A stretch of 64,000 bases of DNA from Lentilactobacillus sunkii DSM 19904 (GTDB taxonomy: Bacteria; Bacillota; Bacilli; Lactobacillales; Lactobacillaceae). The DNA lies in the NCBI RefSeq assembly GCF_001435575.1, contig NZ_AZEA01000002.1, positions 62,001-126,000 on the forward strand, written 5' to 3'. Positions 1 through 64,000 of the stretch are shown here, in pieces; the stretch's first letter is position 1, and each line of letters starts with the position of its first letter. A program made the position numbers and the translations under genes. The notes beneath the pieces are model-generated. The model searched no databases. It saw nothing but the letters and a program-made list of their open reading frames with translations, and had not been told where the DNA came from.

Positions 1-1
1 G

Positions 2-40
2 ATTGAAGCAGACTTGAAAGCCCGCCATCAAGCCGCATAA
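2..40 (+). CDS. C-terminal end of an unidentified protein (partial)
   Basis: Only the last 12 codons and a TAA stop lie in the window, reading IEADLKARHQAA. The tail has no cysteines, so it is not the CxCxxxxCxC end expected of a CopY repressor, even though a copper operon follows. A terminator hairpin closes the gene, so it is probably a separate transcription unit. The function cannot be told. Confidence 0.5.
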   Translation: MEADLKARHQAA

Positions 41-52
41 AACCCATCTCAT

Positions 53-117
53 AATAGGATTAAGCCAACCGGAAACTGCTATCAAATCAGTTTTTGGAGG
101 CCTTAATCCTATTTTTT
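53..117 (+). terminator. Rho-independent terminator of the upstream gene
   Basis: AATAGGATTAAG (53-64) pairs with CTTAATCCTATT (102-113), and a run of T follows. The loop is long (37 nt). The hairpin separates the truncated first gene from the copper operon. Confidence 0.75.
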
Positions 118-128
118 TGATTTTTAAG

Positions 129-183
129 TTGACAGATGTAAACTTCAGCGATAAGATAGAAACAGTTAAAGTTTACGGATGTA
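129..183 (+). promoter_or_regulatory. Copper-operon promoter with two CopY-type cop boxes
   Basis: The promoter reads TTGACA (129-134), a 17-nt spacer, then TAAGAT (152-157). GACAGATGTA (131-140) matches the cop-box core KACANNYGTA exactly and overlaps the -35. TACGGATGTA (174-183) is a second box with one mismatch, just downstream of the expected start site. This arrangement fits repression by a CopY protein that copper releases. No copY gene is in the window. Confidence 0.8.
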
Positions 184-211
184 GACTTAAAGAAGAAATG
201 GAGATGGCGTT

Positions 212-580
212 TTGAAATTAATTGTCTTAGTGATTGGCCTTGGAATTATCGGCTTTATTGGTTGGTGGTTCTTCGCTAAGCATCAAGTTGCTGAAGAAAG
301 TGCCGCAGTTGCCGATGATCAACAAGTTGTCGACGTTGAGGTCAAAGGTGGGTATTCACCAGAAGTTGTTATCTTGAAAAAAGGTGTTCCCGCAATCCTC
401 AACTTTACCCGTACGGATTCATCATCATGTTTGGATCGGGTTATATTTTCAGATTTTGGGATTAATCAAGAACTTCCCCAAAACGAAAAAGAGTCAATCC
501 AAATCGATACCGACAAAGCTGGGGAATATGCCTGGCAATGCGGCATGGATATGTTCCACGGTAAATTAGTCATTAAATAA
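212..580 (+). CDS. cupA: CupA-like membrane-anchored copper chaperone (cupredoxin fold)
   Basis: This 122-residue protein starts at TTG with GGAGA 7 nt upstream. Residues 2-21 form one hydrophobic N-terminal helix. A cupredoxin-like domain follows, with Cys73 and a C-terminal CGMDMFHG block (Cys110, Met112, Met114, His116). Pneumococcal CupA has the same size, a membrane anchor and Cys/Met Cu(I) ligands in corresponding places. It probably captures Cu(I) at the membrane and passes it to CopA. It is first in a three-gene operon behind cop boxes, and the next gene is a soluble paralogue of its domain. The family assignment rests on motif and context; the Cu(I) stoichiometry cannot be read from sequence. 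Confidence 0.8.
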   Translation: MKLIVLVIGLGIIGFIGWWFFAKHQVAEESAAVADDQQVVDVEVKGGYSPEVVILKKGVPAILNFTRTDSSSCLDRVIFSDFGINQELPQNEKESIQIDTDKAGEYAWQCGMDMFHGKLVIK

Positions 581-595
581 ATGGAGGAATTAATT

Positions 596-868
596 ATGAG
601 TGAAAACAAACAGACAGTTAATGTAACAGTTGCAGGCGGATACGAACCATCAGTCATTAAGTTGAAGAAAGGTATCCCTGCCGAAATTAACTTCAAGCGG
701 ACAAACGATCAAGGATGTTTAGACGTTGTCCATTCCAATGAATTAGGCTTCTCAGAAAAGCTCCCCATCAACGTCACCAAAACCGTTCAGGTACCAACTG
801 ACAAATCAGGTGAATTTGGCTTCAGCTGTGGCATGGACATGTTCAAAGGAAAAGTCGAGGTGGAATAA
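596..868 (+). CDS. Stand-alone soluble cupredoxin domain, probable CopA partner
   Basis: This 90-residue protein has no signal or membrane segment. I start it at ATG 596, where GGAGGA at 583-588 is well spaced; the in-frame ATG at 581 lies upstream of that site and has no Shine-Dalgarno. It is paralogous to the domain of the preceding protein: GGYxPxVxxLKKGxPAxxNFxRT, one Cys near the middle, and a C-terminal SCGMDMFKG block. The stop overlaps the copA start by one base (TAATG), which predicts translational coupling. In streptococci an equivalent cupredoxin-type domain is the N-terminus of CopA itself; here it is a separate protein. A role as cytosolic Cu(I) donor replacing CopZ is inferred. 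Confidence 0.75.
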
Positions 869-2793
869 TGAGCATTACAAAAAGATTTTGGATCTCTTTA
901 ATATTCTCTCTGCCGATGTTGGTTGAAATGATTCTTAAGCCCTTCGGCTGGATGATGCCGGGTGGTGAATGGACCATGTTTACCCTAACGACCGTTGTCA
1001 TGGTGGTCGCAGCCGGACCGTTTATTCAAAGCGCCTGGTCATCATTTAAAAAGCACCACTCCAATATGGATACTTTGGTTGCCATCGGAACAACAACCGC
1101 CTATGTTTACAGCATCTACGCAATGGCGACAAATCAACCAGTGTTCTTCGAGAGTGCCGCATTTGTAACAACCTTTGTCCTGCTTGGCCAAGTATTCGAA
1201 GAACGGATGCGCAATAATGCGTCAAACGCCGTGGAAAAATTAGTCAACTTACAGGCCAAAGATGCCGAAGTTATCCGTGACGGCAAAGCTGTCAAAGTGC
1301 CGGTATCTGAGATTGTGGTTGGTGACATCATTAAAGTTCGTCCCGGCGAAAAGATTGCCGTGGATGGCCAGATTGTTACCGGTTCATCAACGATTGATGA
1401 ATCGATGATTACCGGTGAAAGTATGCCGGTTGAAAAGAAGATCGGTGATTCCGTTGTTGGCGCGACCGTCAACGGATCTGGGGCGTTCACATTTAAAGCT
1501 GGCAAAGTTGGTAAAAATACCATGCTGGCCCAAATTGTTGAGCTGGTTAAAAAAGCTCAGAACAGTCATGCACCAATTCAGGGATTAACTGATAAGGTTT
1601 CTGAAATCTTCGTTCCCCTTGTTTTGATCATTGCCATTTTAACTTTCTTGATTTGGTACGTCTTCATCGGTGCCAGCGTCGCCAGTTCATTAATCTTTGC
1701 CGTATCAGTTGTTGTGATCGCCTGCCCATGTGCCCTTGGTCTGGCAACCCCAACTGCATTAATGGTTGGAACCGGCCGCAGTGCTCGAATGGGAATCCTC
1801 ATCAAAAATGGTGAAGTTCTGGAAGCCGTTAATGACGTCAAAACTGTTATTTTCGATAAAACAGGAACAATCACCGTTGGTAAGCCTCAAGTAACTGATG
1901 TAATTGGTAATTCAGATAAAGTATTAAGCATCGCCGCAAGTTTGGAACAGTCATCCGAACATCCTTTGGCAACCGCAATTCTCAAAAAGGCCAAAGAAGC
2001 CGGATTGGAAATGACCCCATCACAAAACTTCAAGGCAATTGAAGGAAAAGGGGTTCAAGCTGATGTCGACGGCGAGAGTGCGTTTGTCGGTAATGATAAA
2101 TTACTCACCGACATGAAAGTCAGTGATTCTCTTAAAGCAAAAATGACCACCCTTCAACACCAAGCTAAAACCGTTGTATTTGTTGGGCAAGGTGATCAGA
2201 TTATCGGCTTAATTGCCATTCAGGATGCACCAAAACCAACCTCTGAAGACGCCATTTCAGCCCTTAAATCCAAAGGTTTGAAGACCGTTATGCTGACCGG
2301 TGATAATCAGGCTGTATCTCAAGCCATTGCCGATCAAGTTGGCATTGACCAAGTTGTCGCGGACGTTTTACCAGGAGACAAAGCTGATCAAGTTAAGAAA
2401 TTCCAGCAGTCCGGAAAAGTTGCCTTTGTTGGTGACGGTATTAACGACGCCCCAGCATTAAGCACCGCTGATGTGGGAATCGCCATGGGATCGGGAACTG
2501 ATATCGCCATTGAATCCGGTGGAATTGTCTTGGTTAAGAATGATCTTCGTGATGTCTACAAAGCATTGGAATTAAGTAAGAAGACGTTCAACCGGATCAA
2601 ACTGAATTTGTTCTGGGCATTTGTATACAACGTCTTGGGTATTCCAGTCGCAGCCGGATTATTCTACTTTATCGGCTTGGCACTAAGCCCCGAATTGGCT
2701 GGCTTGGCAATGGCCTTAAGTTCATTGTCAGTTGTCACAAGTTCCGTCTTGTTGAACAGAGCCAAGATTACGCCAAGTGCTGAAATTGCTTAA
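868..2793 (+). CDS. copA: Cu(I)-exporting P1B-type ATPase without N-terminal metal-binding domain
   Basis: This 641-residue protein pumps Cu(I) out of the cell using ATP. Seen are TGES (182-185), the membrane CPC (286-288), the phosphorylated DKTGT (Asp330), SEHPL near 361, GDGINDAP near 522, the TM7 YN pair (587-588) and the TM8 MxxSS (615-619). CPC plus YN plus MxxSS is the Cu(I)-type signature; CopB-type pumps have CPH. The protein begins almost directly with the first transmembrane helix and has no CxxC HMA or cupredoxin domain, which the two preceding genes supply separately. It is the last gene of the copper operon and is followed by a strong terminator. Confidence 0.95.
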
Positions 2794-2826
2794 GCTTTTC
2801 GTTAACTAAATATTGTAATGCACTCA

Positions 2827-2876
2827 AAATGGGTGGCCCATAAGCGATAAACTTATGAGCCACCCATTTAATTTGA
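2827..2876. terminator. Bidirectional terminator between copA and the TSUP gene
   Basis: AAATGGGTGGC followed by CATAAG (2827-2844) pairs with CTTATGAGCCACCCATTT (2852-2869). T- and A-rich flanks let it serve both convergent genes. Confidence 0.8.
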
Positions 2877-2888
2877 TTTTAAACTCGT

Positions 2889-3632
2889 TTAAAGATAAGC
2901 CTGGTAGCCCAACACAAACGCCAAGATGACAGCAAACACGCCAACTGCCAGCTTAATCACGTTTGAAGGGATATACCGGACAATGATCGGCCCAATGTAT
3001 CCACCCGTGAATAAGCCCAGGAGCAATGGAATAATCACTTCCCAGGCAATCGGAATCGTGCATATGAACATGATGGCAGCCACGATGTTGTTGCAAAACG
3101 ACGCAAAATTTCGCATTGAATTATAAATTGCATAATTTTCATGAACAATTTTGGATAGGACCGCAATCATCAACAGACCTGACGCTGCCCCAAAATAACC
3201 GGCATACATTCCAACCAGGAACGTACTCAGCCAACTAACAAAAGTGGCCAACCGAGTATTAACAGCCTGACGACCTCTGCGCTTTGGCGATAAAATCATG
3301 ATTCCGGCCGCCATAATAAAGACCGGCACGATTTTCTTAAATCCGGCATTTGAACTGTGGATTAGAATGATCGCCCCAAACACACCACCGAGGGTATTCA
3401 ACACAGCAATTTGAAAAGCCTGTTTCCAATGCCCATGCAGCTCACGTAATGATGAAGTGACAGTTCCTAATCCGCCGCCAACTTGGGCAACCGTAATCGT
3501 CGCATTCGCAGTAATTGGTGCAATCCCCACGGACAGCAGGACCGGGTACAACGTCAAGGACGCCATCCCCACGATCCCCGTTAAAATTCCAGCTAATAAA
3601 CTCATCAGTACCAAATAAACAATTGAAAGCAT
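2889..3632 (-). CDS. TSUP (TauE/SafE) family membrane exporter
   Basis: This 247-residue protein is almost entirely hydrophobic, with about eight predicted helices. Its N-terminus has the family's small-residue-rich helix (GILTGIVGMASLTLYPVLL), and a second such helix begins in the second half, giving the two-repeat TSUP layout. GAGGGGAG precedes the ATG. TSUP proteins move sulfur compounds or small organic anions; the substrate here is unknown. It converges on copA. A second, more distant TSUP protein lies at 49559-50320. Confidence 0.8.
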   Translation of the reverse strand: MLSIVYLVLMSLLAGILTGIVGMASLTLYPVLLSVGIAPITANATITVAQVGGGLGTVTSSLRELHGHWKQAFQIAVLNTLGGVFGAIILIHSSNAGFKKIVPVFIMAAGIMILSPKRRGRQAVNTRLATFVSWLSTFLVGMYAGYFGAASGLLMIAVLSKIVHENYAIYNSMRNFASFCNNIVAAIMFICTIPIAWEVIIPLLLGLFTGGYIGPIIVRYIPSNVIKLAVGVFAVILAFVLGYQAYL

Positions 3633-3815
3633 AATTCTCCCCTCACATCAACGGCACTGTTTGTTTTGGTTACGCCTGCACTTACCAATAGTTACTTTCA
3701 TATTAACACGAATGCTTTGATTTCAGTGACTTGAACCCGGTAAAACTGTGATCGACGAAAGCTTTCGAACAAGAAAATGGCAGCCTGCAGCTGTATCCGC
3801 TTACATCCGCCAATT

Positions 3816-3870
3816 AAAAAAAACTCAAGGCGCAGTGCAACATTTAGGGGAAAACATGACACGCCTTGAG
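3816..3870 (-). terminator. Second minus-strand terminator-like hairpin
   Basis: CTCAAGGCG (3824-3832) pairs with CGCCTTGAG (3862-3870). On the minus strand an eight-base U run follows. It lies about 70 bases beyond the first hairpin of the ABC-F gene and could be a back-up terminator or end an unknown short transcript. Confidence 0.6.
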
Positions 3871-3930
3871 CTGATGATGCTTAATAATTTTACAACAGGT
3901 TAACCCGGTAAATCAAGGATAATTTTTGGT

Positions 3931-3962
3931 AATAAAATGCCACACAGGTCAAAATGTGTGGT
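3931..3962 (-). terminator. Terminator of the ABC-F gene
   Basis: CCACAC (3940-3945) pairs with GTGTGG (3956-3961). On the minus strand the hairpin is followed by a T-rich stretch. The stem is short, so termination may be partial. Confidence 0.6.
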
Positions 3963-3975
3963 ATCGTGATTTATA

Positions 3976-5550
3976 TTATTTTTGTGATTCTTCTCGAATA
4001 ACCGGCTTTTCTTTCAAGCTCAGCTGCTCAACGTTCAATACCTTATCAACCAATCCGTCATAAAAGCTCGACTCATGGCTAACAATAATCAGGTTACCGG
4101 GGAAACGGTCAAGGGCTCGTTTCAGAGCTTCCTTGGTTTCCTCATCCAAATGGTTGGTGGGCTCATCCATGATCAGAAAATTGGTTGGTGTGAATTCCAT
4201 CATTGCCAGCTTAACCTTGGTCTGCTCCCCACCGGAAAGCTCACCAATCGGCTTAATCGCATTGGCAGCGTCCAGGCCACACTTTGCCAACTTGGTCCGA
4301 ATGGTTCGTTGGTTCAGCTTGGGGAACTTATCGGAAATAATCTGCATGGGCGTCATGCGGTTATTATCCCATTCAAGTTCCTGGCTGAAGTAACTGATGT
4401 GTGACGACGGTGAAAACTTGGCGCTTCCACCCTTGGCAGGTAATTGACCCAAAATCGATTTAATCAAAGTTGATTTACCAACCCCGTTAAATCCGGCAAA
4501 GCCAAACTTTTCACCCATTGAAATGGTGAAGGTCACCGGCTTAAGCAAAGGCTTGTTATATCCAACCGATAAGTGGTCAACAGTCAAAGCTTCGTGAGAA
4601 CCGGTTTCTTCATATGGAAAGTTGAAGCTTGCCTTGATATTGGTTGAAGGCGGATCAATCTTATCCATATGGGAGAGCTTCTTCTCCCGTGATTTGGCCA
4701 TCGTCGACTTTGAACCGGCCTTGTTTTTACGAATAAAACGCTCAGCTTTTTCAATTTCAACCTGCTGCTTATCATATTCACGCTGCTGGAACTCTTCTCG
4801 TTCAGCCCGCTGTCTCATCGCCTGCTTGAAGCTGCCGCGATATTTGGTAATCTTACCAAAGGCAACGTTAATAATACAGTTGGTGATCTTTTCCAGGAAG
4901 TCATAATCATGAGATACAACCAGGGCTGAACCGGAGAACCCATTAAGGTAATCAATCAGCCAGTCGATCTGGGCAGTATCCAAATAGTTGGTAGGCTCAT
5001 CAAGTAAAATCACGTCTGGATCAGCCAGCAGCATCTTAGCCAAGATAATCTTAGAACGCTGCCCACCAGACATCTTACCAACCAGATGATCTCGGCCAAT
5101 GTTATCCAAGCCTAATCCTGTAATGGTTTGTTCGATTCTGGTATCAATATTGTAGAAATCGCTTGAATCCAAAATATCTTGAAGCTTCCCAGCCCGCTCC
5201 AACAATTTATCGTCAGCGGTCTCGGCATACTTGTTATACAGTGCATTCAATTGATCGCTGGTTTTGTAGAGATCGGCAAAAGCAGTTCTCAAAAAGTCGA
5301 TGAGGGTCAAGTCTTCCTCAACGTCGGCATATTGGTCCAAATAACCAATCTTGATGTTTTTCTGCCACTTTATATCTCCAGAAAGCGGCAGTTCGCTTCC
5401 GGTGATGATCTTAATCAGAGTTGATTTTCCAACTCCGTTTTGACCGACCACGCCCATGTGCTCGCCTTTTTCAAGCGTAAATTCAGCATCTTTATACAGA
5501 TCTTTCTCGGCGAAACTCATTGAAAGATTTGATACGGATAGTAATGGCAA
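3976..5550 (-). CDS. ABC-F family ATPase (ribosome-associated type)
   Basis: This 524-residue protein has two ABC domains and no membrane segments. Domain 1 has Walker A at 36-43, MSGGQ at 160-164 and LLDEPTNYLD at 182-191. A charged linker with helical character (about 240-305) follows. Domain 2 has Walker A at 353-360, LSGGE at 438-442 and MDEPTNHLD at 461-469. This is the ABC-F layout, whose members act on the ribosome in translation control or antibiotic protection. It resembles housekeeping YbiT/YkpA-type members more than known resistance proteins, but sequence alone cannot settle that. It starts at TTG with AAGGAG 9 nt upstream; there is no alternative ATG nearby. Confidence 0.88.
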   Translation of the reverse strand: MPLLSVSNLSMSFAEKDLYKDAEFTLEKGEHMGVVGQNGVGKSTLIKIITGSELPLSGDIKWQKNIKIGYLDQYADVEEDLTLIDFLRTAFADLYKTSDQLNALYNKYAETADDKLLERAGKLQDILDSSDFYNIDTRIEQTITGLGLDNIGRDHLVGKMSGGQRSKIILAKMLLADPDVILLDEPTNYLDTAQIDWLIDYLNGFSGSALVVSHDYDFLEKITNCIINVAFGKITKYRGSFKQAMRQRAEREEFQQREYDKQQVEIEKAERFIRKNKAGSKSTMAKSREKKLSHMDKIDPPSTNIKASFNFPYEETGSHEALTVDHLSVGYNKPLLKPVTFTISMGEKFGFAGFNGVGKSTLIKSILGQLPAKGGSAKFSPSSHISYFSQELEWDNNRMTPMQIISDKFPKLNQRTIRTKLAKCGLDAANAIKPIGELSGGEQTKVKLAMMEFTPTNFLIMDEPTNHLDEETKEALKRALDRFPGNLIIVSHESSFYDGLVDKVLNVEQLSLKEKPVIREESQK

Positions 5551-5690
5551 AAAAGTTCACTCCTTAATTAATTCGAATACTACATACATTTTGTTACGTT
5601 ACTCTTGTTTCCTATAGTAGTCAAACTAATCGTGCGAAGAAATTTTGAAGGTATATAATGTAAACATCACTTTTTAAAGGATGAAAAATA

Positions 5691-6044
5691 ATGAATATTA
5701 GAGAAATTGAGTACATTACGATTCCAGTCTCAGATTTAGAAGCCAGCCTGCGCTTTTACCACGAGGTTTTTGATTTAAAAATCGTCGACTTGCCAAATGG
5801 TGACAAGGGTGCCGACCTTAACAAAATGTTTTTGGATTTTAGACAGGAAGAAACCGTTGATAATCCGATTTCTTTTGGCCTAATCGCCAAAGATAAAATG
5901 GTCGATATTAAGGCCCACCTCATCAATTACTTCGTCGATATTGTCGATGAACCAACCCAGAAAACCGAAGTAAGGAGAAACGTTAACTCGATTACGATTC
6001 TCGATCCTGATAAGAACCGCATCGAGGTTAATGAGTTTAGATAA
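5691..6044 (+). CDS. VOC family (glyoxalase/bleomycin-resistance fold) protein
   Basis: This 117-residue protein has the short βαβββ pattern of the vicinal-oxygen-chelate family: ITIPVSDLEASLRFYHEVF at the start and ILDPDKNRIEVNEF at the end (the usual DPDGN-E motif with K for G). The substrate is unknown. AAAGGATG precedes the ATG. The stop overlaps the start of the next gene by one base (TAATG), so the two are probably co-translated. Confidence 0.8.
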   Translation: MNIREIEYITIPVSDLEASLRFYHEVFDLKIVDLPNGDKGADLNKMFLDFRQEETVDNPISFGLIAKDKMVDIKAHLINYFVDIVDEPTQKTEVRRNVNSITILDPDKNRIEVNEFR

Positions 6045-6718
6045 TGGATATAACCAGGTATCTCTCAACTAAATCGCTGCAGGTTCTGAAATTTATCGGG
6101 TTTTTGGCTGTGTATCTAATTGTGGAATCCGTCTTTGAAATTGCCAGTGATTACGTCAAGAAGCCATTAGATGCCCGCCACCTGCTTGGCTTTTCACTAG
6201 TTTTGATTGCCGGTGGTCTAGCTTTGATCGGCTGGCGGTATGGCAAGCAGCTTGACGCTAACAACCCCCGAAAGATTGGCAGAAAGAAGCCAACCGCCCA
6301 ACGAATTGCCCAATTGATTTGGATCTTTGTCCTGATGACAGCTGTCCAAATCTTCTGGCAGTGGCTGATTTCCAAACACATTCTGACTCTGCCGAGCAAT
6401 CAGCAAGCAGTTAACGCCGCTCAAATGAAAAATCCCGTCTTAAACATCTTTTTCGCCGGGTTTTTAGCCCCAATCTTTGAGGAACTCATTTTCCGGGGAA
6501 TCTTTATGAACTACTTCTTCAATAAAGATAATCGGCTGAATAATATTTTGGCCGTTTTAGTCAGCGGCGCGATCTTCGGCTTTGCCCATGAACTGAGCTT
6601 TGATGCCACGTGGATCATGTATTCAATTCTGGGATGTTGCCTGTCGTTTGCGTACATGCATTTCCGAGATATTCGATACAGTATTGCCTTACACATGATG
6701 AATAATTTGATTCCATAG
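6044..6718 (+). CDS. CPBP family intramembrane metalloprotease
   Basis: This 224-residue membrane protein has about six helices. It carries the family motifs EELIFRG and, further on, FAHELSF; together these supply the glutamates and histidine of the Abi/CPBP (Rce1-like) active site. In lactobacilli such proteins are often tied to bacteriocin immunity or surface-protein processing, but no bacteriocin gene is nearby. It is translationally coupled to the VOC gene and followed by a clear terminator. Confidence 0.85.
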   Translation: MDITRYLSTKSLQVLKFIGFLAVYLIVESVFEIASDYVKKPLDARHLLGFSLVLIAGGLALIGWRYGKQLDANNPRKIGRKKPTAQRIAQLIWIFVLMTAVQIFWQWLISKHILTLPSNQQAVNAAQMKNPVLNIFFAGFLAPIFEELIFRGIFMNYFFNKDNRLNNILAVLVSGAIFGFAHELSFDATWIMYSILGCCLSFAYMHFRDIRYSIALHMMNNLIP

Positions 6719-6721
6719 AAT

Positions 6722-6758
6722 AAAGGACAGCTGAATTTTCAGTTGTCCTTTGTTTTAT
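6722..6758 (+). terminator. Terminator after the CPBP gene
   Basis: AAAGGACAGCTGAA (6722-6735) pairs with TTCAGTTGTCCTTT (6738-6751), and a T-rich tail follows. The convergent YxeA-like gene ends just beyond it, so it may act in both directions. Confidence 0.8.
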
Positions 6759-6762
6759 GGGA

Positions 6763-7125
6763 TTATTTTGAATTCACAATTTTATCTCTGGCAGCTTTTG
6801 GAATCTGGTTATAGGTAATCTGCTCATATTGATTAACCTTCTTGACTCGTGACCAGCCAATTCTAATAAACCGATTTTTGACAAACCTGTGACCATTGAT
6901 GGAACCGACTTCCATCCGTTTATGATTGCCGTCTTTGTCCCATCCGTTCACGATATAATAATATCGCTTTGGATAACCGGCCGGGGCCTTTTCCATTCTT
7001 TCAACGTGGCCGCTAACCTGGCCGTAATAATAAGTATTCCCATAATTATAATCAAGCCAAAAGCCACCAAGCAGGCCGACAACTGCCACCACGACAATTG
7101 TCGTAATAATTGTATCCTTCTTCAT
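6763..7125 (-). CDS. YxeA-like (DUF1093) exported protein
   Basis: This protein of about 120 residues has an N-terminal hydrophobic segment (about residues 7-24) that acts as a signal or anchor. A small β-rich domain follows with YYYGQVSGH, RYYYIVNGWDKDGN and IRIGWSRVKKVNQYEQI. These fit the YxeA family of short secreted Firmicute proteins, whose role is unknown. I prefer ATG 7125, which has GGGGG 7 nt upstream, to the in-frame TTG at 7131. It is a single-gene unit. Confidence 0.7.
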   Translation of the reverse strand: MKKDTIITTIVVVAVVGLLGGFWLDYNYGNTYYYGQVSGHVERMEKAPAGYPKRYYYIVNGWDKDGNHKRMEVGSINGHRFVKNRFIRIGWSRVKKVNQYEQITYNQIPKAARDKIVNSK

Positions 7126-7207
7126 TTTCAATCCCCCGTCTGATAATCATGCGTTTAACCAAAGGATAACCAGATAGTGAAAAGCCGTCAATTACTTTGA
7201 ATCACGA

Positions 7208-8392
7208 CTATTTTCGAGCCATCCGTTCCAGATAACTTTCAAGCTTAGGATCATGAGCATGCAGATACATCCCTTTGATTCCCCGCCGCAGCAAAACATT
7301 CAAAGAGTTCCGGAGCAGCTCAACCTTACTTGCTTCATAGTCTTCGGGGCTCATGTCCGCGCGATGCTTGAAGATTTCCACATCGGTCACCTTGCTGGGA
7401 TCGACGCCCAAGCGGTTATCAGCAGTTAAATAAAATGGCGGTCCAATGATGATACCGATGTAGTTCAAATCAAATCCCTGAACAGTATAAATACTGCCGA
7501 CTTCATTGATGGTTTGCGGCTGTTCGGCCCAAGGGGTGCTGGTGAAATTATATTGGTCCCAAGGCAAATGAAAGTTGCCCTCGTTAACCAGGTGCTTGCC
7601 GCCATCCAACGTCGAAGGATAGCCGCTGGTAGATGTCATCCGTGATAAGCCGTATTTATCATTCTTTTTAGTAATCGTTTGAAACATCTTCTCAGCATCC
7701 GGGAAAATCTGAAAGTCGTAATCCCCGATATCTGAAGGCACGTGGCCTATCACATCCCCATCAATGAAATGGTCCAGCCAATCCATCAACTTGGGACTGG
7801 CCTGCATTCTAAACTGCTGCTTTAGGTGGACCAAATCATGCGGGTAGGGTTCGATCAACTTTTCCAATCGGGCCTTGTTCCAAAAACTCTTCGTCCGCAG
7901 TACCTGGTGAGGATCGAAGACGACAATCGTGACTCTACTCAGCTGAATGATATCTTTCAATTGGTTGTCACCATAATAATTATTGTAGTGATCTGGCTTG
8001 CTTAATAACAAATGAGCCTCATCGACCACCGTCAAATTCACGTGTTTGTCCTGCTTGTGCATTTGATTGATGAAGCTGGTCGGTCGCTGATAATATTTCT
8101 TCAGCATGTTGGGTGTTTGGCCGGCAAGCTCGCGGTATACTTTCAGAAGCTCTGGATGGTTGACCAGAAAGTAAGAATCATCCACTTCTTGAGCCAACTC
8201 AGTAAAAAGTTGGTTGAGGATCAGACTCTTACCGGTGCCGGCATCCCCCATCAAGACAAACACAGCGTGTCCATCTTCTTTCAGATGGGTGCGGGTAAAG
8301 TCATCAATTTGCTTAAGGACGGATTTTTGGTGATCAGTCAATTCAATATTTTTCGAAAATGCATTTAAGGTATGCGACTCTAAAGATTCCAT
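7208..8392 (-). CDS. DUF2075 domain ATPase (Schlafen-like DNA/RNA helicase family)
   Basis: This 394-residue cytosolic protein has Walker A GDAGTGKS (49-56), a Walker B-type VVDEAHLLL near 120, FRMQ, and a late VYTVQG-like motif (IYTVQGFDLNYIGII) resembling superfamily 1 helicase motif V/VI. This matches the DUF2075/COG3410 family. It probably couples ATP hydrolysis to nucleic-acid work, but no partner nuclease or defence gene adjoins it. AAGGAG sits 7 nt before the ATG. It is a single-gene unit. Confidence 0.8.
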   Translation of the reverse strand: MESLESHTLNAFSKNIELTDHQKSVLKQIDDFTRTHLKEDGHAVFVLMGDAGTGKSLILNQLFTELAQEVDDSYFLVNHPELLKVYRELAGQTPNMLKKYYQRPTSFINQMHKQDKHVNLTVVDEAHLLLSKPDHYNNYYGDNQLKDIIQLSRVTIVVFDPHQVLRTKSFWNKARLEKLIEPYPHDLVHLKQQFRMQASPKLMDWLDHFIDGDVIGHVPSDIGDYDFQIFPDAEKMFQTITKKNDKYGLSRMTSTSGYPSTLDGGKHLVNEGNFHLPWDQYNFTSTPWAEQPQTINEVGSIYTVQGFDLNYIGIIIGPPFYLTADNRLGVDPSKVTDVEIFKHRADMSPEDYEASKVELLRNSLNVLLRRGIKGMYLHAHDPKLESYLERMARK

Positions 8393-8524
8393 CGATTTAC
8401 TCCTTCAATAAAAGCTGATAATTTAATGATAGCTTTTTGCCACACGATTTTCCACAAAGATAAGGCTTGCAATCGCCACCATTTATAATGAATAATAGAT
8501 TTAAAATGACCTTCGAGGAGAATT

Positions 8525-10096
8525 ATGATGCCAACATTTATTAACGGAAAGATATTCATGGGAACTGGGACAACCAACTTCGTTTCAGCAATGAAAATTG
8601 AACACGGCAAAGTAACTTGGATTGGGGATTCAAATGAAATCAGTGATCCGGATGCCATCAACCTCAACGGTAAAACGGTCTTACCAGGCTTAATTGACGT
8701 GCATACCCATCCAAAGTACATTGCCGATGCTTTGCACGGGGTTGCTTGTACCCCGCCAAACGTCAATAGCATTGAAGATATGAAGACTGCCCTGCGGCAT
8801 TCGCCAGCGTTGGGCAAAGGTGCTGATACCTGGATTGAAGGCTGGGGCTTTGATGAGACCAAGTTAGCCGAGCACCGCACCCCAACAGTCGATGATCTGG
8901 ATGAAATTTCCACCACTCAGCCGATTTTTGTCTACCGATCAGATTGTCACTCATCAATTGGTAACTCAAAAGCATTAGAACTGGCTGGCATCACCCCCAC
9001 AACGCCCGATCCGGTTGGCGGCTTTATCGGCCATTTCCCAGATGGACGCCCTAACGGTTATATGAAGGAGGTGGCAGCCACCCAGTTACTGATCAAAGCC
9101 AAATCTGCTCAAAGCTATCAAGGCGACGTGGATAATATGGTGAACAGCTCCGAGCACTATCTGAAAAATGGAATTGTCGCTATCGGTGAAATGATGGGTC
9201 GAATTCGACCATACGATTCACTAAAGCTCTATCAGGATTCGGTTAAAGCCGGCTTCAAACCCAAGTCATCGATTTACTACGTTTATGATGAAGTGGCTGG
9301 AAACACTAAGCTCAAGCCAACCAAGGACAATCAACTAAGAATTGCGGGCATCAAAGTCTTCATGGACGGCAGCATTTCCGGTGAAACCGCCTATAACAGC
9401 CAACCCTACCCCAGCGGTAAGAATGGTGTATGCCTAACTGATGCCACCAAACTCAAACAAACCGTTGCCTACGCAAAAGCGCATGATCTGCAAGTTGCCA
9501 TTCACGCCATGGGTGACGCTGCTATTCAGTTAATCTTAGATGTCACCGATAGGATGGAACCATGGCTGGCAGACCGCCCATCCATTCGAATTGAACATGC
9601 TTCTATTTTAAGTGATGAAATGCTCAATCAAATCAATACGGCAACCATGCAGTATGCGTTGGTGACCCAACCGATTTTCCTCTTCGCAGAAGATGAATCG
9701 TATCGAAATTATTTATCACCACAACAGTTCAAGGAAGCCTACCGAGTAAAATCAATGATGGATTCCAAAGCCGAATTTGCCTTGAGTTCGGATGCCCCAT
9801 GTACGCCATGGGCAGAACCTGACAGTCCATTTGTCAACATCTATGCCGCCGTGACTCGAACTGCAGTTAACGGTGACGTGGTCAATGCAGAAGAGGCCAT
9901 CAGCGTTCCAGAAGCGGTTCTCGCGTATACCAGCTGGCCGGCCAAGATTGGTGGTTTCCAACAGAATGGCAAGCTGACACCGGGATATGCAGGTGATTTT
10001 GTCATTTTGGATCGCGATATTTTCTCGGTTCCACACGATGAAATCAAAGACGTTCGGGTTGAGGAAACTTGGATGGCTGGGGAAAAAGTTTATTAG
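8525..10096 (+). CDS. YtcJ-like amidohydrolase
   Basis: This 523-residue metal-dependent hydrolase belongs to the COG1574 (YtcJ/LAF3) group. Visible are the N-terminal metal pair in DVHTHPKY, the central KVFMDGSISGETA segment, AIHAMGDAA, RIEHAS and a C-terminal SSDAPCTPW metal-binding Asp. The substrate is unknown and no signal peptide is present. GAGGAG precedes two consecutive ATG codons (8525, 8528), either of which may be used. It is a single gene with its own terminator. Confidence 0.88.
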   Translation: MMPTFINGKIFMGTGTTNFVSAMKIEHGKVTWIGDSNEISDPDAINLNGKTVLPGLIDVHTHPKYIADALHGVACTPPNVNSIEDMKTALRHSPALGKGADTWIEGWGFDETKLAEHRTPTVDDLDEISTTQPIFVYRSDCHSSIGNSKALELAGITPTTPDPVGGFIGHFPDGRPNGYMKEVAATQLLIKAKSAQSYQGDVDNMVNSSEHYLKNGIVAIGEMMGRIRPYDSLKLYQDSVKAGFKPKSSIYYVYDEVAGNTKLKPTKDNQLRIAGIKVFMDGSISGETAYNSQPYPSGKNGVCLTDATKLKQTVAYAKAHDLQVAIHAMGDAAIQLILDVTDRMEPWLADRPSIRIEHASILSDEMLNQINTATMQYALVTQPIFLFAEDESYRNYLSPQQFKEAYRVKSMMDSKAEFALSSDAPCTPWAEPDSPFVNIYAAVTRTAVNGDVVNAEEAISVPEAVLAYTSWPAKIGGFQQNGKLTPGYAGDFVILDRDIFSVPHDEIKDVRVEETWMAGEKVY

Positions 10097-10101
10097 ACAC
10101 A

Positions 10102-10134
10102 AAAATCACACTCGAATTGAGTGTGATTTTTTAT
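10102..10134. terminator. Bidirectional terminator (amidohydrolase / arabinan operon)
   Basis: AAAATCACACTC (10102-10113) pairs with GAGTGTGATTTT (10119-10130), with a further T run. It lies between convergent genes and probably ends both. Confidence 0.85.
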
Positions 10135-10190
10135 GGGGTGAAACACTTGAAGCATTGTGACTTACAAATGGTTTCAATAACCACGAAACA

Positions 10191-11687
10191 TTAATCTTTT
10201 GCGTTCAAACGAATAACATTCCACGAAAGTGGCTCTAAGTTGGCAGATACTTTGTTGTCAGAAACCGTTATACTTGATAGCGTCTGTAACTTCATTGACT
10301 GATCTTCATTTGTTTTTTTGATATCATATCCACAAAACTGTGTTGCTTCAACAATACCTGTCACATCAAAGTTTGCTAACGTGGATTCAAATTCAACTTT
10401 TTCCTTGGACTTGTTTTCCACGAAAATTGTTAATTCATCCTTATCAGGATTAAAAGTTGCCATTGAATCAGTGTAAGGTACATCATAGTCTTTTGCCTTA
10501 TACGCAGGAACATCTTGTTGGGATTTCAACGCAATTCCTTGAGCAAAATTTGAAACTTGCATGAATGGATAAAAGATTGATTGATACCAAACTGATGGTT
10601 CGCCAGTGGTATTCGTCATAATTGGTGCAATGACATTAATCAGCTGAGCCAAACACCCAATCTTTACACGGTCAGCATGTTTCATGAGGGTAATTGCGAG
10701 ACTGCCTACAAGTAATGCATCCTCAAAGTTATAATGATCCTCAAGTAGGTGGGGTGCTTCCTGCCATGGTGCCTGTTTGTCATCATCAGCCTTTGAATGG
10801 TACCAAACATTCCATTCATCCATTGATAAATTAATCCGTTTATTGCTGTGCCGACGGGCCTTGACTGCATCACAAACAGCGACAACATCACTTATGAAGC
10901 CATCAAAATCGACAGACTTTCCTAAAAATTCAGCCAGATTATCATCATAATTGTCATAATACTGATGGAGGGAAAGATAATCTACATCATCATAAACATG
11001 ATCTAAAAGTGTTTCCTCCCAAGTACCAAAAGTAGGCATCGTTCTCAACGAGCTTCCACTCGCTACTAATTCGATATCAGGATCAACAAGACGCATAACT
11101 TTGGCGGTTTCGTGAGCTAAGCGACCATATTCGTAAGCGGTCTTATGCCCAATTTGCCAGTCGCCATCCATTTCATTACCGAGGGACCATACCTTAATGT
11201 TAAATGGTTTTTCAGCACCATTTTGTCGACGCATGTCACTCCAGTACGTTCCTTTGGGATAATTACAATATTCGATTAAATTGCGAGCTTCATCAATACC
11301 ACGAGTCCCAAGATTAACGGCCATATCAGGCTTTGCACCAACTTTTTGACACCACTTCATGAATTCATGAAGGCCAAATTGATTGGTTTCTTTACTTCTC
11401 CATGCCAGGTCAAGTTTAGTCGGGCGCTGATCCTTTGGACCAATACCATCCTCCCAGTTATAGCCTGACACAAAGTTACCACCTGGATATCTGATTAATG
11501 GAACATTCAATTTCTTTACAGCTTCAATCACATCTTTTCGAAATCCGTCTTCATCGGCAGTTGGATGGTCTGGTTGGTAGATTCCTTCGTAAACGGATCG
11601 TCCTAATTGCTCTGTGAAGGATCCCCACATTCTGGGGTCAATCTTAGAAATTGTTTGATTGCGGTCAATGAATAATGTTGATTTGAT
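10191..11687 (-). CDS. abfA: GH51 alpha-L-arabinofuranosidase, start codon apparently lost
   Basis: This is an intracellular exo-acting enzyme that removes arabinose from arabino-oligosaccharides. Counting from the first ATG (11630), the acid/base Glu is 153 (GNEMDGD) and the nucleophile Glu 272 (MDEWN). That ATG opens inside the conserved N-terminus and has no ribosome site. In frame upstream, 19 further codons read KSTLFIDRNQTISKIDPR after ATC at 11685-11687. GGAGG lies exactly 8 nt before this ATC, where an ATG would be expected. Another ATG (11692-11694) touches the ribosome site but starts a 9-codon frame that stops. The gene may be translated from ATC, truncated, or silent. It is last in the operon. 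Confidence 0.85.
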   Translation of the reverse strand: MKSTLFIDRNQTISKIDPRMWGSFTEQLGRSVYEGIYQPDHPTADEDGFRKDVIEAVKKLNVPLIRYPGGNFVSGYNWEDGIGPKDQRPTKLDLAWRSKETNQFGLHEFMKWCQKVGAKPDMAVNLGTRGIDEARNLIEYCNYPKGTYWSDMRRQNGAEKPFNIKVWSLGNEMDGDWQIGHKTAYEYGRLAHETAKVMRLVDPDIELVASGSSLRTMPTFGTWEETLLDHVYDDVDYLSLHQYYDNYDDNLAEFLGKSVDFDGFISDVVAVCDAVKARRHSNKRINLSMDEWNVWYHSKADDDKQAPWQEAPHLLEDHYNFEDALLVGSLAITLMKHADRVKIGCLAQLINVIAPIMTNTTGEPSVWYQSIFYPFMQVSNFAQGIALKSQQDVPAYKAKDYDVPYTDSMATFNPDKDELTIFVENKSKEKVEFESTLANFDVTGIVEATQFCGYDIKKTNEDQSMKLQTLSSITVSDNKVSANLEPLSWNVIRLNAKD

Positions 11688-11719
11688 AACTCATCCCTCC
11701 ATTTCAAAGAATTGTTACA

Positions 11720-13012
11720 TCACTCTTTAGAACTCTCAATTTCAGATTCTTTGCCTTTATCAGCCTCAATTTCACCAGCTTGGACTGGATCTTCCTTCTT
11801 CAAAGTGAACGCAGCAAATAAGGTAATGGCAAATACCATGATACCCATCAAAACATAAGTGTGTTGGTAACCGATAACGTCATACAACTTACCAGCAACA
11901 GATGAGAATATGAACACCGAAATTTGCTTTGCAAAGTTGGAAGCTAAAGCATATACAGTAGCATATAAACGAATGTCAAATGCCCCTGCAATGTATTTCA
12001 TGATCGAAGTAAGAAGCAATGGCATTTCCAGTCCAGCAATTAATCTAAAGAATACAACCCATCCCCATGTCGGTGATAATGCTGATCCTAGAATACGAAT
12101 ACATGTTAAGAATCCATAAATGATAAGCCCATTTCGTGCACCTATTTTGTTAATAATCCATGGCATTGGGAACATTAAAATAAATTCAATAACCGTTTGA
12201 CCTGAAGTCATGTAGCTGTATACCAAAGTACCTTGTGCTGCTGTATCAAAAAATGTTTTGAAGAAAATAATGAATTGTTGGTCAAAAACATCAAAGATTG
12301 CTGAAGCACCCATATAAAAGATAGCAAGGATCCATAAGTTCTTGATCTTGAAAACAGACGTAACTGTCTTCCAATCGAGTGAGTTAGAAGTGTCTCCGGC
12401 TGCAGCAGCATTTTCCAAATTGACCTTATCACTAAAGAGAAGTAAGAATGTCAAGACAATTGCGGCAGCAGTACATGCCCAGAAAATTGAATCTGGTTTC
12501 CATAGGAACAAACGTCCGGCAACTAATGATGCAACAATTCCAGCGGCTGAACCACCTAGACGTGAGTGACTATATTCAAAACCGTTAGCTAAGCTGGCAC
12601 GCTGTACATATTGTTCAATAACACTGACACCACCATTTAAGATGAAACTTAAGAAGGTACCAGTAACAATAGCAACCAACCCAGCATTAATATGCATCAA
12701 TGGAACGAATAACCACTGGAAGTATGGTCCAATAAAAATTGCAACAACAGAGATCGTAAGAATTAAATTTTTCTTGAATAGTAATTTATCCGATAAAACA
12801 CCAAACACAGGTTGGAAAAGCAGCGAAATTCCAGCCATCATTGAAAATACAAGACCCGATTCAGTTCCATTCAAATGGCCAACTTGTTCCATCCAAAGGG
12901 TCAAATACCCATAAACGGTTGCCCAAATGAAGAAGTAACTAAAGTGTGAAAATGGGAATCCCCAAAAGTGCTTATTTTGCTTTTTTTGTGGTGCTTCTGC
13001 ACTATTTTGCAT
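11720..13012 (-). CDS. MFS oligosaccharide:H+ symporter (LacY/OHS type)
   Basis: This 430-residue membrane protein has 12 predicted helices. Its N-terminus (FWGFPFSHFSYFFIWATVYGYLTLWM) and the GVLSDKLLFKKN loop are typical of the oligosaccharide:H+ symporter group that includes LacY, RafB and CscB. Lying between a GH43 and a GH51 enzyme with no signal peptides, it is the likely importer of short arabino-oligosaccharides; this specificity is inferred. AGGAGG precedes the ATG. It has a polar, Glu/Lys-rich C-terminal tail. Confidence 0.85.
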   Translation of the reverse strand: MQNSAEAPQKKQNKHFWGFPFSHFSYFFIWATVYGYLTLWMEQVGHLNGTESGLVFSMMAGISLLFQPVFGVLSDKLLFKKNLILTISVVAIFIGPYFQWLFVPLMHINAGLVAIVTGTFLSFILNGGVSVIEQYVQRASLANGFEYSHSRLGGSAAGIVASLVAGRLFLWKPDSIFWACTAAAIVLTFLLLFSDKVNLENAAAAGDTSNSLDWKTVTSVFKIKNLWILAIFYMGASAIFDVFDQQFIIFFKTFFDTAAQGTLVYSYMTSGQTVIEFILMFPMPWIINKIGARNGLIIYGFLTCIRILGSALSPTWGWVVFFRLIAGLEMPLLLTSIMKYIAGAFDIRLYATVYALASNFAKQISVFIFSSVAGKLYDVIGYQHTYVLMGIMVFAITLFAAFTLKKEDPVQAGEIEADKGKESEIESSKE

Positions 13013-13037
13013 ATTTAAATGCCTCCTGAATTATTTG

Positions 13038-14003
13038 TTAATCATAGTTATAAGGAACCGGCTTACCAAAGTTAGGGGTTCCATCATCATTCCAGTTAAA
13101 CGCCTGAACCTTTGTATGACGGTTGGGATCGTATAACGGATCGCCTTTAATGTCGGTATAATCACGGCAATGATAAACAAGAATATCGGTTTTACCATCT
13201 TCGCCGACTGTAAATGAATTATGGCCAGGACCATATTGGTGAGTGGCCATGTCGCTTTGGAAGACCGGCTTCTTGGATTTAGTCCAATTGCTTGCATCCA
13301 AAAGATCTTGGTCGTCGGGAATACTTAGCATCCCCATGCAATAATTTTCATCTGTTGCACTAGCAGAGTAAGTAAGGAAGAAACGACCGTTTCGATGAAT
13401 AACGGCAGGCCCTTCATTTACCCAAAAGATCTTTGTTTCCCAGTCAAACTCAGGCTGCGTTAACATAACGGGCTTTGTCTTAAGAGTCCAAGGATTTTTC
13501 ATTTCAGCAATATAAATGTTTGAATTGCCTTTAATCTCGGGATCCTTTTGTGCCCAAACATAGTAAAGCTTGTCGTTGGCTTCAAAGCAGGTTGCATCCA
13601 ATGAGAAACTGTCCATGCCAGTTTCAACCTGGCCATGCTCAGTCCAGTCATCTTCACTCCGCATTGGATCAGGATTGTCACATTCGATACAGAACATTCT
13701 GTGTTGGAACATACCATTCTTATCGAAAGCCGTTGTTTCAGCAGCCGCAAAATAGATGAACCATTTGTCATCAATGTAGTGAATTTCCGGTGCCCAAATT
13801 AATTGGCTCATGGGACCGCTTTCATGTTTGCGCCAAATTGTCCGTGGTGCAGCATGCGCAAGGCCCTCCAAAGTTTTGGCACGGCGGATTTCAATTAAGT
13901 TGTATGCCGGAACAGAGGCAGTAAAGTAATAATAGCCATCTGTATGTTTATAAATATATGGATCGGCCCGCTGAACAATCAGCGGATTTGTATAGACTGT
14001 CAA
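13038..14003 (-). CDS. GH43 exo-arabinofuranosidase / arabinosidase
   Basis: This 321-residue five-bladed propeller enzyme has no signal peptide, so it acts inside the cell. Candidate GH43 catalytic residues are Asp14 (RADPYIY), Asp136 (SLDAT) and Glu197 (NEGPA). It resembles the subgroup of exo-1,5-alpha-L-arabinofuranosidases. It starts at TTG with AGAGGA 7 nt upstream; no better ATG exists. It is the first gene of the operon GH43-MFS-GH51, driven by the promoter at 14064-14092. Confidence 0.85.
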   Translation of the reverse strand: MTVYTNPLIVQRADPYIYKHTDGYYYFTASVPAYNLIEIRRAKTLEGLAHAAPRTIWRKHESGPMSQLIWAPEIHYIDDKWFIYFAAAETTAFDKNGMFQHRMFCIECDNPDPMRSEDDWTEHGQVETGMDSFSLDATCFEANDKLYYVWAQKDPEIKGNSNIYIAEMKNPWTLKTKPVMLTQPEFDWETKIFWVNEGPAVIHRNGRFFLTYSASATDENYCMGMLSIPDDQDLLDASNWTKSKKPVFQSDMATHQYGPGHNSFTVGEDGKTDILVYHCRDYTDIKGDPLYDPNRHTKVQAFNWNDDGTPNFGKPVPYNYD

Positions 14004-14063
14004 TATAAAATCCTCTTTTCTATAATTTGTTAAGTGACCTTTCGATCACCTGTGCACATACTT

Positions 14064-14092
14064 ATAATATTTCCAGTTGTTGCTTTCGACAA
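14064..14092 (-). promoter_or_regulatory. Promoter of the arabinan operon
   Basis: On the minus strand TTGTCG (14092-14087) and TATTAT (14069-14064) are separated by 17 nt. It drives the GH43 gene starting at 14003. Confidence 0.65.
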
Positions 14093-14119
14093 GCAATTAT
14101 GTAAATGTTTTGATTGTTT

Positions 14120-14148
14120 TTGACTTAGAATCACAGTTTTGCTAAGAT
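14120..14148 (+). promoter_or_regulatory. Promoter of the ArsR-type regulator
   Basis: TTGACT (14120-14125), a 17-nt spacer and TAAGAT (14143-14148) form a strong sigma-A promoter, divergent from the arabinan promoter. It leaves a leader of about 120 nt before the GTG start. Confidence 0.7.
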
Positions 14149-14158
14149 AAAGGTGTTT

Positions 14159-14172
14159 CGTAAACGGTTTCA
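14159..14172. promoter_or_regulatory. cre site (CcpA)
   Basis: CGTAAACGGTTTCA matches the cre consensus TGWAANCGNTNWCA at 13 of 14 positions. It lies just downstream of the regulator's transcription start, where CcpA would act as a roadblock, and about 67 nt upstream of the arabinan -35. Confidence 0.75.
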
Positions 14173-14275
14173 ATTTTAAGATTAATATTTATGTTGATTG
14201 AGACTATTAAAGACAAGCAGACTTAATAAATACCCGATTAATTAAAACGTAAACTTTGAGCAGGAGGTCACAAAG

Positions 14276-15166
14276 GTGGACTTAGATATTTCCAACGACT
14301 CATTAGAGGTCTATAAGGCGCTCGCCAGTCCCGTGAGAATTAAAATCATCCAGACATTGTCATCACAGAGAATGAGCGTCCAAGAATTATCCAGTAAATT
14401 GAAACTAAGTAGTACAATCATCTTGATGCATTTAAACAAGCTTGCCGATGCCGGGATTATCGGTTTTGAACGACAAGGCCACAGTAAAATTTCTTATCTG
14501 AAAGTCGATAACATTAACGTCCACTTTTCGACGACGATCTACCCCGCATTTGCGGAATATCAGACGCAGGTTCCAGTGGGCCAGTTTACCGATTACTCGG
14601 TGACCCCATCTTGTGGTCTCGCCGGCAAAAACGACTACATTGGTAAAGTCGACAACCCAAAGTATTTCATGAGCCCCGATCGAATTAAGGCCGGCATGAT
14701 TTGGTGGACTGATGGCTTCGTCGAGTATCAGTTTCCAAATTATCTGGAGGACAAAGACAAGCTGGAAATGCTCGATCTTTCTATGGAACTCGGTTCTGAA
14801 TTTCCATTTTCCAACAACGTTTGGCCTTCAGACATCACCTTTTATATTAATAATGTTGAAGTTGGTACATGGACCAGCCCTGGTGACTTTTCCGATATTC
14901 GTGGGAAGTACACGCCGGCCTGGGTACCTGATAACGTTAACCAATACGGCCAATTAAAAGTTGTTCGGATTACCGACCACGGCAGCTATCTTGATGGCCA
15001 GCCGTTCACCGACGTTTCCATCGATGACATCGACTGGAAACAGCCGACTTTTACCGTTCGTTTCGCGATCAAAGACAACGCCAAGCACAAAGGCGGCTGC
15101 ACCATTTTCGGCCACGGATTCGGTAATTATGATCAAGATATTCAGATGAAGCTTTTTCATAGCTAA
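14276..15166 (+). CDS. ArsR-type winged-helix regulator of the arabinan locus
   Basis: This 296-residue protein has an N-terminal winged helix (about residues 8-75: ALASPVRIKIIQTLS ... LAGIIGFERQGHSKISYL type). A β-rich C-terminal domain of about 200 residues follows, rich in aromatics and Asp. This is longer than metal-sensing ArsR proteins and has no metal-binding cysteine cluster, so the C-terminal domain may sense a sugar. It is divergent from the GH43 operon, so a role in its control is likely. It starts at GTG with AGGAGG 8 nt upstream; no ATG is near. Confidence 0.78.
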   Translation: MDLDISNDSLEVYKALASPVRIKIIQTLSSQRMSVQELSSKLKLSSTIILMHLNKLADAGIIGFERQGHSKISYLKVDNINVHFSTTIYPAFAEYQTQVPVGQFTDYSVTPSCGLAGKNDYIGKVDNPKYFMSPDRIKAGMIWWTDGFVEYQFPNYLEDKDKLEMLDLSMELGSEFPFSNNVWPSDITFYINNVEVGTWTSPGDFSDIRGKYTPAWVPDNVNQYGQLKVVRITDHGSYLDGQPFTDVSIDDIDWKQPTFTVRFAIKDNAKHKGGCTIFGHGFGNYDQDIQMKLFHS

Positions 15167-15195
15167 CACATATAAGAATAGGATGGCGATTATTT

Positions 15196-15795
15196 ATGGA
15201 GTTTGAAGATCGGATGAGAGAATTCATTTTAAGCTTTTTGGAGACGCAGCCTAACCATGTCAATCTGAAAACAGTGCAAAAGTTAATCGATTATGGTAAA
15301 AACAACAACTATCGTGCGCCCCAAATCTTGAATGAATTGGCCAAAATGGATCAAAAGCATGAACAGGTGTTGACAGCCACCTTTGATATTGATTTTGTAG
15401 ACGGCGTTAAATTGTTCGATAATCACGCGGATAAGTGGCTGACCGACAAGGGAACCGCCTATCTTAAGGAGCTCAAGCATCAACAGAGTAACAGCGATAC
15501 CGTCGACTTTCCAAAAGAAGAAGCCCAATTAGAAACAACTCAATTCGATGGCTACCTGACACAGCTCACCGCCATTCGCAGCACACTTAAAAGCCAATCC
15601 GAGAAGGTTACCCTTCAAGAGTTCGCATTGGAATTGCGGCACCTCTTAACCGACACCAAGAAGCTGGACAAGGGTGCCCTCAATAAATTCAAACCATTTG
15701 TCGATCGCAACTGGAATGAACTATCAACGCCAATGACGCCAATTTTGGTTGAGCTATCAAGACGCTTCTTAATTGAAAATAGTTACGATGACTAA
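15196..15795 (+). CDS. Uncharacterised cytosolic protein
   Basis: This 199-residue protein is charged, has no signal or membrane segment and matches no family I recognise. Its first 60 residues look like a small helical domain (LKTVQKLIDYGKNNNYRAP). The middle is acidic and Gln-rich. It sits 29 nt after the ArsR-type regulator with the same direction and is followed by a strong terminator, so the two are probably co-transcribed. Confidence 0.6.
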   Translation: MEFEDRMREFILSFLETQPNHVNLKTVQKLIDYGKNNNYRAPQILNELAKMDQKHEQVLTATFDIDFVDGVKLFDNHADKWLTDKGTAYLKELKHQQSNSDTVDFPKEEAQLETTQFDGYLTQLTAIRSTLKSQSEKVTLQEFALELRHLLTDTKKLDKGALNKFKPFVDRNWNELSTPMTPILVELSRRFLIENSYDD

Positions 15796-15807
15796 TCATC
15801 TAATCAA

Positions 15808-15855
15808 AAACGAGCACCAAACCCAGTCAATCCTGAGTTTGGTGCTCGTTTAATA
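15808..15855. terminator. Terminator after the regulator unit
   Basis: AAACGAGCACCAAAC (15808-15822) pairs with GTTTGGTGCTCGTTT (15837-15851). It is a strong 15-bp stem between convergent genes. Confidence 0.85.
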
Positions 15856-15877
15856 TCCATTTAAGCTTAAAAATCTA

Positions 15878-16588
15878 TTATAATGTCTGAAGCCACTCAA
15901 CACATAGTGGGAACCACTTGGCAAAATGATCATCGGTACGGTCGTTGTTGACGATTCCAACAAATTTGTTGGCAAGGCTGAAACCGTGGCCACCAGTACT
16001 GAACAGATGAACTTCAAAATTAACACCATTCTGATACAACGCATCAGTGTATGGATAAATATGGTCAACATAAGGTGCCAATTGATCGCCACGGGCACCG
16101 AAGATGAAGGTTGGCGGTGTGTTCTTAGTAACCTGCTTAGTAACATCTTCACTGTGAATACCAATCTTTTCGTCCAATGCCTGAGTGAGAACTGGGTAGC
16201 CTAATACTGCGAACTTTGCCTTGGTATCCTTCTCATTGGAATAAGCTGCAGCCAGTTGACCGCCGGCTGAAAAGCCGATAACACCCAATTTATTGGTGTC
16301 CACGTTCAGGTCCTTGGCGTTCTTGGTAATGTAATCAAAAGCCATCTCAATACTCTGCTTGGCTTCTTGATAATCTTTCTTTTCATTAACCGGGTATTCA
16401 ACCACGAAAGCTTGATAACTCTTGGTTAGAAAAGTCAACGCTACTCGAGCTGCATCCCGTTCTTTAAATGTCTTATAACTTCCGCCGGGCAGAATAACAA
16501 TCCCGGGTAAGGCAACGTCACTGTCAGCATCATAAATATCCAATTTGATGCCTTTTTCTTTATCAAACACAACTTGTTTAAAATTCAT
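15878..16588 (-). CDS. Alpha/beta hydrolase, acetylesterase-like
   Basis: This 236-residue cytosolic hydrolase has an oxyanion-type PGGSY near 34-38, the nucleophile elbow GFSAGG with Ser107, an Asp in FGARGDQLAPY, and a C-terminal GGHGFSLA carrying the catalytic His. The layout matches the BD-FAE/acetyl xylan esterase-like group, which deacetylates sugars or cleaves small esters. The natural substrate is unknown, though a link to plant oligosaccharides fits the neighbouring locus. TGAGGTGA precedes the ATG. Confidence 0.83.
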   Translation of the reverse strand: MNFKQVVFDKEKGIKLDIYDADSDVALPGIVILPGGSYKTFKERDAARVALTFLTKSYQAFVVEYPVNEKKDYQEAKQSIEMAFDYITKNAKDLNVDTNKLGVIGFSAGGQLAAAYSNEKDTKAKFAVLGYPVLTQALDEKIGIHSEDVTKQVTKNTPPTFIFGARGDQLAPYVDHIYPYTDALYQNGVNFEVHLFSTGGHGFSLANKFVGIVNNDRTDDHFAKWFPLCVEWLQTL

Positions 16589-16843
16589 ACAATCACCTCA
16601 ACTACTATGATAAGTTGCGATGAAAGAAAATACCATTAGAAAATCTTTTCATTTTGCCGGATCACTACGCCTGTCTTGATTCTCTAGGGTTATTGGATTT
16701 TTTTATACGGTTATTGGATAAACTTATAAACTTTTATAACAATTTGTCGTATAATATCAGAGTTAGTATCAAATCTGGTTTCACGCGGCTTTCAAGCGCG
16801 CTTTCATCAAAGTACCACATCAATATTTCTGGGGAGAAATAAC

Positions 16844-17908
16844 ATGACAAGATTTTACAAATATGTCACCTATGGGGCCATTGCTTTGGCAACACTAGGT
16901 GCCACTCTATTTGGCTTTACGGTTAAAAATCAACCGGCAAGCCACACTACTGCGGATACATCCAGGGTGCAGGTGGATTACACGACCCAAGTGTTACCAC
17001 ATGCTTATGGATTGAAAAAGAATGCCAAGCTTTACACCGACGTCCATCTAACCAAAGCGGTCAGTGCCAAGCCTTATCTAAAGAGCACCTGGTATCGAAC
17101 CGAAGAAGCTGATCTAACATTAAACGGGAAAACTCGTAAAATATTCAGAGTGACCAATACTGAGCAGACCCATACTTTTTGGGTCGCCAAATCACAACTG
17201 ATGGGAATCTCTTCAAAATCTTATAACGTTAAATTAAAAGCTGCCAAAAGTCACTTTCTTGGCCAAAAAATTGGCGTTTTGGGCGACTCGATTCCTGCCG
17301 GTTGGGATGGCTTTCATTTCTATGCCCATAGTTCATTCCCTGACTGGGTTGCCAAATATCTGGGCACCGGAACGTCGGTATACAATTTTGCCTGCCCAAG
17401 TGCAAGAATCGTTGGCAACCGCTGGGCATATTTAGGTACCACCCATGTACCACAAGACTTATCAGCGGTTATTGCCGATAAGAAAAATCAAATCAAGAAA
17501 ATGAACATCATCTTCATCCAAATTGGGACCAATGACTACACCAACTATTCCGGATCAGGCTCGTTGACCAACGTCATCAGCCATCTACGCCATAACTTGG
17601 CAACCGTTCAAAAGCTGAACCCGAATGCTCAAATTTACGGTATCCTGCCAATTTCAAGATATGACGCAAACGGCAGAAATCGCCAGAACATGCGGGATAT
17701 GTACGGTTATACGTATGGTCAATTGCGATACGAGGAACAGAAGCTGTATCGGGCCCGTGGTGTGAAGGTCATCAATTTCCAGAAGATTGCCCCGAATATC
17801 ATTACCGATCAGAACAAAAATGTGACATTAGAAGATCACGAAATCCATCCAACCGCTGAAACTGCTCAAAAGTTGGGCTACGCTTTAGCAAAAGCACTGG
17901 CTGAATAG
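16844..17908 (+). CDS. Secreted SGNH/GDSL hydrolase with N-terminal surface module (paralogue 1)
   Basis: This 354-residue exported protein begins with a hydrophobic segment (about 9-26). Residues 50-125 form a Lactobacillus-type surface module (LKKNAKLYTDVHLTKAVS ... YRVTN-like, FWVAKSQL). The hydrolase domain follows, with GDSIPAGWDG (Ser149), a Gly/Asn block around GNRW, IGTNDYTNYSG and a C-terminal DHEIHP with the Asp/His pair. It probably deacylates or de-esterifies cell-envelope material. GGGGAG sits 7 nt upstream of ATG. A close paralogue lies at 18656 with only an ASCH gene, on the opposite strand, between them. Confidence 0.85.
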   Translation: MTRFYKYVTYGAIALATLGATLFGFTVKNQPASHTTADTSRVQVDYTTQVLPHAYGLKKNAKLYTDVHLTKAVSAKPYLKSTWYRTEEADLTLNGKTRKIFRVTNTEQTHTFWVAKSQLMGISSKSYNVKLKAAKSHFLGQKIGVLGDSIPAGWDGFHFYAHSSFPDWVAKYLGTGTSVYNFACPSARIVGNRWAYLGTTHVPQDLSAVIADKKNQIKKMNIIFIQIGTNDYTNYSGSGSLTNVISHLRHNLATVQKLNPNAQIYGILPISRYDANGRNRQNMRDMYGYTYGQLRYEEQKLYRARGVKVINFQKIAPNIITDQNKNVTLEDHEIHPTAETAQKLGYALAKALAE

Positions 17909-17920
17909 TGATAGATAAAT

Positions 17921-17965
17921 AAAGTCTTTGAAGTTGACTGCATAGGTCACTTCAAAGACTTTTTA
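17921..17965. terminator. Terminator between SGNH 1 and the ASCH gene
   Basis: AAAGTCTTTGAAGT (17921-17934) pairs with ACTTCAAAGACTTT (17949-17962), and T follows. It serves convergent genes. Confidence 0.85.
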
Positions 17966-17969
17966 GTTT

Positions 17970-18353
17970 CTAGTAAATATGGGGATCGATATATTTCTTC
18001 ATGTAATCATCAAACATTTCCTGGGTTGGATGGTGATCGTCATCCACTTCTGGGTGATAGACAATCTTATCGTCAGGCACTTCATACAGATGAAGCTTGC
18101 CTTTAACTGGAAATGGTTCGATATCATATATCTTTCCAAGCTGCCATTCATACTGTCTGGGTGCCGGATTCTTGATGTCTACCAAATCAATCACACAAGT
18201 TGCGTACCCCGGCATTGTGCCTCGAATCTTCATTGCCGAAGAACAAATCAACAGTTTCCCTCGATAATCCGTTGACCAAGATCGATACTCGACTGTCTTT
18301 TCCCCTAACAAAATCATCATTGCATAATCGCCGTGTAAGGATAAAGCTTTCAT
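17970..18353 (-). CDS. ASCH domain protein
   Basis: This 127-residue cytosolic protein begins MKALSLHGDYAMMILLGEKT followed by VEYRSW, which is the ASCH/PUA-like pattern (KxxE-R). It probably binds RNA or a modified nucleoside. I prefer ATG 18353 because GGAGG is 8 nt upstream; the in-frame ATG at 18359 would be only 2 nt away. It lies alone between two SGNH paralogues, with no obvious functional link. Confidence 0.8.
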   Translation of the reverse strand: MKALSLHGDYAMMILLGEKTVEYRSWSTDYRGKLLICSSAMKIRGTMPGYATCVIDLVDIKNPAPRQYEWQLGKIYDIEPFPVKGKLHLYEVPDDKIVYHPEVDDDHHPTQEMFDDYMKKYIDPHIY

Positions 18354-18655
18354 GTTCATAACCTCCCTAATTTTGGACCTTTATGTAATCATATTCATAA
18401 CTCTTTTCACTTATCATACCCCTTCTATCATTTTTATAAAGCGCTTTCTGTAAAAATTGAGGCCAATGCGTGCAATTTAATGAAAAGACTCTTTTATTAC
18501 TTTGGTTTCACTTGAATGTCGACGGATGTTCGTCGTATAATTGGCAAATCAAGACTGGATATTATATTATAGAGTTTGAAAATATTGGGTCTTATCGAAC
18601 CTTATGATATAGTGAAAAATAATTAGTATCAGTGTTCTGGGGGACTGAAATTTTA
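18354..18655. promoter_or_regulatory. 302-nt region upstream of the ASCH and second SGNH genes
   Basis: No gene is seen. It holds a cre-like AAAGCGCTTTC core (about 18438-18451), the inverted repeat CGACG (18519-18523) / CGTCG (18530-18534), and directly after it a TATAAT -10. The -10 context GTCGTATAAT is shared with the first SGNH paralogue (about 16746-16755), suggesting a duplicated control region. Confidence 0.5.
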
Positions 18656-19702
18656 ATGAATAATTTCTTTTATCGACACATTAAGCTGTTTGTCGCAGCC
18701 GTTGTTGTCGCATCAATTTCATTTGGCATTTATAGCCATCCAACCGCTGACAAAGCTGGTGTTCAAGTCGCTTACACGACGCAAGCATTGCCACACGCAT
18801 TCGCTTTGAAGAAGAACGCCAAGCTTTATACTGATGTGCATTTGGCCAAATCAGTAAGCAGCAGGAAATTCGCCAAAGCTGCCTGGTATAGAAGTCAAAC
18901 TGCGAAGTTAATTTATGGTGGTAAGGTCAAAATTGTCTACCGAGTAAGCAGCGCCAACCAAAAGTATACTTTTTGGGTCCTGCGATCTCAGGTTAAGAAT
19001 ATTACATCCAAATCCTATAATATCAAGTTAAAGCAGGCTGGGAACAAATTTACCGGTAAAAAGATTGGTGTCTTTGGTGATTCAATTCCAGCCGGTTGGG
19101 ATGGTTATCACTTTTACTTCAACAGCTCTTATCCCGACTGGACAGCAAAATACCTAGGAACAAACACCAAAGTGTATAATTTTGCCTGCCCAAGCGGACG
19201 AATTGTCGGCAACCGGTACGCCTACATCGGAACAACCTTGGTTCCCCAAGATTTACATGCCGCGGTTAAGGCTCACCGAAATGCGATCAAGCACATGAAC
19301 ATGATTTTCATCCATATTGGGACCAACGACTACACCAACTATTCCGGATCCGGCAGTTTGAAGAACGTGATGCGCCATCTCCGGTACAACGTTCGGGTAA
19401 TTAAAAAGTTAAACCCTCATGCCAAAATTTATGGGATTCTGCCGATTTCCCGATATGATGCAAACGGCATGAACCGTGAAAACATGGGCGACATGTACGG
19501 TTACACCTACCATGATTTGAGAGTCGCAGAAGCCAAGCTGTACAAATCAATGGGTGCCAGAGTGATCAACTTCAAGCAGTTCGCTCCAAATATCATTAAC
19601 AATCAAAATAAAGATGTAACGCTGCAAGATCATGAGATTCATCCAACACCGCAAACCGCCCAGAAGATGGGATATGCGTTGGCGAAGAAATTAATTGGAT
19701 AA
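18656..19702 (+). CDS. Secreted SGNH/GDSL hydrolase (paralogue 2)
   Basis: This 348-residue protein closely follows paralogue 1 along its length: N-terminal hydrophobic segment, LPHAFALKKNAKLYTDVH module, GDSIPAGWDGYHFY with the nucleophile Ser, IGTNDYTNYSGSGSL, ILPISRYDANG and DHEIHPTPQTAQK. The start is placed at ATG 18656 by comparison with the paralogue; an upstream in-frame GTG (18632) overlaps the ribosome site TTCTGGGGGA. Many Arg/Lys substitutions make the exported part very basic, fitting attachment to acidic wall polymers. Confidence 0.83.
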   Translation: MNNFFYRHIKLFVAAVVVASISFGIYSHPTADKAGVQVAYTTQALPHAFALKKNAKLYTDVHLAKSVSSRKFAKAAWYRSQTAKLIYGGKVKIVYRVSSANQKYTFWVLRSQVKNITSKSYNIKLKQAGNKFTGKKIGVFGDSIPAGWDGYHFYFNSSYPDWTAKYLGTNTKVYNFACPSGRIVGNRYAYIGTTLVPQDLHAAVKAHRNAIKHMNMIFIHIGTNDYTNYSGSGSLKNVMRHLRYNVRVIKKLNPHAKIYGILPISRYDANGMNRENMGDMYGYTYHDLRVAEAKLYKSMGARVINFKQFAPNIINNQNKDVTLQDHEIHPTPQTAQKMGYALAKKLIG

Positions 19703-19708
19703 CACAAA

Positions 19709-19757
19709 TAACGAGTTCTTGGATTCACCGAGGGGTGATCTGCGAGCTCGTTTTATT
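19709..19757 (+). terminator. Terminator after SGNH 2
   Basis: AACGAGTTC pairs with GAGCTCGTT around an inner CACC/GGTG stem, and TTTTATT follows. Confidence 0.7.
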
Positions 19758-19850
19758 GTTTGAAAGGTCTGAATTCAATTAAACAAATTGCAAAGCACCC
19801 ACCTCAAGCCCACATGCCAACAATGTTATACTGAACGTGAGGTGGTCATC

Positions 19851-20417
19851 ATGAATAAATCGCGATTGGAGTCTTTCACTGATGAAATCATAGCCATTGC
19901 TGCCACCATCATGGTTCTGGAGATCCGGGTACCCAACAACGTTTCACTATCTGGACTCACCCATCTATGGTCGGCATTCCTATCATATATGGTCAGTTTT
20001 ACATTAATTTATATGGTCTGGTATTCACATCACAGAATATTTGCCAAGGCAAAAATGATTTCCAACAATGCCTACGCGTTAAACGGTGTCTGGATCTTCT
20101 TCATGACTCTGACGCCATTTACAACGGCCTGGATCGGTGAATTTCCCAACAGCACCTTGCCGGAAATTACCTATTCGGTTATCCTGCTGTTGTGGTCGAT
20201 TACTTACCAAATGCTGAATCGACAGATCCGAAAAGACAATCCGGAAATCAAAAAAGATTTAACCCATTCACTCAGATTTCGTCTGCCATTATATGGCGGA
20301 ATGTTGGCAGCTTTGATCGTTTCATTTCTCATCCCTGTCCTAACACTCATCATTATTGCCCTCACCACAATTTCACTGGCAATTCCAATGCTGTGGCGGA
20401 ACAAGAATTCTGCATAA
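19851..20417 (+). CDS. TMEM175 family (DUF1211) ion channel
   Basis: This 188-residue membrane protein has about six helices. Its first helix carries the family signature in the form RLESFTDEIIAIAATIMVLE; the usual FSDGVFAIA is here FTDEIIAIA. Bacterial TMEM175 proteins form tetrameric potassium-leak channels. The start is placed at ATG 19851 because GAGGTGG is well spaced and the upstream in-frame extension (to 19788) is not membrane-like. It is a single-gene unit. Confidence 0.85.
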   Translation: MNKSRLESFTDEIIAIAATIMVLEIRVPNNVSLSGLTHLWSAFLSYMVSFTLIYMVWYSHHRIFAKAKMISNNAYALNGVWIFFMTLTPFTTAWIGEFPNSTLPEITYSVILLLWSITYQMLNRQIRKDNPEIKKDLTHSLRFRLPLYGGMLAALIVSFLIPVLTLIIIALTTISLAIPMLWRNKNSA

Positions 20418-20432
20418 TTGAAATCAAATCAA

Positions 20433-20464
20433 AAAGGACAACTCAGCCGAGTTGTCTTTTCTTT
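20433..20464. terminator. Terminator between TMEM175 and secreted-protein genes
   Basis: AAAGGACAACTC (20433-20444) pairs with GAGTTGTCTTTT (20449-20460). The flanks allow use by both convergent units. Confidence 0.8.
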
Positions 20465-20474
20465 CGGAAACGAT

Positions 20475-21638
20475 TTAGTTATTATCTGGACGGCCAAGGA
20501 CCAATACATAGCCGTTCCAGTGGTTGGCATCATCACTTTCGCCATCGTATCCTTTAATGTTATTCACAATCTGAATACCAAGCTTATAACCGGACAACGA
20601 AGCCCGCTTACTTGCGGTGTAGCCTTCTTTATCGAGCAACTGCTTGATTTCAGTTAACTTAGTGGCATTAGATGCAGTCTCATGGGCATACAGCCATTTT
20701 TGAATTGATGAGAATACTTTGATATCCGTGTAACCCGTTTTACTGATTGGATTCGGATCGCCATCTGACGTATTGTTAAAAGAATCATAATCATATGCGG
20801 CGATTCGTGATAAACCTAAATCAACGGGGCTGTTCGGAAATAGCTTAACAATCTCTCGTGCAAGTTTCTGCTTCTTACCATTTTGAATGTAGTTGCTGTA
20901 GTCTGCACTATCAGTAAACTGATCAATACTGGTGTATTCAATCTGCGAATAATTCATATTGTGTCCAGCTTCAACTTGAGAGGCAGCAACATAGCCGGAT
21001 ACGCTCTTACGAATTGGCGTGTTGCCATCCGGAAACATTGTGACAAAGTAATAGGTACTTTGCTTCTTGTTATGACGAAGAGTAACAGTTGCTTTTCGAC
21101 GCATATTGGAAGCTGGATAGTTCTTCAAATTAGCCCGTTTCTTGGTGTGACGCCAATTCCAAATATACACATTTTGCTTGGAATTCTTGGCGTGGAATGT
21201 CGCCATCTGGTTCCCCCACTTCTCTTTGATGATTTGGTAACCGTATGGGCTGACTCCCTTGATCAATGCGCTGGGACGAACCCATCCCTGGTGGCCGGCG
21301 GCTCGATCAGCAACATAGTAATAAATGGCTTTGGTGTTCTTATGAGTAACCCGAGCTTTCTTTTGAACGAACAGCGTGACCCCTTTTAACTTCGAAACTT
21401 TATAAAGTCGTTTTTGAAAGTCTCTTTGAGTATCGCTTGGATATCGTTTGCCCGACCAAATAGCGGCCTTTGATTTCAAATTAGCATGGTACGTATTTTC
21501 TGATGAATCTTTATAATAATTTTTCAAAACCTTAACCCGATAGCCGTTATGGGCAGCTTGGGCGGGTTGTGGATTGGCAATCATATCCAATCCGACAAAC
21601 GCCAGCATCACGCCAATCAGTTTAATCTTTTTTTTCAT
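20475..21638 (-). CDS. Secreted Lys/Tyr-rich surface protein (tandem paralogue A)
   Basis: This 387-residue protein has a signal peptide ending in AQAA at about residue 30. Residues 30-220 contain at least two SH3-like repeats (VYIWNWRHTKKRANLKNYP, YYYVADRAAGHQGWVR) of the kind common in lactobacillus surface proteins. The C-terminal part (LAREIVKLFPNSPVDLGLS, WLYAHETASNATK, GYTASKRASLSGYKLGIQIVNNI; segments quoted separately) is unlike any domain I can name. It shares the whole layout with the next gene, 28 nt upstream in the same direction. ATG 21638 follows GGGGG. The role is unknown. Confidence 0.75.
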   Translation of the reverse strand: MKKKIKLIGVMLAFVGLDMIANPQPAQAAHNGYRVKVLKNYYKDSSENTYHANLKSKAAIWSGKRYPSDTQRDFQKRLYKVSKLKGVTLFVQKKARVTHKNTKAIYYYVADRAAGHQGWVRPSALIKGVSPYGYQIIKEKWGNQMATFHAKNSKQNVYIWNWRHTKKRANLKNYPASNMRRKATVTLRHNKKQSTYYFVTMFPDGNTPIRKSVSGYVAASQVEAGHNMNYSQIEYTSIDQFTDSADYSNYIQNGKKQKLAREIVKLFPNSPVDLGLSRIAAYDYDSFNNTSDGDPNPISKTGYTDIKVFSSIQKWLYAHETASNATKLTEIKQLLDKEGYTASKRASLSGYKLGIQIVNNIKGYDGESDDANHWNGYVLVLGRPDNN

Positions 21639-21666
21639 CAAATACCCCCTGTTTCAATCTCACTAT

Positions 21667-22845
21667 CTAACTGTTATCAACTTTTCCCAAAATAAACGTG
21701 TAGCTAACTTTCCGCCCAAACATATCATGTTCTGGATAGTTGAAGGAAATATTATTGACGATTTGAATACCAAGCTTGTATCCGGATAGGGCGTCACGCT
21801 TGCTGGCAGTATATCCTTCCTTATTCAACAACTTCTTAATTCCGGCGATCTTGGTTGCGTTGGAAGCATTTCGGTTGGCATATAACCACTTTTGAATGGT
21901 TGGAAATGTTTTGATGTCAGAATATCCTTTTGTGCTGATTGGATCCCATTCTGCGTCAAAGCTCTCGTCAAAATGATCGTAATTATATACGGCAATTTTC
22001 GATAGTCCCAAATCCGGTTGAGAATTCGGGAATAGTTTAACAATCTCTCTAGCCAACTTTTGGTTTTTACCAGTTTGAATGTACTTGTTAAAGTCAGTGT
22101 TATTCACAAAATCCTTTATGGAAACAAAATTCATACCGGTATGATCGGGATTCAGCCCTGTGGCAATTGCCACTGCGGGAACATATCCGTGAATACTTTT
22201 ATCCGTCCCATGCGGAGAACCATCCAGATAAACGTATTTGGTATTCTTGCCATTGTGGCGCATCACAATATCGGCAGTCTTAACATAATTTGCTCCAGGA
22301 TAATGCTTTAGATTGGCCACTTTCTTAGTATGGGTGTAATTCCACATGTACACATTTTTGTTCTTATATGCATCCTTAACATGAAAGGACGTAAATTTCC
22401 CATACCATTTAATACTGGTAATCTGGTAACCATAAGGACTGAATCCGCGCTTTAACGCGTTGGTGCGGACATACCCTGAAAAGCTACCATAACGGTTGGC
22501 CACATAATAGTAAGTGGCACTCTTCGATTGATGATAAATTCGTACTCTTTTTTGAACAAACCAGGTTGTCGTCTTATACTTGGAAAGTTTAATTCCGTTC
22601 TTACGAAACTCAGATGATTTAATTGTTGTTGCGTTTTCGTTTTGTTTGCTGATCCACAAAGTTGCCTTGGACTTGGGATTTGCGTGAAAAGCAACGTCTG
22701 AACCCGAATTGCTTTTTTGAATGTAGGTTTTTAGTGTTTTGACGCGGTAGTTTCCACTGGCAGCTTGTGCCGGTTGCGGATTGGCAATAACGGCCAATCC
22801 GACAAGCGCCACCATCACGCCAATCAGTTTAAAAAGTTTTTTCAT
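21667..22845 (-). CDS. Secreted Lys/Tyr-rich surface protein (tandem paralogue B)
   Basis: This 392-residue paralogue of the preceding protein shares the signal peptide (GVMVALVGLAVIANPQPAQA), the SH3-like repeats (WFVQKRVRIYH, YYYVANRYGSFSGYVR) and the C-terminal domain with LAREIVKLFPNSQPDLGLS and GYTASKRDALSGYKLGIQI. The C-terminal halves are more alike than the repeat regions. It is first in a two-gene unit and probably arose by tandem duplication. It lies divergent to the Trp-transporter leader. The function is unknown. Confidence 0.75.
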   Translation of the reverse strand: MKKLFKLIGVMVALVGLAVIANPQPAQAASGNYRVKTLKTYIQKSNSGSDVAFHANPKSKATLWISKQNENATTIKSSEFRKNGIKLSKYKTTTWFVQKRVRIYHQSKSATYYYVANRYGSFSGYVRTNALKRGFSPYGYQITSIKWYGKFTSFHVKDAYKNKNVYMWNYTHTKKVANLKHYPGANYVKTADIVMRHNGKNTKYVYLDGSPHGTDKSIHGYVPAVAIATGLNPDHTGMNFVSIKDFVNNTDFNKYIQTGKNQKLAREIVKLFPNSQPDLGLSKIAVYNYDHFDESFDAEWDPISTKGYSDIKTFPTIQKWLYANRNASNATKIAGIKKLLNKEGYTASKRDALSGYKLGIQIVNNISFNYPEHDMFGRKVSYTFILGKVDNS

Positions 22846-22913
22846 CAAATGCCCCCTCTTTCAATATCAGATTACCATATTAAGGTTACGCCCGTGTTAA
22901 ATAACGCATTCAT

Positions 22914-22949
22914 TTTCGTCATATTAATTAACCTCACATGTTGACGAAA
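22914..22949. repeat. Inverted repeat overlapping the Trp-transporter -35
   Basis: TTTCGTCA (22914-22921) and TGACGAAA (22942-22949) form an exact 8-bp inverted repeat with a 20-nt spacer. The right arm overlaps the -35 TTGACG. It could be an operator in this divergent region. Confidence 0.4.
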
Positions 22950-22969
22950 GATAAGTAATCATTTAAAAT
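22941..22969 (+). promoter_or_regulatory. Promoter of the Trp-transporter operon
   Basis: TTGACG (22941-22946), a 17-nt spacer and TAAAAT (22964-22969) predict a transcript starting near 22976, directly before the leader ORF. Confidence 0.7.
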
Positions 22970-22975
22970 TATAGT

Positions 22976-23196
22976 ATTCTATCACGAAAGGAAAGATTGC
23001 TATGAGTTCACTTGTTAATCGCAGTTGGCAAAGCCGGTAACAAGTCACATCGATGCAGATGCGACTTGATCTTAAGCATGCGATCATGAACGCATCTGTA
23101 CCGGCAATCTTTCGGAAAACGAACGGTCTGTACAGATGATTCCGGCAGGCCGACTAATCACGAGTATTTCGGTCTGACCGGAATACTCGTTTTTTG
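22976..23196 (+). promoter_or_regulatory. Leader RNA with nested alternative hairpins and terminator (putative Trp attenuator)
   Basis: Five exclusive pairings are visible. ACTTGTTA (23010-23017) pairs with TAACAAGT (23038-23045). CAAGTC plus CATC (23041-23051) pairs with GATG plus GACTTG (23058-23068). CAGATGCG (23056-23063) pairs with CGCATCTG (23091-23098). CATCTGTAC (23093-23101) pairs with GTACAGATG (23130-23138). Finally the terminator 23160-23172/23178-23190 with a T run competes with ATTCCGG (23139-23145)/CCGGAAT (23178-23184) plus GGCCGA (23148-23153)/TCGGTC (23169-23174). Each step excludes its neighbour, so ribosome position on the leader ORF could decide termination. No T-box sequence was found. 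Confidence 0.75.
23002..23040 (+). CDS. 12-codon leader peptide with a single Trp codon
   Basis: The ORF encodes MSSLVNRSWQSR. AAGGA (22988-22992) is 9 nt before the ATG. The only Trp codon is codon 9 (23026-23028), four codons before the stop. The first and last parts of the ORF form the first hairpin of the leader, so a ribosome stalled at the Trp codon would break it. It lies before a transporter of the TrpX family. Whether stalling responds to Trp-tRNA or to free tryptophan, as in TnaC, cannot be told. Confidence 0.65.
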   Translation: MSSLVNRSWQSR

Positions 23197-23250
23197 TTCG
23201 TGTTAATGATGGGTATTTTTAAATTATTTATATTGAGGGAGACAGCTATT

Positions 23251-24252
23251 ATGAAGAAAAAATATTTGATTTCAGGCGTTATCGTCATTCTTGTGGCAGT
23301 TTTGGGCTTTGCATTTTTCCAAAGCAGCCAGAAACAAAAGCCACAGGCCAAGCCAACCGTGGGAATTCTCCAATTGATGTCACATCCAGCTTTGGATGCC
23401 ATCCATAAGGGAATCATCCACGGTCTTGAAGAAGAGGGCTACAAACCGGGCAAGAATATCAAGATTGATTTCCAAAATGCCCAAAATGATCAGAGTAATT
23501 TGAAGACCATGAGCACTAAGTTTGCAAATGAAGATGCCGACCTTTCAATCGGAATTGCCACCCCATCTGCTCAGGCGTTGGCCAACACGATTACTAAAAA
23601 ACCAGTGATTCTGGGTGCCATTACTGATCCAAAAGGTGCCGGATTAGTTAAGAACAATAATAAGCCCGGCGGCAACATCACTGGTGTTTCCGATCAAGCG
23701 CCGCTTAAGGAACAGCTTAATTTAATTAAACAGTTCATGCCTAAAATGAAGACTTTAGGAATTATCTACACTTCCAGCGATGATTCTGCGGTTGCCCAAT
23801 ACAAGATGTTCGTTAAATTGTGCAAACAGGAAAACGTTCGTTTGAAGGCCTACTCCATTGCCAACACCAATGATTTGACCCAAGTTGCCGAACAAGCTGT
23901 TCGTTCAGTTGATGCTATCTATGTACCAACCGATAACACCATCGCCGGTGCCATGCAGACACTGGTTGGAGCAGCCAACAACGCCAAAGTTCCAGTCTTC
24001 CCTGCCGTTGATACCATGGTTAAGCAGGGCGGCGTTGCCACTTACGGCATCGACCAATATCAACTGGGTGTTGCAACCGGTAAGATGAGTGCCCAGATCT
24101 TGAAGGGTAAGAAGAAGCCATCATCAACGCCAATCAAGTTCTTCCGTCATGGAAAGTTAATCATCAACGAAAAGCAAGCTGACAAGTTGGGCATCAAAGT
24201 CCCTACTAACCTATTGAAAGAAGCTCGTCAAAAAGGAGAATTGATCAAATGA
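23251..24252 (+). CDS. trpX: TrpX-family ABC transporter substrate-binding protein
   Basis: This 333-residue binding protein of the ABC_sub_bind (PF04392) type has an N-terminal hydrophobic segment (about 5-24). No lipobox cysteine follows it, so it is probably held by an uncleaved anchor or released. The mature part starts VGILQLMSHPALDAIHKGI and contains TPSAQALAN and PTDNTIAGAM, as in the TrpX group predicted to bind tryptophan. I start it at ATG 23251 with GAGGGAG upstream; the in-frame extension back to 23194 lies in the terminator region. It overlaps the permease gene by 4 bases. Confidence 0.85.
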   Translation: MKKKYLISGVIVILVAVLGFAFFQSSQKQKPQAKPTVGILQLMSHPALDAIHKGIIHGLEEEGYKPGKNIKIDFQNAQNDQSNLKTMSTKFANEDADLSIGIATPSAQALANTITKKPVILGAITDPKGAGLVKNNNKPGGNITGVSDQAPLKEQLNLIKQFMPKMKTLGIIYTSSDDSAVAQYKMFVKLCKQENVRLKAYSIANTNDLTQVAEQAVRSVDAIYVPTDNTIAGAMQTLVGAANNAKVPVFPAVDTMVKQGGVATYGIDQYQLGVATGKMSAQILKGKKKPSSTPIKFFRHGKLIINEKQADKLGIKVPTNLLKEARQKGELIK

Positions 24253-25148
24253 GCATTATCGTATCAGCCATCGGCCAAGGATTAACCTGGGGAATCGTCG
24301 GTATCGGCCTGTTTCTCACCTTTAGAATCCTTGATTTCCCCGATATGACCGTTGAAGGAACCTTTCCAATGGGCGCAGCAGCCTGTGTCGCCGCTATTTA
24401 TTCAGGTGCATCCCCACTGGTTGCAACCCTGATCGCGTTTGTGGCCGGCATGTTGGCTGGCCTGGTCACTGGACTTCTGTACACCAAGGGAAGGATTCCG
24501 GTCCTGCTGGCTGGAATCCTGGTCATGACCGCTGCTTACTCAGTCAACTTAAGAATCATGGGACGGGCCAACCTTTCATTATTTGATAAACCGACAATGT
24601 TGAAAACCCACTTTCTGGAATCACTGCCGCCCTACTTTGACAGCGTCGTTCTGGGAATCATCGTGGTCGCCATCGTGACTGCGTTAATCATCTACTTCCT
24701 ACAGACCAACCTTGGGCAAGCCTTTATCGCCACTGGTGATAATCCCAACATGGCCCGTTCATTGGGGATTAGTACCGATGCCATGCAAATCATGGGCCTT
24801 GGAGTTTCCAATGGCCTGATCGGTTTGGGTGGGGCATTGGTTGCCCAAAATAACGGCTTTGCCGACGTCAACATGGGAATTGGGGTCATCGTTGTTGCCT
24901 TAGCCTCCATCATCATTGGTGAAGTGGTCTTTGGCGACTTAACCATGAATCAACGGCTGATCGCTGTTACGATTGGTAGTATCCTCTATCGATTCGTGAT
25001 CTTGTTAGTGCTCAAGTTAGGCTTCAATGCCAACGATTTGAACCTGATCTCAGCCATTGTCCTGGCACTGTTCATGATGTTCCCGGTGTTGGAGAAACGC
25101 TTCCGAATCCGCCACACTTTAGTAAAGGGGATGAGCAAGCATGACTGA
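24249..25148 (+). CDS. trpY: ABC transporter permease (TrpY type)
   Basis: This 299-residue protein has eight to nine predicted helices and belongs to the branched-chain-type permease fold. Typical are the N-terminal GLTWGIVGIGLFLTFRILDF with PDMTVEGTFPMGAA, and the loop ATGDNPNMARSLGIS that contacts the ATPase. It forms the membrane channel for the solute bound by TrpX. The ATG overlaps the previous stop (ATGA) and the next gene overlaps its end by 8 bases. Confidence 0.88.
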   Translation: MSIIVSAIGQGLTWGIVGIGLFLTFRILDFPDMTVEGTFPMGAAACVAAIYSGASPLVATLIAFVAGMLAGLVTGLLYTKGRIPVLLAGILVMTAAYSVNLRIMGRANLSLFDKPTMLKTHFLESLPPYFDSVVLGIIVVAIVTALIIYFLQTNLGQAFIATGDNPNMARSLGISTDAMQIMGLGVSNGLIGLGGALVAQNNGFADVNMGIGVIVVALASIIIGEVVFGDLTMNQRLIAVTIGSILYRFVILLVLKLGFNANDLNLISAIVLALFMMFPVLEKRFRIRHTLVKGMSKHD

Positions 25149-25914
25149 GCCAATCTTTGAATTAAAAGACATTGTTGTCACAGTTAACCAAGGAACGCCT
25201 GAGCAGATTAACATTATGGATCACGTTAATTTATCAGTCTTTCCCGGTGATTTCATCACAATTCTTGGGTCAAACGGCGCTGGTAAATCAACTTTGTTCA
25301 ACGTCATTGGCGGCAACATCCCCGTTACTGAAGGTCAAATCCTCTTAAACGGCCGCGATATTACCAACATGTCGGTTGAACGCCGAACCCGCTTCCTCAG
25401 CCGAGTCTTCCAAGATCCCAAGATGGGCACAGCACCTCGAATGACGGTGGCTGAAAACCTGCTGCTTTCCGAAAAACGGGGCCAGCACCGTGGCTTTGGT
25501 CCACGTCACCTAAAGACACATATGGATAAATTCCACGAGATCACTTCAACCATGAACAACGGTTTGGAGCATCGGTTGAATACCGCGACTGGTAAGCTTT
25601 CCGGTGGCCAGCGTCAGGCATTGAGTTTCTTAATGGCGACCATCAAGCGGCCGGATATTCTCCTGTTGGATGAACATACTGCCGCTCTTGATCCACAGAC
25701 GTCCCAAGAACTGATGACTGCCACCAACAATCAAATTACCCGTAATCACCTGACCTGCTTGATGATCACCCACCATTTGGATGACGCATTAAAGTATGGA
25801 AATCGGTTAGTCGTCTTAGATAACGGAAAGATTAGTTACGATATTTCTGGCGATGAAAAAGATAATCTCACCAAAGAAGAATTATTGAGTTTCTTCAATG
25901 ATATTGAAGAATAG
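25141..25914 (+). CDS. trpZ: ABC transporter ATPase (TrpZ type)
   Basis: This 257-residue ATPase has Walker A GSNGAGKST (about 43-51), LSGGQRQAL and a Walker B of the form LLLDEHTAALDP, which is usual in this ABC family, followed by the switch His in MITHHLDDAL. It powers the TrpXY transporter. It is the last gene of the operon. Confidence 0.88.
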   Translation: MTEPIFELKDIVVTVNQGTPEQINIMDHVNLSVFPGDFITILGSNGAGKSTLFNVIGGNIPVTEGQILLNGRDITNMSVERRTRFLSRVFQDPKMGTAPRMTVAENLLLSEKRGQHRGFGPRHLKTHMDKFHEITSTMNNGLEHRLNTATGKLSGGQRQALSFLMATIKRPDILLLDEHTAALDPQTSQELMTATNNQITRNHLTCLMITHHLDDALKYGNRLVVLDNGKISYDISGDEKDNLTKEELLSFFNDIEE

Positions 25915-25943
25915 TACACAATTAACTTCATTTATAACTATGC

Positions 25944-25987
25944 AAGGGTGCGTCCAATGCTTAACGCTTTGGGTTCACTCTTTTTTA
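25944..25987 (+). terminator. Terminator of the trpXYZ operon
   Basis: AAGGGTG plus CCAA pairs with TTGG plus CACTCTT (25944-25982), and a T run follows. The stem has one wobble and an internal loop. Confidence 0.65.
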
Positions 25988-26023
25988 TTCGACTTTTCGG
26001 TTATACCTGAATTATGAGAAAAT

Positions 26024-26037
26024 TAAAAGCGCTTTCT
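26024..26037. promoter_or_regulatory. cre-like site upstream of the YfcC gene
   Basis: TAAAAGCGCTTTCT matches 12 of 14 cre positions and contains the strong AAAGCGCTTT core. It lies about 175 nt before the YfcC start, in an A/T-rich region without genes. Confidence 0.55.
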
Positions 26038-26211
26038 TTTCAAATTCTATAGCTTCTTATTTATAATAAAGACGTGCGGGATGTCTATTTTGATTCCTAT
26101 TGTGATTATTTTATATATTTTCAACTTATGTAAATAATTCGATTTTTCTTCACAGAATCTTTATAGGTATTTTGTAAAATCTAATCAGTAAAAGAAAAGG
26201 AAGTGAGCATT

Positions 26212-27732
26212 ATGCAAAATCAACAATCAACTCCAAAGAAACGTAGATTTAAGATGCCTTCGGCGTACACGATCTTATTTCTGATTATTATATTTGTAGC
26301 AATTTTAACTTGGATCATCCCCGCTGGTCAGTACAGCACTGATAAGGCCGGCAATATCATCGCGCATACTTATAAGGCGGTTGCTTCTAATCCACAAGGA
26401 ATCTGGGACGTCTTCTCTGCCCCAATTTACGGAATGGTTGGAAACGACACGACTGAAGGTGCCATCTCCGTTTCTCTATTCATCTTAGTTATTGGTGGAT
26501 TCTTGGGAGTCGTCAACCAAACGAAGGCTCTTGATGATGGAATTGCCACTGTTGTCTCAAAATACAAAGGCAAGGAAAAAGTTTTGATTCCCCTGCTGAT
26601 GATTTTGTTTGCACTTGGTGGGTCTACTTATGGGATGGCCGAAGAAACCATTGCCTTTTACCCACTGTTAATTCCAGTGATGATCGGGGTCGGCTTCGAT
26701 TCGCTTGTGGCCGTCGCAATCGTGCTGGTTGGTTCTCAGGTTGGATGTTTAGCATCAACGGTTAACCCGTTTGCGACCGGTGTTGCTTCACAAACACTCC
26801 ACATTTCACCTGGTGACGGAATTATTTCCCGTGCCGTGTTATTTGTGATCGTGGTTGCCATCAGTATTCTGTTCGTTTACCGTTACGCAGCCAAGATTGA
26901 GAAGGATCCTTCGAAATCTTATGTATTTGAACAACGTGAGGAAGACCTCAAGCGGTTTGCCTTGAATCATGAAGACCAACCCGGCACTAAGATGACCGGC
27001 CGTCAAAAAGCCGTTCTCTACATGTTCGGGTTGACCTTCGTCATCATGATCATGGGATTAATTCCTTGGGATCAAATCAACAAGAACTGGACCTTCTTTA
27101 CCAGCTTCACTAAATCAGTTCAAAATGTCCCATTCCTGGGCAGTTTGATTGGTTCAAACCTGGTGCCGTTTGGTTCATGGTACTTCACCGAAATTACCAC
27201 CCTCTTCTTCTTAATGGCAATCATTGTCATGTTTGTCTTCCATATGAAGGAGTCGACATTTATTGAATCATTCTTAGCCGGAATGAGCGACTTCATGGGC
27301 GTTGCCATCGTTGTTGCCGTTGCTCGTGGGATTCAAGTTGTCATGAACGACGGGAACATTACCGCAACTGTTCTGCACTGGGGCGAAATGGGCTTGTCCA
27401 ACCTCGGTTCAGTTGTCTTCATTATTTTGGCCTATGTCTTCTATATCCCAATGTCCTTCCTGATTCCATCAACTTCCGGCCTTGCTGCCGCAACAATGGG
27501 AATCATCGGACCAATGGGTAAATTTGCCGGCGTTGACCCAAGCCTGGTTGTAACTGCATATCAAAGCGCATCCGGATGGGTTAACTTAATCACACCAACT
27601 TCAGGTGTTGTCATGGGAGCCTTAACAATTGCCCACGTTAACATCACCACTTGGTGGAAATTCATGTTCAAACTGATGGTTTACCTGTTCCTGGCTACCG
27701 CTATATTCTTAGGGGTAGTGGCGGTGATCTAG
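26212..27732 (+). CDS. YfcC family transporter (DcuC/C4-dicarboxylate carrier superfamily)
   Basis: This 506-residue protein has about 12 helices. It belongs to the YfcC group: after a basic start come AILTWIIPAGQYSTDKAGN, the re-entrant-type GGSTYGMAEETIAFYPLLIP and a later PTSGVVMGALTIAHV. Relatives include basic amino acid and dipeptide-linked carriers; the following PepV gene suggests peptide or amino acid uptake. ATG 26212 with AAGGAAG is preferred over the GTG at 26203, which is too close to the ribosome site. Confidence 0.82.
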   Translation: MQNQQSTPKKRRFKMPSAYTILFLIIIFVAILTWIIPAGQYSTDKAGNIIAHTYKAVASNPQGIWDVFSAPIYGMVGNDTTEGAISVSLFILVIGGFLGVVNQTKALDDGIATVVSKYKGKEKVLIPLLMILFALGGSTYGMAEETIAFYPLLIPVMIGVGFDSLVAVAIVLVGSQVGCLASTVNPFATGVASQTLHISPGDGIISRAVLFVIVVAISILFVYRYAAKIEKDPSKSYVFEQREEDLKRFALNHEDQPGTKMTGRQKAVLYMFGLTFVIMIMGLIPWDQINKNWTFFTSFTKSVQNVPFLGSLIGSNLVPFGSWYFTEITTLFFLMAIIVMFVFHMKESTFIESFLAGMSDFMGVAIVVAVARGIQVVMNDGNITATVLHWGEMGLSNLGSVVFIILAYVFYIPMSFLIPSTSGLAAATMGIIGPMGKFAGVDPSLVVTAYQSASGWVNLITPTSGVVMGALTIAHVNITTWWKFMFKLMVYLFLATAIFLGVVAVI

Positions 27733-27751
27733 AGTGTAACGAGCAACGGGT

Positions 27752-27829
27752 GAGGCGGTTTCTAAGGGTACTTTGATTGAAGCTCCTGGGTTTGGAGGTT
27801 TAATTAAAGTGCACTTAGAAGTTAGCCTC
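27752..27829. other. Long imperfect hairpin between yfcC and pepV
   Basis: GAGGC (27752-27756), TTCTAAG (27760-27766) and CTTT (27771-27774) pair with AAAG, CTTAGAA (27814-27820) and GCCTC (27825-27829). An inner CTCC/GGAG stem closes the top. No T run follows, so it is not a simple terminator. It may be a processing or regulatory element in the yfcC-pepV transcript. Confidence 0.5.
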
Positions 27830-27910
27830 AGTTGTGTCGGCACACGTTTCCGCAAGGTAAAATAAAACCTAAAAACCACAAATTCCACAACTTAGGAGGC
27901 ACCAACACAC

Positions 27911-29257
27911 ATGTCAAAAAAATTAGTCACTGAAAAAGAACAAAGCCAAGCCGTTGAAGGCTTAAAACGCTTAGTCAGCAAGCCTTCCGCTTATGATCAA
28001 GCAACGGTTTCCAAAACCACCCCATTTGGTCAAGGAATCGATGATGCTTTGACAGAAGTTTTGAAGATCGCTGAAGAAAATGGCTTCAAGACCTTTAAAG
28101 ATCCTGAAGGTCACTATGGTTACGCTGAAATCGGCTCTGGCGATAAAAACTTTGGTGTCATCGGTCACATGGACGTTGTGCCAGCCGGTGATCCAAACGA
28201 TTGGGATTCCGATCCGTTTACCGCAACCATCAAGGACGGTTACATCTACGGCCGGGGCACTCAAGATGATAAGGGACCATCAATGGCAGCGATGTTTGCC
28301 GTTAAAGCCCTCGTTGACCGTGGATATAAATTCAATTGCCGCATTCGATTCATCTTCGGAACCGATGAAGAAACCCTTTGGCGTGGGATTGCCGTATATA
28401 ATCAAAAGGAATCACCGATTGACTTCGGGATTGCTCCTGATGCGGAATTCCCATTGATTTATGCTGAAAAAGGCTTGGAACAATCCTATCTCGTCGGACC
28501 AGGAATGGATCACCTCTCAATTGATTTGAAGAATGCCTTTAACGCCGTTCCTGCCAAGGCCCCTTACAATGGGCCAAAGTTGGATGAGGTGAAAGCCGCT
28601 CTTGATAAGCATGGTTTCAAATATGACGATCATGGCAGTGACGGTATCACCGTTGTCGGCAAGGCTGTCCATGCCATGAACGCCCCTCAGGGAACCAACG
28701 CTGTTTTGCGATTGGCAATTGCCTTGGATGACGTTTTCCCTAACAAGGTACTCGACTTCTTCGGTAAGAAATTCAAGGAAGATGCCACGGCTACCAATTT
28801 GTTGGGTGATGTCGAAGACGAAGCATCCGGTCACTTGACCATGAACATTTCCAGTCTCAAGATTGATAAAAAAGAGACCAGAATGCAGGTCGATATGCGG
28901 ATTCCAGTTACCGTCGATCACGATGAATTGATTGAAAAGCTTAAGAAAGCTGCTGAACCATATGGACTACACTACGAGGCATTTGACTACGTTGCCCCAC
29001 TGTATGTCCCAACCGACAGCGATCTCGTTAAGACTTTAATGTCAACGTATAAGGACTTAACCGGTGATGATACTCAGCCGCAAATTTCCGGTGGTGCCAC
29101 ATTTGCTCGAACAATGCATAATTGTGTCGCTTATGGTGCCATGCTGCCGGGAACCCCTGATTTCATGCATCAAGTCAATGAAAATTGGGAACTTAAGAGT
29201 ATGTACAAAGCAATGGATATTTACGCCGAAGCCATTAAGCGGCTTTGTGTCGATTAA
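27911..29257 (+). CDS. pepV: PepV-type M20 dipeptidase
   Basis: This 448-residue cytosolic zinc enzyme cleaves dipeptides. Visible metal and catalytic motifs are GHMDVVPAGDP, YGRGTQDDKGP and GTDEETLWRG (general base Glu followed by the metal Glu), plus a C-terminal GGATFARTMHNCVAYG and HQVNE. The length is usual for lactobacillus PepV. Its partner may be the YfcC carrier upstream. TAGGAGG precedes the ATG. Confidence 0.9.
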   Translation: MSKKLVTEKEQSQAVEGLKRLVSKPSAYDQATVSKTTPFGQGIDDALTEVLKIAEENGFKTFKDPEGHYGYAEIGSGDKNFGVIGHMDVVPAGDPNDWDSDPFTATIKDGYIYGRGTQDDKGPSMAAMFAVKALVDRGYKFNCRIRFIFGTDEETLWRGIAVYNQKESPIDFGIAPDAEFPLIYAEKGLEQSYLVGPGMDHLSIDLKNAFNAVPAKAPYNGPKLDEVKAALDKHGFKYDDHGSDGITVVGKAVHAMNAPQGTNAVLRLAIALDDVFPNKVLDFFGKKFKEDATATNLLGDVEDEASGHLTMNISSLKIDKKETRMQVDMRIPVTVDHDELIEKLKKAAEPYGLHYEAFDYVAPLYVPTDSDLVKTLMSTYKDLTGDDTQPQISGGATFARTMHNCVAYGAMLPGTPDFMHQVNENWELKSMYKAMDIYAEAIKRLCVD

Positions 29258-29270
29258 AGTTAAAACCACA

Positions 29271-29307
29271 AAAAGTCCTGAGAAATCTTTTCTCGGGACT
29301 TTTTTTA
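29271..29307. terminator. Terminator after pepV
   Basis: AAAAGTCCTGAGAA (29271-29284) pairs with TTCTCGGGACTTTT (29290-29303), with more T. It separates pepV from the convergent HTH gene. Confidence 0.85.
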
Positions 29308-29321
29308 CATAAATGTTGTGA

Positions 29322-29552
29322 TTACTGACGATTGTCTGGATTAGTAGTCGGTGGCGTATATTCAAGAATATCGCCGGGTTGGCACCCCAACACTTCACAC
29401 AATTCTTCAAGTGTTGAGAAGCGAATTGCCTTGGCCTTGCCGGTCTTCAAGATTGATAAGTTGGCCATGGTGATCCCAACTGATTGAGACAGCTCGGTCA
29501 AGCTCATTTTACGGTCCAAGAGTAATCTGTCCAAATTAATTTTAATTGGCAT
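29322..29552 (-). CDS. Small XRE/Cro-type regulator (YozG-like)
   Basis: This 76-residue protein is almost only a helix-turn-helix: MSLTELSQSVGITMANLSIL carries the two helices, and LEELCEVLGCQPGDILEY is the usual end of YozG-type regulators. Such genes pair with DUF2975 membrane proteins, as here (11 nt downstream in the same unit). It probably controls this unit through the palindromes at 30082-30118. Confidence 0.85.
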   Translation of the reverse strand: MPIKINLDRLLLDRKMSLTELSQSVGITMANLSILKTGKAKAIRFSTLEELCEVLGCQPGDILEYTPPTTNPDNRQ

Positions 29553-29563
29553 GATTGCCCTCC

Positions 29564-30037
29564 TTAGACAGTTAAGTTGTTTTCAGTTTTGATATCGATA
29601 GCATTCTTTAAACACTCGGCGAGAATGGAGATCACAGCATAAATTCCGAATGGAATGACAACAAAGCAGCCGGTGATAACCAGGGCAAACCATTCCCATC
29701 CTTGGCCGCCCATGGCAAAGATCGTTGGTGCAATTCCCAAACTGATAACTGACATGATCAAAACCTGGTTTTTAATCCGCTCAACAACTGCCAGAGTAGC
29801 TGTCGAAAATGCCGTGTTTTGCCGGATTAAGTTGAGCAACCGATTCAGTAAAATAGCGACATAACAGCCAAATCCGATTTCAAGCCAGATGGTGACAAAC
29901 ATAATCCAAATCTGATAAGGAACGTCAGACACGTGCCCACCTTGGAATAGTTGAAAAATCATCACCACTCCAAGCGTGACAAAGACAATAACAGCCAACA
30001 GAATAATGGATTTTAAAAATAAAATTTTTCCTTTCAT
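29564..30037 (-). CDS. DUF2975 membrane protein
   Basis: This 157-residue protein has four predicted helices and the layout of DUF2975 proteins that accompany YozG-like regulators. The role is unknown; it may form a membrane-sensing pair with the regulator. I start it at ATG 30037 (MKGKILFLKS), where GGAGG is 9 nt upstream, rather than at the in-frame upstream TTG. Confidence 0.78.
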   Translation of the reverse strand: MKGKILFLKSIILLAVIVFVTLGVVMIFQLFQGGHVSDVPYQIWIMFVTIWLEIGFGCYVAILLNRLLNLIRQNTAFSTATLAVVERIKNQVLIMSVISLGIAPTIFAMGGQGWEWFALVITGCFVVIPFGIYAVISILAECLKNAIDIKTENNLTV

Positions 30038-30081
30038 ATTCAACGACCTCCTCAAATGTTGAACCAATAGTACCACTCGAT

Positions 30082-30118
30082 TTATTGATAAACAATAAAT
30101 TAATATTGATTATCAATA
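30082..30118 (-). promoter_or_regulatory. Two palindromes upstream of the DUF2975/HTH unit
   Basis: TATTGAT-T-ATCAATA (30104-30118) is an exact palindrome around one base. TTATTG (30082-30087) and CAATAA (30093-30098) form another with the same half-site. They lie where the promoter should be and are likely operators for the small HTH protein. Confidence 0.55.
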
Positions 30119-30240
30119 TCTTTAACAATATTTAAGAACGCAAATTGTGGATGGCACGGATTTGTTTCAAGAAAAAAGACGCCACTCACTGCCAAATGCA
30201 GTTACGACGTCTTTGGAAATCTTGATAACGGTTGAATATT

Positions 30241-31638
30241 TTATTTTTGACCTTCTGCCTTCGCAGCAGCCTTCAAAGCAGCATTCTTCCGCATGTCCAT
30301 TTCAATCTGTTCAAGCGTCTTGCCACGGGTTTCTGGAACCATGTAGATGACGAAGAAGATCGAAACGATGGCGAAGAATGTAAAGACGGCAAATGGTCCA
30401 CCAACGTTGTTATTGAACACATGGAGTAATTCCAAGAAGAATTGTGAAACAATGAAGTTTCCAATCCAGTTGGCAGCTGATCCAATTGAAGTACCAACGC
30501 CACGGACGTTCAATGGGAAGATTTCACCGATCATCAACCAGCAAATTGGGCCCCATGAAACGGCGAATCCGAAGATATAAACACCAATCAGAATCATGGT
30601 TGGAACAGCGGCGTCTTGAACCTTTAAGGTGAAGTTCAAAACGGACAGAATTCCAATTGAAAGTGCCATGACGATTGAGCCGAAGAGTAAAATTGTCTTA
30701 CGGTTGAATCGGTCCATGATATTGTATGCCAAGATCGTGCAAAGGAAGTTGACAATCCCAATCCCAACAGAAATCCAGATCGCGTTGCTTTCAGGGAATC
30801 CAAATCCTTTGATGAAGACTTGTGGAAGGAAGTAAATGACTGAGTTGATACCAACTAATTGCTGAAGCAGCATCAATAAAATGGCAACGATGACCGCCGG
30901 ACGGGCAAAGGTAAACAGTTCCTTCAAACCGCCCTTTGGCTGATTGGCAACCATTTGAATATCAGCCAATTCTTTATCAGGATCCTCGTCAGTCTTGGCA
31001 CGGAGTTCATGCAGAACATCCCGAGCCTCATCGATATTACCCTTTTCAACCAGGTAACGTGGTGATTCCGGTAAGATCATTGACCCAATGAACAGCATCA
31101 ATGCTGGGATCAAAGCTGACCCAAGCATCCAACGCCAGTCACGTAAGCCTAAGAGGTTGTGGTGCAGGAATCCTAAGTTTGAAACATATGCCAACAGGAT
31201 TCCCAACGTGATCATCAGCTGAAACATGGTTCCAAGTGAACCACGGTGAGGCGCATCAGCCAACTCTGCCAGATAGGCAGGTGTCAACGCTGACGCAGAT
31301 CCAACAGCGAAGCCTAAGATAATTCGGGCGATAATCATTGAAAGAAAGCCTTGGGCAAACATTGACAATCCAGAACCAATTAAGAAAAGAATGGATGCCA
31401 AAACCAACAAACGCTTTCGGCCAAATTTATCAGACAACGAACCAATCGATAAGGCACCGACTGATGAACCAATCAAAACAGACGAAACAATAAAGCCGGT
31501 CTGCTCGGTTCCTAAATTAAAATTACTTTCAATCAATGGTGAGGCACCTGAAATAATACCAGTATCAAATCCAAATAAGAGGCCACCCAATGCACCAAAG
31601 AAGAAAATAAAGAACGTACTTAAATGTCGTGCTCTCAA
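30241..31638 (-). CDS. Sugar porter family MFS transporter (pentose/hexose:H+ symporter)
   Basis: This 465-residue protein has 12 helices and clear sugar porter motifs: GALGGLLFGFDTGIISGA, GSLSDKFGRKR, PESPRYLVEKG, QQLVGINSVIYF and a C-terminal VPETRGKTLEQIE. It imports a monosaccharide with protons. Xylose or arabinose is plausible given the arabinan locus, but this is inferred. It starts at TTG with GGAGG 8 nt upstream. A near-perfect cre lies just before it, so glucose should repress it. Confidence 0.88.
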   Translation of the reverse strand: MRARHLSTFFIFFFGALGGLLFGFDTGIISGASPLIESNFNLGTEQTGFIVSSVLIGSSVGALSIGSLSDKFGRKRLLVLASILFLIGSGLSMFAQGFLSMIIARIILGFAVGSASALTPAYLAELADAPHRGSLGTMFQLMITLGILLAYVSNLGFLHHNLLGLRDWRWMLGSALIPALMLFIGSMILPESPRYLVEKGNIDEARDVLHELRAKTDEDPDKELADIQMVANQPKGGLKELFTFARPAVIVAILLMLLQQLVGINSVIYFLPQVFIKGFGFPESNAIWISVGIGIVNFLCTILAYNIMDRFNRKTILLFGSIVMALSIGILSVLNFTLKVQDAAVPTMILIGVYIFGFAVSWGPICWLMIGEIFPLNVRGVGTSIGSAANWIGNFIVSQFFLELLHVFNNNVGGPFAVFTFFAIVSIFFVIYMVPETRGKTLEQIEMDMRKNAALKAAAKAEGQK

Positions 31639-31682
31639 GATATATCCCTCCCCAGGGAATAATTTATGGAACGGTTACTAAT

Positions 31683-31696
31683 TGTAAGCCCTTTCA
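31683..31696. promoter_or_regulatory. cre site upstream of the sugar porter
   Basis: TGTAAGCCCTTTCA matches 13 of 14 cre positions and lies 45 nt before the sugar porter start, as expected for CcpA repression. Confidence 0.7.
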
Positions 31697-31865
31697 TGTC
31701 AAATGCAAACAATTTTACTTGCCTTTTTTCACATTTACCTCCTTTAATTGACATTTTTCCATTAATTCAAGTGTAAAAATATCTCTCCTGAATATCAATC
31801 ATTTACATTTTCAATCAATAATTCATGCCCACAAAGCAACTCGATGTATGATTAATTGAAGATAG

Positions 31866-31934
31866 TTAGGTACCAAAGCTTTTTACTTGTCTAATTAAAA
31901 ATACCGTGTATACTTCATATTGTTAGGTACCTAA
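31866..31934 (+). promoter_or_regulatory. marR promoter with repeated TTAGGTACC operator
   Basis: TTGTCT (31887-31892), 16 nt and TATACT (31909-31914) form the promoter. TTAGGTACCTAA (31923-31934), a perfect palindrome, covers the expected transcription start. TTAGGTACC recurs at 31866-31874 upstream of the -35. Together they suggest autorepression. The rest of the 321-nt divergent region shows no gene. Confidence 0.65.
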
Positions 31935-31959
31935 TCAAAACAATCAGAGGAGAATTACT

Positions 31960-32538
31960 ATGACAGACACAAATAAGAGAAAGGTGCTCGGCAAGTTCTT
32001 TGGCTTCCTCCATGGAACTCAACGATTTGCCCGCCACCAGGAACGTCCTTATCACCTTCGCGGCCAAAATCGGGTGCTCATCATCCTTTCAAAGGAAGGT
32101 ACGCTGATTCAAAGTCAACTGGCTGAAATCATGGACATCCGTCCTTCATCAATGACTGAATTGCTGTCCAAGTTGGAGGAACGTGGATTGATCACCCGGA
32201 CCCCCGATGAGAATGACAAGCGGGTCACGAATGTTTCGATTACCGATGAAGGTAAAAAGACAATTGCTGACGACGATTCAACCGACACGATGCTGGATGA
32301 AATCTTTGACGGGCTATCCGATGAAGAATTGACCCAACTTGATGGTCTTCTGGACAAGTTGAATGACGGCTTGAAAGCTAAGCTTCCAGATCGTGACGAC
32401 GAGCCTGAATGGGGCCGATTCCATCACCATGGATTCGGTGGCCCTCATGGTCATCACGGCCACGGCAGGCCTCCATTCGGCGGACCTCACGGAGATCCTC
32501 GCGGGCATGGGCCAAACCAATTTTTCCCACACGACTAA
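31960..32538 (+). CDS. MarR family regulator with His/Gly-rich C-terminal tail
   Basis: This 192-residue protein has a normal MarR core: the recognition region ESQ-like SQLAEIMDIRPSSMTELLSK, the wing GLITRTPDENDKRVTNVSIT, and a dimerisation helix up to about residue 145. An unusual tail of about 45 residues follows, rich in His, Gly, Pro and Asp (FHHHGFGGPHGHHGHGRPP and more), with about 11 histidines. Such tails bind Ni, Zn or Cu, so the protein may sense or store metal. No target gene follows in the same direction. Confidence 0.85.
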   Translation: MTDTNKRKVLGKFFGFLHGTQRFARHQERPYHLRGQNRVLIILSKEGTLIQSQLAEIMDIRPSSMTELLSKLEERGLITRTPDENDKRVTNVSITDEGKKTIADDDSTDTMLDEIFDGLSDEELTQLDGLLDKLNDGLKAKLPDRDDEPEWGRFHHHGFGGPHGHHGHGRPPFGGPHGDPRGHGPNQFFPHD

Positions 32539-32550
32539 TTGAATAATCAC

Positions 32551-32594
32551 GAAGAAGCTGGTCAAACATTAAGTTTGCGCCAGCTTCTTTTTGT
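32551..32594. terminator. Bidirectional terminator (marR / ppdK)
   Basis: GAAGAAGCTGG (32551-32561) pairs with CCAGCTTCTTT (32580-32590), with an inner AAAC/GTTT. T follows on the plus strand. Confidence 0.85.
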
Positions 32595-35249
32595 CTATCG
32601 CGTCGTTACATGAACTAAAACATCTTTCTTCTTACTCATTTTGATTCTTGCCTGAGCGGCTGCTAATCTGGCCACCGGTACCCGGTATGGCGAGCAAGAT
32701 ACATATGAAACGTTGATTGATTCAAAGAATTCAATTGATTTTGGATCGCCACCAATTTCGCCACAAACACCGATCGGCAATCTTGGTTTAGTGAAGCGGC
32801 CTTTTTCCACCGCCATCCTCATTAACTCACCAACCCCATCAACGTCAACGGTCTGGAATGGATCCGCTTTTAGGAGACCTTTTTGAATATATTCCGGCAT
32901 GAATGAACCAATATCATCTCTTGAAAATCCATAGGTCAACTGAGTGAGATCATTGGTGCCAAAGCTGAAGAAGTCTGATACTTCGGCTACTTTATCAGCG
33001 GTCAGACAAGCCCGCGGGATTTCCATCATGGTGCCAACCGTGTAGTCGAGCTTCGCACCCTTCTGATCAAACAAACGCTCCACTTGGTTGACAACGATAT
33101 CTCGAACCCACTGCATCTCCGCTTTTGAACCGGTTAGTGGAATCATGATGTGGGGTTCAATTTCCAATCCTTGGTCATGAAGGGTTAAGGCTGCGCCGAT
33201 AATGGCCCGAACCTGCATTTCGTAAATATCTGGGAATGTGACTGCCAATCGATCACCACGGTGGCCCAACATCGGGTTGATTTCTTTGAGGGAATCAACT
33301 CTTCGGGTCAAATAATCAGGATCAATCCCAAGTTGATCGGAAACTTTTGCAATTTCTTCACTGTCATGAGGTAAAAATTCGTGAAGTGGCGGATCGAGCA
33401 GTCGAATCGTCACTGAGCGTCCCTCTGAAAGCCGATATAATTCGTAAAAATCCCCCTGTTGCATTGTTTGAAGCTGTTCCAATGGTGCTTTTCGCTGTTC
33501 GACGTCTTCGGCGATGATTAAACGTCTCATTTCCAGCAGTCGTTCCGGCTTAAAGAACATGTGCTCTGTTCGGGTTAACCCGATTCCATCGGCGCCAAAT
33601 TTCAACGCCTGGGTAAAATCGGCTGGTGTATCCGCGTTGGCATAGACACCAAGATCGCCTTCCTGCTTGGACCATTTTAAGATTGTCGATAAATCATCAT
33701 TCACCTTGGAATCATTGGTCTGAATTTTTCCCAAATAAAGATTCCCATTGGTACCATCCACAAAAATCCAGTCGCCTTCTTGGAGCTGATTGCCTTTGAT
33801 TGATGCAACGCCATTCTTGTAGTCCACCTGAAGGTCGTTAACCCCAACGGCTGCCGGTGTGCCCATCCCTCTGGCAACTACCGCAGCATGGGAAGTCATG
33901 CCGCCACGTGAAGTGACAATGGCTTCACTGATAACCATCCCTTCAATATCTTCTGGTGAGGTATCCTGACGGACCAGAATCACTTGCTCATGCTTGTCGT
34001 CATGGGCGGCTTTAGCGGATTCGGCAGTGAAATATATCTGTCCGGACGCAGCCCCTGGTGAAGCCGGTAGTCCACTTGCTGCGGGTTGGCTCTGTTTTAA
34101 CTGGTCTTCGTCAAACTCGGGATAAAGAATTGCGCCAACTGAATCCGGATTAATGCGTAAAAGTGCTTCAGTTCTGGAAAGTAGTCCTTCTTCCACTAAA
34201 TCCACGGCAATCTTTACAGCTGCAGTTGGCGTCCGTTTCCCATTTCGGGCCTGGAGCATGTACAAAGTGCCGTGTTCGATAGTAAATTCCAGATCCTGCA
34301 TATCCCGGTAGTGGATCTCAAGTTTCTTAGCAGTTGCCACAAATTCGTTATATAGATCGGGCATGGTCTCAGCCAAGGTACTGATTGGCTGTGGCGTTCT
34401 GATTCCGGCCACCACATCTTCCCCCTGGGCATTCAGAAGGTACTCGCCGAAGAGTTTGTTCTCACCAGTGGCCGGATTACGGGTAAATGCAACGCCGGTG
34501 CCTGAATCTTCGCCGGCATTTCCAAAGACCATCATCTGCACATTAACGGCAGTCCCCAAATTACTGGCGATATGATTCTCACGGCGATACACCTGAGCGC
34601 GATGATTGTTCCAGGATTCAAACACTGCGTTGACTGCGGCAAGCAGCTGAACTTTGGGATCTTGTGGAAACTCTTTGCCGCTTTGAGCTATGTACAGCTC
34701 CTTGAACTTGCCAACAATTGTATGCAAATCTTTCACCGTTAAGTCGAGATCAGAGTCATAATGATTCATCGTTTTGATGTCTTCCAAGACTTGGTCGAAG
34801 GTTTCTTCCGGGATTTCATAGACGACGTTGCCAAACATCGCCAGCAATCGCCGGTAACTGTCATAGGCAAATCGTTCGTTGTCGGTCATCTTAGCCAACA
34901 CCTGAACGGTCTGATCATTCAGGCCGATATTCAAAATGGTATCCATCATCCCGGGCATGGAAATTGCCGCTCCCGAACGAACCGATACCAATAATGGATT
35001 GTTCGAACTGCCAAAGGATTTACCGACTTTCGCACTCAGCTGTTCAAGTGCTTCATCAATTTGGGCCAAGGTTTCGTCGTTCAATTGATTCTGGTTGTCG
35101 TAGAATGCCTGACAAGCCTCAGTGCTAATCGTAAAGCCACTTGGTACCGGGAACCCAAGAGCGGTCATTTGGGCCAAATTAGCACCTTTGCCGCCTAACA
35201 AACGACGCATATCCTTGTTACCTTCTTCAAAACGATAAATATATTTCAT
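32595..35249 (-). CDS. ppdK: Pyruvate, phosphate dikinase
   Basis: This 884-residue enzyme interconverts pyruvate, ATP and phosphate with PEP, AMP and pyrophosphate. The N-terminal ATP-grasp domain (GGKGANLAQMTALGFPVPSG) is followed by the swivelling phosphohistidine domain with GGMTSHAAVVARG (His454) and a C-terminal PEP/pyruvate barrel with LTRTEHMFF, MMEIPRA, FGTNDLTQ and CGEIGGDP. The length is normal. It probably allows gluconeogenic PEP supply. The divergent ccpN gene is the likely repressor. AAAGGA precedes the ATG. Confidence 0.95.
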   Translation of the reverse strand: MKYIYRFEEGNKDMRRLLGGKGANLAQMTALGFPVPSGFTISTEACQAFYDNQNQLNDETLAQIDEALEQLSAKVGKSFGSSNNPLLVSVRSGAAISMPGMMDTILNIGLNDQTVQVLAKMTDNERFAYDSYRRLLAMFGNVVYEIPEETFDQVLEDIKTMNHYDSDLDLTVKDLHTIVGKFKELYIAQSGKEFPQDPKVQLLAAVNAVFESWNNHRAQVYRRENHIASNLGTAVNVQMMVFGNAGEDSGTGVAFTRNPATGENKLFGEYLLNAQGEDVVAGIRTPQPISTLAETMPDLYNEFVATAKKLEIHYRDMQDLEFTIEHGTLYMLQARNGKRTPTAAVKIAVDLVEEGLLSRTEALLRINPDSVGAILYPEFDEDQLKQSQPAASGLPASPGAASGQIYFTAESAKAAHDDKHEQVILVRQDTSPEDIEGMVISEAIVTSRGGMTSHAAVVARGMGTPAAVGVNDLQVDYKNGVASIKGNQLQEGDWIFVDGTNGNLYLGKIQTNDSKVNDDLSTILKWSKQEGDLGVYANADTPADFTQALKFGADGIGLTRTEHMFFKPERLLEMRRLIIAEDVEQRKAPLEQLQTMQQGDFYELYRLSEGRSVTIRLLDPPLHEFLPHDSEEIAKVSDQLGIDPDYLTRRVDSLKEINPMLGHRGDRLAVTFPDIYEMQVRAIIGAALTLHDQGLEIEPHIMIPLTGSKAEMQWVRDIVVNQVERLFDQKGAKLDYTVGTMMEIPRACLTADKVAEVSDFFSFGTNDLTQLTYGFSRDDIGSFMPEYIQKGLLKADPFQTVDVDGVGELMRMAVEKGRFTKPRLPIGVCGEIGGDPKSIEFFESINVSYVSCSPYRVPVARLAAAQARIKMSKKKDVLVHVTTR

Positions 35250-35296
35250 ATCATGACGTCCTTTCCAAGCTGGTTATCATTTTATTTGGTGGATTT

Positions 35297-35357
35297 ATCA
35301 TATATGATACGTTTTAATAATGCAAATAAAATTTAAAAGAACGTTTTATATAAAACG
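35297..35357 (-). promoter_or_regulatory. ppdK promoter with two palindromes
   Basis: On the minus strand TTGCAT (35325-35320), 17 nt and TATGAT (35302-35297) form the promoter. ATCATATATGAT (35297-35308) is a palindrome covering the -10. CGTTTTATATAAAACG (35342-35357), a perfect 16-bp palindrome, lies upstream of the -35. These are candidate CcpN sites. Confidence 0.65.
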
Positions 35358-35520
35358 CCAAATAAATTGCGGTTCAAAGGATTGGAACCATTCAAAAGAA
35401 ATTTTATATCTCGGATTTTTTGTGAAATAATACGTTTTTTTGGATACATATAGAATCCAATATGTTAAAATCAAATCAAGTGGTACGGACCAACTATTTA
35501 ATATGTCTGGAGAGAAATTT

Positions 35521-36138
35521 TTGAAACTAACCAAACGTCAAAATCAAATCGTTGATATCGTGAAGAAAAACGCCCCAATTACCAGTACCCAGATTGCTGA
35601 CAAGCTCGGTCTGAGCATGCCGACGATTCGAGCTGACCTTAGACTGCTGACCGCCTTTGGGACTCTCGAGGCAAAGCCAAAAGTGGGTTATGCCTACAAT
35701 GATTCTCCTGAAGAGCGAATCAGCTACCAGGAGCTATATGCCGAGCCCATCGAGGGCATTTTGCAGAAGCCGACCGAAATTCGGGAAGACGCAACATTGA
35801 CTGAAGCCGTCAACACATTGTTTATCGAAGATGTTGGTTCGCTTTATGTCATTGGCGATCACCATGAACTGGTCGGATTGATCTCCCGAAAAGACTTGCT
35901 GCGGGCCACTTTGAATAACACCAATGCATCGTTAACATTAGCAAGTACCGTCATGACTCGGATGCCCAATATTTTCACGGTCACTCCCGACATGTCGGTC
36001 CTTGAATCCGGTCAGCTTCTATTAGACCGAAAGGTGGATTCACTGCCGGTGGTTGATAAAAGTGATCCCACCAAAGTCGTTGGCAAAATTACTAAAAATC
36101 GGATTTTCCAACATTTCATCAACAGTGTTCAATCATAA
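35521..36138 (+). CDS. ccpN: CcpN-type HTH/CBS repressor
   Basis: This 205-residue protein has an N-terminal helix-turn-helix (LTKRQNQIVDIVKKNAPITS ... LGLSMPTIRADL) followed by two CBS domains (about 75-200). This is the layout of CcpN, which in Bacillus represses gluconeogenic genes and senses adenylates through its CBS pair. It is divergent from ppdK. I start it at TTG 35521 with GGAGAGA upstream, matching the family's MKLTxRQ start; the open frame back to 35440 covers the promoter. Confidence 0.85.
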   Translation: MKLTKRQNQIVDIVKKNAPITSTQIADKLGLSMPTIRADLRLLTAFGTLEAKPKVGYAYNDSPEERISYQELYAEPIEGILQKPTEIREDATLTEAVNTLFIEDVGSLYVIGDHHELVGLISRKDLLRATLNNTNASLTLASTVMTRMPNIFTVTPDMSVLESGQLLLDRKVDSLPVVDKSDPTKVVGKITKNRIFQHFINSVQS

Positions 36139-36151
36139 TTTCCCAACACTG

Positions 36152-36184
36152 AAGAGCTCAGGCAAATGCCTTTGCTCTTATTTA
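36152..36184 (+). terminator. Terminator after ccpN
   Basis: AAGAGC (36152-36157) pairs with GCTCTT (36174-36179), with an inner GGCA/TGCC stem. A T-rich tail follows. Confidence 0.65.
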
Positions 36185-36294
36185 TATTGATTGGAAATTT
36201 CCAGACTTCAATTTTGCTTTAAGGCTCATTTAAGGTGAATAATGTAAAAATAAACTATTACAATATAACTAAGGACGGTGATCGGACAAAAATT

Positions 36295-37302
36295 ATGCTG
36301 AAAAAGAGAATTGAATGGATCGATATTGCCAAAGCTTATGGCATCATTGCTGTGGTATTCGGACACGCAATGGCGAGCGGCAATACAACAAATATTATTT
36401 ACTGGTGGCATATGCCCCTCTTCTTCATTGTTGGTGGCTTTTTCTTAAAGCCAATCGATGCAACGAAACTTGCACACTGGAAAAAGTTCTTTAATAAACG
36501 AATATATCGAGATCTGCTGATTTATTTCATCGCTGGAATCGGTTTGATCCTGCTGTACAGTATTTTGTATAACAAAGATTGGAATTACCTGATTAATCAT
36601 TTATCAAGATTGTTGGTCGGTGGACGCACGTTAAACCTCTACACATCAACGTTCTGGTTTGTTAATGTCTACCTGCTTTCAATCACAGCCGTAACGCTGT
36701 TAATTTCAACCGTTAAGTCACGCTGGATCCAATTTGCGGTTGTGGGGCTTGGACTATTTCTATCCACCTGCTATGACAAGATCGACTGGATGAACTTGTA
36801 CAATTATCAGACCATGCCGTGGAACCTGGACATCGTCTTAATTGCCGCTTTCTTCACTTACGTTGGCTACTTGTTCTTCCACACAAATTGGAAATGGATT
36901 CAAAAACCCATTCCGATTACATTATTAATTGGCTTGTCGTTGGGATTGATTGGACTATATTTGAATAATCAATTTGATTTCGAATTCTCCATGAAATCTC
37001 ATCTGATCCAATCTTCTGAGCCTAAGGTATTGATGATTGCGACCATCCCATTGATTCTGTCATTTACAGTCATGGGGATCTCGTACCTCACCAGTCAGTT
37101 GCCGATTGGCCTTCTTCTATCGACGATTGGAAAGCACACCATGATTATCATGTATCTCCATGGTGCCCTGTTGGACATGGCCGAACAAGCTGGGATTGAA
37201 GACGTCGTAGTCAAAGTTATGATTGCGGTTGTCATTCCAATGTTACTGGCGTTGTTAAAGCAGCCGGTGGCCAAGAGAAGCAGTATTTATCTACAAAGTT
37301 AA
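36295..37302 (+). CDS. Membrane acyltransferase (acyltransferase 3 / fucose 4-O-acetylase-like)
   Basis: This 335-residue protein has about ten helices. It begins RIEWIDIAKAYGIIAVVFGH and continues WHMPLFFIVGGFFLKP, the pattern of COG3594-type O-acetyltransferases acting on envelope sugars. The target polymer is unknown. The start is uncertain: ATG 36295 gives a family-like N-terminus, while an in-frame GTG at 36235 adds 20 residues that look like promoter sequence. It is a single gene. Confidence 0.8.
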   Translation: MLKKRIEWIDIAKAYGIIAVVFGHAMASGNTTNIIYWWHMPLFFIVGGFFLKPIDATKLAHWKKFFNKRIYRDLLIYFIAGIGLILLYSILYNKDWNYLINHLSRLLVGGRTLNLYTSTFWFVNVYLLSITAVTLLISTVKSRWIQFAVVGLGLFLSTCYDKIDWMNLYNYQTMPWNLDIVLIAAFFTYVGYLFFHTNWKWIQKPIPITLLIGLSLGLIGLYLNNQFDFEFSMKSHLIQSSEPKVLMIATIPLILSFTVMGISYLTSQLPIGLLLSTIGKHTMIIMYLHGALLDMAEQAGIEDVVVKVMIAVVIPMLLALLKQPVAKRSSIYLQS

Positions 37303-37320
37303 TTAATCGTTCCAATCAAA

Positions 37321-37366
37321 AAGAGCTTGGAAGCAAAACCGTTGTTTTGCCTTCAAGCTCTTCATT
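37321..37366. terminator. Bidirectional terminator (acyltransferase / GNAT)
   Basis: AAGAGCTTG plus GCAAAAC pairs with GTTTTGC plus CAAGCTCTT (37321-37362), between convergent genes. Confidence 0.8.
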
Positions 37367-37375
37367 ATCTATAAA

Positions 37376-37864
37376 TTAGTTGAATTTTAATTCTAAATAT
37401 TCTGCTCCGTCCAAAGGATTAAAGCGGTATGGATCGATGGCTTTGAACCCTGCAGCGTGATATATCTTCAAGGCCCCTTTCATCGATTTCAACGTATCCA
37501 AACGGATTGCATTGTACCCAAGATCTTTCGCACTTGCGACGATTCTAGCAACCAATTCCTGACCAATTCCCAGCTTGCGGAAATCATCCCGGACGTACAG
37601 ACGTTTCATTTCTGCGATTCCAGGTTCAAATTCATGAACCGCAACCGCCCCTGCCAAGTGTGAATCCACATATGCCAGGATCAGGTCACCCTTGGGCTGA
37701 TTATATCGGGTGGCTAAATCATTGAGCTCATCAGAAAAATCCTGGAAACTCAAATCAAATCCAAGTGATTTGGAATATTCAAGAAAAATCTTTTTGGCAG
37801 CCGCAAACTCCTCAGCGGTATTCGCATGTCGATATTCAATTTGTGCTTGATTTGCTTGTTCCAT
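37376..37864 (-). CDS. GNAT family N-acetyltransferase
   Basis: This 162-residue protein has the acetyl-CoA-binding motif as RDDFRKLGIGQELVARIV (R-x-x-G-I/L-G pattern), preceded by AEMKRLYV and followed by IRLDTLKSMKGALKIYHAAG. It transfers an acetyl group to an unknown amine. It lies 48 nt downstream of the uracil permease stop and could be read through from it. AAAGGAG precedes the ATG. Confidence 0.82.
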   Translation of the reverse strand: MEQANQAQIEYRHANTAEEFAAAKKIFLEYSKSLGFDLSFQDFSDELNDLATRYNQPKGDLILAYVDSHLAGAVAVHEFEPGIAEMKRLYVRDDFRKLGIGQELVARIVASAKDLGYNAIRLDTLKSMKGALKIYHAAGFKAIDPYRFNPLDGAEYLELKFN

Positions 37865-37911
37865 ATGACGCTCCTTTCCGATATTTGGGAGTAGTTGATT
37901 AAAAAGACGTT

Positions 37912-39270
37912 TTATTTACGAGAACGACGTTGGTGAAGTAAGCGTTGCTTTTCTGCTTCAGCTTCCTTATCAGCCAACTTCTTCTCATGTTCACGTTCAC
38001 TGGCAGCCTTTTGTGGCAATACCAGGTTCAATACGATACCGATGATTGTGGCAAAAGCCAATCCGGTAAACTGGAACTGACCCAGTTGCAGATAAGCATT
38101 CCCAACACCAATGACCATAACGGTTGAAGCAATCATCAGGTTGCGCTTCAGTCCCATATCAACTTTGTTTTCAACCATAACTTGAATACCGGCTGTCGCA
38201 ATGGTTCCAAAAAGCAGGAAACTGATTCCGCCAATAACCGGTAATGGCATCTGCATGATTAAGACGTTTAATTTATTAACAAAGGCGAACAGAATTGCAA
38301 ACATCGCAGCACCCATCAGAACGTAGACACTGTGAATCTTGGTAATTGCCATAACGCCGATATTTTCACCGTAACTGGTCATGGCAGGCGCACCCACTAA
38401 CCCGGCAAACAGTGAGGCGGCACCATCACCAGCCAAGGTCCGGTTCAAGCCGGGATCCTTGAAAAAGTCACGGCCGGTCAATTCATCAAGGACCATAATA
38501 TGGCCCATGTGCTCAGTCATGGTAACGAAGGCAATTGGCGTAATGGCAGCAATGGCCGCCCAATCGATGTGGAACTTGTAATCAATTCCGGGAATATCAA
38601 ATGCCGGAATCTTGAACCATGGTGCACTGGCAATGGCGTTTAAGTCAACAATTCCACAGAATACGGAAATGATATAACCGCAGACAATCGCCAGTAAAAT
38701 TGGAATCAATCCGATAAAGCCTTTAAATAACATGTTAAAAATAATAGCTAGGAATAATGTTGCCAAAGCAATCGAAAAGTAAAGCAGGCTATACTTGCCG
38801 TTCTTCATCATGGCATCTTGAGCGGCACTTCCTGCCAGTGACAAACCAATCACCATGACGATTGGTCCAACCACGATAGGCGGTAAAATATGATCCACCC
38901 AATCCGAACCGATTGCCCAGATAATTGCGGCAACGATCATGTATACAATACCAACACCGATAACCCCTTGGGCAATTCCGGGATAACCGGTCGTTTTCAT
39001 CAATGCCAGCATTGGTGTAATAAATGCAAAACTTGAACCCATGTAAGCCGGAATCTTACGCTGGGTAATCATAATATGAAGCAAAGTACCAACACCGGAT
39101 GCAAACAGCGCAATACTTGGGCTTAATCCAACCAGCAATGGGACGATAACGGTTGAACCAAACATTGAAAACATGTGTTGCAATGATAATCCGACCCAAG
39201 GGAAAAACTTGGGCATATCGTGGATATCCAGAATCGCGCGATCATCGTGAAATTCATTCTTGTCTGCCAT
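37912..39270 (-). CDS. pyrP: Uracil permease (NCS2 family)
   Basis: This 452-residue membrane protein of the nucleobase:cation symporter 2 family has about 14 segments. Visible are the early LQHMFSMFGSTVIVPLL, the transport-core TEHMGHIMVLDELTGRDF and SYGENIGVMAITK. The last two are typical of uracil carriers. I start it at ATG 39270 with GAGGTGG upstream. The PyrR-type attenuator in its leader supports a uracil substrate. The C-terminal 35 residues are charged and helical. Confidence 0.92.
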   Translation of the reverse strand: MADKNEFHDDRAILDIHDMPKFFPWVGLSLQHMFSMFGSTVIVPLLVGLSPSIALFASGVGTLLHIMITQRKIPAYMGSSFAFITPMLALMKTTGYPGIAQGVIGVGIVYMIVAAIIWAIGSDWVDHILPPIVVGPIVMVIGLSLAGSAAQDAMMKNGKYSLLYFSIALATLFLAIIFNMLFKGFIGLIPILLAIVCGYIISVFCGIVDLNAIASAPWFKIPAFDIPGIDYKFHIDWAAIAAITPIAFVTMTEHMGHIMVLDELTGRDFFKDPGLNRTLAGDGAASLFAGLVGAPAMTSYGENIGVMAITKIHSVYVLMGAAMFAILFAFVNKLNVLIMQMPLPVIGGISFLLFGTIATAGIQVMVENKVDMGLKRNLMIASTVMVIGVGNAYLQLGQFQFTGLAFATIIGIVLNLVLPQKAASEREHEKKLADKEAEAEKQRLLHQRRSRK

Positions 39271-39319
39271 AAATATTTGCCACCTCAATAGTATTTAAAT
39301 CTTTGAACTCCAAAAGGCA

Positions 39320-39460
39320 AAAAAATGTCTACCCCGTCAAGTGAGGTAGACACCAATTCGAGCACCGCTCGTTTAATATCGTCCTCTTACCAGCCTCACG
39401 GGACCGGAGTTAAAGATTCATTCATTGTCATAATTATAATATACCGCGATAGGTTGTCAA
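39320..39460 (-). promoter_or_regulatory. PyrR-type attenuator and promoter of the uracil permease
   Basis: On the minus strand TTGACA (39460-39455), 16 nt and TATAAT (39438-39433) form the promoter. The RNA then has a hairpin closed by GTCC/GGAC (39404-39381) with the conserved GTGAGGCTGG-type loop of PyrR binding sites. A terminator follows, GTCTACC/GGTAGAC (39351-39327) with seven U. UMP-bound PyrR would stabilise the hairpin and cause termination when pyrimidines are plentiful. Confidence 0.85.
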
Positions 39461-39461
39461 T

Positions 39462-39917
39462 CTATTCTTTAATGGGCATCTCCATATCAATATGGGGAAT
39501 ACCGTCTTCCAGATAGACATCGCTGACGTTCTTGAAGCCAAATGATTTGTAAAATCCGTTCAAGTATTCCTGCCCAGCCAACACTATCTTGGTTGTTTGC
39601 GGCATTAATTTAGGAATTTGATCAAGGGCTTCTTGAACCAGCTTTCGCCCACGACCATCACCCCGATTAGCAGGATCAACGACCACTCGGCCAATCCGGG
39701 CAACCGTTGCATTTTCCTCGGGAATAATCCGTGCATATGCGGTCAGGTCATGATGAGCATTAGTAATCATCAGGTGGTAAGCGGTCAAATCGTCATCATC
39801 GACCTCCTGGTAATAGCACCTTTGTTCAACCACAAAAACTGCCACCCGTAATTTATATATTTGAAAAAGCTCCTTGGTTGTCACCTCGGAAAACTGTTTG
39901 ACTTCAATTTTGTCCAT
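39462..39917 (-). CDS. ElaA-like GNAT acetyltransferase
   Basis: This 151-residue protein carries the ElaA signature LYKLRVAVFVVEQRCYYQEV followed by DDDD (consensus LR-x-x-VF-VVEQ-x-C-x-Y-x-E-x-D), then ARIGRVVVDPANRGDGRG for acetyl-CoA binding. The substrate is unknown. I start it at ATG 39917 with AAGGA upstream; the longer frame to 39995 is not family-like. The uracil permease promoter begins directly after its stop. Confidence 0.83.
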   Translation of the reverse strand: MDKIEVKQFSEVTTKELFQIYKLRVAVFVVEQRCYYQEVDDDDLTAYHLMITNAHHDLTAYARIIPEENATVARIGRVVVDPANRGDGRGRKLVQEALDQIPKLMPQTTKIVLAGQEYLNGFYKSFGFKNVSDVYLEDGIPHIDMEMPIKE

Positions 39918-40021
39918 ATCTGCCATCCTTATAGTGATTAGAAATACAAGTTTTCTGCTATCTGTTATAATATATTCAACTAGATCAACATGCAATAAAA
40001 GAATCTAAATGAGGTATTAAT

Positions 40022-40636
40022 TTGAATAGGCATGACGATGAACCACAATACAAGAAGTATGACTTCAATTCCACAGAAACCAGGCGCCAGCAACACCGGA
40101 AACAATACAGCGGCTGGTGGCTTGCGCTGCTGATTTTGATCATTGGAATTGCCCTGGCCCTTTCGGTTAACTGGGTGATGAGTTCCAATAACCATAAATC
40201 CAATAACACCACCAGTTCGATCAGCAAAACCATCAAGAAGTCCGAAAGCAAATTTGCCGGCAGTTCCAAAAAAGGTGCGCTAACCAGTGAAGTTGAAAAA
40301 CATCGGGTGAATGCTTTCAGTAACAAATTGAAAGACGCTCAAGAAAGCGGATTGAATCCTAAGGAACGCCAACAGTTCCAGCAACAGATCAACCAAGAAC
40401 AGAATGAAACTGTTCGATCCCAAGAGCAAAATCTGCTCAACGGCGTGAAGAGCGATAAACCAGCCAAGCCGCAAAAAACGCCAGACCAATTTTCAAGTAC
40501 CCACACATTTGCTTCAATTCAAGATGCAAAGAATTGGGCGAATGCGACCAAGCAGCAATGGTTAAAGGCCGGTTACGTCAATTATACGATTACATCAAAC
40601 GGCCAGGGCTACTACGTTTTGCGCTTTGTTAAGTAA
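40022..40636 (+). CDS. Membrane-anchored protein of unknown function
   Basis: This 204-residue protein has a basic cytosolic start (about 28 residues), one transmembrane helix (about 32-52), and a Ser/Asn- then Lys/Gln-rich extracellular linker. A small C-terminal domain of about 45 residues (FASIQDAKNWANATKQQWLK ... YYVLRFVK) follows. The final domain looks SPOR-like in size and pattern but I cannot confirm it. It starts at TTG with GAGG upstream. Confidence 0.6.
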   Translation: MNRHDDEPQYKKYDFNSTETRRQQHRKQYSGWWLALLILIIGIALALSVNWVMSSNNHKSNNTTSSISKTIKKSESKFAGSSKKGALTSEVEKHRVNAFSNKLKDAQESGLNPKERQQFQQQINQEQNETVRSQEQNLLNGVKSDKPAKPQKTPDQFSSTHTFASIQDAKNWANATKQQWLKAGYVNYTITSNGQGYYVLRFVK

Positions 40637-40700
40637 TCAAATTCATATTAATATAATTATCAGGCAAAAAGACATATCATTGAGACGAGGAGGGATGAGT

Positions 40701-41210
40701 ATGGACGTTCAAGTACCATTGAAAAAAGGACTTTTAGCAGATAAATACAGCAAGTATGCTGGAAAAGCCGACATGCTTGGCGGTGAGCCAATTGTTTCAT
40801 TTCCTATTAAATTAAACGATGTTCCAAAAGATGCCAAATCTTTGGCATTAACCCTGTTAGACTGGGATGCCGTTCCAGTCAGCGGCTTTCCATGGATTCA
40901 CTGGACTGCAGCAAATATCGCACCAGATATCACTGAAATTCCTGAAAACAACAGTCAGCAACTGAAGATTCCAATGATTCAAGGCCGAAATAGTACTGCC
41001 GGTGGCTTGATCGGCAACAATGATCAAACAACGGCCTGGCACTACAATGGGCCAAATCCACCTGATAAAGTTCATAATTATCACCTGTCCATTTTTGCAC
41101 TGGACACCAAATTACCATTGAAAGATGGTTTCTGGTTAAATGAACTCCAAGATGCAATGCGTGGACACATTCTTGCAACTGCAGAGTTCGTTATTCCAAG
41201 TAAGCCCTAA
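40701..41210 (+). CDS. YbhB/YbcL family PEBP-like protein
   Basis: This 169-residue cytosolic protein contains LDWDAVPVSGFPWIHWTAANI and later NPPDKVHNYHLSIFALD, which match the conserved anion-binding pocket of the phosphatidylethanolamine-binding protein family (YbhB type). The function in bacteria is unclear. I choose ATG 40701 because GAGGAGG is 7 nt upstream; ATG 40695 is only one base from it. Confidence 0.85.
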   Translation: MDVQVPLKKGLLADKYSKYAGKADMLGGEPIVSFPIKLNDVPKDAKSLALTLLDWDAVPVSGFPWIHWTAANIAPDITEIPENNSQQLKIPMIQGRNSTAGGLIGNNDQTTAWHYNGPNPPDKVHNYHLSIFALDTKLPLKDGFWLNELQDAMRGHILATAEFVIPSKP

Positions 41211-41309
41211 TTTTTCTGAAAGTGATTTTTGATTTTCAGTTTTTAAGCGTTATTTCGTGGAATAATTAGTGATATAATGAACTTAAATTAATTTGTGGGA
41301 GGTTTCTTC

Positions 41310-41795
41310 ATGGAATCCAATTATAAAACCATCTTAGTACCAGTGGATGGATCCAATCAATCAGAGGATGCATTAGCTAAAGGTGCACAATTTGCAAAAA
41401 ATAACGATGCTCATCTTGATGTTCTTCATGTTTTGAGCACGCAACAATACGGTTACAATTATGGTGGAATGGTGGATGGAGATGTGATCAACAATCTCGT
41501 TGAAGATACCACTGACTACCTCAACAAACTGGTTGATAAGATTAAGAAGGAATCTGGACTTGAAGATATTTCAATCCATATTCGTTTTGGTAATCCGAAG
41601 ACCGTTATTTCAATGGAATTCCCACGAGACCACAAATCCGATTTGATCATTATTGGTGCAACCGGGATGAGCCGTCTCCAACGGGTTCTTGAAGGATCGG
41701 TTTCATCATTTGTTAACCGAAACGCTAAGTGTGACGTGATGGTTATCCGTACCAATACTGAAAACAAACCATATGTCCCATTTCCTAAAGACTAA
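41310..41795 (+). CDS. Universal stress protein (UspA family)
   Basis: This 161-residue protein has ILVPVDGSNQSEDAL at the start and the ATP-binding loop GATGMSRLQRVLEGSVSSFV (G-x2-G-x9-G-S pattern) near the end, so it probably binds ATP. GGGAGG precedes ATG 41310; the GTG at 41295 is inside that site. It is a single gene with a terminator. Confidence 0.9.
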   Translation: MESNYKTILVPVDGSNQSEDALAKGAQFAKNNDAHLDVLHVLSTQQYGYNYGGMVDGDVINNLVEDTTDYLNKLVDKIKKESGLEDISIHIRFGNPKTVISMEFPRDHKSDLIIIGATGMSRLQRVLEGSVSSFVNRNAKCDVMVIRTNTENKPYVPFPKD

Positions 41796-41804
41796 TTAAT
41801 TCGA

Positions 41805-41882
41805 GCATTCAGAGATGGATGCTTTTTTTGTTTAAAACGAAAGAAACCTTCAAAGTAAAAATAACTTTGAAGGTTTCTTTCA
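41805..41882. terminator. Two terminator hairpins between usp and secreted-protein genes
   Basis: AGCAT (41805-41809)/ATGCT (41820-41824) with a T run ends the usp gene. GAAAGAAACCTTCAAAGT (41840-41857) pairs with its exact complement at 41865-41882 and can end the convergent secreted-protein unit. Confidence 0.8.
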
Positions 41883-41913
41883 TAAGATTAGCAATTCAAT
41901 TGCCGAGTAGCTG

Positions 41914-42795
41914 TTAATTAACACCTTGGGCAATGACCGTATAATACTGTTTTCCGCCAACCGTATAAATACTCGAGGCAGCTTGATCATCACCATAGGC
42001 ACTATCTTCATAATAAACCGGTTTGTGATTATTATGGACAGTTAATCGATACTTGTACGCTCCAGAATGTCGGACCTTCTTCTGCGTAACCCCGGCCAGC
42101 CTTTTACTTGTATAAAGATAAACATTGGCTCCTTTTTTCAAAGAGCGATTAATCTTTACCGCACTGTTAGGCTTTGTCGCATAATAAACTGTCGTTGTGT
42201 GGTTGCCGGGCAAGCCGGTATCCGTATCGGGATATTGTTGTAAATTATAGCGGTAGTACTCCAACCATCCGTCAGAGGTGATTTTCAGTGCATCACTGTT
42301 GAATGTGGGTAATGCATGGATTGACGTTAAACCACCAGATTGCAGAACCCCGCTTCCATAAGGCAGCGCATAAGTTGGCCGCTTAATCCTCGTCAATCTG
42401 GAAGTGGGTAATTTAAACTTAAAATGAAGATCACCGCTCCCAAATATTTTCGAACTGACTGTTTTTCTTTTAAGATGATAACTAATATCGGCCGTCGCAT
42501 AACCTTGAGCAAAAGCCTGCTTTTTGTAAAAGCCCTCAGCGGCAATGACTGTTCCCTTGGGTAAATAAGTGGATTTAATAATCACTCGCGAATCCGTTTT
42601 AGCTCGATATAAAAGATTGACTTTCGTCTTTTTGTTTAATCGATAATAGTGGTTGGAGAATAAGCCGGGATTATCTTTGAAGAAATCAGATCCAACCGGT
42701 GACGTCTTTGTTTCCGCCTGAGCTTCAATACCACCAAATCCTAGGATTCCGGCAAACAACCCAAGTGTGAGTAATGTGATTAATTGCTTTTTCAT
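41914..42795 (-). CDS. Secreted surface protein (tandem paralogue C)
   Basis: This 293-residue protein has a signal peptide (GLFAGILGFGGIEAQA, cleavage before Glu). The mature part has SH3-like stretches (FYRLNKKTKVNLLYRAKTD, KGTVIAAEGFY) and a C-terminal repeat-like end KYRLTVHNNHKPVYYEDSAY. It is paralogous to the next gene, with shared IKRPxYxLPxxGxxLxSGGL, ITSDGxxEFYRY and TLGGxxYY blocks. AAGGAG precedes ATG. The role is unknown, probably envelope-associated. Confidence 0.72.
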   Translation of the reverse strand: MKKQLITLLTLGLFAGILGFGGIEAQAETKTSPVGSDFFKDNPGLFSNHYYRLNKKTKVNLLYRAKTDSRVIIKSTYLPKGTVIAAEGFYKKQAFAQGYATADISYHLKRKTVSSKIFGSGDLHFKFKLPTSRLTRIKRPTYALPYGSGVLQSGGLTSIHALPTFNSDALKITSDGWLEYYRYNLQQYPDTDTGLPGNHTTTVYYATKPNSAVKINRSLKKGANVYLYTSKRLAGVTQKKVRHSGAYKYRLTVHNNHKPVYYEDSAYGDDQAASSIYTVGGKQYYTVIAQGVN

Positions 42796-42825
42796 TTGAA
42801 TCTCCTTTTTTCCTGTCAAACCTGA

Positions 42826-43668
42826 TCAGTTTGTGGCTGAAATTGCATAGTATGATGAACCGCCAAGCGTATACAAACTAGCGTATAGTCGATATCCAAT
42901 CTCCGAATCATATTTGGAATACGGCGTATGAAGATTGTTTAGCGCTAATCGATAACGGGCATTCCCCGTTTTATGCACGTGCTTGTCATTAACACCTTTC
43001 AAATTGTGTTTGAAGTATAAATATGTTTTGTTGGTGGATTTAATCGTCTTGGTAATTTTTGCATATGCGGTTGGCTTTTGCTGATAGTTCAGGGTAACTG
43101 TTTTCTTCCCTTCCGTAAACGAAACAGGATGATACCGATAAAACTCAACGTACCCATCTGAAGTGATTTTGACTTGATTACTATGGTAATCACTATTACC
43201 AAATGCTTTAAGACCGCCAGACAATAAACAATTGCCCTGATTTGGTAACAAGTATGCCGGTCGCTTAATTCGGGTCATGTATTTTGGATTAACATTCCAA
43301 AAATTGGTGGGTAGATATCCAGGACCATATGCCCCTTTGGTGTAGGCTTTTCGTTTAGCTTGATAACTCAGATCAGGTGATGTATTTCTTCGAGTGTCAT
43401 CAAACGAATTACCTTGAGTAATGACCGTTCCTTTTTTCAGGGTAATGCGTCGAACAACTTGTTGCTCCCCACTCTTACCACTGAACCTTACTTTAATCTT
43501 TGTAGGTTTGTTGACACGATAAAACGTGGTTGCATTGACTTTACTAAGAAAATTAACTGTTGTTGTGGTTTCTTTTTGAAGTTTGTTTGATGCACTTACG
43601 TTTGGCGATGCACCCAATGTGCCAAACACTAAAGCACAAAAAATAATTTTTAACCATTTAGCTTGCAT
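42826..43668 (-). CDS. Secreted surface protein (tandem paralogue D)
   Basis: This 280-residue paralogue of the preceding protein has a signal peptide ending ASPNVSA. It shares the RIKRPAYLLPNQG block, KITSDGYVEFYRY and the final SLYTLGGSSYYAI. It is basic (many Lys, Tyr). It lies 30 nt upstream of its partner in the same direction. GGGGGA precedes the ATG. The function is unknown. Confidence 0.72.
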   Translation of the reverse strand: MQAKWLKIIFCALVFGTLGASPNVSASNKLQKETTTTVNFLSKVNATTFYRVNKPTKIKVRFSGKSGEQQVVRRITLKKGTVITQGNSFDDTRRNTSPDLSYQAKRKAYTKGAYGPGYLPTNFWNVNPKYMTRIKRPAYLLPNQGNCLLSGGLKAFGNSDYHSNQVKITSDGYVEFYRYHPVSFTEGKKTVTLNYQQKPTAYAKITKTIKSTNKTYLYFKHNLKGVNDKHVHKTGNARYRLALNNLHTPYSKYDSEIGYRLYASLYTLGGSSYYAISATN

Positions 43669-43786
43669 CGAGAATTCCCCCTATCATTGTTGCTTCAATC
43701 ATAGCATATTGTTTGCTATGGGATTTCATTTCAAATCCGGAATCCTTTTTGTTCAGCTTAATCTCGTTATACAGAAGCCCCTTTGA

Positions 43787-43840
43787 TTGACGTGGTCTCT
43801 CAACAAGGTATGATTAAATCAGTATATGTAAGCGCTGTAT
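43787..43840 (+). promoter_or_regulatory. Promoter and cre-like site of the CoADR/NADH oxidase gene
   Basis: TTGACG (43787-43792), 16 nt and TATGAT (43809-43814) form the promoter. TGTAAGCGCTGTAT (43827-43840) follows just after the expected start and matches 12 of 14 cre positions. Confidence 0.6.
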
Positions 43841-43859
43841 TTTGAGAGGAGATTCGACT

Positions 43860-45473
43860 ATGAAAGTACTTGTTATTGGTGGTATTGCCGGCGGTCCTTC
43901 CTTTGCAACCCGACTACGACGGATTAACGAAGATGCAGAGATTATCATCTTTGAACGTGGTGCAGCCATCTCAGTCGCAAGCTGTGCACTGCCCTATTAT
44001 CTTGGGGGATTGATTAAAGATCGTTCCGCCGTTATTGAACGAACACCAGAAATCTTAAAACAGAAAAATAATATTGATGTCCGGCTCTTCAATGAAGTCA
44101 CTAAAATTAATCCAGAAACTAAAACTGTTGATGTCCACAATTTACAAACTGACGACACCTACACTGAAAGCTATGATAAATTGATCATTGCAACCGGCGC
44201 AAGTCCAACAGTTCCTGAAATTCCGGGGATTCACGATGCTGACAACGCATTTGTCTTAAGAGCCGTTACAGATGCTGACAAAATCAAGACCTTTATGGAA
44301 GAAAAGCATCCAAAACACGTAACCGTATTGGGTGCCGGTTCCATTGGGATTGAAGTTTCGGAAGCCTTTGTCGATAACAATATGGACGTCACAATTGTCG
44401 AACAGTCGGGCCACGTTGCCTCACCATTTGACCCGGAGATAACCGATATTGTTGCTGAAGAGCTCAAAAAACAGGGCGTTCACATTATCCTCAACGAAAG
44501 CGTCAAAGAAATTCAGGACAACGGTCATACTTTGATCTTGGATGATGGTTCAGTTCATAAGACTGACATGCTGTTTCTGGGAACCGGCGTTAAGCCAAAC
44601 AGCGAAATTGCTGAAGCAGCCGGAATCAAACTGTCTGATGATCACCATATTATTGTTGGCAAACAGTTGGAGACAAATCTCCCGGATATTTACGCAATTG
44701 GCGATGTCATTGAAACAACCAGCCTCATCACCGGCAAGCCAATCCCAAGCCTGCTTTCGAGTGCAGCAAATCGGCAAGGACATTTATTAGCCGATATTTT
44801 AAATGGCAGTCCGCTTGAATACAAAGGCTTTATCAGTGCCGGGGTATCGAAATTCTTCGACCTGACAGCCAGCTTTGTTGGATTCACAGAACAAATCCTT
44901 CAGCAGATGGGGATCACCAATTATCGAACCGTCTTTATCACCCCATTTGATCGGGCATACTTTTATCCAAATGCCGACCGGGTTAATTTCAAACTAATCT
45001 ACGAAGATAAGACCGGGAAAATTCTCGGTGGCCAGGCAGTGGGGCGTAACGGAATTGATAAGCGAATTGCGGAGCTGTCCGTCGCAATTACCGGAAACCT
45101 GACCGCATTTGACCTGCCATCCCTGGAGATTCCTTATTCACCGCCATACTCATCAACTCGGGATGTCCTGAACATTGCTGGGTATGTGGCAATCAATCAA
45201 TTAACCAACAAGTCGGCAACCATCAAAGTCGACAAGATCCCAGCAGAAGATTTAAAGGCCGCAGTGTTCCTGGATATTCGTGAAGCGGGTAAGCCTGCCA
45301 CCGGATCGATTAAGCCAACTTTGAGTATTCCGTTATCAGAATTGCGTGATCGGATTGATGAAGTTCCAAAGGACAAAAAAGTATATATTACCTTCCGAAA
45401 GGGCCTTGGTCCCTATAATGCGACTAGGGTCTTGGCTGGAAAAGGAATTAACGCAACGATGATTGAAGAATAA
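43860..45473 (+). CDS. CoA-disulfide reductase/NADH oxidase-like flavoprotein with degenerate rhodanese domain
   Basis: This 537-residue protein has the FAD-binding GGIAGGPSFATRLRR, the redox cysteine in SVASCALPYYLGG (Cys42), the NAD(P)H-binding VLGAGSIGIEVSEAF and the second FAD motif IYAIGDV. The single Cys42 is typical of CoA-disulfide reductases and NADH oxidases. A C-terminal rhodanese-like domain begins near residue 460, as in CoADR-Rhd proteins. Its active-site Cys is missing: the loop reads YITFRKGLGPYNA, with Phe512 in the cysteine position. ATG 43860 follows AGAGGAG. Confidence 0.87.
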   Translation: MKVLVIGGIAGGPSFATRLRRINEDAEIIIFERGAAISVASCALPYYLGGLIKDRSAVIERTPEILKQKNNIDVRLFNEVTKINPETKTVDVHNLQTDDTYTESYDKLIIATGASPTVPEIPGIHDADNAFVLRAVTDADKIKTFMEEKHPKHVTVLGAGSIGIEVSEAFVDNNMDVTIVEQSGHVASPFDPEITDIVAEELKKQGVHIILNESVKEIQDNGHTLILDDGSVHKTDMLFLGTGVKPNSEIAEAAGIKLSDDHHIIVGKQLETNLPDIYAIGDVIETTSLITGKPIPSLLSSAANRQGHLLADILNGSPLEYKGFISAGVSKFFDLTASFVGFTEQILQQMGITNYRTVFITPFDRAYFYPNADRVNFKLIYEDKTGKILGGQAVGRNGIDKRIAELSVAITGNLTAFDLPSLEIPYSPPYSSTRDVLNIAGYVAINQLTNKSATIKVDKIPAEDLKAAVFLDIREAGKPATGSIKPTLSIPLSELRDRIDEVPKDKKVYITFRKGLGPYNATRVLAGKGINATMIEE

Positions 45474-45488
45474 CAATATATTCGATGA

Positions 45489-45536
45489 AAAAGGGAGATT
45501 TTTTGGACAAAATGTTCATTTAATCCCCTTTTTATT
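45489..45536 (+). terminator. Terminator after the flavoprotein gene
   Basis: AAAAGGGAGATT pairs with AATCCCCTTTT around a 20-nt loop, with T following. Confidence 0.65.
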
Positions 45537-45580
45537 GAACTTCAAAGTATAATATAGAGTGAAGACGGGAGTGTGATGAT

Positions 45581-46144
45581 ATGCCGCGAAAATTAAGACC
45601 AAATGCAGCAATTAAGAAAGTATTGAAAATCTATCAACAGAATTTCATGAAAAATCAATTTACGACACCTCAAAATGATGCCCTTCATCTAATATTCAAT
45701 CTTGGGTATACAGTGAGTCCTGACGTGAATGAAAGTTCGTATGGCTACGTTAAAGTTGTGAACATGGATACGGGGAAATCGCTTGTTCTGACAAACTTAA
45801 GTGGTAACAAAGCTTTACTTGATGGTGGAACAACGGTCATTTCCGAACCGGATTTGGATTTAAATACGTTTGACTATGTAGACTATCTGAATTCGAAGGG
45901 TGATAATCCGGACTACCTGGCACCATCTGTTGCTAATTTGACAATGCTGCGGAATCGTTTGAATCAGTTGAACGCAGACTTTGATCGGTTGAAGAAGTTG
46001 AGAAATGATTACCAGGAACATCTGGCAAGTATTGACTCGGAATACAATAAGAAAGTCAGTTCATTCATTACGATTGTCAATCAAGTTGAGCGGATGTCGA
46101 ATAAGATAACTGAAGACAATGATGATACGAAATCATCCAAGTAG
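45581..46144 (+). CDS. Uncharacterised protein with C-terminal coiled coil
   Basis: This 187-residue cytosolic protein matches no family I recognise. Residues 1-100 form an α/β part (FNLGYTVSPDVNESSYGYVK ... LTNLSG). Residues 115-175 look like a long amphipathic helix (MLRNRLNQLNADFDRLKKLR), probably a coiled coil. It is a single gene with its own terminator. Base composition is slightly more A/T-rich than its neighbours. Confidence 0.6.
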   Translation: MPRKLRPNAAIKKVLKIYQQNFMKNQFTTPQNDALHLIFNLGYTVSPDVNESSYGYVKVVNMDTGKSLVLTNLSGNKALLDGGTTVISEPDLDLNTFDYVDYLNSKGDNPDYLAPSVANLTMLRNRLNQLNADFDRLKKLRNDYQEHLASIDSEYNKKVSSFITIVNQVERMSNKITEDNDDTKSSK

Positions 46145-46146
46145 AA

Positions 46147-46172
46147 AGTAGGATTCGTCCTGCTTTTTTATT
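46147..46172 (+). terminator. Terminator after the coiled-coil gene
   Basis: AGTAGGA (46147-46153) pairs with TCCTGCT (46158-46164), with a long T run. Confidence 0.75.
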
Positions 46173-46349
46173 TTACCATGAAGGAATGATTTTTGGTAAG
46201 ATTTTTCTATATGCGGTATTTAATTATAATAATATTATCCCTTTTTAATCTAATTATAATCGTTTTCACCCCAAATTATAATAATTGTTCCATAAACTCT
46301 ACTTTGTTGCATAAAAATTGCAAACATATTTTTTGGAGGGACATATTTT

Positions 46350-47621
46350 ATGAAAATTTCACGTATCGCACTTGCATCACTCATTTCCTTTGGTGTGCTT
46401 GGAGGAGCAAGCTTGAACGCTTCTGCAAGTCACCACAGTCACTACAACAAGGTTCTTTGGAACAAACCAATGGCACATAAGAAAGTCACGTTGAAAAACG
46501 GTAAGGGTATTATTTGGAACAAACCATTTAAAACTGCTAAAAATGCCAAGATTATGTACCGAATTTCACACAAAAAGGGTCTTGTCTTAACAACCATTCG
46601 TCACATGAAAGTTAAGAACGGCACTATTTATTACTTCGTCAAAGCTGGCAAGGTTACTGGTTGGATCAACAAGAAGAGCATTAAGTTGGTTAAGGCTACA
46701 TCAACCAAAACTGTAACGGAACCAACTCGTACTACACCTGCTCCACAAGTACCAAAGACTACCACTCCATCAACTCAACAAGGCTCAACTGCTAACGCAA
46801 ACAAGAGTAGTCAATCAAGTACTAATGGTTCAACTGCACAAGGTACAGCGGTTCAAGGTTCAGCTGGCACTGTTACTAACTCTTCTAGTTCAACTGACAA
46901 CGGAACAGTAACTACTAACAACGGTTTCAAATTGCCAGTCGATCATAACAATCCGTTTAGCACTTACGCAGAAGGTACATTGAAAGATCATACTTACGTA
47001 TACCATCAAAAGTATTTTGGTAAAAAAATTGTTAACCAACGTTTATCAGACGGACTTCCAAAAGGTACAAAAGTAACTGTTGCTTTGAATACTCCACATA
47101 GCAACCGAAAAACGCTTCTAATCAAGGCTGAAACTCCAAAGGGAACAGTTTATGGATATGTACAACGTTCTGAAGTTCAATTCCAAAATCCAACTGACAC
47201 TGATGCATCAAAAAAATCAACAAATTCTCCTGTGACTAATACAGCTACTAATACAACTCCTAAAGCTACTAATCAAAGCCCAGTTGCCCCTACTAGTGCT
47301 CCTGCTACTGTTAGCCCCCAAGCTGGCGTTACGGATCCTAGCACACCATTTACAGGTGCTAATCCATATAATTGGGGTGGTGCCACGGGATCTAAAGAAA
47401 CTGTATCTACTAGTGGCAATCCTTATCGTTGGGACGGCTCTCAAGCAGCAAAAAGTGTTGTTACTCCCACCGGCAATCCAACACCTTCTACACCTGTGAT
47501 TCCTTCAACTCCCGCTTCTTCAACGGCCCCCGCTGTTGGCAAATCATCTCAATGGGATAGCAACGCCTCGACCGCTACACCTGTTTCACCATCAACTAGC
47601 AACCCTTATCACTGGGGATAA
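46350..47621 (+). CDS. Secreted Ser/Thr-rich protein with NPYxW repeats
   Basis: This 423-residue exported protein has a signal peptide ending ASLNASA. Residues 30-115 and about 195-275 form two SH3-like modules (LWNKPMAHKKVTLKNGKGII; GTVYGYVQRSEVQ). A Ser/Thr/Pro-rich linker separates them, and a low-complexity tail follows. In the tail the motif NPYxW recurs: NPYNWGG, NPYRWDG and, at the very end, NPYHWG, with a partial SSQWD. There is no LPxTG anchor. GGAGGG precedes the ATG. The gene is more A/T-rich than neighbours. It may be wall-bound and glycosylated; the function is unknown. Confidence 0.78.
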   Translation: MKISRIALASLISFGVLGGASLNASASHHSHYNKVLWNKPMAHKKVTLKNGKGIIWNKPFKTAKNAKIMYRISHKKGLVLTTIRHMKVKNGTIYYFVKAGKVTGWINKKSIKLVKATSTKTVTEPTRTTPAPQVPKTTTPSTQQGSTANANKSSQSSTNGSTAQGTAVQGSAGTVTNSSSSTDNGTVTTNNGFKLPVDHNNPFSTYAEGTLKDHTYVYHQKYFGKKIVNQRLSDGLPKGTKVTVALNTPHSNRKTLLIKAETPKGTVYGYVQRSEVQFQNPTDTDASKKSTNSPVTNTATNTTPKATNQSPVAPTSAPATVSPQAGVTDPSTPFTGANPYNWGGATGSKETVSTSGNPYRWDGSQAAKSVVTPTGNPTPSTPVIPSTPASSTAPAVGKSSQWDSNASTATPVSPSTSNPYHWG

Positions 47622-47658
47622 TAAACCCAGATAAAATTAACAATCTAAACAATTACAC

Positions 47659-47690
47659 CAGACATCCCCTGTGGATGTCTTTTTTCTTTC
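47659..47690 (+). terminator. Terminator after the NPYxW protein
   Basis: GACATCC pairs with GGATGTC, followed by TTTTTT. Confidence 0.75.
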
Positions 47691-47830
47691 CCCCAAGTCC
47701 ATATTCAAAATCAATCAAATTCCCCCAACCCCCTGTTACGATACATATACGAAGCTAAATCAGGCTTTCATTAATTTGCAATCATTTATATCTTTGTTAA
47801 ACTAGTTGTCATTGCTAACAGGAGGTATAC

Positions 47831-49441
47831 ATGGATTCAAAAAACACAACAAAGATTGGACTTTTTCAACTCGTCATGCTGACACTGGGATCATTAATTG
47901 GTTCCGGGTGGCTTTTTGGTTCTTGGGAAGCAACTAAGATTGCCGGCCCTGCAGCAATTATTTCCTGGGTTATTGGTGGTATTGTGATTGCTGCAATTGC
48001 TTATGATTATGTCGAAATCGGTGCGATGTTCCCTGAAGCTGGTGGGATGAGCCGCTATGCGCAATACTCCCACGGACCGTTACTAGGCTTTATTGCTTCT
48101 TGGGCCAACTGGATTTCACTGATCACACTGATCCCAATTGAAGCTGTCGCAGCCGTTCAATACATGAGTTCCTGGCCGTGGTCTTGGGCCAATTGGACCC
48201 ACTCGTTTTTAAAGGGTGGTACCATCACCACCTCGGGTTTGATGGTCGTGTTTCTGTTCATCTTAGTGTTCACACTGTTAAACTTCTGGTCAGTCAAACT
48301 GCTAACCAGCTTTACGAGTCTTATTTCAATTTTAAAAATCGGCGTTCCAGCATTGACGATTATCATGCTGACAATTTCCGGATTCTACCCACAAAACTAT
48401 GGCCACTCGATTCATGAGTTTATGCCATATGGATCTGCACCTATTTTCGCTGCCACTTCGGCTGCCGGAATTATTTTCTCTTTTAACGCATTCCAGACCG
48501 TTATCAACATGGGGAGTGAAATTAAGAAGTCACGAAAAAATATTGGTCGGGGAATTTTTATTTCCCTGCTGATTAGTGGTGTTATCTACATTCTCCTTCA
48601 GAGTACCTACATCACTGCAATGAAGCCTTCAACCCTGGCATCAACCGGTTGGAGCGGTTTTGATTTCAATTCACCTTTTGCTGATTTGGCAATCATGCTC
48701 GGGATTCGCTGGCTTTCTGTTCTGTTATACATGGACGCTTTTGTCTCACCTGTTGGAACCGGGGTTTCCTTCGCCGCTTCAACCGGACGGGCCCTTTACG
48801 CCATGGAAAGCAATCAACACATCCCCAGCTTTATTGGTAAAATCAACCAAAAGTATGGGATTCCACGGGTTGCCATGATCGTCAACTTGGTATTGAGCAT
48901 GCTGATGGTCTCCATATTCCGGTCATGGTCAACCTTGGCAACTGTTATTTCCACCTCAACCTTGATTGCCTACTTAACTGGGCCAGTCACAGCAGTTGCC
49001 TTTCGCAAAATGGCGCCTAATTTCAAGCGTCCTGTACGATTAAAGAATCTTGGTTGGATGGCACCCCTATCCTTTGTACTGGCCTCACTGGCGATTTATT
49101 GGGCAATGTGGCCAACAACGATCGAGGTCATCCTCGTGATCTTGATCGGACTACCATTTTATTTCTATTACGAATATAAAGCAGAATTTGTGAATACCAG
49201 AAAGGCGTTCTACTCAAGTATGTGGATGATTGTGTACCTAATCTTCATTTCCGCCATGTCATACCTGGGTAGCGAGCAGTTCAACGGTATCAACTGGATT
49301 CATTACCCATGGGACTTTGTTGTGATTTCACTGGCTTCCCTCGTCTTTTATTATTGGGGAATCAAGACGGCTCACGTCTTCCCTGATTTCTATCAGGCTA
49401 AAGAGCTGAACGACACCGTTATTATGGATGATGACGATTAA
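47831..49441 (+). CDS. APC superfamily amino acid permease
   Basis: This 536-residue membrane protein has about 12-14 helices. The first helix has the APC signature LGSLIGSGWLFGSW, and helix 6 shows SFNAFQTVINMGSEIKKSRK with the usual (N/G)-x-GSE-x-K. It probably exchanges or imports an amino acid; the substrate is not clear from sequence. AGGAGG precedes the ATG. It is a single gene. Confidence 0.88.
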   Translation: MDSKNTTKIGLFQLVMLTLGSLIGSGWLFGSWEATKIAGPAAIISWVIGGIVIAAIAYDYVEIGAMFPEAGGMSRYAQYSHGPLLGFIASWANWISLITLIPIEAVAAVQYMSSWPWSWANWTHSFLKGGTITTSGLMVVFLFILVFTLLNFWSVKLLTSFTSLISILKIGVPALTIIMLTISGFYPQNYGHSIHEFMPYGSAPIFAATSAAGIIFSFNAFQTVINMGSEIKKSRKNIGRGIFISLLISGVIYILLQSTYITAMKPSTLASTGWSGFDFNSPFADLAIMLGIRWLSVLLYMDAFVSPVGTGVSFAASTGRALYAMESNQHIPSFIGKINQKYGIPRVAMIVNLVLSMLMVSIFRSWSTLATVISTSTLIAYLTGPVTAVAFRKMAPNFKRPVRLKNLGWMAPLSFVLASLAIYWAMWPTTIEVILVILIGLPFYFYYEYKAEFVNTRKAFYSSMWMIVYLIFISAMSYLGSEQFNGINWIHYPWDFVVISLASLVFYYWGIKTAHVFPDFYQAKELNDTVIMDDDD

Positions 49442-49448
49442 TACAAAA

Positions 49449-49491
49449 GTAAAAGGCCGACAACTGCAAAACGCAGCTGTCGGCCTTTTGA
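49449..49491. terminator. Terminator after the APC permease
   Basis: AAAAGGCCGACAACTGC pairs with GCAGCTGTCGGCCTTTT. It is a strong stem usable in both directions. Confidence 0.9.
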
Positions 49492-49558
49492 GCATAAGTG
49501 GTTCTGTGCCCCTGCCAAGGTAATCTAATGATACCGCAATTTTAATGACAAATCCAAA

Positions 49559-50320
49559 TCAATCCAGAAATTCCCAAACCGTTTTGGCAAAGAAGATCAC
49601 CAACACGACAATAATGATCGGCCGGGCAATTGCACTGCCAAACTTCTTATAATACGATGCACCCAGGAAATTGCCAATAATACTGAAGATGCCGGCGGTC
49701 AAGCCCAATAGAATCATCACTTTGTCATTCATCAAAAAGACAACCAAAGCGGTCACGTTGGTGGTCAGGTTGATCACTTTTGTGTTGCCGGCGGCCAAAT
49801 TCAGTGGCAGATGGGCAATCCCAACCAATGTCAAAATCAGAAAAGTCCCGGTTCCGGGGCCATAAAAACCATCCCAGACACCAAGAGACACGGAAATCAG
49901 TAAAGTGGCAATAACCTGCGAAGCACTTAACTGATTTGATTCCGCCATCTTGGGGTTCAAAGCATGCCGATTCAACAATAAGTACAATGCAGTCAGCGGC
50001 AGTACGACCAACAAGATAATTCGAAAATAATACTCTGAAATATGTAATGCCAAGTTGGCCCCCAGAGACGAGCCGATAATTGCTGCAATAACGCTAAAAA
50101 ATGCTAATTTAATCCGAATATATCCACTCCGAGCAAACTCCAAAGTCGCAATGGTCGTCCCCATGGCTGAGGACAGTTTGTTTGTTCCAACTGCGAAATG
50201 GGGTGGGATTCCCGCCATCAAATATGCCGGCAGGGAAATCAACCCGCCACCACCGCCAATCGCATCCACAAACCCGGCCAGAAACACCAACGGACACACA
50301 ATCAAAAATTCTGTGAGCAT
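49559..50320 (-). CDS. TSUP (TauE/SafE, YfcA-like) membrane protein
   Basis: This 253-residue protein has about eight helices. FLAGFVDAIGGGGGLISLPAY is the classic TSUP first-repeat motif, and GVWDGFYGPGTGTFLILTLV the second. Family members export sulfite, sulfoacetate or similar anions; the substrate is unknown. It belongs to another branch than the TSUP protein at 2889-3632. ATG 50320 follows AGAGATGG; an upstream in-frame TTG (50338) has no ribosome site. It lies 114 nt after the ECF operon. Confidence 0.83.
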   Translation of the reverse strand: MLTEFLIVCPLVFLAGFVDAIGGGGGLISLPAYLMAGIPPHFAVGTNKLSSAMGTTIATLEFARSGYIRIKLAFFSVIAAIIGSSLGANLALHISEYYFRIILLVVLPLTALYLLLNRHALNPKMAESNQLSASQVIATLLISVSLGVWDGFYGPGTGTFLILTLVGIAHLPLNLAAGNTKVINLTTNVTALVVFLMNDKVMILLGLTAGIFSIIGNFLGASYYKKFGSAIARPIIIVVLVIFFAKTVWEFLD

Positions 50321-50371
50321 GACACCATCTCTTTTCAACGTTTAGTCATGCTTTTAAGTGTACCGCTAAAT

Positions 50372-50434
50372 AATCCTATCGGAAATAGGATTTTTCGCTC
50401 CCAGATAAAAAAGCCGCCAGTTCTGACAGCTTTT
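50372..50434 (-). terminator. Terminators after the ECF operon
   Basis: On the minus strand an AAAAGC...GCTTTTTT hairpin with an inner CAG/CTG stem (about 50408-50434) is followed by T. A second hairpin, AATCCTAT/ATAGGATT (50372-50391), lies beyond it. Confidence 0.65.
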
Positions 50435-51234
50435 CACTGAACTATATTTTGATTTTGGTAATCTTGTGGCGATAAATATGTCTTGGAATCACCCAACATC
50501 TCGGCTAATTCCATTATTTTCGGTGGCAATAGTCCCACTCGCTGGAGTAGTTCCCGGTCACCAAACAAGTCCCTTGGTGTTCCGCTGAATTTGATCTCAC
50601 CGTGTTCCATTACTGTCACTGAGTGGAATTCTTCAGCCACCCAATCCATATCATGGGTAATGGTGATCACTTGATGGCCAGTCGCTGACAGCTCACGGAA
50701 AATATCCGTGACCATCCGTTTACTTGGCCAATCTAATGACATCATTGGCTCATCGAACAAGTAAATTTCCGGATCGACTGCCAAGACGGTCGCAATCGTC
50801 AACAACTTTCGTTCCGATAGGGACAAGTCATATGGATTCTCATCAGATTTATCCGCCAACCCAACCTTTTTAAGAACTTCGACGGCACGTGCCGCATTCT
50901 GATCCTTATCTGAATTGACCTGAGAGAGACTCCATTCGACTTCTCGTTTGACCGTCGCATTGAACAACTGATCATCAGGATTTTGAAAGGTAATGCCAAT
51001 CTTTTTCAACCGTTCACTGGGTTTGAAATCATTCAAGACAACACCGTCAATCGTGATCCTACCGGCATCCTGCTTCAAAAGTCCAGTCAACAGTTTAAAG
51101 ATTGTCGACTTCCCAGCACCATTCTGGCCAACGATAGCGGTCATCGAGTCCGAAAACAAGTGTTGTTCAACGTTTAAATTAAACGATTTTTCCGGATAGG
51201 CAAACTGTAAGTTATGAAGCTCAATTTGTGGCAT
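50434..51234 (-). CDS. ECF transporter ATPase with degenerate signature motif (ATPase 2)
   Basis: This 266-residue ATPase has an intact Walker A (GQNGAGKS, 36-43), Q-loop FQNPDDQLF, Walker B with catalytic Glu (LFDEP, Asp161-Glu162) and switch His194 (TITHDMD). Its signature motif is degenerate: LSLSE (137-141) instead of LSGGQ. It pairs with the ATPase encoded just upstream, whose defects are complementary. GGAGG lies 6 nt before ATG 51234. The gene overlaps its neighbour by 14 bases and is the last of the ECF operon. Confidence 0.87.
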   Translation of the reverse strand: MPQIELHNLQFAYPEKSFNLNVEQHLFSDSMTAIVGQNGAGKSTIFKLLTGLLKQDAGRITIDGVVLNDFKPSERLKKIGITFQNPDDQLFNATVKREVEWSLSQVNSDKDQNAARAVEVLKKVGLADKSDENPYDLSLSERKLLTIATVLAVDPEIYLFDEPMMSLDWPSKRMVTDIFRELSATGHQVITITHDMDWVAEEFHSVTVMEHGEIKFSGTPRDLFGDRELLQRVGLLPPKIMELAEMLGDSKTYLSPQDYQNQNIVQ

Positions 51235-52057
51235 CAAAAGCCTCCTTCAATTCCTCGGCAGCAACGGGAAAGACATCTCCTGTTAACCGCCAATTCATCT
51301 TTTCGGCCATCTGATAGACCGTTGGTGTAGGTATCTGCCACTCAGGTGACAAGTGATTAAAGACATCCTGGGGGCTTCCTTGAGACACCAGTTCACCTTC
51401 ACTCATGATCCAAATTGAATCCGCAACCTCGCACAAATCGTCAATCTCACTGCTGACAATGAACACAGTGGTATCTTTGACGGTCGTTAGCCAATGAAAG
51501 AACTGCTGGCGGCCAACCGGGTCCATTTCACTGGTGGGATCATCCATGATCAAAATTTGAGGCTGCGTAATGATGGCCGTTGCAATGGCCAGCCGCTGCA
51601 TTTGGCCGCCAGACAAGCTTTCAGGCTTTTGTCGCAGTTGGTCGGTTAATCCCATTTGAGCAGCAACATTTGCCACCCGCTTGCTGATAACGTCAGCTGA
51701 GGTCCCTTGATTAATCAGATCAAACGCCAGCTCGTCGGCAACTGTATCGGCTAGGCCACTCAGTTGACCAGCTGGATTTTGAAGCACCACGCCAGTTGAC
51801 GTATTAAAGGCAGTCCAATCGTCCATTGGTGATCGGCCGGCAATGGTGTATGTGCCGCTGATTGTTGCCGAAATAATTTTGGGAATGATTCCCGCCAGGA
51901 CTCGGCACAACGTTGATTTGCCTGAATGGCTGTTGCCAACAATGCCAATGATCTGGCCAATTGGCGTGTTGATATTAATATTTTTAAGTTGAGACGTCTC
52001 CATGCCGGAATATCGGACATTGAGATTCTCTAAAACAATCCGTTTATCTTCGTCCAT
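51221..52057 (-). CDS. ECF transporter ATPase with degenerate catalytic residues (ATPase 1)
   Basis: This 278-residue ATPase has Walker A GNSHSGKST (41-49), Q-loop LQNPAGQLSG and a good signature LSGGQ (148-152). The catalytic Glu after Walker B is Asp (MDDP, Asp172-Asp173) and the switch His is Ser (IVSSEID, Ser203). In a heterodimer with ATPase 2 its own site would be weak, while its signature would complete the partner's site. I start it at ATG 52057 (MDEDKRIV) with GGTGG upstream. It overlaps the T-component gene by 28 bases. Confidence 0.87.
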   Translation of the reverse strand: MDEDKRIVLENLNVRYSGMETSQLKNININTPIGQIIGIVGNSHSGKSTLCRVLAGIIPKIISATISGTYTIAGRSPMDDWTAFNTSTGVVLQNPAGQLSGLADTVADELAFDLINQGTSADVISKRVANVAAQMGLTDQLRQKPESLSGGQMQRLAIATAIITQPQILIMDDPTSEMDPVGRQQFFHWLTTVKDTTVFIVSSEIDDLCEVADSIWIMSEGELVSQGSPQDVFNHLSPEWQIPTPTVYQMAEKMNWRLTGDVFPVAAEELKEAFDATN

Positions 52058-52824
52058 AATTTCCACCCGATTAAAACAACCGCGATCATCGTCAAACCTA
52101 TGTGCCACATACCAGCCAACCGGTAATGCGTATCAGCTTTCAGCGCTTTTCGTTTAGGATTGTCAAATCCCCGCAGCTGCAGAGAAATTGAGCGCGTCAT
52201 CGATTGGTCGAGCGTCTTGATAACCAACGGAATTAATACCGGCAATACCGATTTTAATTTTTGGAGAATTGTCCGTTGTGGATTAACGCCCCTCACCCGT
52301 TGAGCCTGCTGAATTTTACGCATGTTGCCCATGATTTCTGGCAGGATATAACATACTGACATCAAAACATACACCGTCTTATACGAAAGACCAGACTGTT
52401 CCAAATATTTGGCATTCTCCGAGATCGTTGTGGTCACCATAAAGAAGCCACTGGCTAAGATAATCACCAAAACCCGTGAACCAAGCGTCGTGGCGTACAT
52501 CAGACCTTCCTTGTAGAAATTGATCCCAAGGACGGAGAACAGAACTGTCTGATTTTTACTGTAGAACAACCCTTGAATAACCAACATGGTGAAAATCAAG
52601 AACAGGCTGAAGCCGAGCGCCTTGACGGTTGTCGAACTGATTTTTGAAAATACCAGCAACAAAAATGCCGCCGTAATCAGTCCGGCTTCCATTATCAAAT
52701 TGGTGCCAGCAAAGCTCAGCAATGCCATATCCAAGATGAACAGCAGCTTGGTAATTGGATCAACTGCGTTATACCATTTTGATTTGCCCGCGGACTCGTC
52801 CGAGAGCATGCTTTGATCAGTCAT
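52030..52824 (-). CDS. ECF transporter T component (EcfT-like)
   Basis: This 264-residue membrane protein has a short cytosolic start, about five helices, and near residue 170 the EcfT coupling motif as RRVRG-like QRVRGVNPQRT, followed by a second, SLQLRGFDN. These Ala-Arg-Gly-type helices dock on the two ATPases. It overlaps the S-component stop and the ATPase start, so the four genes are tightly coupled. Confidence 0.85.
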   Translation of the reverse strand: MTDQSMLSDESAGKSKWYNAVDPITKLLFILDMALLSFAGTNLIMEAGLITAAFLLLVFSKISSTTVKALGFSLFLIFTMLVIQGLFYSKNQTVLFSVLGINFYKEGLMYATTLGSRVLVIILASGFFMVTTTISENAKYLEQSGLSYKTVYVLMSVCYILPEIMGNMRKIQQAQRVRGVNPQRTILQKLKSVLPVLIPLVIKTLDQSMTRSISLQLRGFDNPKRKALKADTHYRLAGMWHIGLTMIAVVLIGWKLWTKINGLF

Positions 52825-53426
52825 TATTTATCATCCCTAAAAAATCGGACCATCCGTTGCGGTAATTGACGGTAAATGAAGAACGCCAAGTAAGCGACAC
52901 AGACTTTGTCCAAAATATCCAATACAAATTCATCAGTAAATGAAGCCAACCAGACAGGCAAATGATTTGCGACCATGACGGCAAAGAGTGAATCTCCCCA
53001 GGCAATCCCGGTCTGACCACCCCAGAAAATAACGTTGAGCGGTGTTGAAATAACTGCTGAAACAATGGCGATAATAATTGCTGAAACAAATACTTTCTTA
53101 GCTGATGAGAACCAGCCTCTTGCGTGAAGAATTCCGACTGCGATACCTATTCCAATACTTGTAATCGCGTAGACAGTGGAAATTGGTGATAAGGTCAAGC
53201 CATAAATGACGTTATTGATGAAACCACTGATAGCTCCGGCAACTGGTCCTGCCAACATGCTGGCGAGAAATGTTCCCAAAGATCCCAGCCAGACGGGTAA
53301 TTTCAATCCTTCCGCCAATGCTTTGGCAACGTAATTGATCCCAACAGCTGCTGGAATCAGCGTCATTGTTGCTGCTGACAACTTAAACTTCCACATACTT
53401 GTTCGATTAATCGGTTCTGTTTTCAT
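52824..53426 (-). CDS. ECF transporter S component, substrate unknown
   Basis: This 200-residue membrane protein has six predicted helices. The short polar start is followed by SAATMTLIPAAVGINYVAKA and LAGPVAGAISGFINNVIYGL, typical of S components. As the first gene of an S-T-A-A operon it belongs to a dedicated (group I) transporter. No vitamin riboswitch is visible upstream, so the substrate (perhaps a vitamin or nucleobase) cannot be named. ATG 53426 follows AAAGGAG; the longer frame to 53513 covers operator sequence. Confidence 0.78.
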   Translation of the reverse strand: MKTEPINRTSMWKFKLSAATMTLIPAAVGINYVAKALAEGLKLPVWLGSLGTFLASMLAGPVAGAISGFINNVIYGLTLSPISTVYAITSIGIGIAVGILHARGWFSSAKKVFVSAIIIAIVSAVISTPLNVIFWGGQTGIAWGDSLFAVMVANHLPVWLASFTDEFVLDILDKVCVAYLAFFIYRQLPQRMVRFFRDDK

Positions 53427-53456
53427 AATTTGCTCCTTTAATTCCAAATTAGTCAT

Positions 53457-53543
53457 AAAAGTAATGTCGACTTTTAAGTAAAAGTAAAAAATACTTTTAA
53501 TTTGACTTGGCATTTATTCTACAATTTTCACAAAAAATGTCAA
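53457..53543 (-). promoter_or_regulatory. ECF operon promoter and two operator-like inverted repeats
   Basis: On the minus strand TTGACA (53543-53538), 16 nt and TAGAAT (53521-53516) form the promoter. Downstream lie two 19-bp inverted repeats with the same half-site: AAAAGTA/TACTTTT (53480-53498) and AAAAGT/ACTTTT (53457-53475), with centres 23 bp apart. They suggest a dimeric repressor. Confidence 0.6.
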
Positions 53544-53682
53544 GAACTCAGAATCTTTAAGAAAGCGGAAAATATTTCAAATTTTGCTAAGGAAACCATA
53601 AGATGGCGACCCATAGGTATCAATTCAATTTATGTATGCTAATACTGTAATTAAATATGAATGTTCACTTGGGGGTAAAATC

Positions 53683-54516
53683 ATGATACATAAACATCGC
53701 AAATTGTTCATTATAACTGGAACAATCGTTTTCGTCTTCTTAATTGCAGCACTATTCGTCAAAGCTGCTCTCAGTCCGGACAGCACGCCTGCACCAGTAT
53801 CAGCAATCAAACAAGATATCGCACCCAATAAAGTCTTTGAGTCCTACAAGTACCCTTACGACTTGGAGATTATTCACTCTGACGCAAAAGTCTATTCCAA
53901 GCCTGCCGGTACCCGGGGCTCCAAATACCTTGGGACAGTCAAAGCCAATCACCTTTCACACAAGATCACTGGTTTGACTCGTTCCGATCTGAACCACCTG
54001 CGGTCAGAGGGTTACATCTCCTTCAAACAATCTCACCATCAATATTGGATCAGTGCCCAAAATGTCCATTTTCGAAACCTCAACAAGCTTCGCGGCAACG
54101 ATCCAAAAGTGGAAGCAGCTATCAATGCAGGCCTGAAGTTAGTCGGCAAATCCAAATATGATTATGGTGGCGGCCGAAATCTCAGTGACATTAAGCACCA
54201 TAAATTTGATTGCTCGTCCTTTGTCCGTTATTGCTACGGCAGGGCCGGCATCACGTTGGGCAATATGGACAGCGTGACGACCTACACCCTGGTTGCGATG
54301 GGTAAGCCGGTTAAGTTTCAGAATATGAAACGCGGTGATATTTTCTTCTTCACTAATTCAAAGGGTCAAGTCAATTCCCATGTCGCCATTTATCTGGGTG
54401 ATCATTTATTCCTGCATGACCACGGTCAATCGGATACCGGTGGTGTGGGCATCTCAACGCTGAATGCACCAGGTTGGCTGAAAGAAACCAACGGAACCGT
54501 GCGAAGAATTGCTTAG
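53683..54516 (+). CDS. Membrane-anchored or secreted NlpC/P60 endopeptidase
   Basis: This 277-residue protein has an N-terminal hydrophobic helix (about 9-28), an SH3-like part (about 55-140: YDLEIIHSDAKVYSKPAG, YISFKQSHHQYWIS), and a C-terminal NlpC/P60 domain. The catalytic Cys is in KFDCSSFVRYCYG and the His in NSHVAIYLG, with a further His in FLHDHG. It cleaves peptide bridges in peptidoglycan. GGGGG precedes ATG 53683. It is a single gene. Confidence 0.87.
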   Translation: MIHKHRKLFIITGTIVFVFLIAALFVKAALSPDSTPAPVSAIKQDIAPNKVFESYKYPYDLEIIHSDAKVYSKPAGTRGSKYLGTVKANHLSHKITGLTRSDLNHLRSEGYISFKQSHHQYWISAQNVHFRNLNKLRGNDPKVEAAINAGLKLVGKSKYDYGGGRNLSDIKHHKFDCSSFVRYCYGRAGITLGNMDSVTTYTLVAMGKPVKFQNMKRGDIFFFTNSKGQVNSHVAIYLGDHLFLHDHGQSDTGGVGISTLNAPGWLKETNGTVRRIA

Positions 54517-54526
54517 AATATTGAAT

Positions 54527-54566
54527 AAGGTCTGATACATTTTCACACTGTATCAGACCTTTTGAT
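54527..54566. terminator. Bidirectional terminator (NlpC/P60 / APC)
   Basis: AAGGTCTGATACA (54527-54539) pairs with TGTATCAGACCTT (54549-54561), with T following. Confidence 0.85.
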
Positions 54567-54584
54567 TTCTCAAAAATATTTAAT

Positions 54585-55922
54585 TTAAAACGGCTTGTCC
54601 TTCTCGGCGATATCTCGTCGAAGTCCCTTTGCCTGACGATCTCGGTCGTCGTAGAAGTACCAAACGCCACTGAGTGCAAAGACAACGACCCCAGCAATAA
54701 TCAATTCCCATGAGAAGCTGAAAATCAGATACATCGTCACTAACAGCGCAATGATGGGGATCAAATTACCCCCTGGCAACCGAAATCCTTGCGGTAATTT
54801 ACTGTGATTTCGCAGTTTAATTGCCGCCAAAATGGTTGGCACATATTGAACAAACGAGGTAAAGACGATGCAGGATGCCAAGAACAGGTAGTTCCCGGAA
54901 AAGAGCATCAACGCACAAATCCCACATGATAACAATAGCGAGACCATTGGAACGCCACGCTGATTCTGCTTACCCAAAACATGTGGTAACAGCTGATGTT
55001 CCGTGGCGAGCGAACTGGCAATTGTTGGAGTAGAAAAAGATACTGACAAAGCCACTCCCAGAATGGAAATGAGCATCCCCACCAACGCAAGATCATAGCC
55101 AATCGTGCCGGCAATATGGTAGAACGAAGCGGCAATCGGTACATTGTCATTCGCCAAGCTACTCCCGGACACACCAATTGCGGCCAGCTGGACCACCATA
55201 TACAAGGTGGCCGATGTCAGCAACACACTGATCAGCGCTTTGGGCAGCGTTTTCTCAGGATTGTCCATCTTAGAAGCCGCAATCGGTAGAAATGAAAAGC
55301 CGGTAAACATATAAAAGACCATTCCAAATCCCTGATTAAACCGGCCAAACAATGATGAACCAGCGGATCCGGCATCCGTCACATGACCAAAATTCGCGGG
55401 GTGAATGAAGAATAACGCCAATGCCACAAATATAACCAGCACGCTGATTTTGGCAACCGTTGAGATGTTATCAACCCAGTCCATGAAGCCAGAACCAAAT
55501 AAATTTAAAATCGTCAGCACCGCCAGGATCCCCAGCGTCGTTGCCAGATAATATGCATGCTGATTCAGGCTGGGAATAACGCTTCGAAGACCGGTGACGA
55601 AGGCTGATATTTCAGTCGCCATGGTTACAATGCCCAAAAGCCAGGTAAAGATGCCGATTTCAAAGCCGGCAAATTTACCAAACGCTGTGTACGTGTACAA
55701 CCACGCACCCCCGTCGCCAGGAATCTTGCTGGCCAAATTGGCGAAACACAGCGCAATCATCAGAATTGAAACCCCGGCCAATGGCATTACCACTGCACTC
55801 AAGTCACCAATTTTGGCGTACACCCGACTGGGCATCAGAAAAATCCCGGAGCCGACAATCCCATCGACACCGAGAAGAAAGACGCTGAGAAAATTAAGTG
55901 TTTTAATTCGTCTATGTGCCAC
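54585..55922 (-). CDS. APC superfamily amino acid permease
   Basis: This 445-residue protein has 12 helices. The first shows GVDGIVGSGIFLMP (G-x-G-S-G signature) and helix 6 SFLPIAASKMDNPEKTLPKA in place of the usual GEE. It probably carries an amino acid of unknown identity. It starts at GTG with AAGGAAG upstream. It lies 23 nt after the DHA2-type exporter in the same direction, so they may form one transcript. The C-terminus is highly charged. Confidence 0.86.
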   Translation of the reverse strand: MAHRRIKTLNFLSVFLLGVDGIVGSGIFLMPSRVYAKIGDLSAVVMPLAGVSILMIALCFANLASKIPGDGGAWLYTYTAFGKFAGFEIGIFTWLLGIVTMATEISAFVTGLRSVIPSLNQHAYYLATTLGILAVLTILNLFGSGFMDWVDNISTVAKISVLVIFVALALFFIHPANFGHVTDAGSAGSSLFGRFNQGFGMVFYMFTGFSFLPIAASKMDNPEKTLPKALISVLLTSATLYMVVQLAAIGVSGSSLANDNVPIAASFYHIAGTIGYDLALVGMLISILGVALSVSFSTPTIASSLATEHQLLPHVLGKQNQRGVPMVSLLLSCGICALMLFSGNYLFLASCIVFTSFVQYVPTILAAIKLRNHSKLPQGFRLPGGNLIPIIALLVTMYLIFSFSWELIIAGVVVFALSGVWYFYDDRDRQAKGLRRDIAEKDKPF

Positions 55923-55945
55923 TTAAAAGACTTCCTTACTTTGAA

Positions 55946-57397
55946 CTAAGCTGACTCTTTTTCAGCCGATTTACCGGTCTTCCTTTTTGAATCCAAGTAA
56001 CGAACCAGCACCAAAACCAAAGCCAAGGCGGAAATCACGGTTGCAGCCCAGAAAACATTTGCAAAAGCATGCATGAACCTGATACCGACTGTCGGCGAGA
56101 CCCGTTTAATTCCAGGAAGCTGGAAGAACAGCAATGATGAACCAAAACTGATTCCGATCGTCATCCCCAATGTCCGGGCAAATGAATTCAGCGAGCCGGC
56201 AATCCCAGATAACTTTTTGTCAACCAGTCCCATGGTTAAAGCATTGTTTGGTGACAGGAAGATCGCCATACCAATACCATTTAACACAATTGGTGGAATA
56301 ATCTTCCACATATCAAGTCCATTCGGGAAGAATGCGTAGCCAACCTGGGAAACCATCAAAATCAGCAATCCAACCACTGTCATCAATTCACAATTAATTC
56401 GATCAGCCAAGATCCCCGCAAATGGTGTCGTGCAAAGCATGGTCACCGACTGAAGCATGATAATTAAGCCACTGTAAAACGCAGTCATGCCATTATAACT
56501 TTGAAAATAAAATGGCAGTAAAATATTTGAAACGGCATTGACCAGCATCACCAGAGCCAGTGCGGTAACGGAGGTCACAAAGCCCAGATTACCAATCACT
56601 TCTGGCGCAATCCATGGTAGATTGGATTTTTTATCTTGGACAAAGGCCAAAAGTGAAATCGCACCACCACCGATAAAGAACGCTAACCCCATTAACAGCC
56701 CGGAACGGCCGCTTTGGAAGAACGAACCACTCAAGAAGAAGATAATAATGCCAAGAGTGAACAGGTTCTGGCCAGTCCAGTTGGCACCTTTGGTTACTTC
56801 GCGGACCCGTGCCCATGATTCTTTGGGAACCGGCAGAAATTTGAACCCCAACCAAAGAATCACAATGCCTAAAGGAACGTTAATCCAGTAAATCCATCGC
56901 CAGCTAGATGCGGATATAATCAGGCCGCCAATCCCAGGACCGGAGATTGAGCCGACAGAGATAAACATCGAAATAACCGCCAGCGCTTCGGCCCGTCGTT
57001 TGTCAGGAAAATACTGCGTCACAATTCCCATCGAGTTTGCCATAATCATGGCAGAACCAATCGCTTCAATCACCCGACCAAATAAAATAATCGCATATGC
57101 TGGCGCAAAACCGGTAATCGCCGATCCAACCACGAACGTCACACCACCATCCAAGAAGACCACGTTTTTAGACAAGATGTCCCCAATGTGGCCAAACACC
57201 ACCAGCAAAATGGCGGTGGTAATCAAGCCGATTTGCACAATCCAAGTCGCCATACTACTGGAAATATCCATATCAATCGCAATTTTTGGAATCGCCAGGT
57301 TCGTACTCGATCCAGCCAAGGCGGTCAGAAATGAAAACATCCCCAAGACCGCAATAATTGAATAACTTTTCCCCTTATTTTCAGCGTTGTCAGCCAT
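55946..57397 (-). CDS. DHA2-type (14-TM) MFS drug exporter
   Basis: This 483-residue protein has 14 predicted helices. Seen are the motif A region GHIGDILSKNVVFLDG (loop 2-3) and the antiporter motif C region with GPGIGGLII, as in the EmrB/QacA/LfrA group. It is probably a proton-driven exporter of cationic or lipophilic compounds. ATG 57397 follows a G-rich ribosome site. It is first in a likely two-gene unit with the APC permease. Confidence 0.87.
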   Translation of the reverse strand: MADNAENKGKSYSIIAVLGMFSFLTALAGSSTNLAIPKIAIDMDISSSMATWIVQIGLITTAILLVVFGHIGDILSKNVVFLDGGVTFVVGSAITGFAPAYAIILFGRVIEAIGSAMIMANSMGIVTQYFPDKRRAEALAVISMFISVGSISGPGIGGLIISASSWRWIYWINVPLGIVILWLGFKFLPVPKESWARVREVTKGANWTGQNLFTLGIIIFFLSGSFFQSGRSGLLMGLAFFIGGGAISLLAFVQDKKSNLPWIAPEVIGNLGFVTSVTALALVMLVNAVSNILLPFYFQSYNGMTAFYSGLIIMLQSVTMLCTTPFAGILADRINCELMTVVGLLILMVSQVGYAFFPNGLDMWKIIPPIVLNGIGMAIFLSPNNALTMGLVDKKLSGIAGSLNSFARTLGMTIGISFGSSLLFFQLPGIKRVSPTVGIRFMHAFANVFWAATVISALALVLVLVRYLDSKRKTGKSAEKESA

Positions 57398-57560
57398 AAT
57401 ATCCCCCCTAGTTTTCAACTTTATTTATAACACTAATTCAAGGAAAAATTGGGAATGGTGCTTGAATGATTTGGGGGAACGTCAACAGATAAGAATGTTT
57501 TAGTGCCATTTATTGACATCTATGTAATCACATATATAATTACATTAGGTGGTGATATTT

Positions 57561-57797
57561 ATGAATGTAAAAACTCGTAAACAAGGTAATTCATTAGTCA
57601 TAACAATTCCTTCAGAATTCAAAATTGATGAGAATGTTGAATATACACCAGTAAAGGATGAAAATGGTGTTATTTCATTTGTACCAGTACATCATAATAT
57701 CTTTGATGAAAATCCAAACTATGACTTTAAAAAAGCACTAAAAGAAATGGACATTCAAGATAATGGGAAAGCTGTGGGTAAAGAAGATGTCTGGTAA
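57561..57797 (+). CDS. MazE/PemI-type antitoxin (AbrB fold)
   Basis: This 78-residue protein begins MNVKTRKQGNSLVITIPSEF, the swapped-hairpin AbrB/MazE DNA-binding motif. An acidic tail follows (VPVHHNIFDENPNYDFKKAL) that would bind and block the toxin. The stop lies 11 bases inside the toxin gene. ATG 57561 follows AGGTGGTGA. The pair is more A/T-rich than its surroundings, suggesting acquisition. Confidence 0.88.
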   Translation: MNVKTRKQGNSLVITIPSEFKIDENVEYTPVKDENGVISFVPVHHNIFDENPNYDFKKALKEMDIQDNGKAVGKEDVW

Positions 57798-58155
57798 TAT
57801 TCAATATCCGGATCAAGGAGACTTGATTTGGATCGATGCTGAACCGCATGCTGGACATGAATATGGTGGGCATGATTCAAAAAATCACAACATTCGCAGA
57901 CCCATGTTGGTTGTCAGTTCTGATAAGTACAATCATCGAACTGGAATGGTTGTCGGGTTTCCTATTACATCAAGGATCCCCAATCACTTCCCAGCATCTT
58001 TAAAAATTAGCTCTAACAACATTCACGGATACGCTATATTAACTAATTTACTTGGCTATGACTTCTGTGCCCGTAATGGTGAAATTGTTGACCATATTCC
58101 AAACAACATTAAAGTTAGATCACTTGATGCAATCAAAGATATTTTCGATTTATAA
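57787..58155 (+). CDS. MazF/PemK-type toxin endoribonuclease
   Basis: This 122-residue protein has GDLIWIDAEPHAGHEYGGHD then RRPMLVVSSDKYNHRTGMVV and GFPITSR, the PemK/MazF β-barrel with its conserved Arg (RRP) and Thr/Ser region. The acidic-His insert (AGHEYGGHDSKNH) is typical of the subfamily with PHAGHE. It likely cleaves RNA at a short site. It overlaps the antitoxin gene by 11 bases. An in-frame upstream ATG (57763) would overlap it further. Confidence 0.88.
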   Translation: MSGNIQYPDQGDLIWIDAEPHAGHEYGGHDSKNHNIRRPMLVVSSDKYNHRTGMVVGFPITSRIPNHFPASLKISSNNIHGYAILTNLLGYDFCARNGEIVDHIPNNIKVRSLDAIKDIFDL

Positions 58156-58194
58156 AAAGTTCGCCATCCCAATTTGAGATGACGAACTTTTTGT
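58154..58194. terminator. Terminator between toxin and recQ
   Basis: AAAAAGTTCG plus CATC pairs with GATG plus CGAACTTTTT (58154-58192), between convergent genes. Confidence 0.85.
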
Positions 58195-58208
58195 GTATTC
58201 AACTTTAA

Positions 58209-59984
58209 TTACGCTTTAACTTCAGTTTTTTGCTGCTCCTGATAATTTGAAATCACATCCAGGAACTGCTCACCATACTTATCCAGCTTGTTTTCCCCGA
58301 CACCTTTCACATCCAGCATCTGAGAATCATTGGTTGGCATCACAGCGCTCATTTCATGCAAGGTCTTATCAGAGAAAATCACAAATGGCGGAACACCCTG
58401 CTTCTCGGCCAGCTCTCGTCGTAATTGACGCAAAGCTTCGAACAAATCATCATTTTCAGATAATGCTTTAGTGGCCTTAATGGAAATCTTCCGGGAAACT
58501 TTTTCTTTTCCTTGGAGAACATCGGCACCCAAAGCCGTTACTTTGAGCACTGGGAATTGACCACCGCTGGCTGTTAAATATCCGGTTGCGGTCAAATAAT
58601 CAATCAGACCAACGACATCTTTTTGATGCATGCCTTTCATAATCCCATAAGTTGAAAGGTCGTCAAAGTGAAACTGCCTGATTTTCTGAACTTTTGATCC
58701 AGTCAATACTTGGGCAACCAGGCTCTTACCAAAGCGTTCCTTCATCCGCAGAACACACGACAATACTTTTTGAGTATCAACGGTGATGTCCTGCGATTCT
58801 CTGGTATCCAGGCAGTTACTGCATCGCCCACAAGTTGGGCCTTCATCCCCAAAATACTGCAGGATAAACTGTTGGAGACATTGCTGAGTATTGGCATACT
58901 GAGTCATGATCTGGAGCTTCTTGTAAGCCCGCCGCTTACTTTCATCATCCCGTTCGGACTGATCAATGAAGAAGTGCTGGGTCTGAACATCCCGTAATTT
59001 GAACAGGAGAATCGCTTCGCTGGGAAGTCCATCACGACCAGCCCTGCCAGCTTCTTGATAGTATTCTTCCAAGCTGCCGGGAACCGAATCATGGATCACA
59101 AAACGGACATTACTCTTATCGATTCCCATTCCAAATGCATTGGTGGCAACCATGATCAATGCCCGATCATATAGAAAATCATCCTGATTCTCGCGGCGTT
59201 GTTCCTTTCTCATGCCACCATGATACATTGTTACGGAAAACTCGTGCTTTTTGAGAAGCTTGGTCAGCCGTTCAACTTCTTTTCGCGTGCTGGCATAGAT
59301 GATGCCGGATTCACTTGAATTCAGTTTCAAATAATCAAGCAAATACTTGTCACTATCCTGCCCTTTGATCACCTTGAAGGCCAAGTTATCCCGCTCAAAG
59401 CCGGTCTTGACCTCTTCATTAATATGCAGTCGCTGTTTAATGTCATCGGCGACTTGTGGTGTAGCCGTTGCCGTCAGCGCAACGATTGTCGGATTTGACG
59501 GTAATTCATGGAGTCGTTCGGTCAATGCCAAATAACTTGGTCGAAAGTCGTGGCCCCATTGGGAAATACAGTGAGCTTCATCGACAGCTACCAAATCAAT
59601 CGGTAAACCGGCTAGTCGGGAGAAAGCACCAGAATCCAGGCGTTCTGGAGACACGTACAATAATTTAACATCGCCATTGCGGGCCTGGACGAACCGATCA
59701 TCGATTTCGTCAAAGTCCAGACTACTGTTGATAAAGGTCGCCGGGATACCATTTTCATTTAAGCCATCGACTTGATCCTTCATTAAGGCAATCAGAGGTG
59801 AAACAACCAGTGTCAAACCTTCCTCCAGCATTGCCGGGATCTGATAACACAGGGATTTCCCACCACCAGTCGGCATGATGGTTAAGACATTCTTGTGTGC
59901 CATAATGTCGTCGATAACAGCTTGCTGTCCCGGGCGAAAGCTGTCGTATCCAAATTTAGTTTTTAGAAGTTCTTGGGGCGTCAT
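58209..59984 (-). CDS. recQ: ATP-dependent DNA helicase RecQ
   Basis: This 591-residue helicase unwinds DNA 3' to 5' in recombination and repair. Visible are the N-terminal [10 protein letters not shown], Walker [40 protein letters not shown], and the domain 2 [11 protein letters not shown] zinc-binding segment (Cys...CGRCSNC), a winged helix and a C-terminal HRDC domain (about 515-590) complete it. ATG 59984 follows AGAGGA; the frame continues upstream to 60014 without a ribosome site. The length is normal. Confidence 0.94.
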
Positions 59985-60128
59985 TTCGTCAGTCCTCTTT
60001 TTTCGAATAATCACACCTTCTAGTATACGAAAATTATGGCCGACTGTCTGCCTCGAGCGTCAAAGATTAAAACATTTCGGCTTTATGATATTCTAAAATC
60101 AGCATACTAACTGAAGCGGGTGATTATA

Positions 60129-61397
60129 ATGCAGCAAATCTCAATGCCAACTTTAAATCAAAATATTAGAAATGGATTGAACTTCACTTGGTCGACTCAG
60201 GCAATCTTATTCTGTGCGATCATCATTGCTTGTATCGGGCTAAACGTGGATTCTGCGCCGATTGTCATTGGTGCCATGCTGATCTCGCCGTTGATGGCAC
60301 CGGTTGTCGGGATTGGTTATGGTCTGGGCAATAGTAATTCCAAAATATTGATCCAATCCCTGCGTCTGCTGTTCATCCAGGTGACGATTGCGATTGTTGG
60401 GGCGACTCTTTATTTCTTCATCTCACCTTTAAACGCCACCAGCGCACAACTTCTCGCAAGAACCGAGCCAACGCTTTGGGACGTCTTGATTGCGTTGGTT
60501 GGTGGCTTTGCCGGAATCATCAGTTCCGCCAAAAAAGACGGTGGCAACATTGTGCCCGGAGTTGCCATCGCCACTGCCTTGATGCCGCCACTTTGTACCG
60601 TTGGCTATGGCATCAGCCATTTGAACACAACCTTCATTGTCGGTGCCGGCTACCTGTTTTTGATCAACGCCTTCTTCATCGCGTTGGCAACGGCCATTGG
60701 CACAATTTTCTTCCGCGTTCGCAGTGGCGAAAAGCTCAATGTGCCGGTCCGCCAGCAGATCGTGCTCTTACTCATCTCGATCATCATAGTCATTCCCAGT
60801 TCAATTTCTGCATATTCAATCGTGCATAACTCATACATCAATACCCAACTATCCCAATTTATTGAAGCGAAATTAAACGACCAGTACATTACGAAGCAAT
60901 CGGTTTCTGGGAAACAAATCGAGCTGTCGGTGATTGGCAAACGGCTCAGCGAAGAACAGGTTAAAGACCTTACAAAATCATTGAAAGACTATCATCTTGA
61001 TGGCTACCAACTTGAGCTCAAGCAATTAACCAAAGGTAATTACATCACGCCAAAGGAATTTCAAAGTTATATCAAACAGACCGGTGACACTGATGCCATC
61101 CAGGAGAACGTGAACTCAACCGGTACCAGCATCGATACTGGGACAAGTCGTAACAGTAAAGTGTTAAAACACATTCAAACTGATCTGACCAAACGATATC
61201 CAAAGGAAATTTCAGACATATATGTTGGTAAGGTGAAGGATAAAGACGACAGCGCTAAACAGCTGGTGATGATTGACCTATCTAAAACAGGTGAATCCAG
61301 CAGGTCGAAAATTAAAAAAACTGCTGACAAATTAGCTGCCGATGAAGATGTTCAGACAACCGTTCAATTTGTCGATGGTTCAGCGAAAAAATCATAA
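60129..61397 (+). CDS. DUF389 family membrane protein
   Basis: This 422-residue protein has six to eight helices in its first 240 residues, starting LNFTWSTQAILFCAIIIACI with SAPIVIGAMLISPLMAPVVG, the DUF389/TIGR00341 core. A soluble C-terminal part of about 180 residues has two β-α repeats (ELSVIGKRLSEEQVKDL and LVMIDLSKTG). The role is unknown. ATG 60129 follows GGGTGA; the upstream in-frame GTG (60120) is within that site. It is a single gene. Confidence 0.82.
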   Translation: MQQISMPTLNQNIRNGLNFTWSTQAILFCAIIIACIGLNVDSAPIVIGAMLISPLMAPVVGIGYGLGNSNSKILIQSLRLLFIQVTIAIVGATLYFFISPLNATSAQLLARTEPTLWDVLIALVGGFAGIISSAKKDGGNIVPGVAIATALMPPLCTVGYGISHLNTTFIVGAGYLFLINAFFIALATAIGTIFFRVRSGEKLNVPVRQQIVLLLISIIIVIPSSISAYSIVHNSYINTQLSQFIEAKLNDQYITKQSVSGKQIELSVIGKRLSEEQVKDLTKSLKDYHLDGYQLELKQLTKGNYITPKEFQSYIKQTGDTDAIQENVNSTGTSIDTGTSRNSKVLKHIQTDLTKRYPKEISDIYVGKVKDKDDSAKQLVMIDLSKTGESSRSKIKKTADKLAADEDVQTTVQFVDGSAKKS

Positions 61398-61407
61398 TTA
61401 CTGATTG

Positions 61408-61458
61408 AAAGAAAAAAGACGGCACTTCGTCGAATTGTAATCGACGAGGCACCGTCTA
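61408..61458. terminator. Bidirectional terminator (DUF389 / phosphatase)
   Basis: AGACGG plus TCGTCGA pairs with TCGACGA plus CCGTCT. The minus strand has the better T run, so it mainly ends the phosphatase gene. Confidence 0.8.
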
Positions 61459-61479
61459 TTTCATCATTTGTAAATATCT

Positions 61480-62361
61480 TTATTTCTCCAAATATTTATT
61501 TTGCAATTTGGTTAAATCAGCTTGGCTTAATCCGAGGCCTTTTTCAAGGAACCCTTTCATTGAGCCGTAATGAGTTTCGGCTTCTTTATATGCTTCGTCC
61601 AAATAAGCTTTTTCAACAATCAATCCATAGTAATCCTTCTTAATCGTGGCTTTGCTGGCACCCTTCTTTTTTAGTTCGGCAAGTGCCTGGTCATTGGTTG
61701 CTTTACGGTATTTGTTGGATAGTAAGTAATCTTTGTAGATGGTAGACTTGTTAACGCCGAGAGCAGTCATAATCAGCGCGGTACCAAATCCTGCTCGATC
61801 CTTACCGGCACTACAATGCCATAACACAGCTTCATTACTTGGTACGGTTAACAATTCATGAAATAGAGTTTTGTATGCCTGACGGCCTTGAGCTGTGTCG
61901 ACAAAGTACTTGTAATAGTCGATCATCCCAGTTTGGCCATCGGCAATCTTGTAGTTTTGCTTATCTTCTGCATCCGAGACAACCGGATCCTTCACATATT
62001 TGACCCCAGCCATCTTCTTATCAGGGGCCTCTTTCATTTCAGCCGGTGTTCGTAAATCAACATCCACGGCCACGCGATGTTGTTTTGTTAAAATGGCTTC
62101 ATCATTTGCGGTCAGTGTATTCAGCTTGGCTGAGCGAACCAGCATGTTGGGCTTAATGACTTTACCGGATTCGGTTTTGTAGCCACCTAAATCACGGACA
62201 TTAACTGCGCCTTCCAGCTTGATCTGTGAGCCCGGTACAACCGTTTCTTTGGTTGTTTGGGTGGCTGCAATCGCGGTCGGTGCAGCATAATGGGATGCAA
62301 CGGGTGCTCCAACGGAAAATAAACCTAAAGTAATAGCAATTAACGCAATTTGCTTTTTCAA
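61480..62361 (-). CDS. Secreted protein-tyrosine/serine phosphatase
   Basis: This 293-residue protein has a signal peptide (about 1-32, IAITLGLFSVGAPVASHYAA). A dual-specificity-type phosphatase domain follows, with NVRDLGGYKTESGK at its start and the catalytic P-loop HCSAGKDRAG (Cys nucleophile, Arg). This is the Y_phosphatase3 group, which also contains secreted LipA/PtpB-type enzymes acting on phosphoproteins or phosphoinositides. It starts at TTG 62361 with GGAGGA 7 nt upstream; the TTG at 62376 overlaps that site. Confidence 0.87.
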   Translation of the reverse strand: MKKQIALIAITLGLFSVGAPVASHYAAPTAIAATQTTKETVVPGSQIKLEGAVNVRDLGGYKTESGKVIKPNMLVRSAKLNTLTANDEAILTKQHRVAVDVDLRTPAEMKEAPDKKMAGVKYVKDPVVSDAEDKQNYKIADGQTGMIDYYKYFVDTAQGRQAYKTLFHELLTVPSNEAVLWHCSAGKDRAGFGTALIMTALGVNKSTIYKDYLLSNKYRKATNDQALAELKKKGASKATIKKDYYGLIVEKAYLDEAYKEAETHYGSMKGFLEKGLGLSQADLTKLQNKYLEK

Positions 62362-62466
62362 GATTGTTTCCTCCAATTACCCTTTAATATGTTACGGGTA
62401 CATCATAGAACCCGCTTGTAAAGTTCAGGTAAAAGGAGCGTAAAGGTTTGGTTGAAATACAAAATA

Positions 62467-62506
62467 AAGCACCAACCTCAATCATGTGAGGTTGGTGCTT
62501 ATTTGA
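62467..62506. terminator. Terminator of the MucBP surface protein
   Basis: AAGCACCAACCTCA pairs with TGAGGTTGGTGCTT, followed on the plus strand by ATTT and on the minus strand by TATTTTG. Confidence 0.8.
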
Positions 62507-64000
62507 CTAATAGGACAGTTTTACGAATTTAGGATTGGCGGTAATGTAACCACCCTTAACCTGGAACCGCTTGGTGCCGGACTTGGTATTATCATACTTG
62601 TGGCTGTAATCATAAGCCCTGATACTAATCTTAGTTCCCTTCTTGTAATGACCATTCTTCTTAGTGGTATTGACAGTGGTGTACCGATTAATCGCTTTTT
62701 TAACGACCACTCGTTTCGGTTGTTTCTGACTGCCACTGATCACAAGCTTTCGATTGGCAGTGATAAAGTTGCCGTTGCCTAGCATGTAACGGGTTGTCAA
62801 ATTATGCTTCACAATTGAGTTGACTTTCAAGACAGTTCCCTGTTTGAAGTTTTTAATCTTTGTTCCCAAATGTTTTTCGTTATATTCATTAACACCATTG
62901 GCACTAATCACCGTGACGGTCTTTGGCTGTGCCCTATAATAGACTGGACGAACATACTTCTGGTTGGCAGTGATGTAGCCAACCTTCGCTGCATGTTTGC
63001 TGTGATGGTTGACGTCACGAACTTTATACCTCAGCGCGCCACCCTTGGACCGTTGATAATCCAGGACCACAAACATCGGCCGATTAATTCTTGGCTTCTT
63101 CACGTACATCGCAATTCGCTGAGACTTTTTGAAATCAGCGTGTTTATAAATGTAAATCTTCTTGAGTGAATAGACGACGCCATTCTTAACCTGGGCGTAG
63201 TTTGGCAATTGTGTTCCATCTGGAAGTGTTGGACGAGTTGGAAATACCGGTACTGTCGGTGTTGGAGTAGCCGGTGGATTTGGCGTGTTGGGATTTACCG
63301 GATTAACCGGATTACCGTTCTTTGTGTAAACCAGCTTGAATGTCTGGGCAGTATCGCTGATCTTGCCAGTCTGTGCCGGATCGTACTTCTTAAATGTATA
63401 TCCGGCAATATTTAATTTATATTGATTAGTCGACAAGTCGAATGCCTGGTCAATGTTACCGGTAATTGTCTGGGCTGCATGAATTGAATTGCCCTGCTCA
63501 TCAACGTATTGAACGGTCACCGGCTGAGCAGTTTGTGGGGTGATTGTGTATGGCATCAGATATCGTAATACCACAACATCTCGCATATCTGGATAAACGT
63601 AGTTGGCAATCATGTAATAGGTATAGGGGTTTTGAACCACTTTGGCAGAACCACCCCATGGATTAGTGGTATCAATACCTGGCATGATTTGATCAGATAA
63701 GCCTTGATACTCAAAATCATCCCCAACAATTTTCTGGGTTCCTTTCACGGTACCGTTTCTGAAAACCTGTATGCCTTGATAAGGACTATTTGCATCCAGT
63801 GGAATGCCAAAACCTGCACCAGATAGTTCCAATGCGTCCCGTTGGTATGGCTGATATGATTTAATGTCTGAAGCTTTAACATTCTTTGGCAACGCATTCA
63901 CGAACGGTGCTTTCCATGTATAAGAGTTGGTATGAAGGTTTTGAACTGGAAAAATGACCGTTTGATCCAAATAATTGAACCCATTTGTGTATTGATCAGC
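62507..64000 (-). CDS. Large surface protein with MucBP and SH3-like repeats (5' end outside window)
   Basis: The frame is open to the window end, so the start lies beyond it; 497 residues are seen. The first part (about 150 residues) looks like the end of a lectin-like or adhesin domain. A MucBP domain follows (VTVQYVDEQGNSIHAAQTI ... YTFKKYDPAQTGKIS). Then come a Pro-rich linker and a C-terminal series of SH3-like DUF5776 repeats (GYITANQKYVRP, NGNFITANRKLV, GGYITANPKFVKL). No LPxTG is present; the repeats probably bind the wall. It is a likely mucus or surface adhesin. The TTG at 63970 is only an internal codon. Confidence 0.85.
   Translation of the reverse strand, partial: ADQYTNGFNYLDQTVIFPVQNLHTNSYTWKAPFVNALPKNVKASDIKSYQPYQRDALELSGAGFGIPLDANSPYQGIQVFRNGTVKGTQKIVGDDFEYQGLSDQIMPGIDTTNPWGGSAKVVQNPYTYYMIANYVYPDMRDVVVLRYLMPYTITPQTAQPVTVQYVDEQGNSIHAAQTITGNIDQAFDLSTNQYKLNIAGYTFKKYDPAQTGKISDTAQTFKLVYTKNGNPVNPVNPNTPNPPATPTPTVPVFPTRPTLPDGTQLPNYAQVKNGVVYSLKKIYIYKHADFKKSQRIAMYVKKPRINRPMFVVLDYQRSKGGALRYKVRDVNHHSKHAAKVGYITANQKYVRPVYYRAQPKTVTVISANGVNEYNEKHLGTKIKNFKQGTVLKVNSIVKHNLTTRYMLGNGNFITANRKLVISGSQKQPKRVVVKKAINRYTTVNTTKKNGHYKKGTKISIRAYDYSHKYDNTKSGTKRFQVKGGYITANPKFVKLSY

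Follow-up and report, generated by a model that had tools for sequence, protein, structure and literature searches.

In attenuators of the Escherichia coli trpL type, the position of the ribosome chooses between a terminator and an antiterminator. Within the Firmicutes, leader-peptide attenuators have been reported or predicted for the his leaders of bacilli (PMC2965389), for Bacillus subtilis bmrCD (PMC4191407) and for Staphylococcus aureus ilv (PMC5794164). The trpXYZ operon of Streptococcus suis is under T-box control (PMC9382623), and Wels 2008 appears to include, for L. plantarum, an ABC transporter with a Trp T-box (an entry not tied to the present loci). A further family, the trpB ncRNA motif (Rfam RF04312; SRC-39-1, Narunsky et al. 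2024), comprises more than 900 representatives, most of them ahead of an uncharacterised ABC transporter and some ahead of trpB; it was presented as a strong candidate for an orphan riboswitch (PMC11109978). Its authors report no upstream ORF (uORF) and allow that the motif could be a classic attenuator (PMC11109978); in a search limited to the open-licence literature, the name ‘trpB motif’ was encountered in one paper only.

In the 64,000-nucleotide stretch of Lentilactobacillus sunkii DNA analysed here (hereafter the window), trpXYZ is preceded by a 12-codon ORF with Trp as its ninth codon, by a series of RNA helices that exclude one another, and by a terminator (Table 1). We consider that this leader is very probably a ribosome-mediated transcription attenuator, which senses charged tRNA-Trp at a single UGG codon and controls trpXYZ. 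An earlier reading of the window, made from its letters without database searches (the sequence-only reading), had proposed a ribosome-controlled Trp attenuator with read-through upon stalling at UGG, and as a model-based prediction this is supported. Its assignment of the downstream genes to the TrpX family was likewise borne out, as the window TrpX is an NCBIfam TrpX equivalog (493 bits against a cut-off of 390); the nearest solved structure is 3lft. Since trpB is present in the window's own genome, Trp auxotrophy is not obvious. On the minus strand, adjoining the leader, lie two tandem and similar ORFs (20475-21641 and 21667-22848), whose products of 388 and 393 aa have signal-peptide-like N-termini, the second of them without a Pfam match; further along the strand of trpXYZ come a DcuC-family (PF03606) carrier and, after it, a peptidase-like ORF (26203-29257). 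Searches of phage and plasmid collections returned no match.

Table 1. Positions of the promoter, leader elements and genes in the window (position 1 is its first nucleotide)
Feature	Position	Strand	Basis or remarks
Promoter, sigma-70-like	22941..22969	+	-35 TTGACG, 17 nt, -10 TAAAAT
Shine-Dalgarno region of leader ORF, AAAGGAAAG	22986..22994	+	sequence; AAAGGA
P1 5' arm, GAAAGATTG	22991..22999	+	overlaps Shine-Dalgarno region; pairs with 23105-23113
Leader ORF, MSSLVNRSWQSR and stop	23002..23040	+	ATG AGT TCA CTT GTT AAT CGC AGT TGG CAA AGC CGG TAA
Hairpin 1, ACTTGTTA/TAACAAGT	23010-23017/23038-23045	+	folding of window leader
Control Trp codon UGG	23026..23028	+	three codons before stop; invariant in leader alignments
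P1b 5' arm, GCCGG	23033..23037	+	final codons of ORF; pairs with 23101-23105; covariation
Hairpin A 5' arm	23041..23051	+	immediately 3' of stop codon; covariation, folding
Hairpin B 5' arm, CAGATGCG	23056..23063	+	covariation; hairpin B is the first hairpin of Rfam RF04312
Hairpin A 3' arm	23058..23068	+	overlaps hairpin B 5' arm; covariation, folding
Hairpin B 3' arm, CGCATCTG	23091..23098	+	shared in part with C; covariation
C 5' arm, CATCTGTAC	23093..23101	+	anti-D pairing; folding, duplex energy
P1b 3' arm, CCGGC	23101..23105	+	covariation
P1 3' arm, CAATCTTTC	23105..23113	+	anti-Shine-Dalgarno for leader ORF; covariation, duplex energy
Hairpin D 5' arm	23124..23130	+	folding; D itself a terminator in other genera
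C 3' arm, GTACAGATG	23130..23138	+	folding, duplex energy
Antiterminator AT 5' arm, ATTCCGGCAGGCCG	23139..23152	+	folding; complementary changes in relatives by eye
Hairpin D 3' arm	23146..23152	+	folding
Intrinsic terminator T	23160..23190	+	14 bp (23160-23173/23177-23190), then U-run
Antiterminator AT 3' arm, CGGTCTGACCGGAAT	23170..23184	+	folding
trpX, tryptophan ABC transporter substrate-binding protein	23251..24252	+	NF041285 above cut-off; PF04392
trpY permease	24249..25148	+	PF02653
trpZ ATPase	25141..25914	+	PF00005

The leader has the testable defining features of leader-peptide attenuators: a short ORF with start, Shine-Dalgarno sequence and stop (its translation being predicted), control codons that fit the amino acid of the regulated gene, and an exclusive terminator and antiterminator, whose tie to ribosome position is drawn from geometry and masked-ribosome folding. 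The ORF, as the earlier reading had it, is real and conserved: a strict search (Shine-Dalgarno sequence plus ATG-initiated ORF, with a Trp codon near its end) recovered it in 104/111 leaders as against 30/5550 shuffles. A Shine-Dalgarno-like motif of at least 4 nt is present in 109 of the 111 leaders tested, in-frame starts sit 7-17 codons ahead of the control codon across leaders (the length of the ORF being variable), and TTGAC and the -10 region are kept in the alignment of 23 Lentilactobacillus-type leaders. By DNA search, 22 of the 24 listed genomes of the window's genus (counting the window's own) contain the leader, as does one other genus; the remaining two genomes of the window's genus, G019 and G021, lack trpX as well. 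Among named contigs it was found in Lentilactobacillus, Levilactobacillus, Lapidilactobacillus and Secundilactobacillus, with trpX next to it wherever the downstream sequence was covered. Furthermore, an exact-pattern search of GTDB genomes gave 119 matches (many by chance, and filtered by context), and a covariance model built from the ORF, P1, P1b and B (R1) matched 206/398 Lactobacillaceae genomes, in 21/40 genera. Individual loci carry peculiarities of their own: in L. kisonensis (L007) and L. rapi (L008) a short repeat-like insertion (TGTAGGACAGCTAC...) separates leader and trpX, and in genome G106 (leader copy C1:26786-26913; L209/L260) an apparent group II intron (GUGCGCC start, reverse-transcriptase-like ORF downstream) directly follows the first terminator and stands where a trpX-like gene would be expected. 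Levilactobacillus (e.g. L036, L052, L081, L138) has a second TrpXYZ-like operon (TrpX ~40% identical) a few kb from the leader-controlled one.

The 225-nt leader folds at -78.7 kcal/mol as compared to -55.5 kcal/mol for dinucleotide shuffles (z = -5.4). The chain of mutually exclusive pairings noted beforehand exists in this folding, and A, B and P1b covary in the alignment of relatives. Among 50 diverse sequences, double changes affect 7/8 pairs of hairpin A and 11/14 pairs of P1b plus B, for which 91.6% and 95.4% of the cells, respectively, are paired (24-45% and 24-42% when the pairing is slid). P1, with double changes in 7/9 pairs, forms together with P1b a conserved long helix that was missing from the earlier scheme. 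The sequence of P1 is nearly all different between genera, with the pairing kept in most (weak in L200, L248, L259 and L274), and its duplex has a predicted energy of -10.6 kcal/mol with its own partner, -7.1 with cross-species partners and -7.5 when shuffled. P1b occurs as CCGG/CCGG, CCAG/CTGG, CCGA/TCGG and TCGG/CCGA (5'/3'); in one leader (L018) the Arg codon CGG has become CAG and its partner carries the compensating C-to-T change, which indicates that the pairing, rather than the residue, is kept. The C pairing beats cross-species pairing by a modest margin only. Hairpin 1, formed by the ends of the ORF and previously given a working role, was seen in just 10 of the 23 aligned Lentilactobacillus-type leaders and, judged by that alignment, is inessential. 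The terminator, earlier counted at 13 bp, is present as a terminator-like hairpin with its T-run and has 14 pairs; it is predicted to be slightly less stable (-19.5 kcal/mol) than the AT hairpin (-21.6 kcal/mol), and the overlap of their arms makes the two mutually exclusive. In Lentilactobacillus, D is without a U-run, leaving the second terminator only, whereas in most other genera D is an intrinsic terminator that is followed by a second one. AT-type complementarity (of the D loop or 3' arm with the second terminator) was seen by eye, and not formally counted, in several lineages.

From this architecture we infer the direction of the response, the ribosome positions and the kinetics. A relay of five segments would operate 3' of the short ORF. 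When Trp is scarce, the ribosome would stall with UGG in its A site and (placing its leading edge by the toeprint distance) would reach to ~23038, near the stop codon, so that segment a (the 5' arm of A) stays free; A (a:b) would then form and block B (b:c), c would pair with d (C), D would be blocked, AT would form and the polymerase would read into trpXYZ. When Trp is plentiful, a ribosome with the stop codon in its A site (leading edge ~23050) would cover a, upon which B and then D would form, AT would be prevented and the terminator would follow. Without translation, P1 and P1b would close around B and hide the Shine-Dalgarno sequence of the ORF, making termination the presumable default, and in most other genera D would serve as terminator and C as antiterminator. 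The ribosome-controlled switch of the earlier reading is thus retained, with the difference that the conserved chain would turn on whether A forms (UGG versus stop) and not on hairpin 1. In line with the scheme, folding under a masking ribosome with the RNA end at 23140 gave A 0.89 and C 0.95 for the stall, and A 0, B 0.98 and C 0.01 for the stop position. Beyond 23155, whichever mask is applied, equilibrium folding passes to D and ends in T, so that it is decisive only up to 23140 and the read-through branch would need kinetic trapping of A and C; this branch is kinetic in other attenuators too. In a survey of 49 leaders that had a usable terminator, the pairing of c shifted in the predicted direction by more than 0.1 in 18, in the reverse direction in 1 and negligibly in the rest.

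The sequence-only reading knew of no described leader of this form; the 3' half of the leader does correspond to RF04312, which was published without the uORF and as a riboswitch candidate (PMC11109978). The two hairpins of that family equal B and D, its commonest neighbour is an amino-acid ABC transporter (sometimes trpB), and its model begins at hairpin B, so that the ORF and the 5' arms of A, P1 and P1b lie outside it. The window scores 25.0 bits (E 0.23), below the gathering threshold of 59 bits, which is why Rfam misses this leader, and RF04312 was without a match in the window's genome at E <= 0.001. On the other hand, leaders found with R1 and RF04312 matches coincide in other genera: RF04312 exceeds its gathering score at L192 (a second-copy leader, 91 bits), L211 and L252 (many other leaders falling below the cut-off), and the ORF, A and B are common to the window and to the RF04312-matching leaders. 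As the two-hairpin architecture is found at the same genomic position, the window leader belongs, on this comparison of sequences, to the trpB RNAs of Rfam by architecture and position, and not by score. RF04312 matches 133/295 Lactobacillales genomes as against 2/398 drawn across the phylum, and an ORF with Trp stands upstream of all 39 matches read in Lactobacillales (L260-L298); outside Lactobacillaceae, most of these ORFs end in WQNWRR, WQSWRR or WQSWHR followed by the stop. A weak match in which no leader ORF was found (L316) was set aside. The members of a non-Lactobacillales family (f143) all fall below the Rfam cut-off, so that they are included on account of sharing the hairpins and the position of the ORF. 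Relative to the published motif, the new elements are the ORF and hairpin A, the helices that sequester the start region of the ORF, the relay, and control codons that can be exchanged.

The control codons were compared to the downstream genes in 138 leaders (sorted by a simple criterion applied to the 12 C-terminal residues, with close relatives counted and kinship ignored). Trp was found in 98/98 trpX leaders, in 7/7 trpB leaders and in all 4 leaders with an unassigned gene, Phe in 6/6 leaders of TrpY-like permeases, RLR (CGY CUG CGA) in 4/4 leaders of SBP3-permease transporters, His-His-His in a hisZ leader and Tyr in that of a BrnQ-type carrier; the leaders of NSS symporters comprise 4 with Leu (runs), 3 with Tyr and 4 with Phe(+Tyr), and those of SBP5 transporters 5 with Trp and 1 with RLR. 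Within a single genome (G108), the ORF ends in LNIR-WQ-SR before trpX and in LNIR-LR-SR (RLRSR) before an SBP3 transporter and an SBP5 protein. In genome G164 an argininosuccinate-synthase-like gene (argG) lies divergently to the SBP3 transporter, which makes Arg a likelier reading of RLR than Leu. SBP5 (OppA-type) peptide-binding proteins follow leader copies in G108 (C76:55977, L194) and at L243, L246, L247, L249 and L261, and their leaders suggest that peptide uptake is tied to single amino acids. We argue that RF04312 is, with good probability, a modular family of leader-peptide attenuators, in which one scaffold evolves its specificity through swaps of control codons (Trp, Phe, Tyr, Leu, His, Arg), so that a transporter as yet uncharacterised could be assigned its substrate from the codons, and members scoring below the threshold, the window among them, remain hidden from Rfam.

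The published proposal of a true riboswitch, in which the RNA would bind a small molecule, possibly an amino acid, and the ORF would be incidental, draws on the two well-conserved hairpins with a terminator and on the standing of the motif as a Rfam-curated cis-regulatory family and strong candidate. Nevertheless, the conserved positions lie mostly in the end of the ORF and in the alternative helices, nearly every locus read has, ahead of the motif, an SD-led ORF whose codons match, and the codons vary with the downstream gene, which a ligand pocket leaves unexplained; the tracking of the gene by the codons favours ribosome-mediated attenuation, and we regard the riboswitch as highly improbable. 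Somewhat less improbable, though still unlikely, is a nascent-peptide arrest in which free tryptophan (or another signal) would stall the ribosome at the stop of ...WQxR, mask A and terminate transcription (TnaC-like, with the opposite outcome and an unchanged sign of regulation). The W-Q-x-R conservation exceeds the needs of the codon alone: W-Q-x-R/Q-stop is kept beyond the Trp codon, most Lactobacillaceae leaders have one Trp codon only, and in many genera L-N-x-R precedes it. Against an arrest peptide, the Arg codon is accounted for by the P1b pairing and Q is replaced in WWRR leaders (for which reasons the residues Q/S/R were rejected as a conserved peptide signal), and the same scaffold carries HHH, LLLL, FFF, YY and RLR ends, unlike a specific arrest peptide.

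As trpXYZ has a T-box in Streptococcus suis, a T-box, or else a TRAP-type or other protein-controlled element, was also considered, and it scarcely merits belief: T-box matches at gathering score were absent from the window, from 20 leader loci and from 18 trpX-family loci whose genomes gave no R1 match (in agreement with the earlier reading, which found no T-box), neither stem I nor the T-box sequence was seen, and the conservation of the ORF would stay unexplained. The Rfam searches that this reading had called for thus left RF00230 and RF00513 without a match, and uncovered the kinship to RF04312; the E. coli-type Trp leader (RF00513) gave no gathering-score match in the window, in the leader region even E values up to 10 brought none, and no known Rfam leader reached threshold in the window. 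A THF riboswitch (RF01831) was observed in the sequence flanking a TrpX-like gene (L227) on its upstream side, in a genome without an R1 match.

Codon-reading attenuation thus being the most likely explanation, the sequences suggest that the same switch is present throughout the lactic acid bacteria and in some other Firmicutes, with its key codon matching the next gene. If this is true, one of the strongest published riboswitch candidates would leave the orphan list and gain a testable mechanism, and Trp uptake in lactic acid bacteria would be governed by a widespread leader-peptide attenuator, in place of the T-box that serves Streptococcus suis. Moreover, the last codons of the leader ORF would constitute a code predicting the cargo of the downstream transporter (TrpY-like permeases would carry Phe, the various NSS symporters Leu, Tyr or Phe, and the SBP3 transporters of one lactobacillus genus Arg, for instance), and natural paralogue pairs differing chiefly at the control codons would represent ready-made experiments.

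The E. coli trp leader (trpL; RF00513) likewise has a short ORF with its control codon(s) a few codons before the stop; no sequence relation to it was found, and the window leader has one extra segment in its chain, as a consequence of which the stalled ribosome would leave, rather than block, the first hairpin. It further differs from trpL in that a segment further along the chain base-pairs with the ribosome-binding site of the ORF itself. The Trp T-box of S. suis trpXYZ (PMC9382623) serves the same operon and the same presumed signal (the charging of tRNA-Trp); there the tRNA binds the RNA directly, whereas in the window, devoid of a T-box, the ribosome is proposed to read the codon. The gene context of the hisZ leader (L300) is the same as that of the earlier his leader prediction in bacilli (PMC2965389). 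The his, bmrCD and ilv attenuators of Firmicutes are alike in employing ribosome-mediated transcription attenuation, but do not form one family, whereas in the family of the window a single RNA scaffold is common to several amino-acid specificities.
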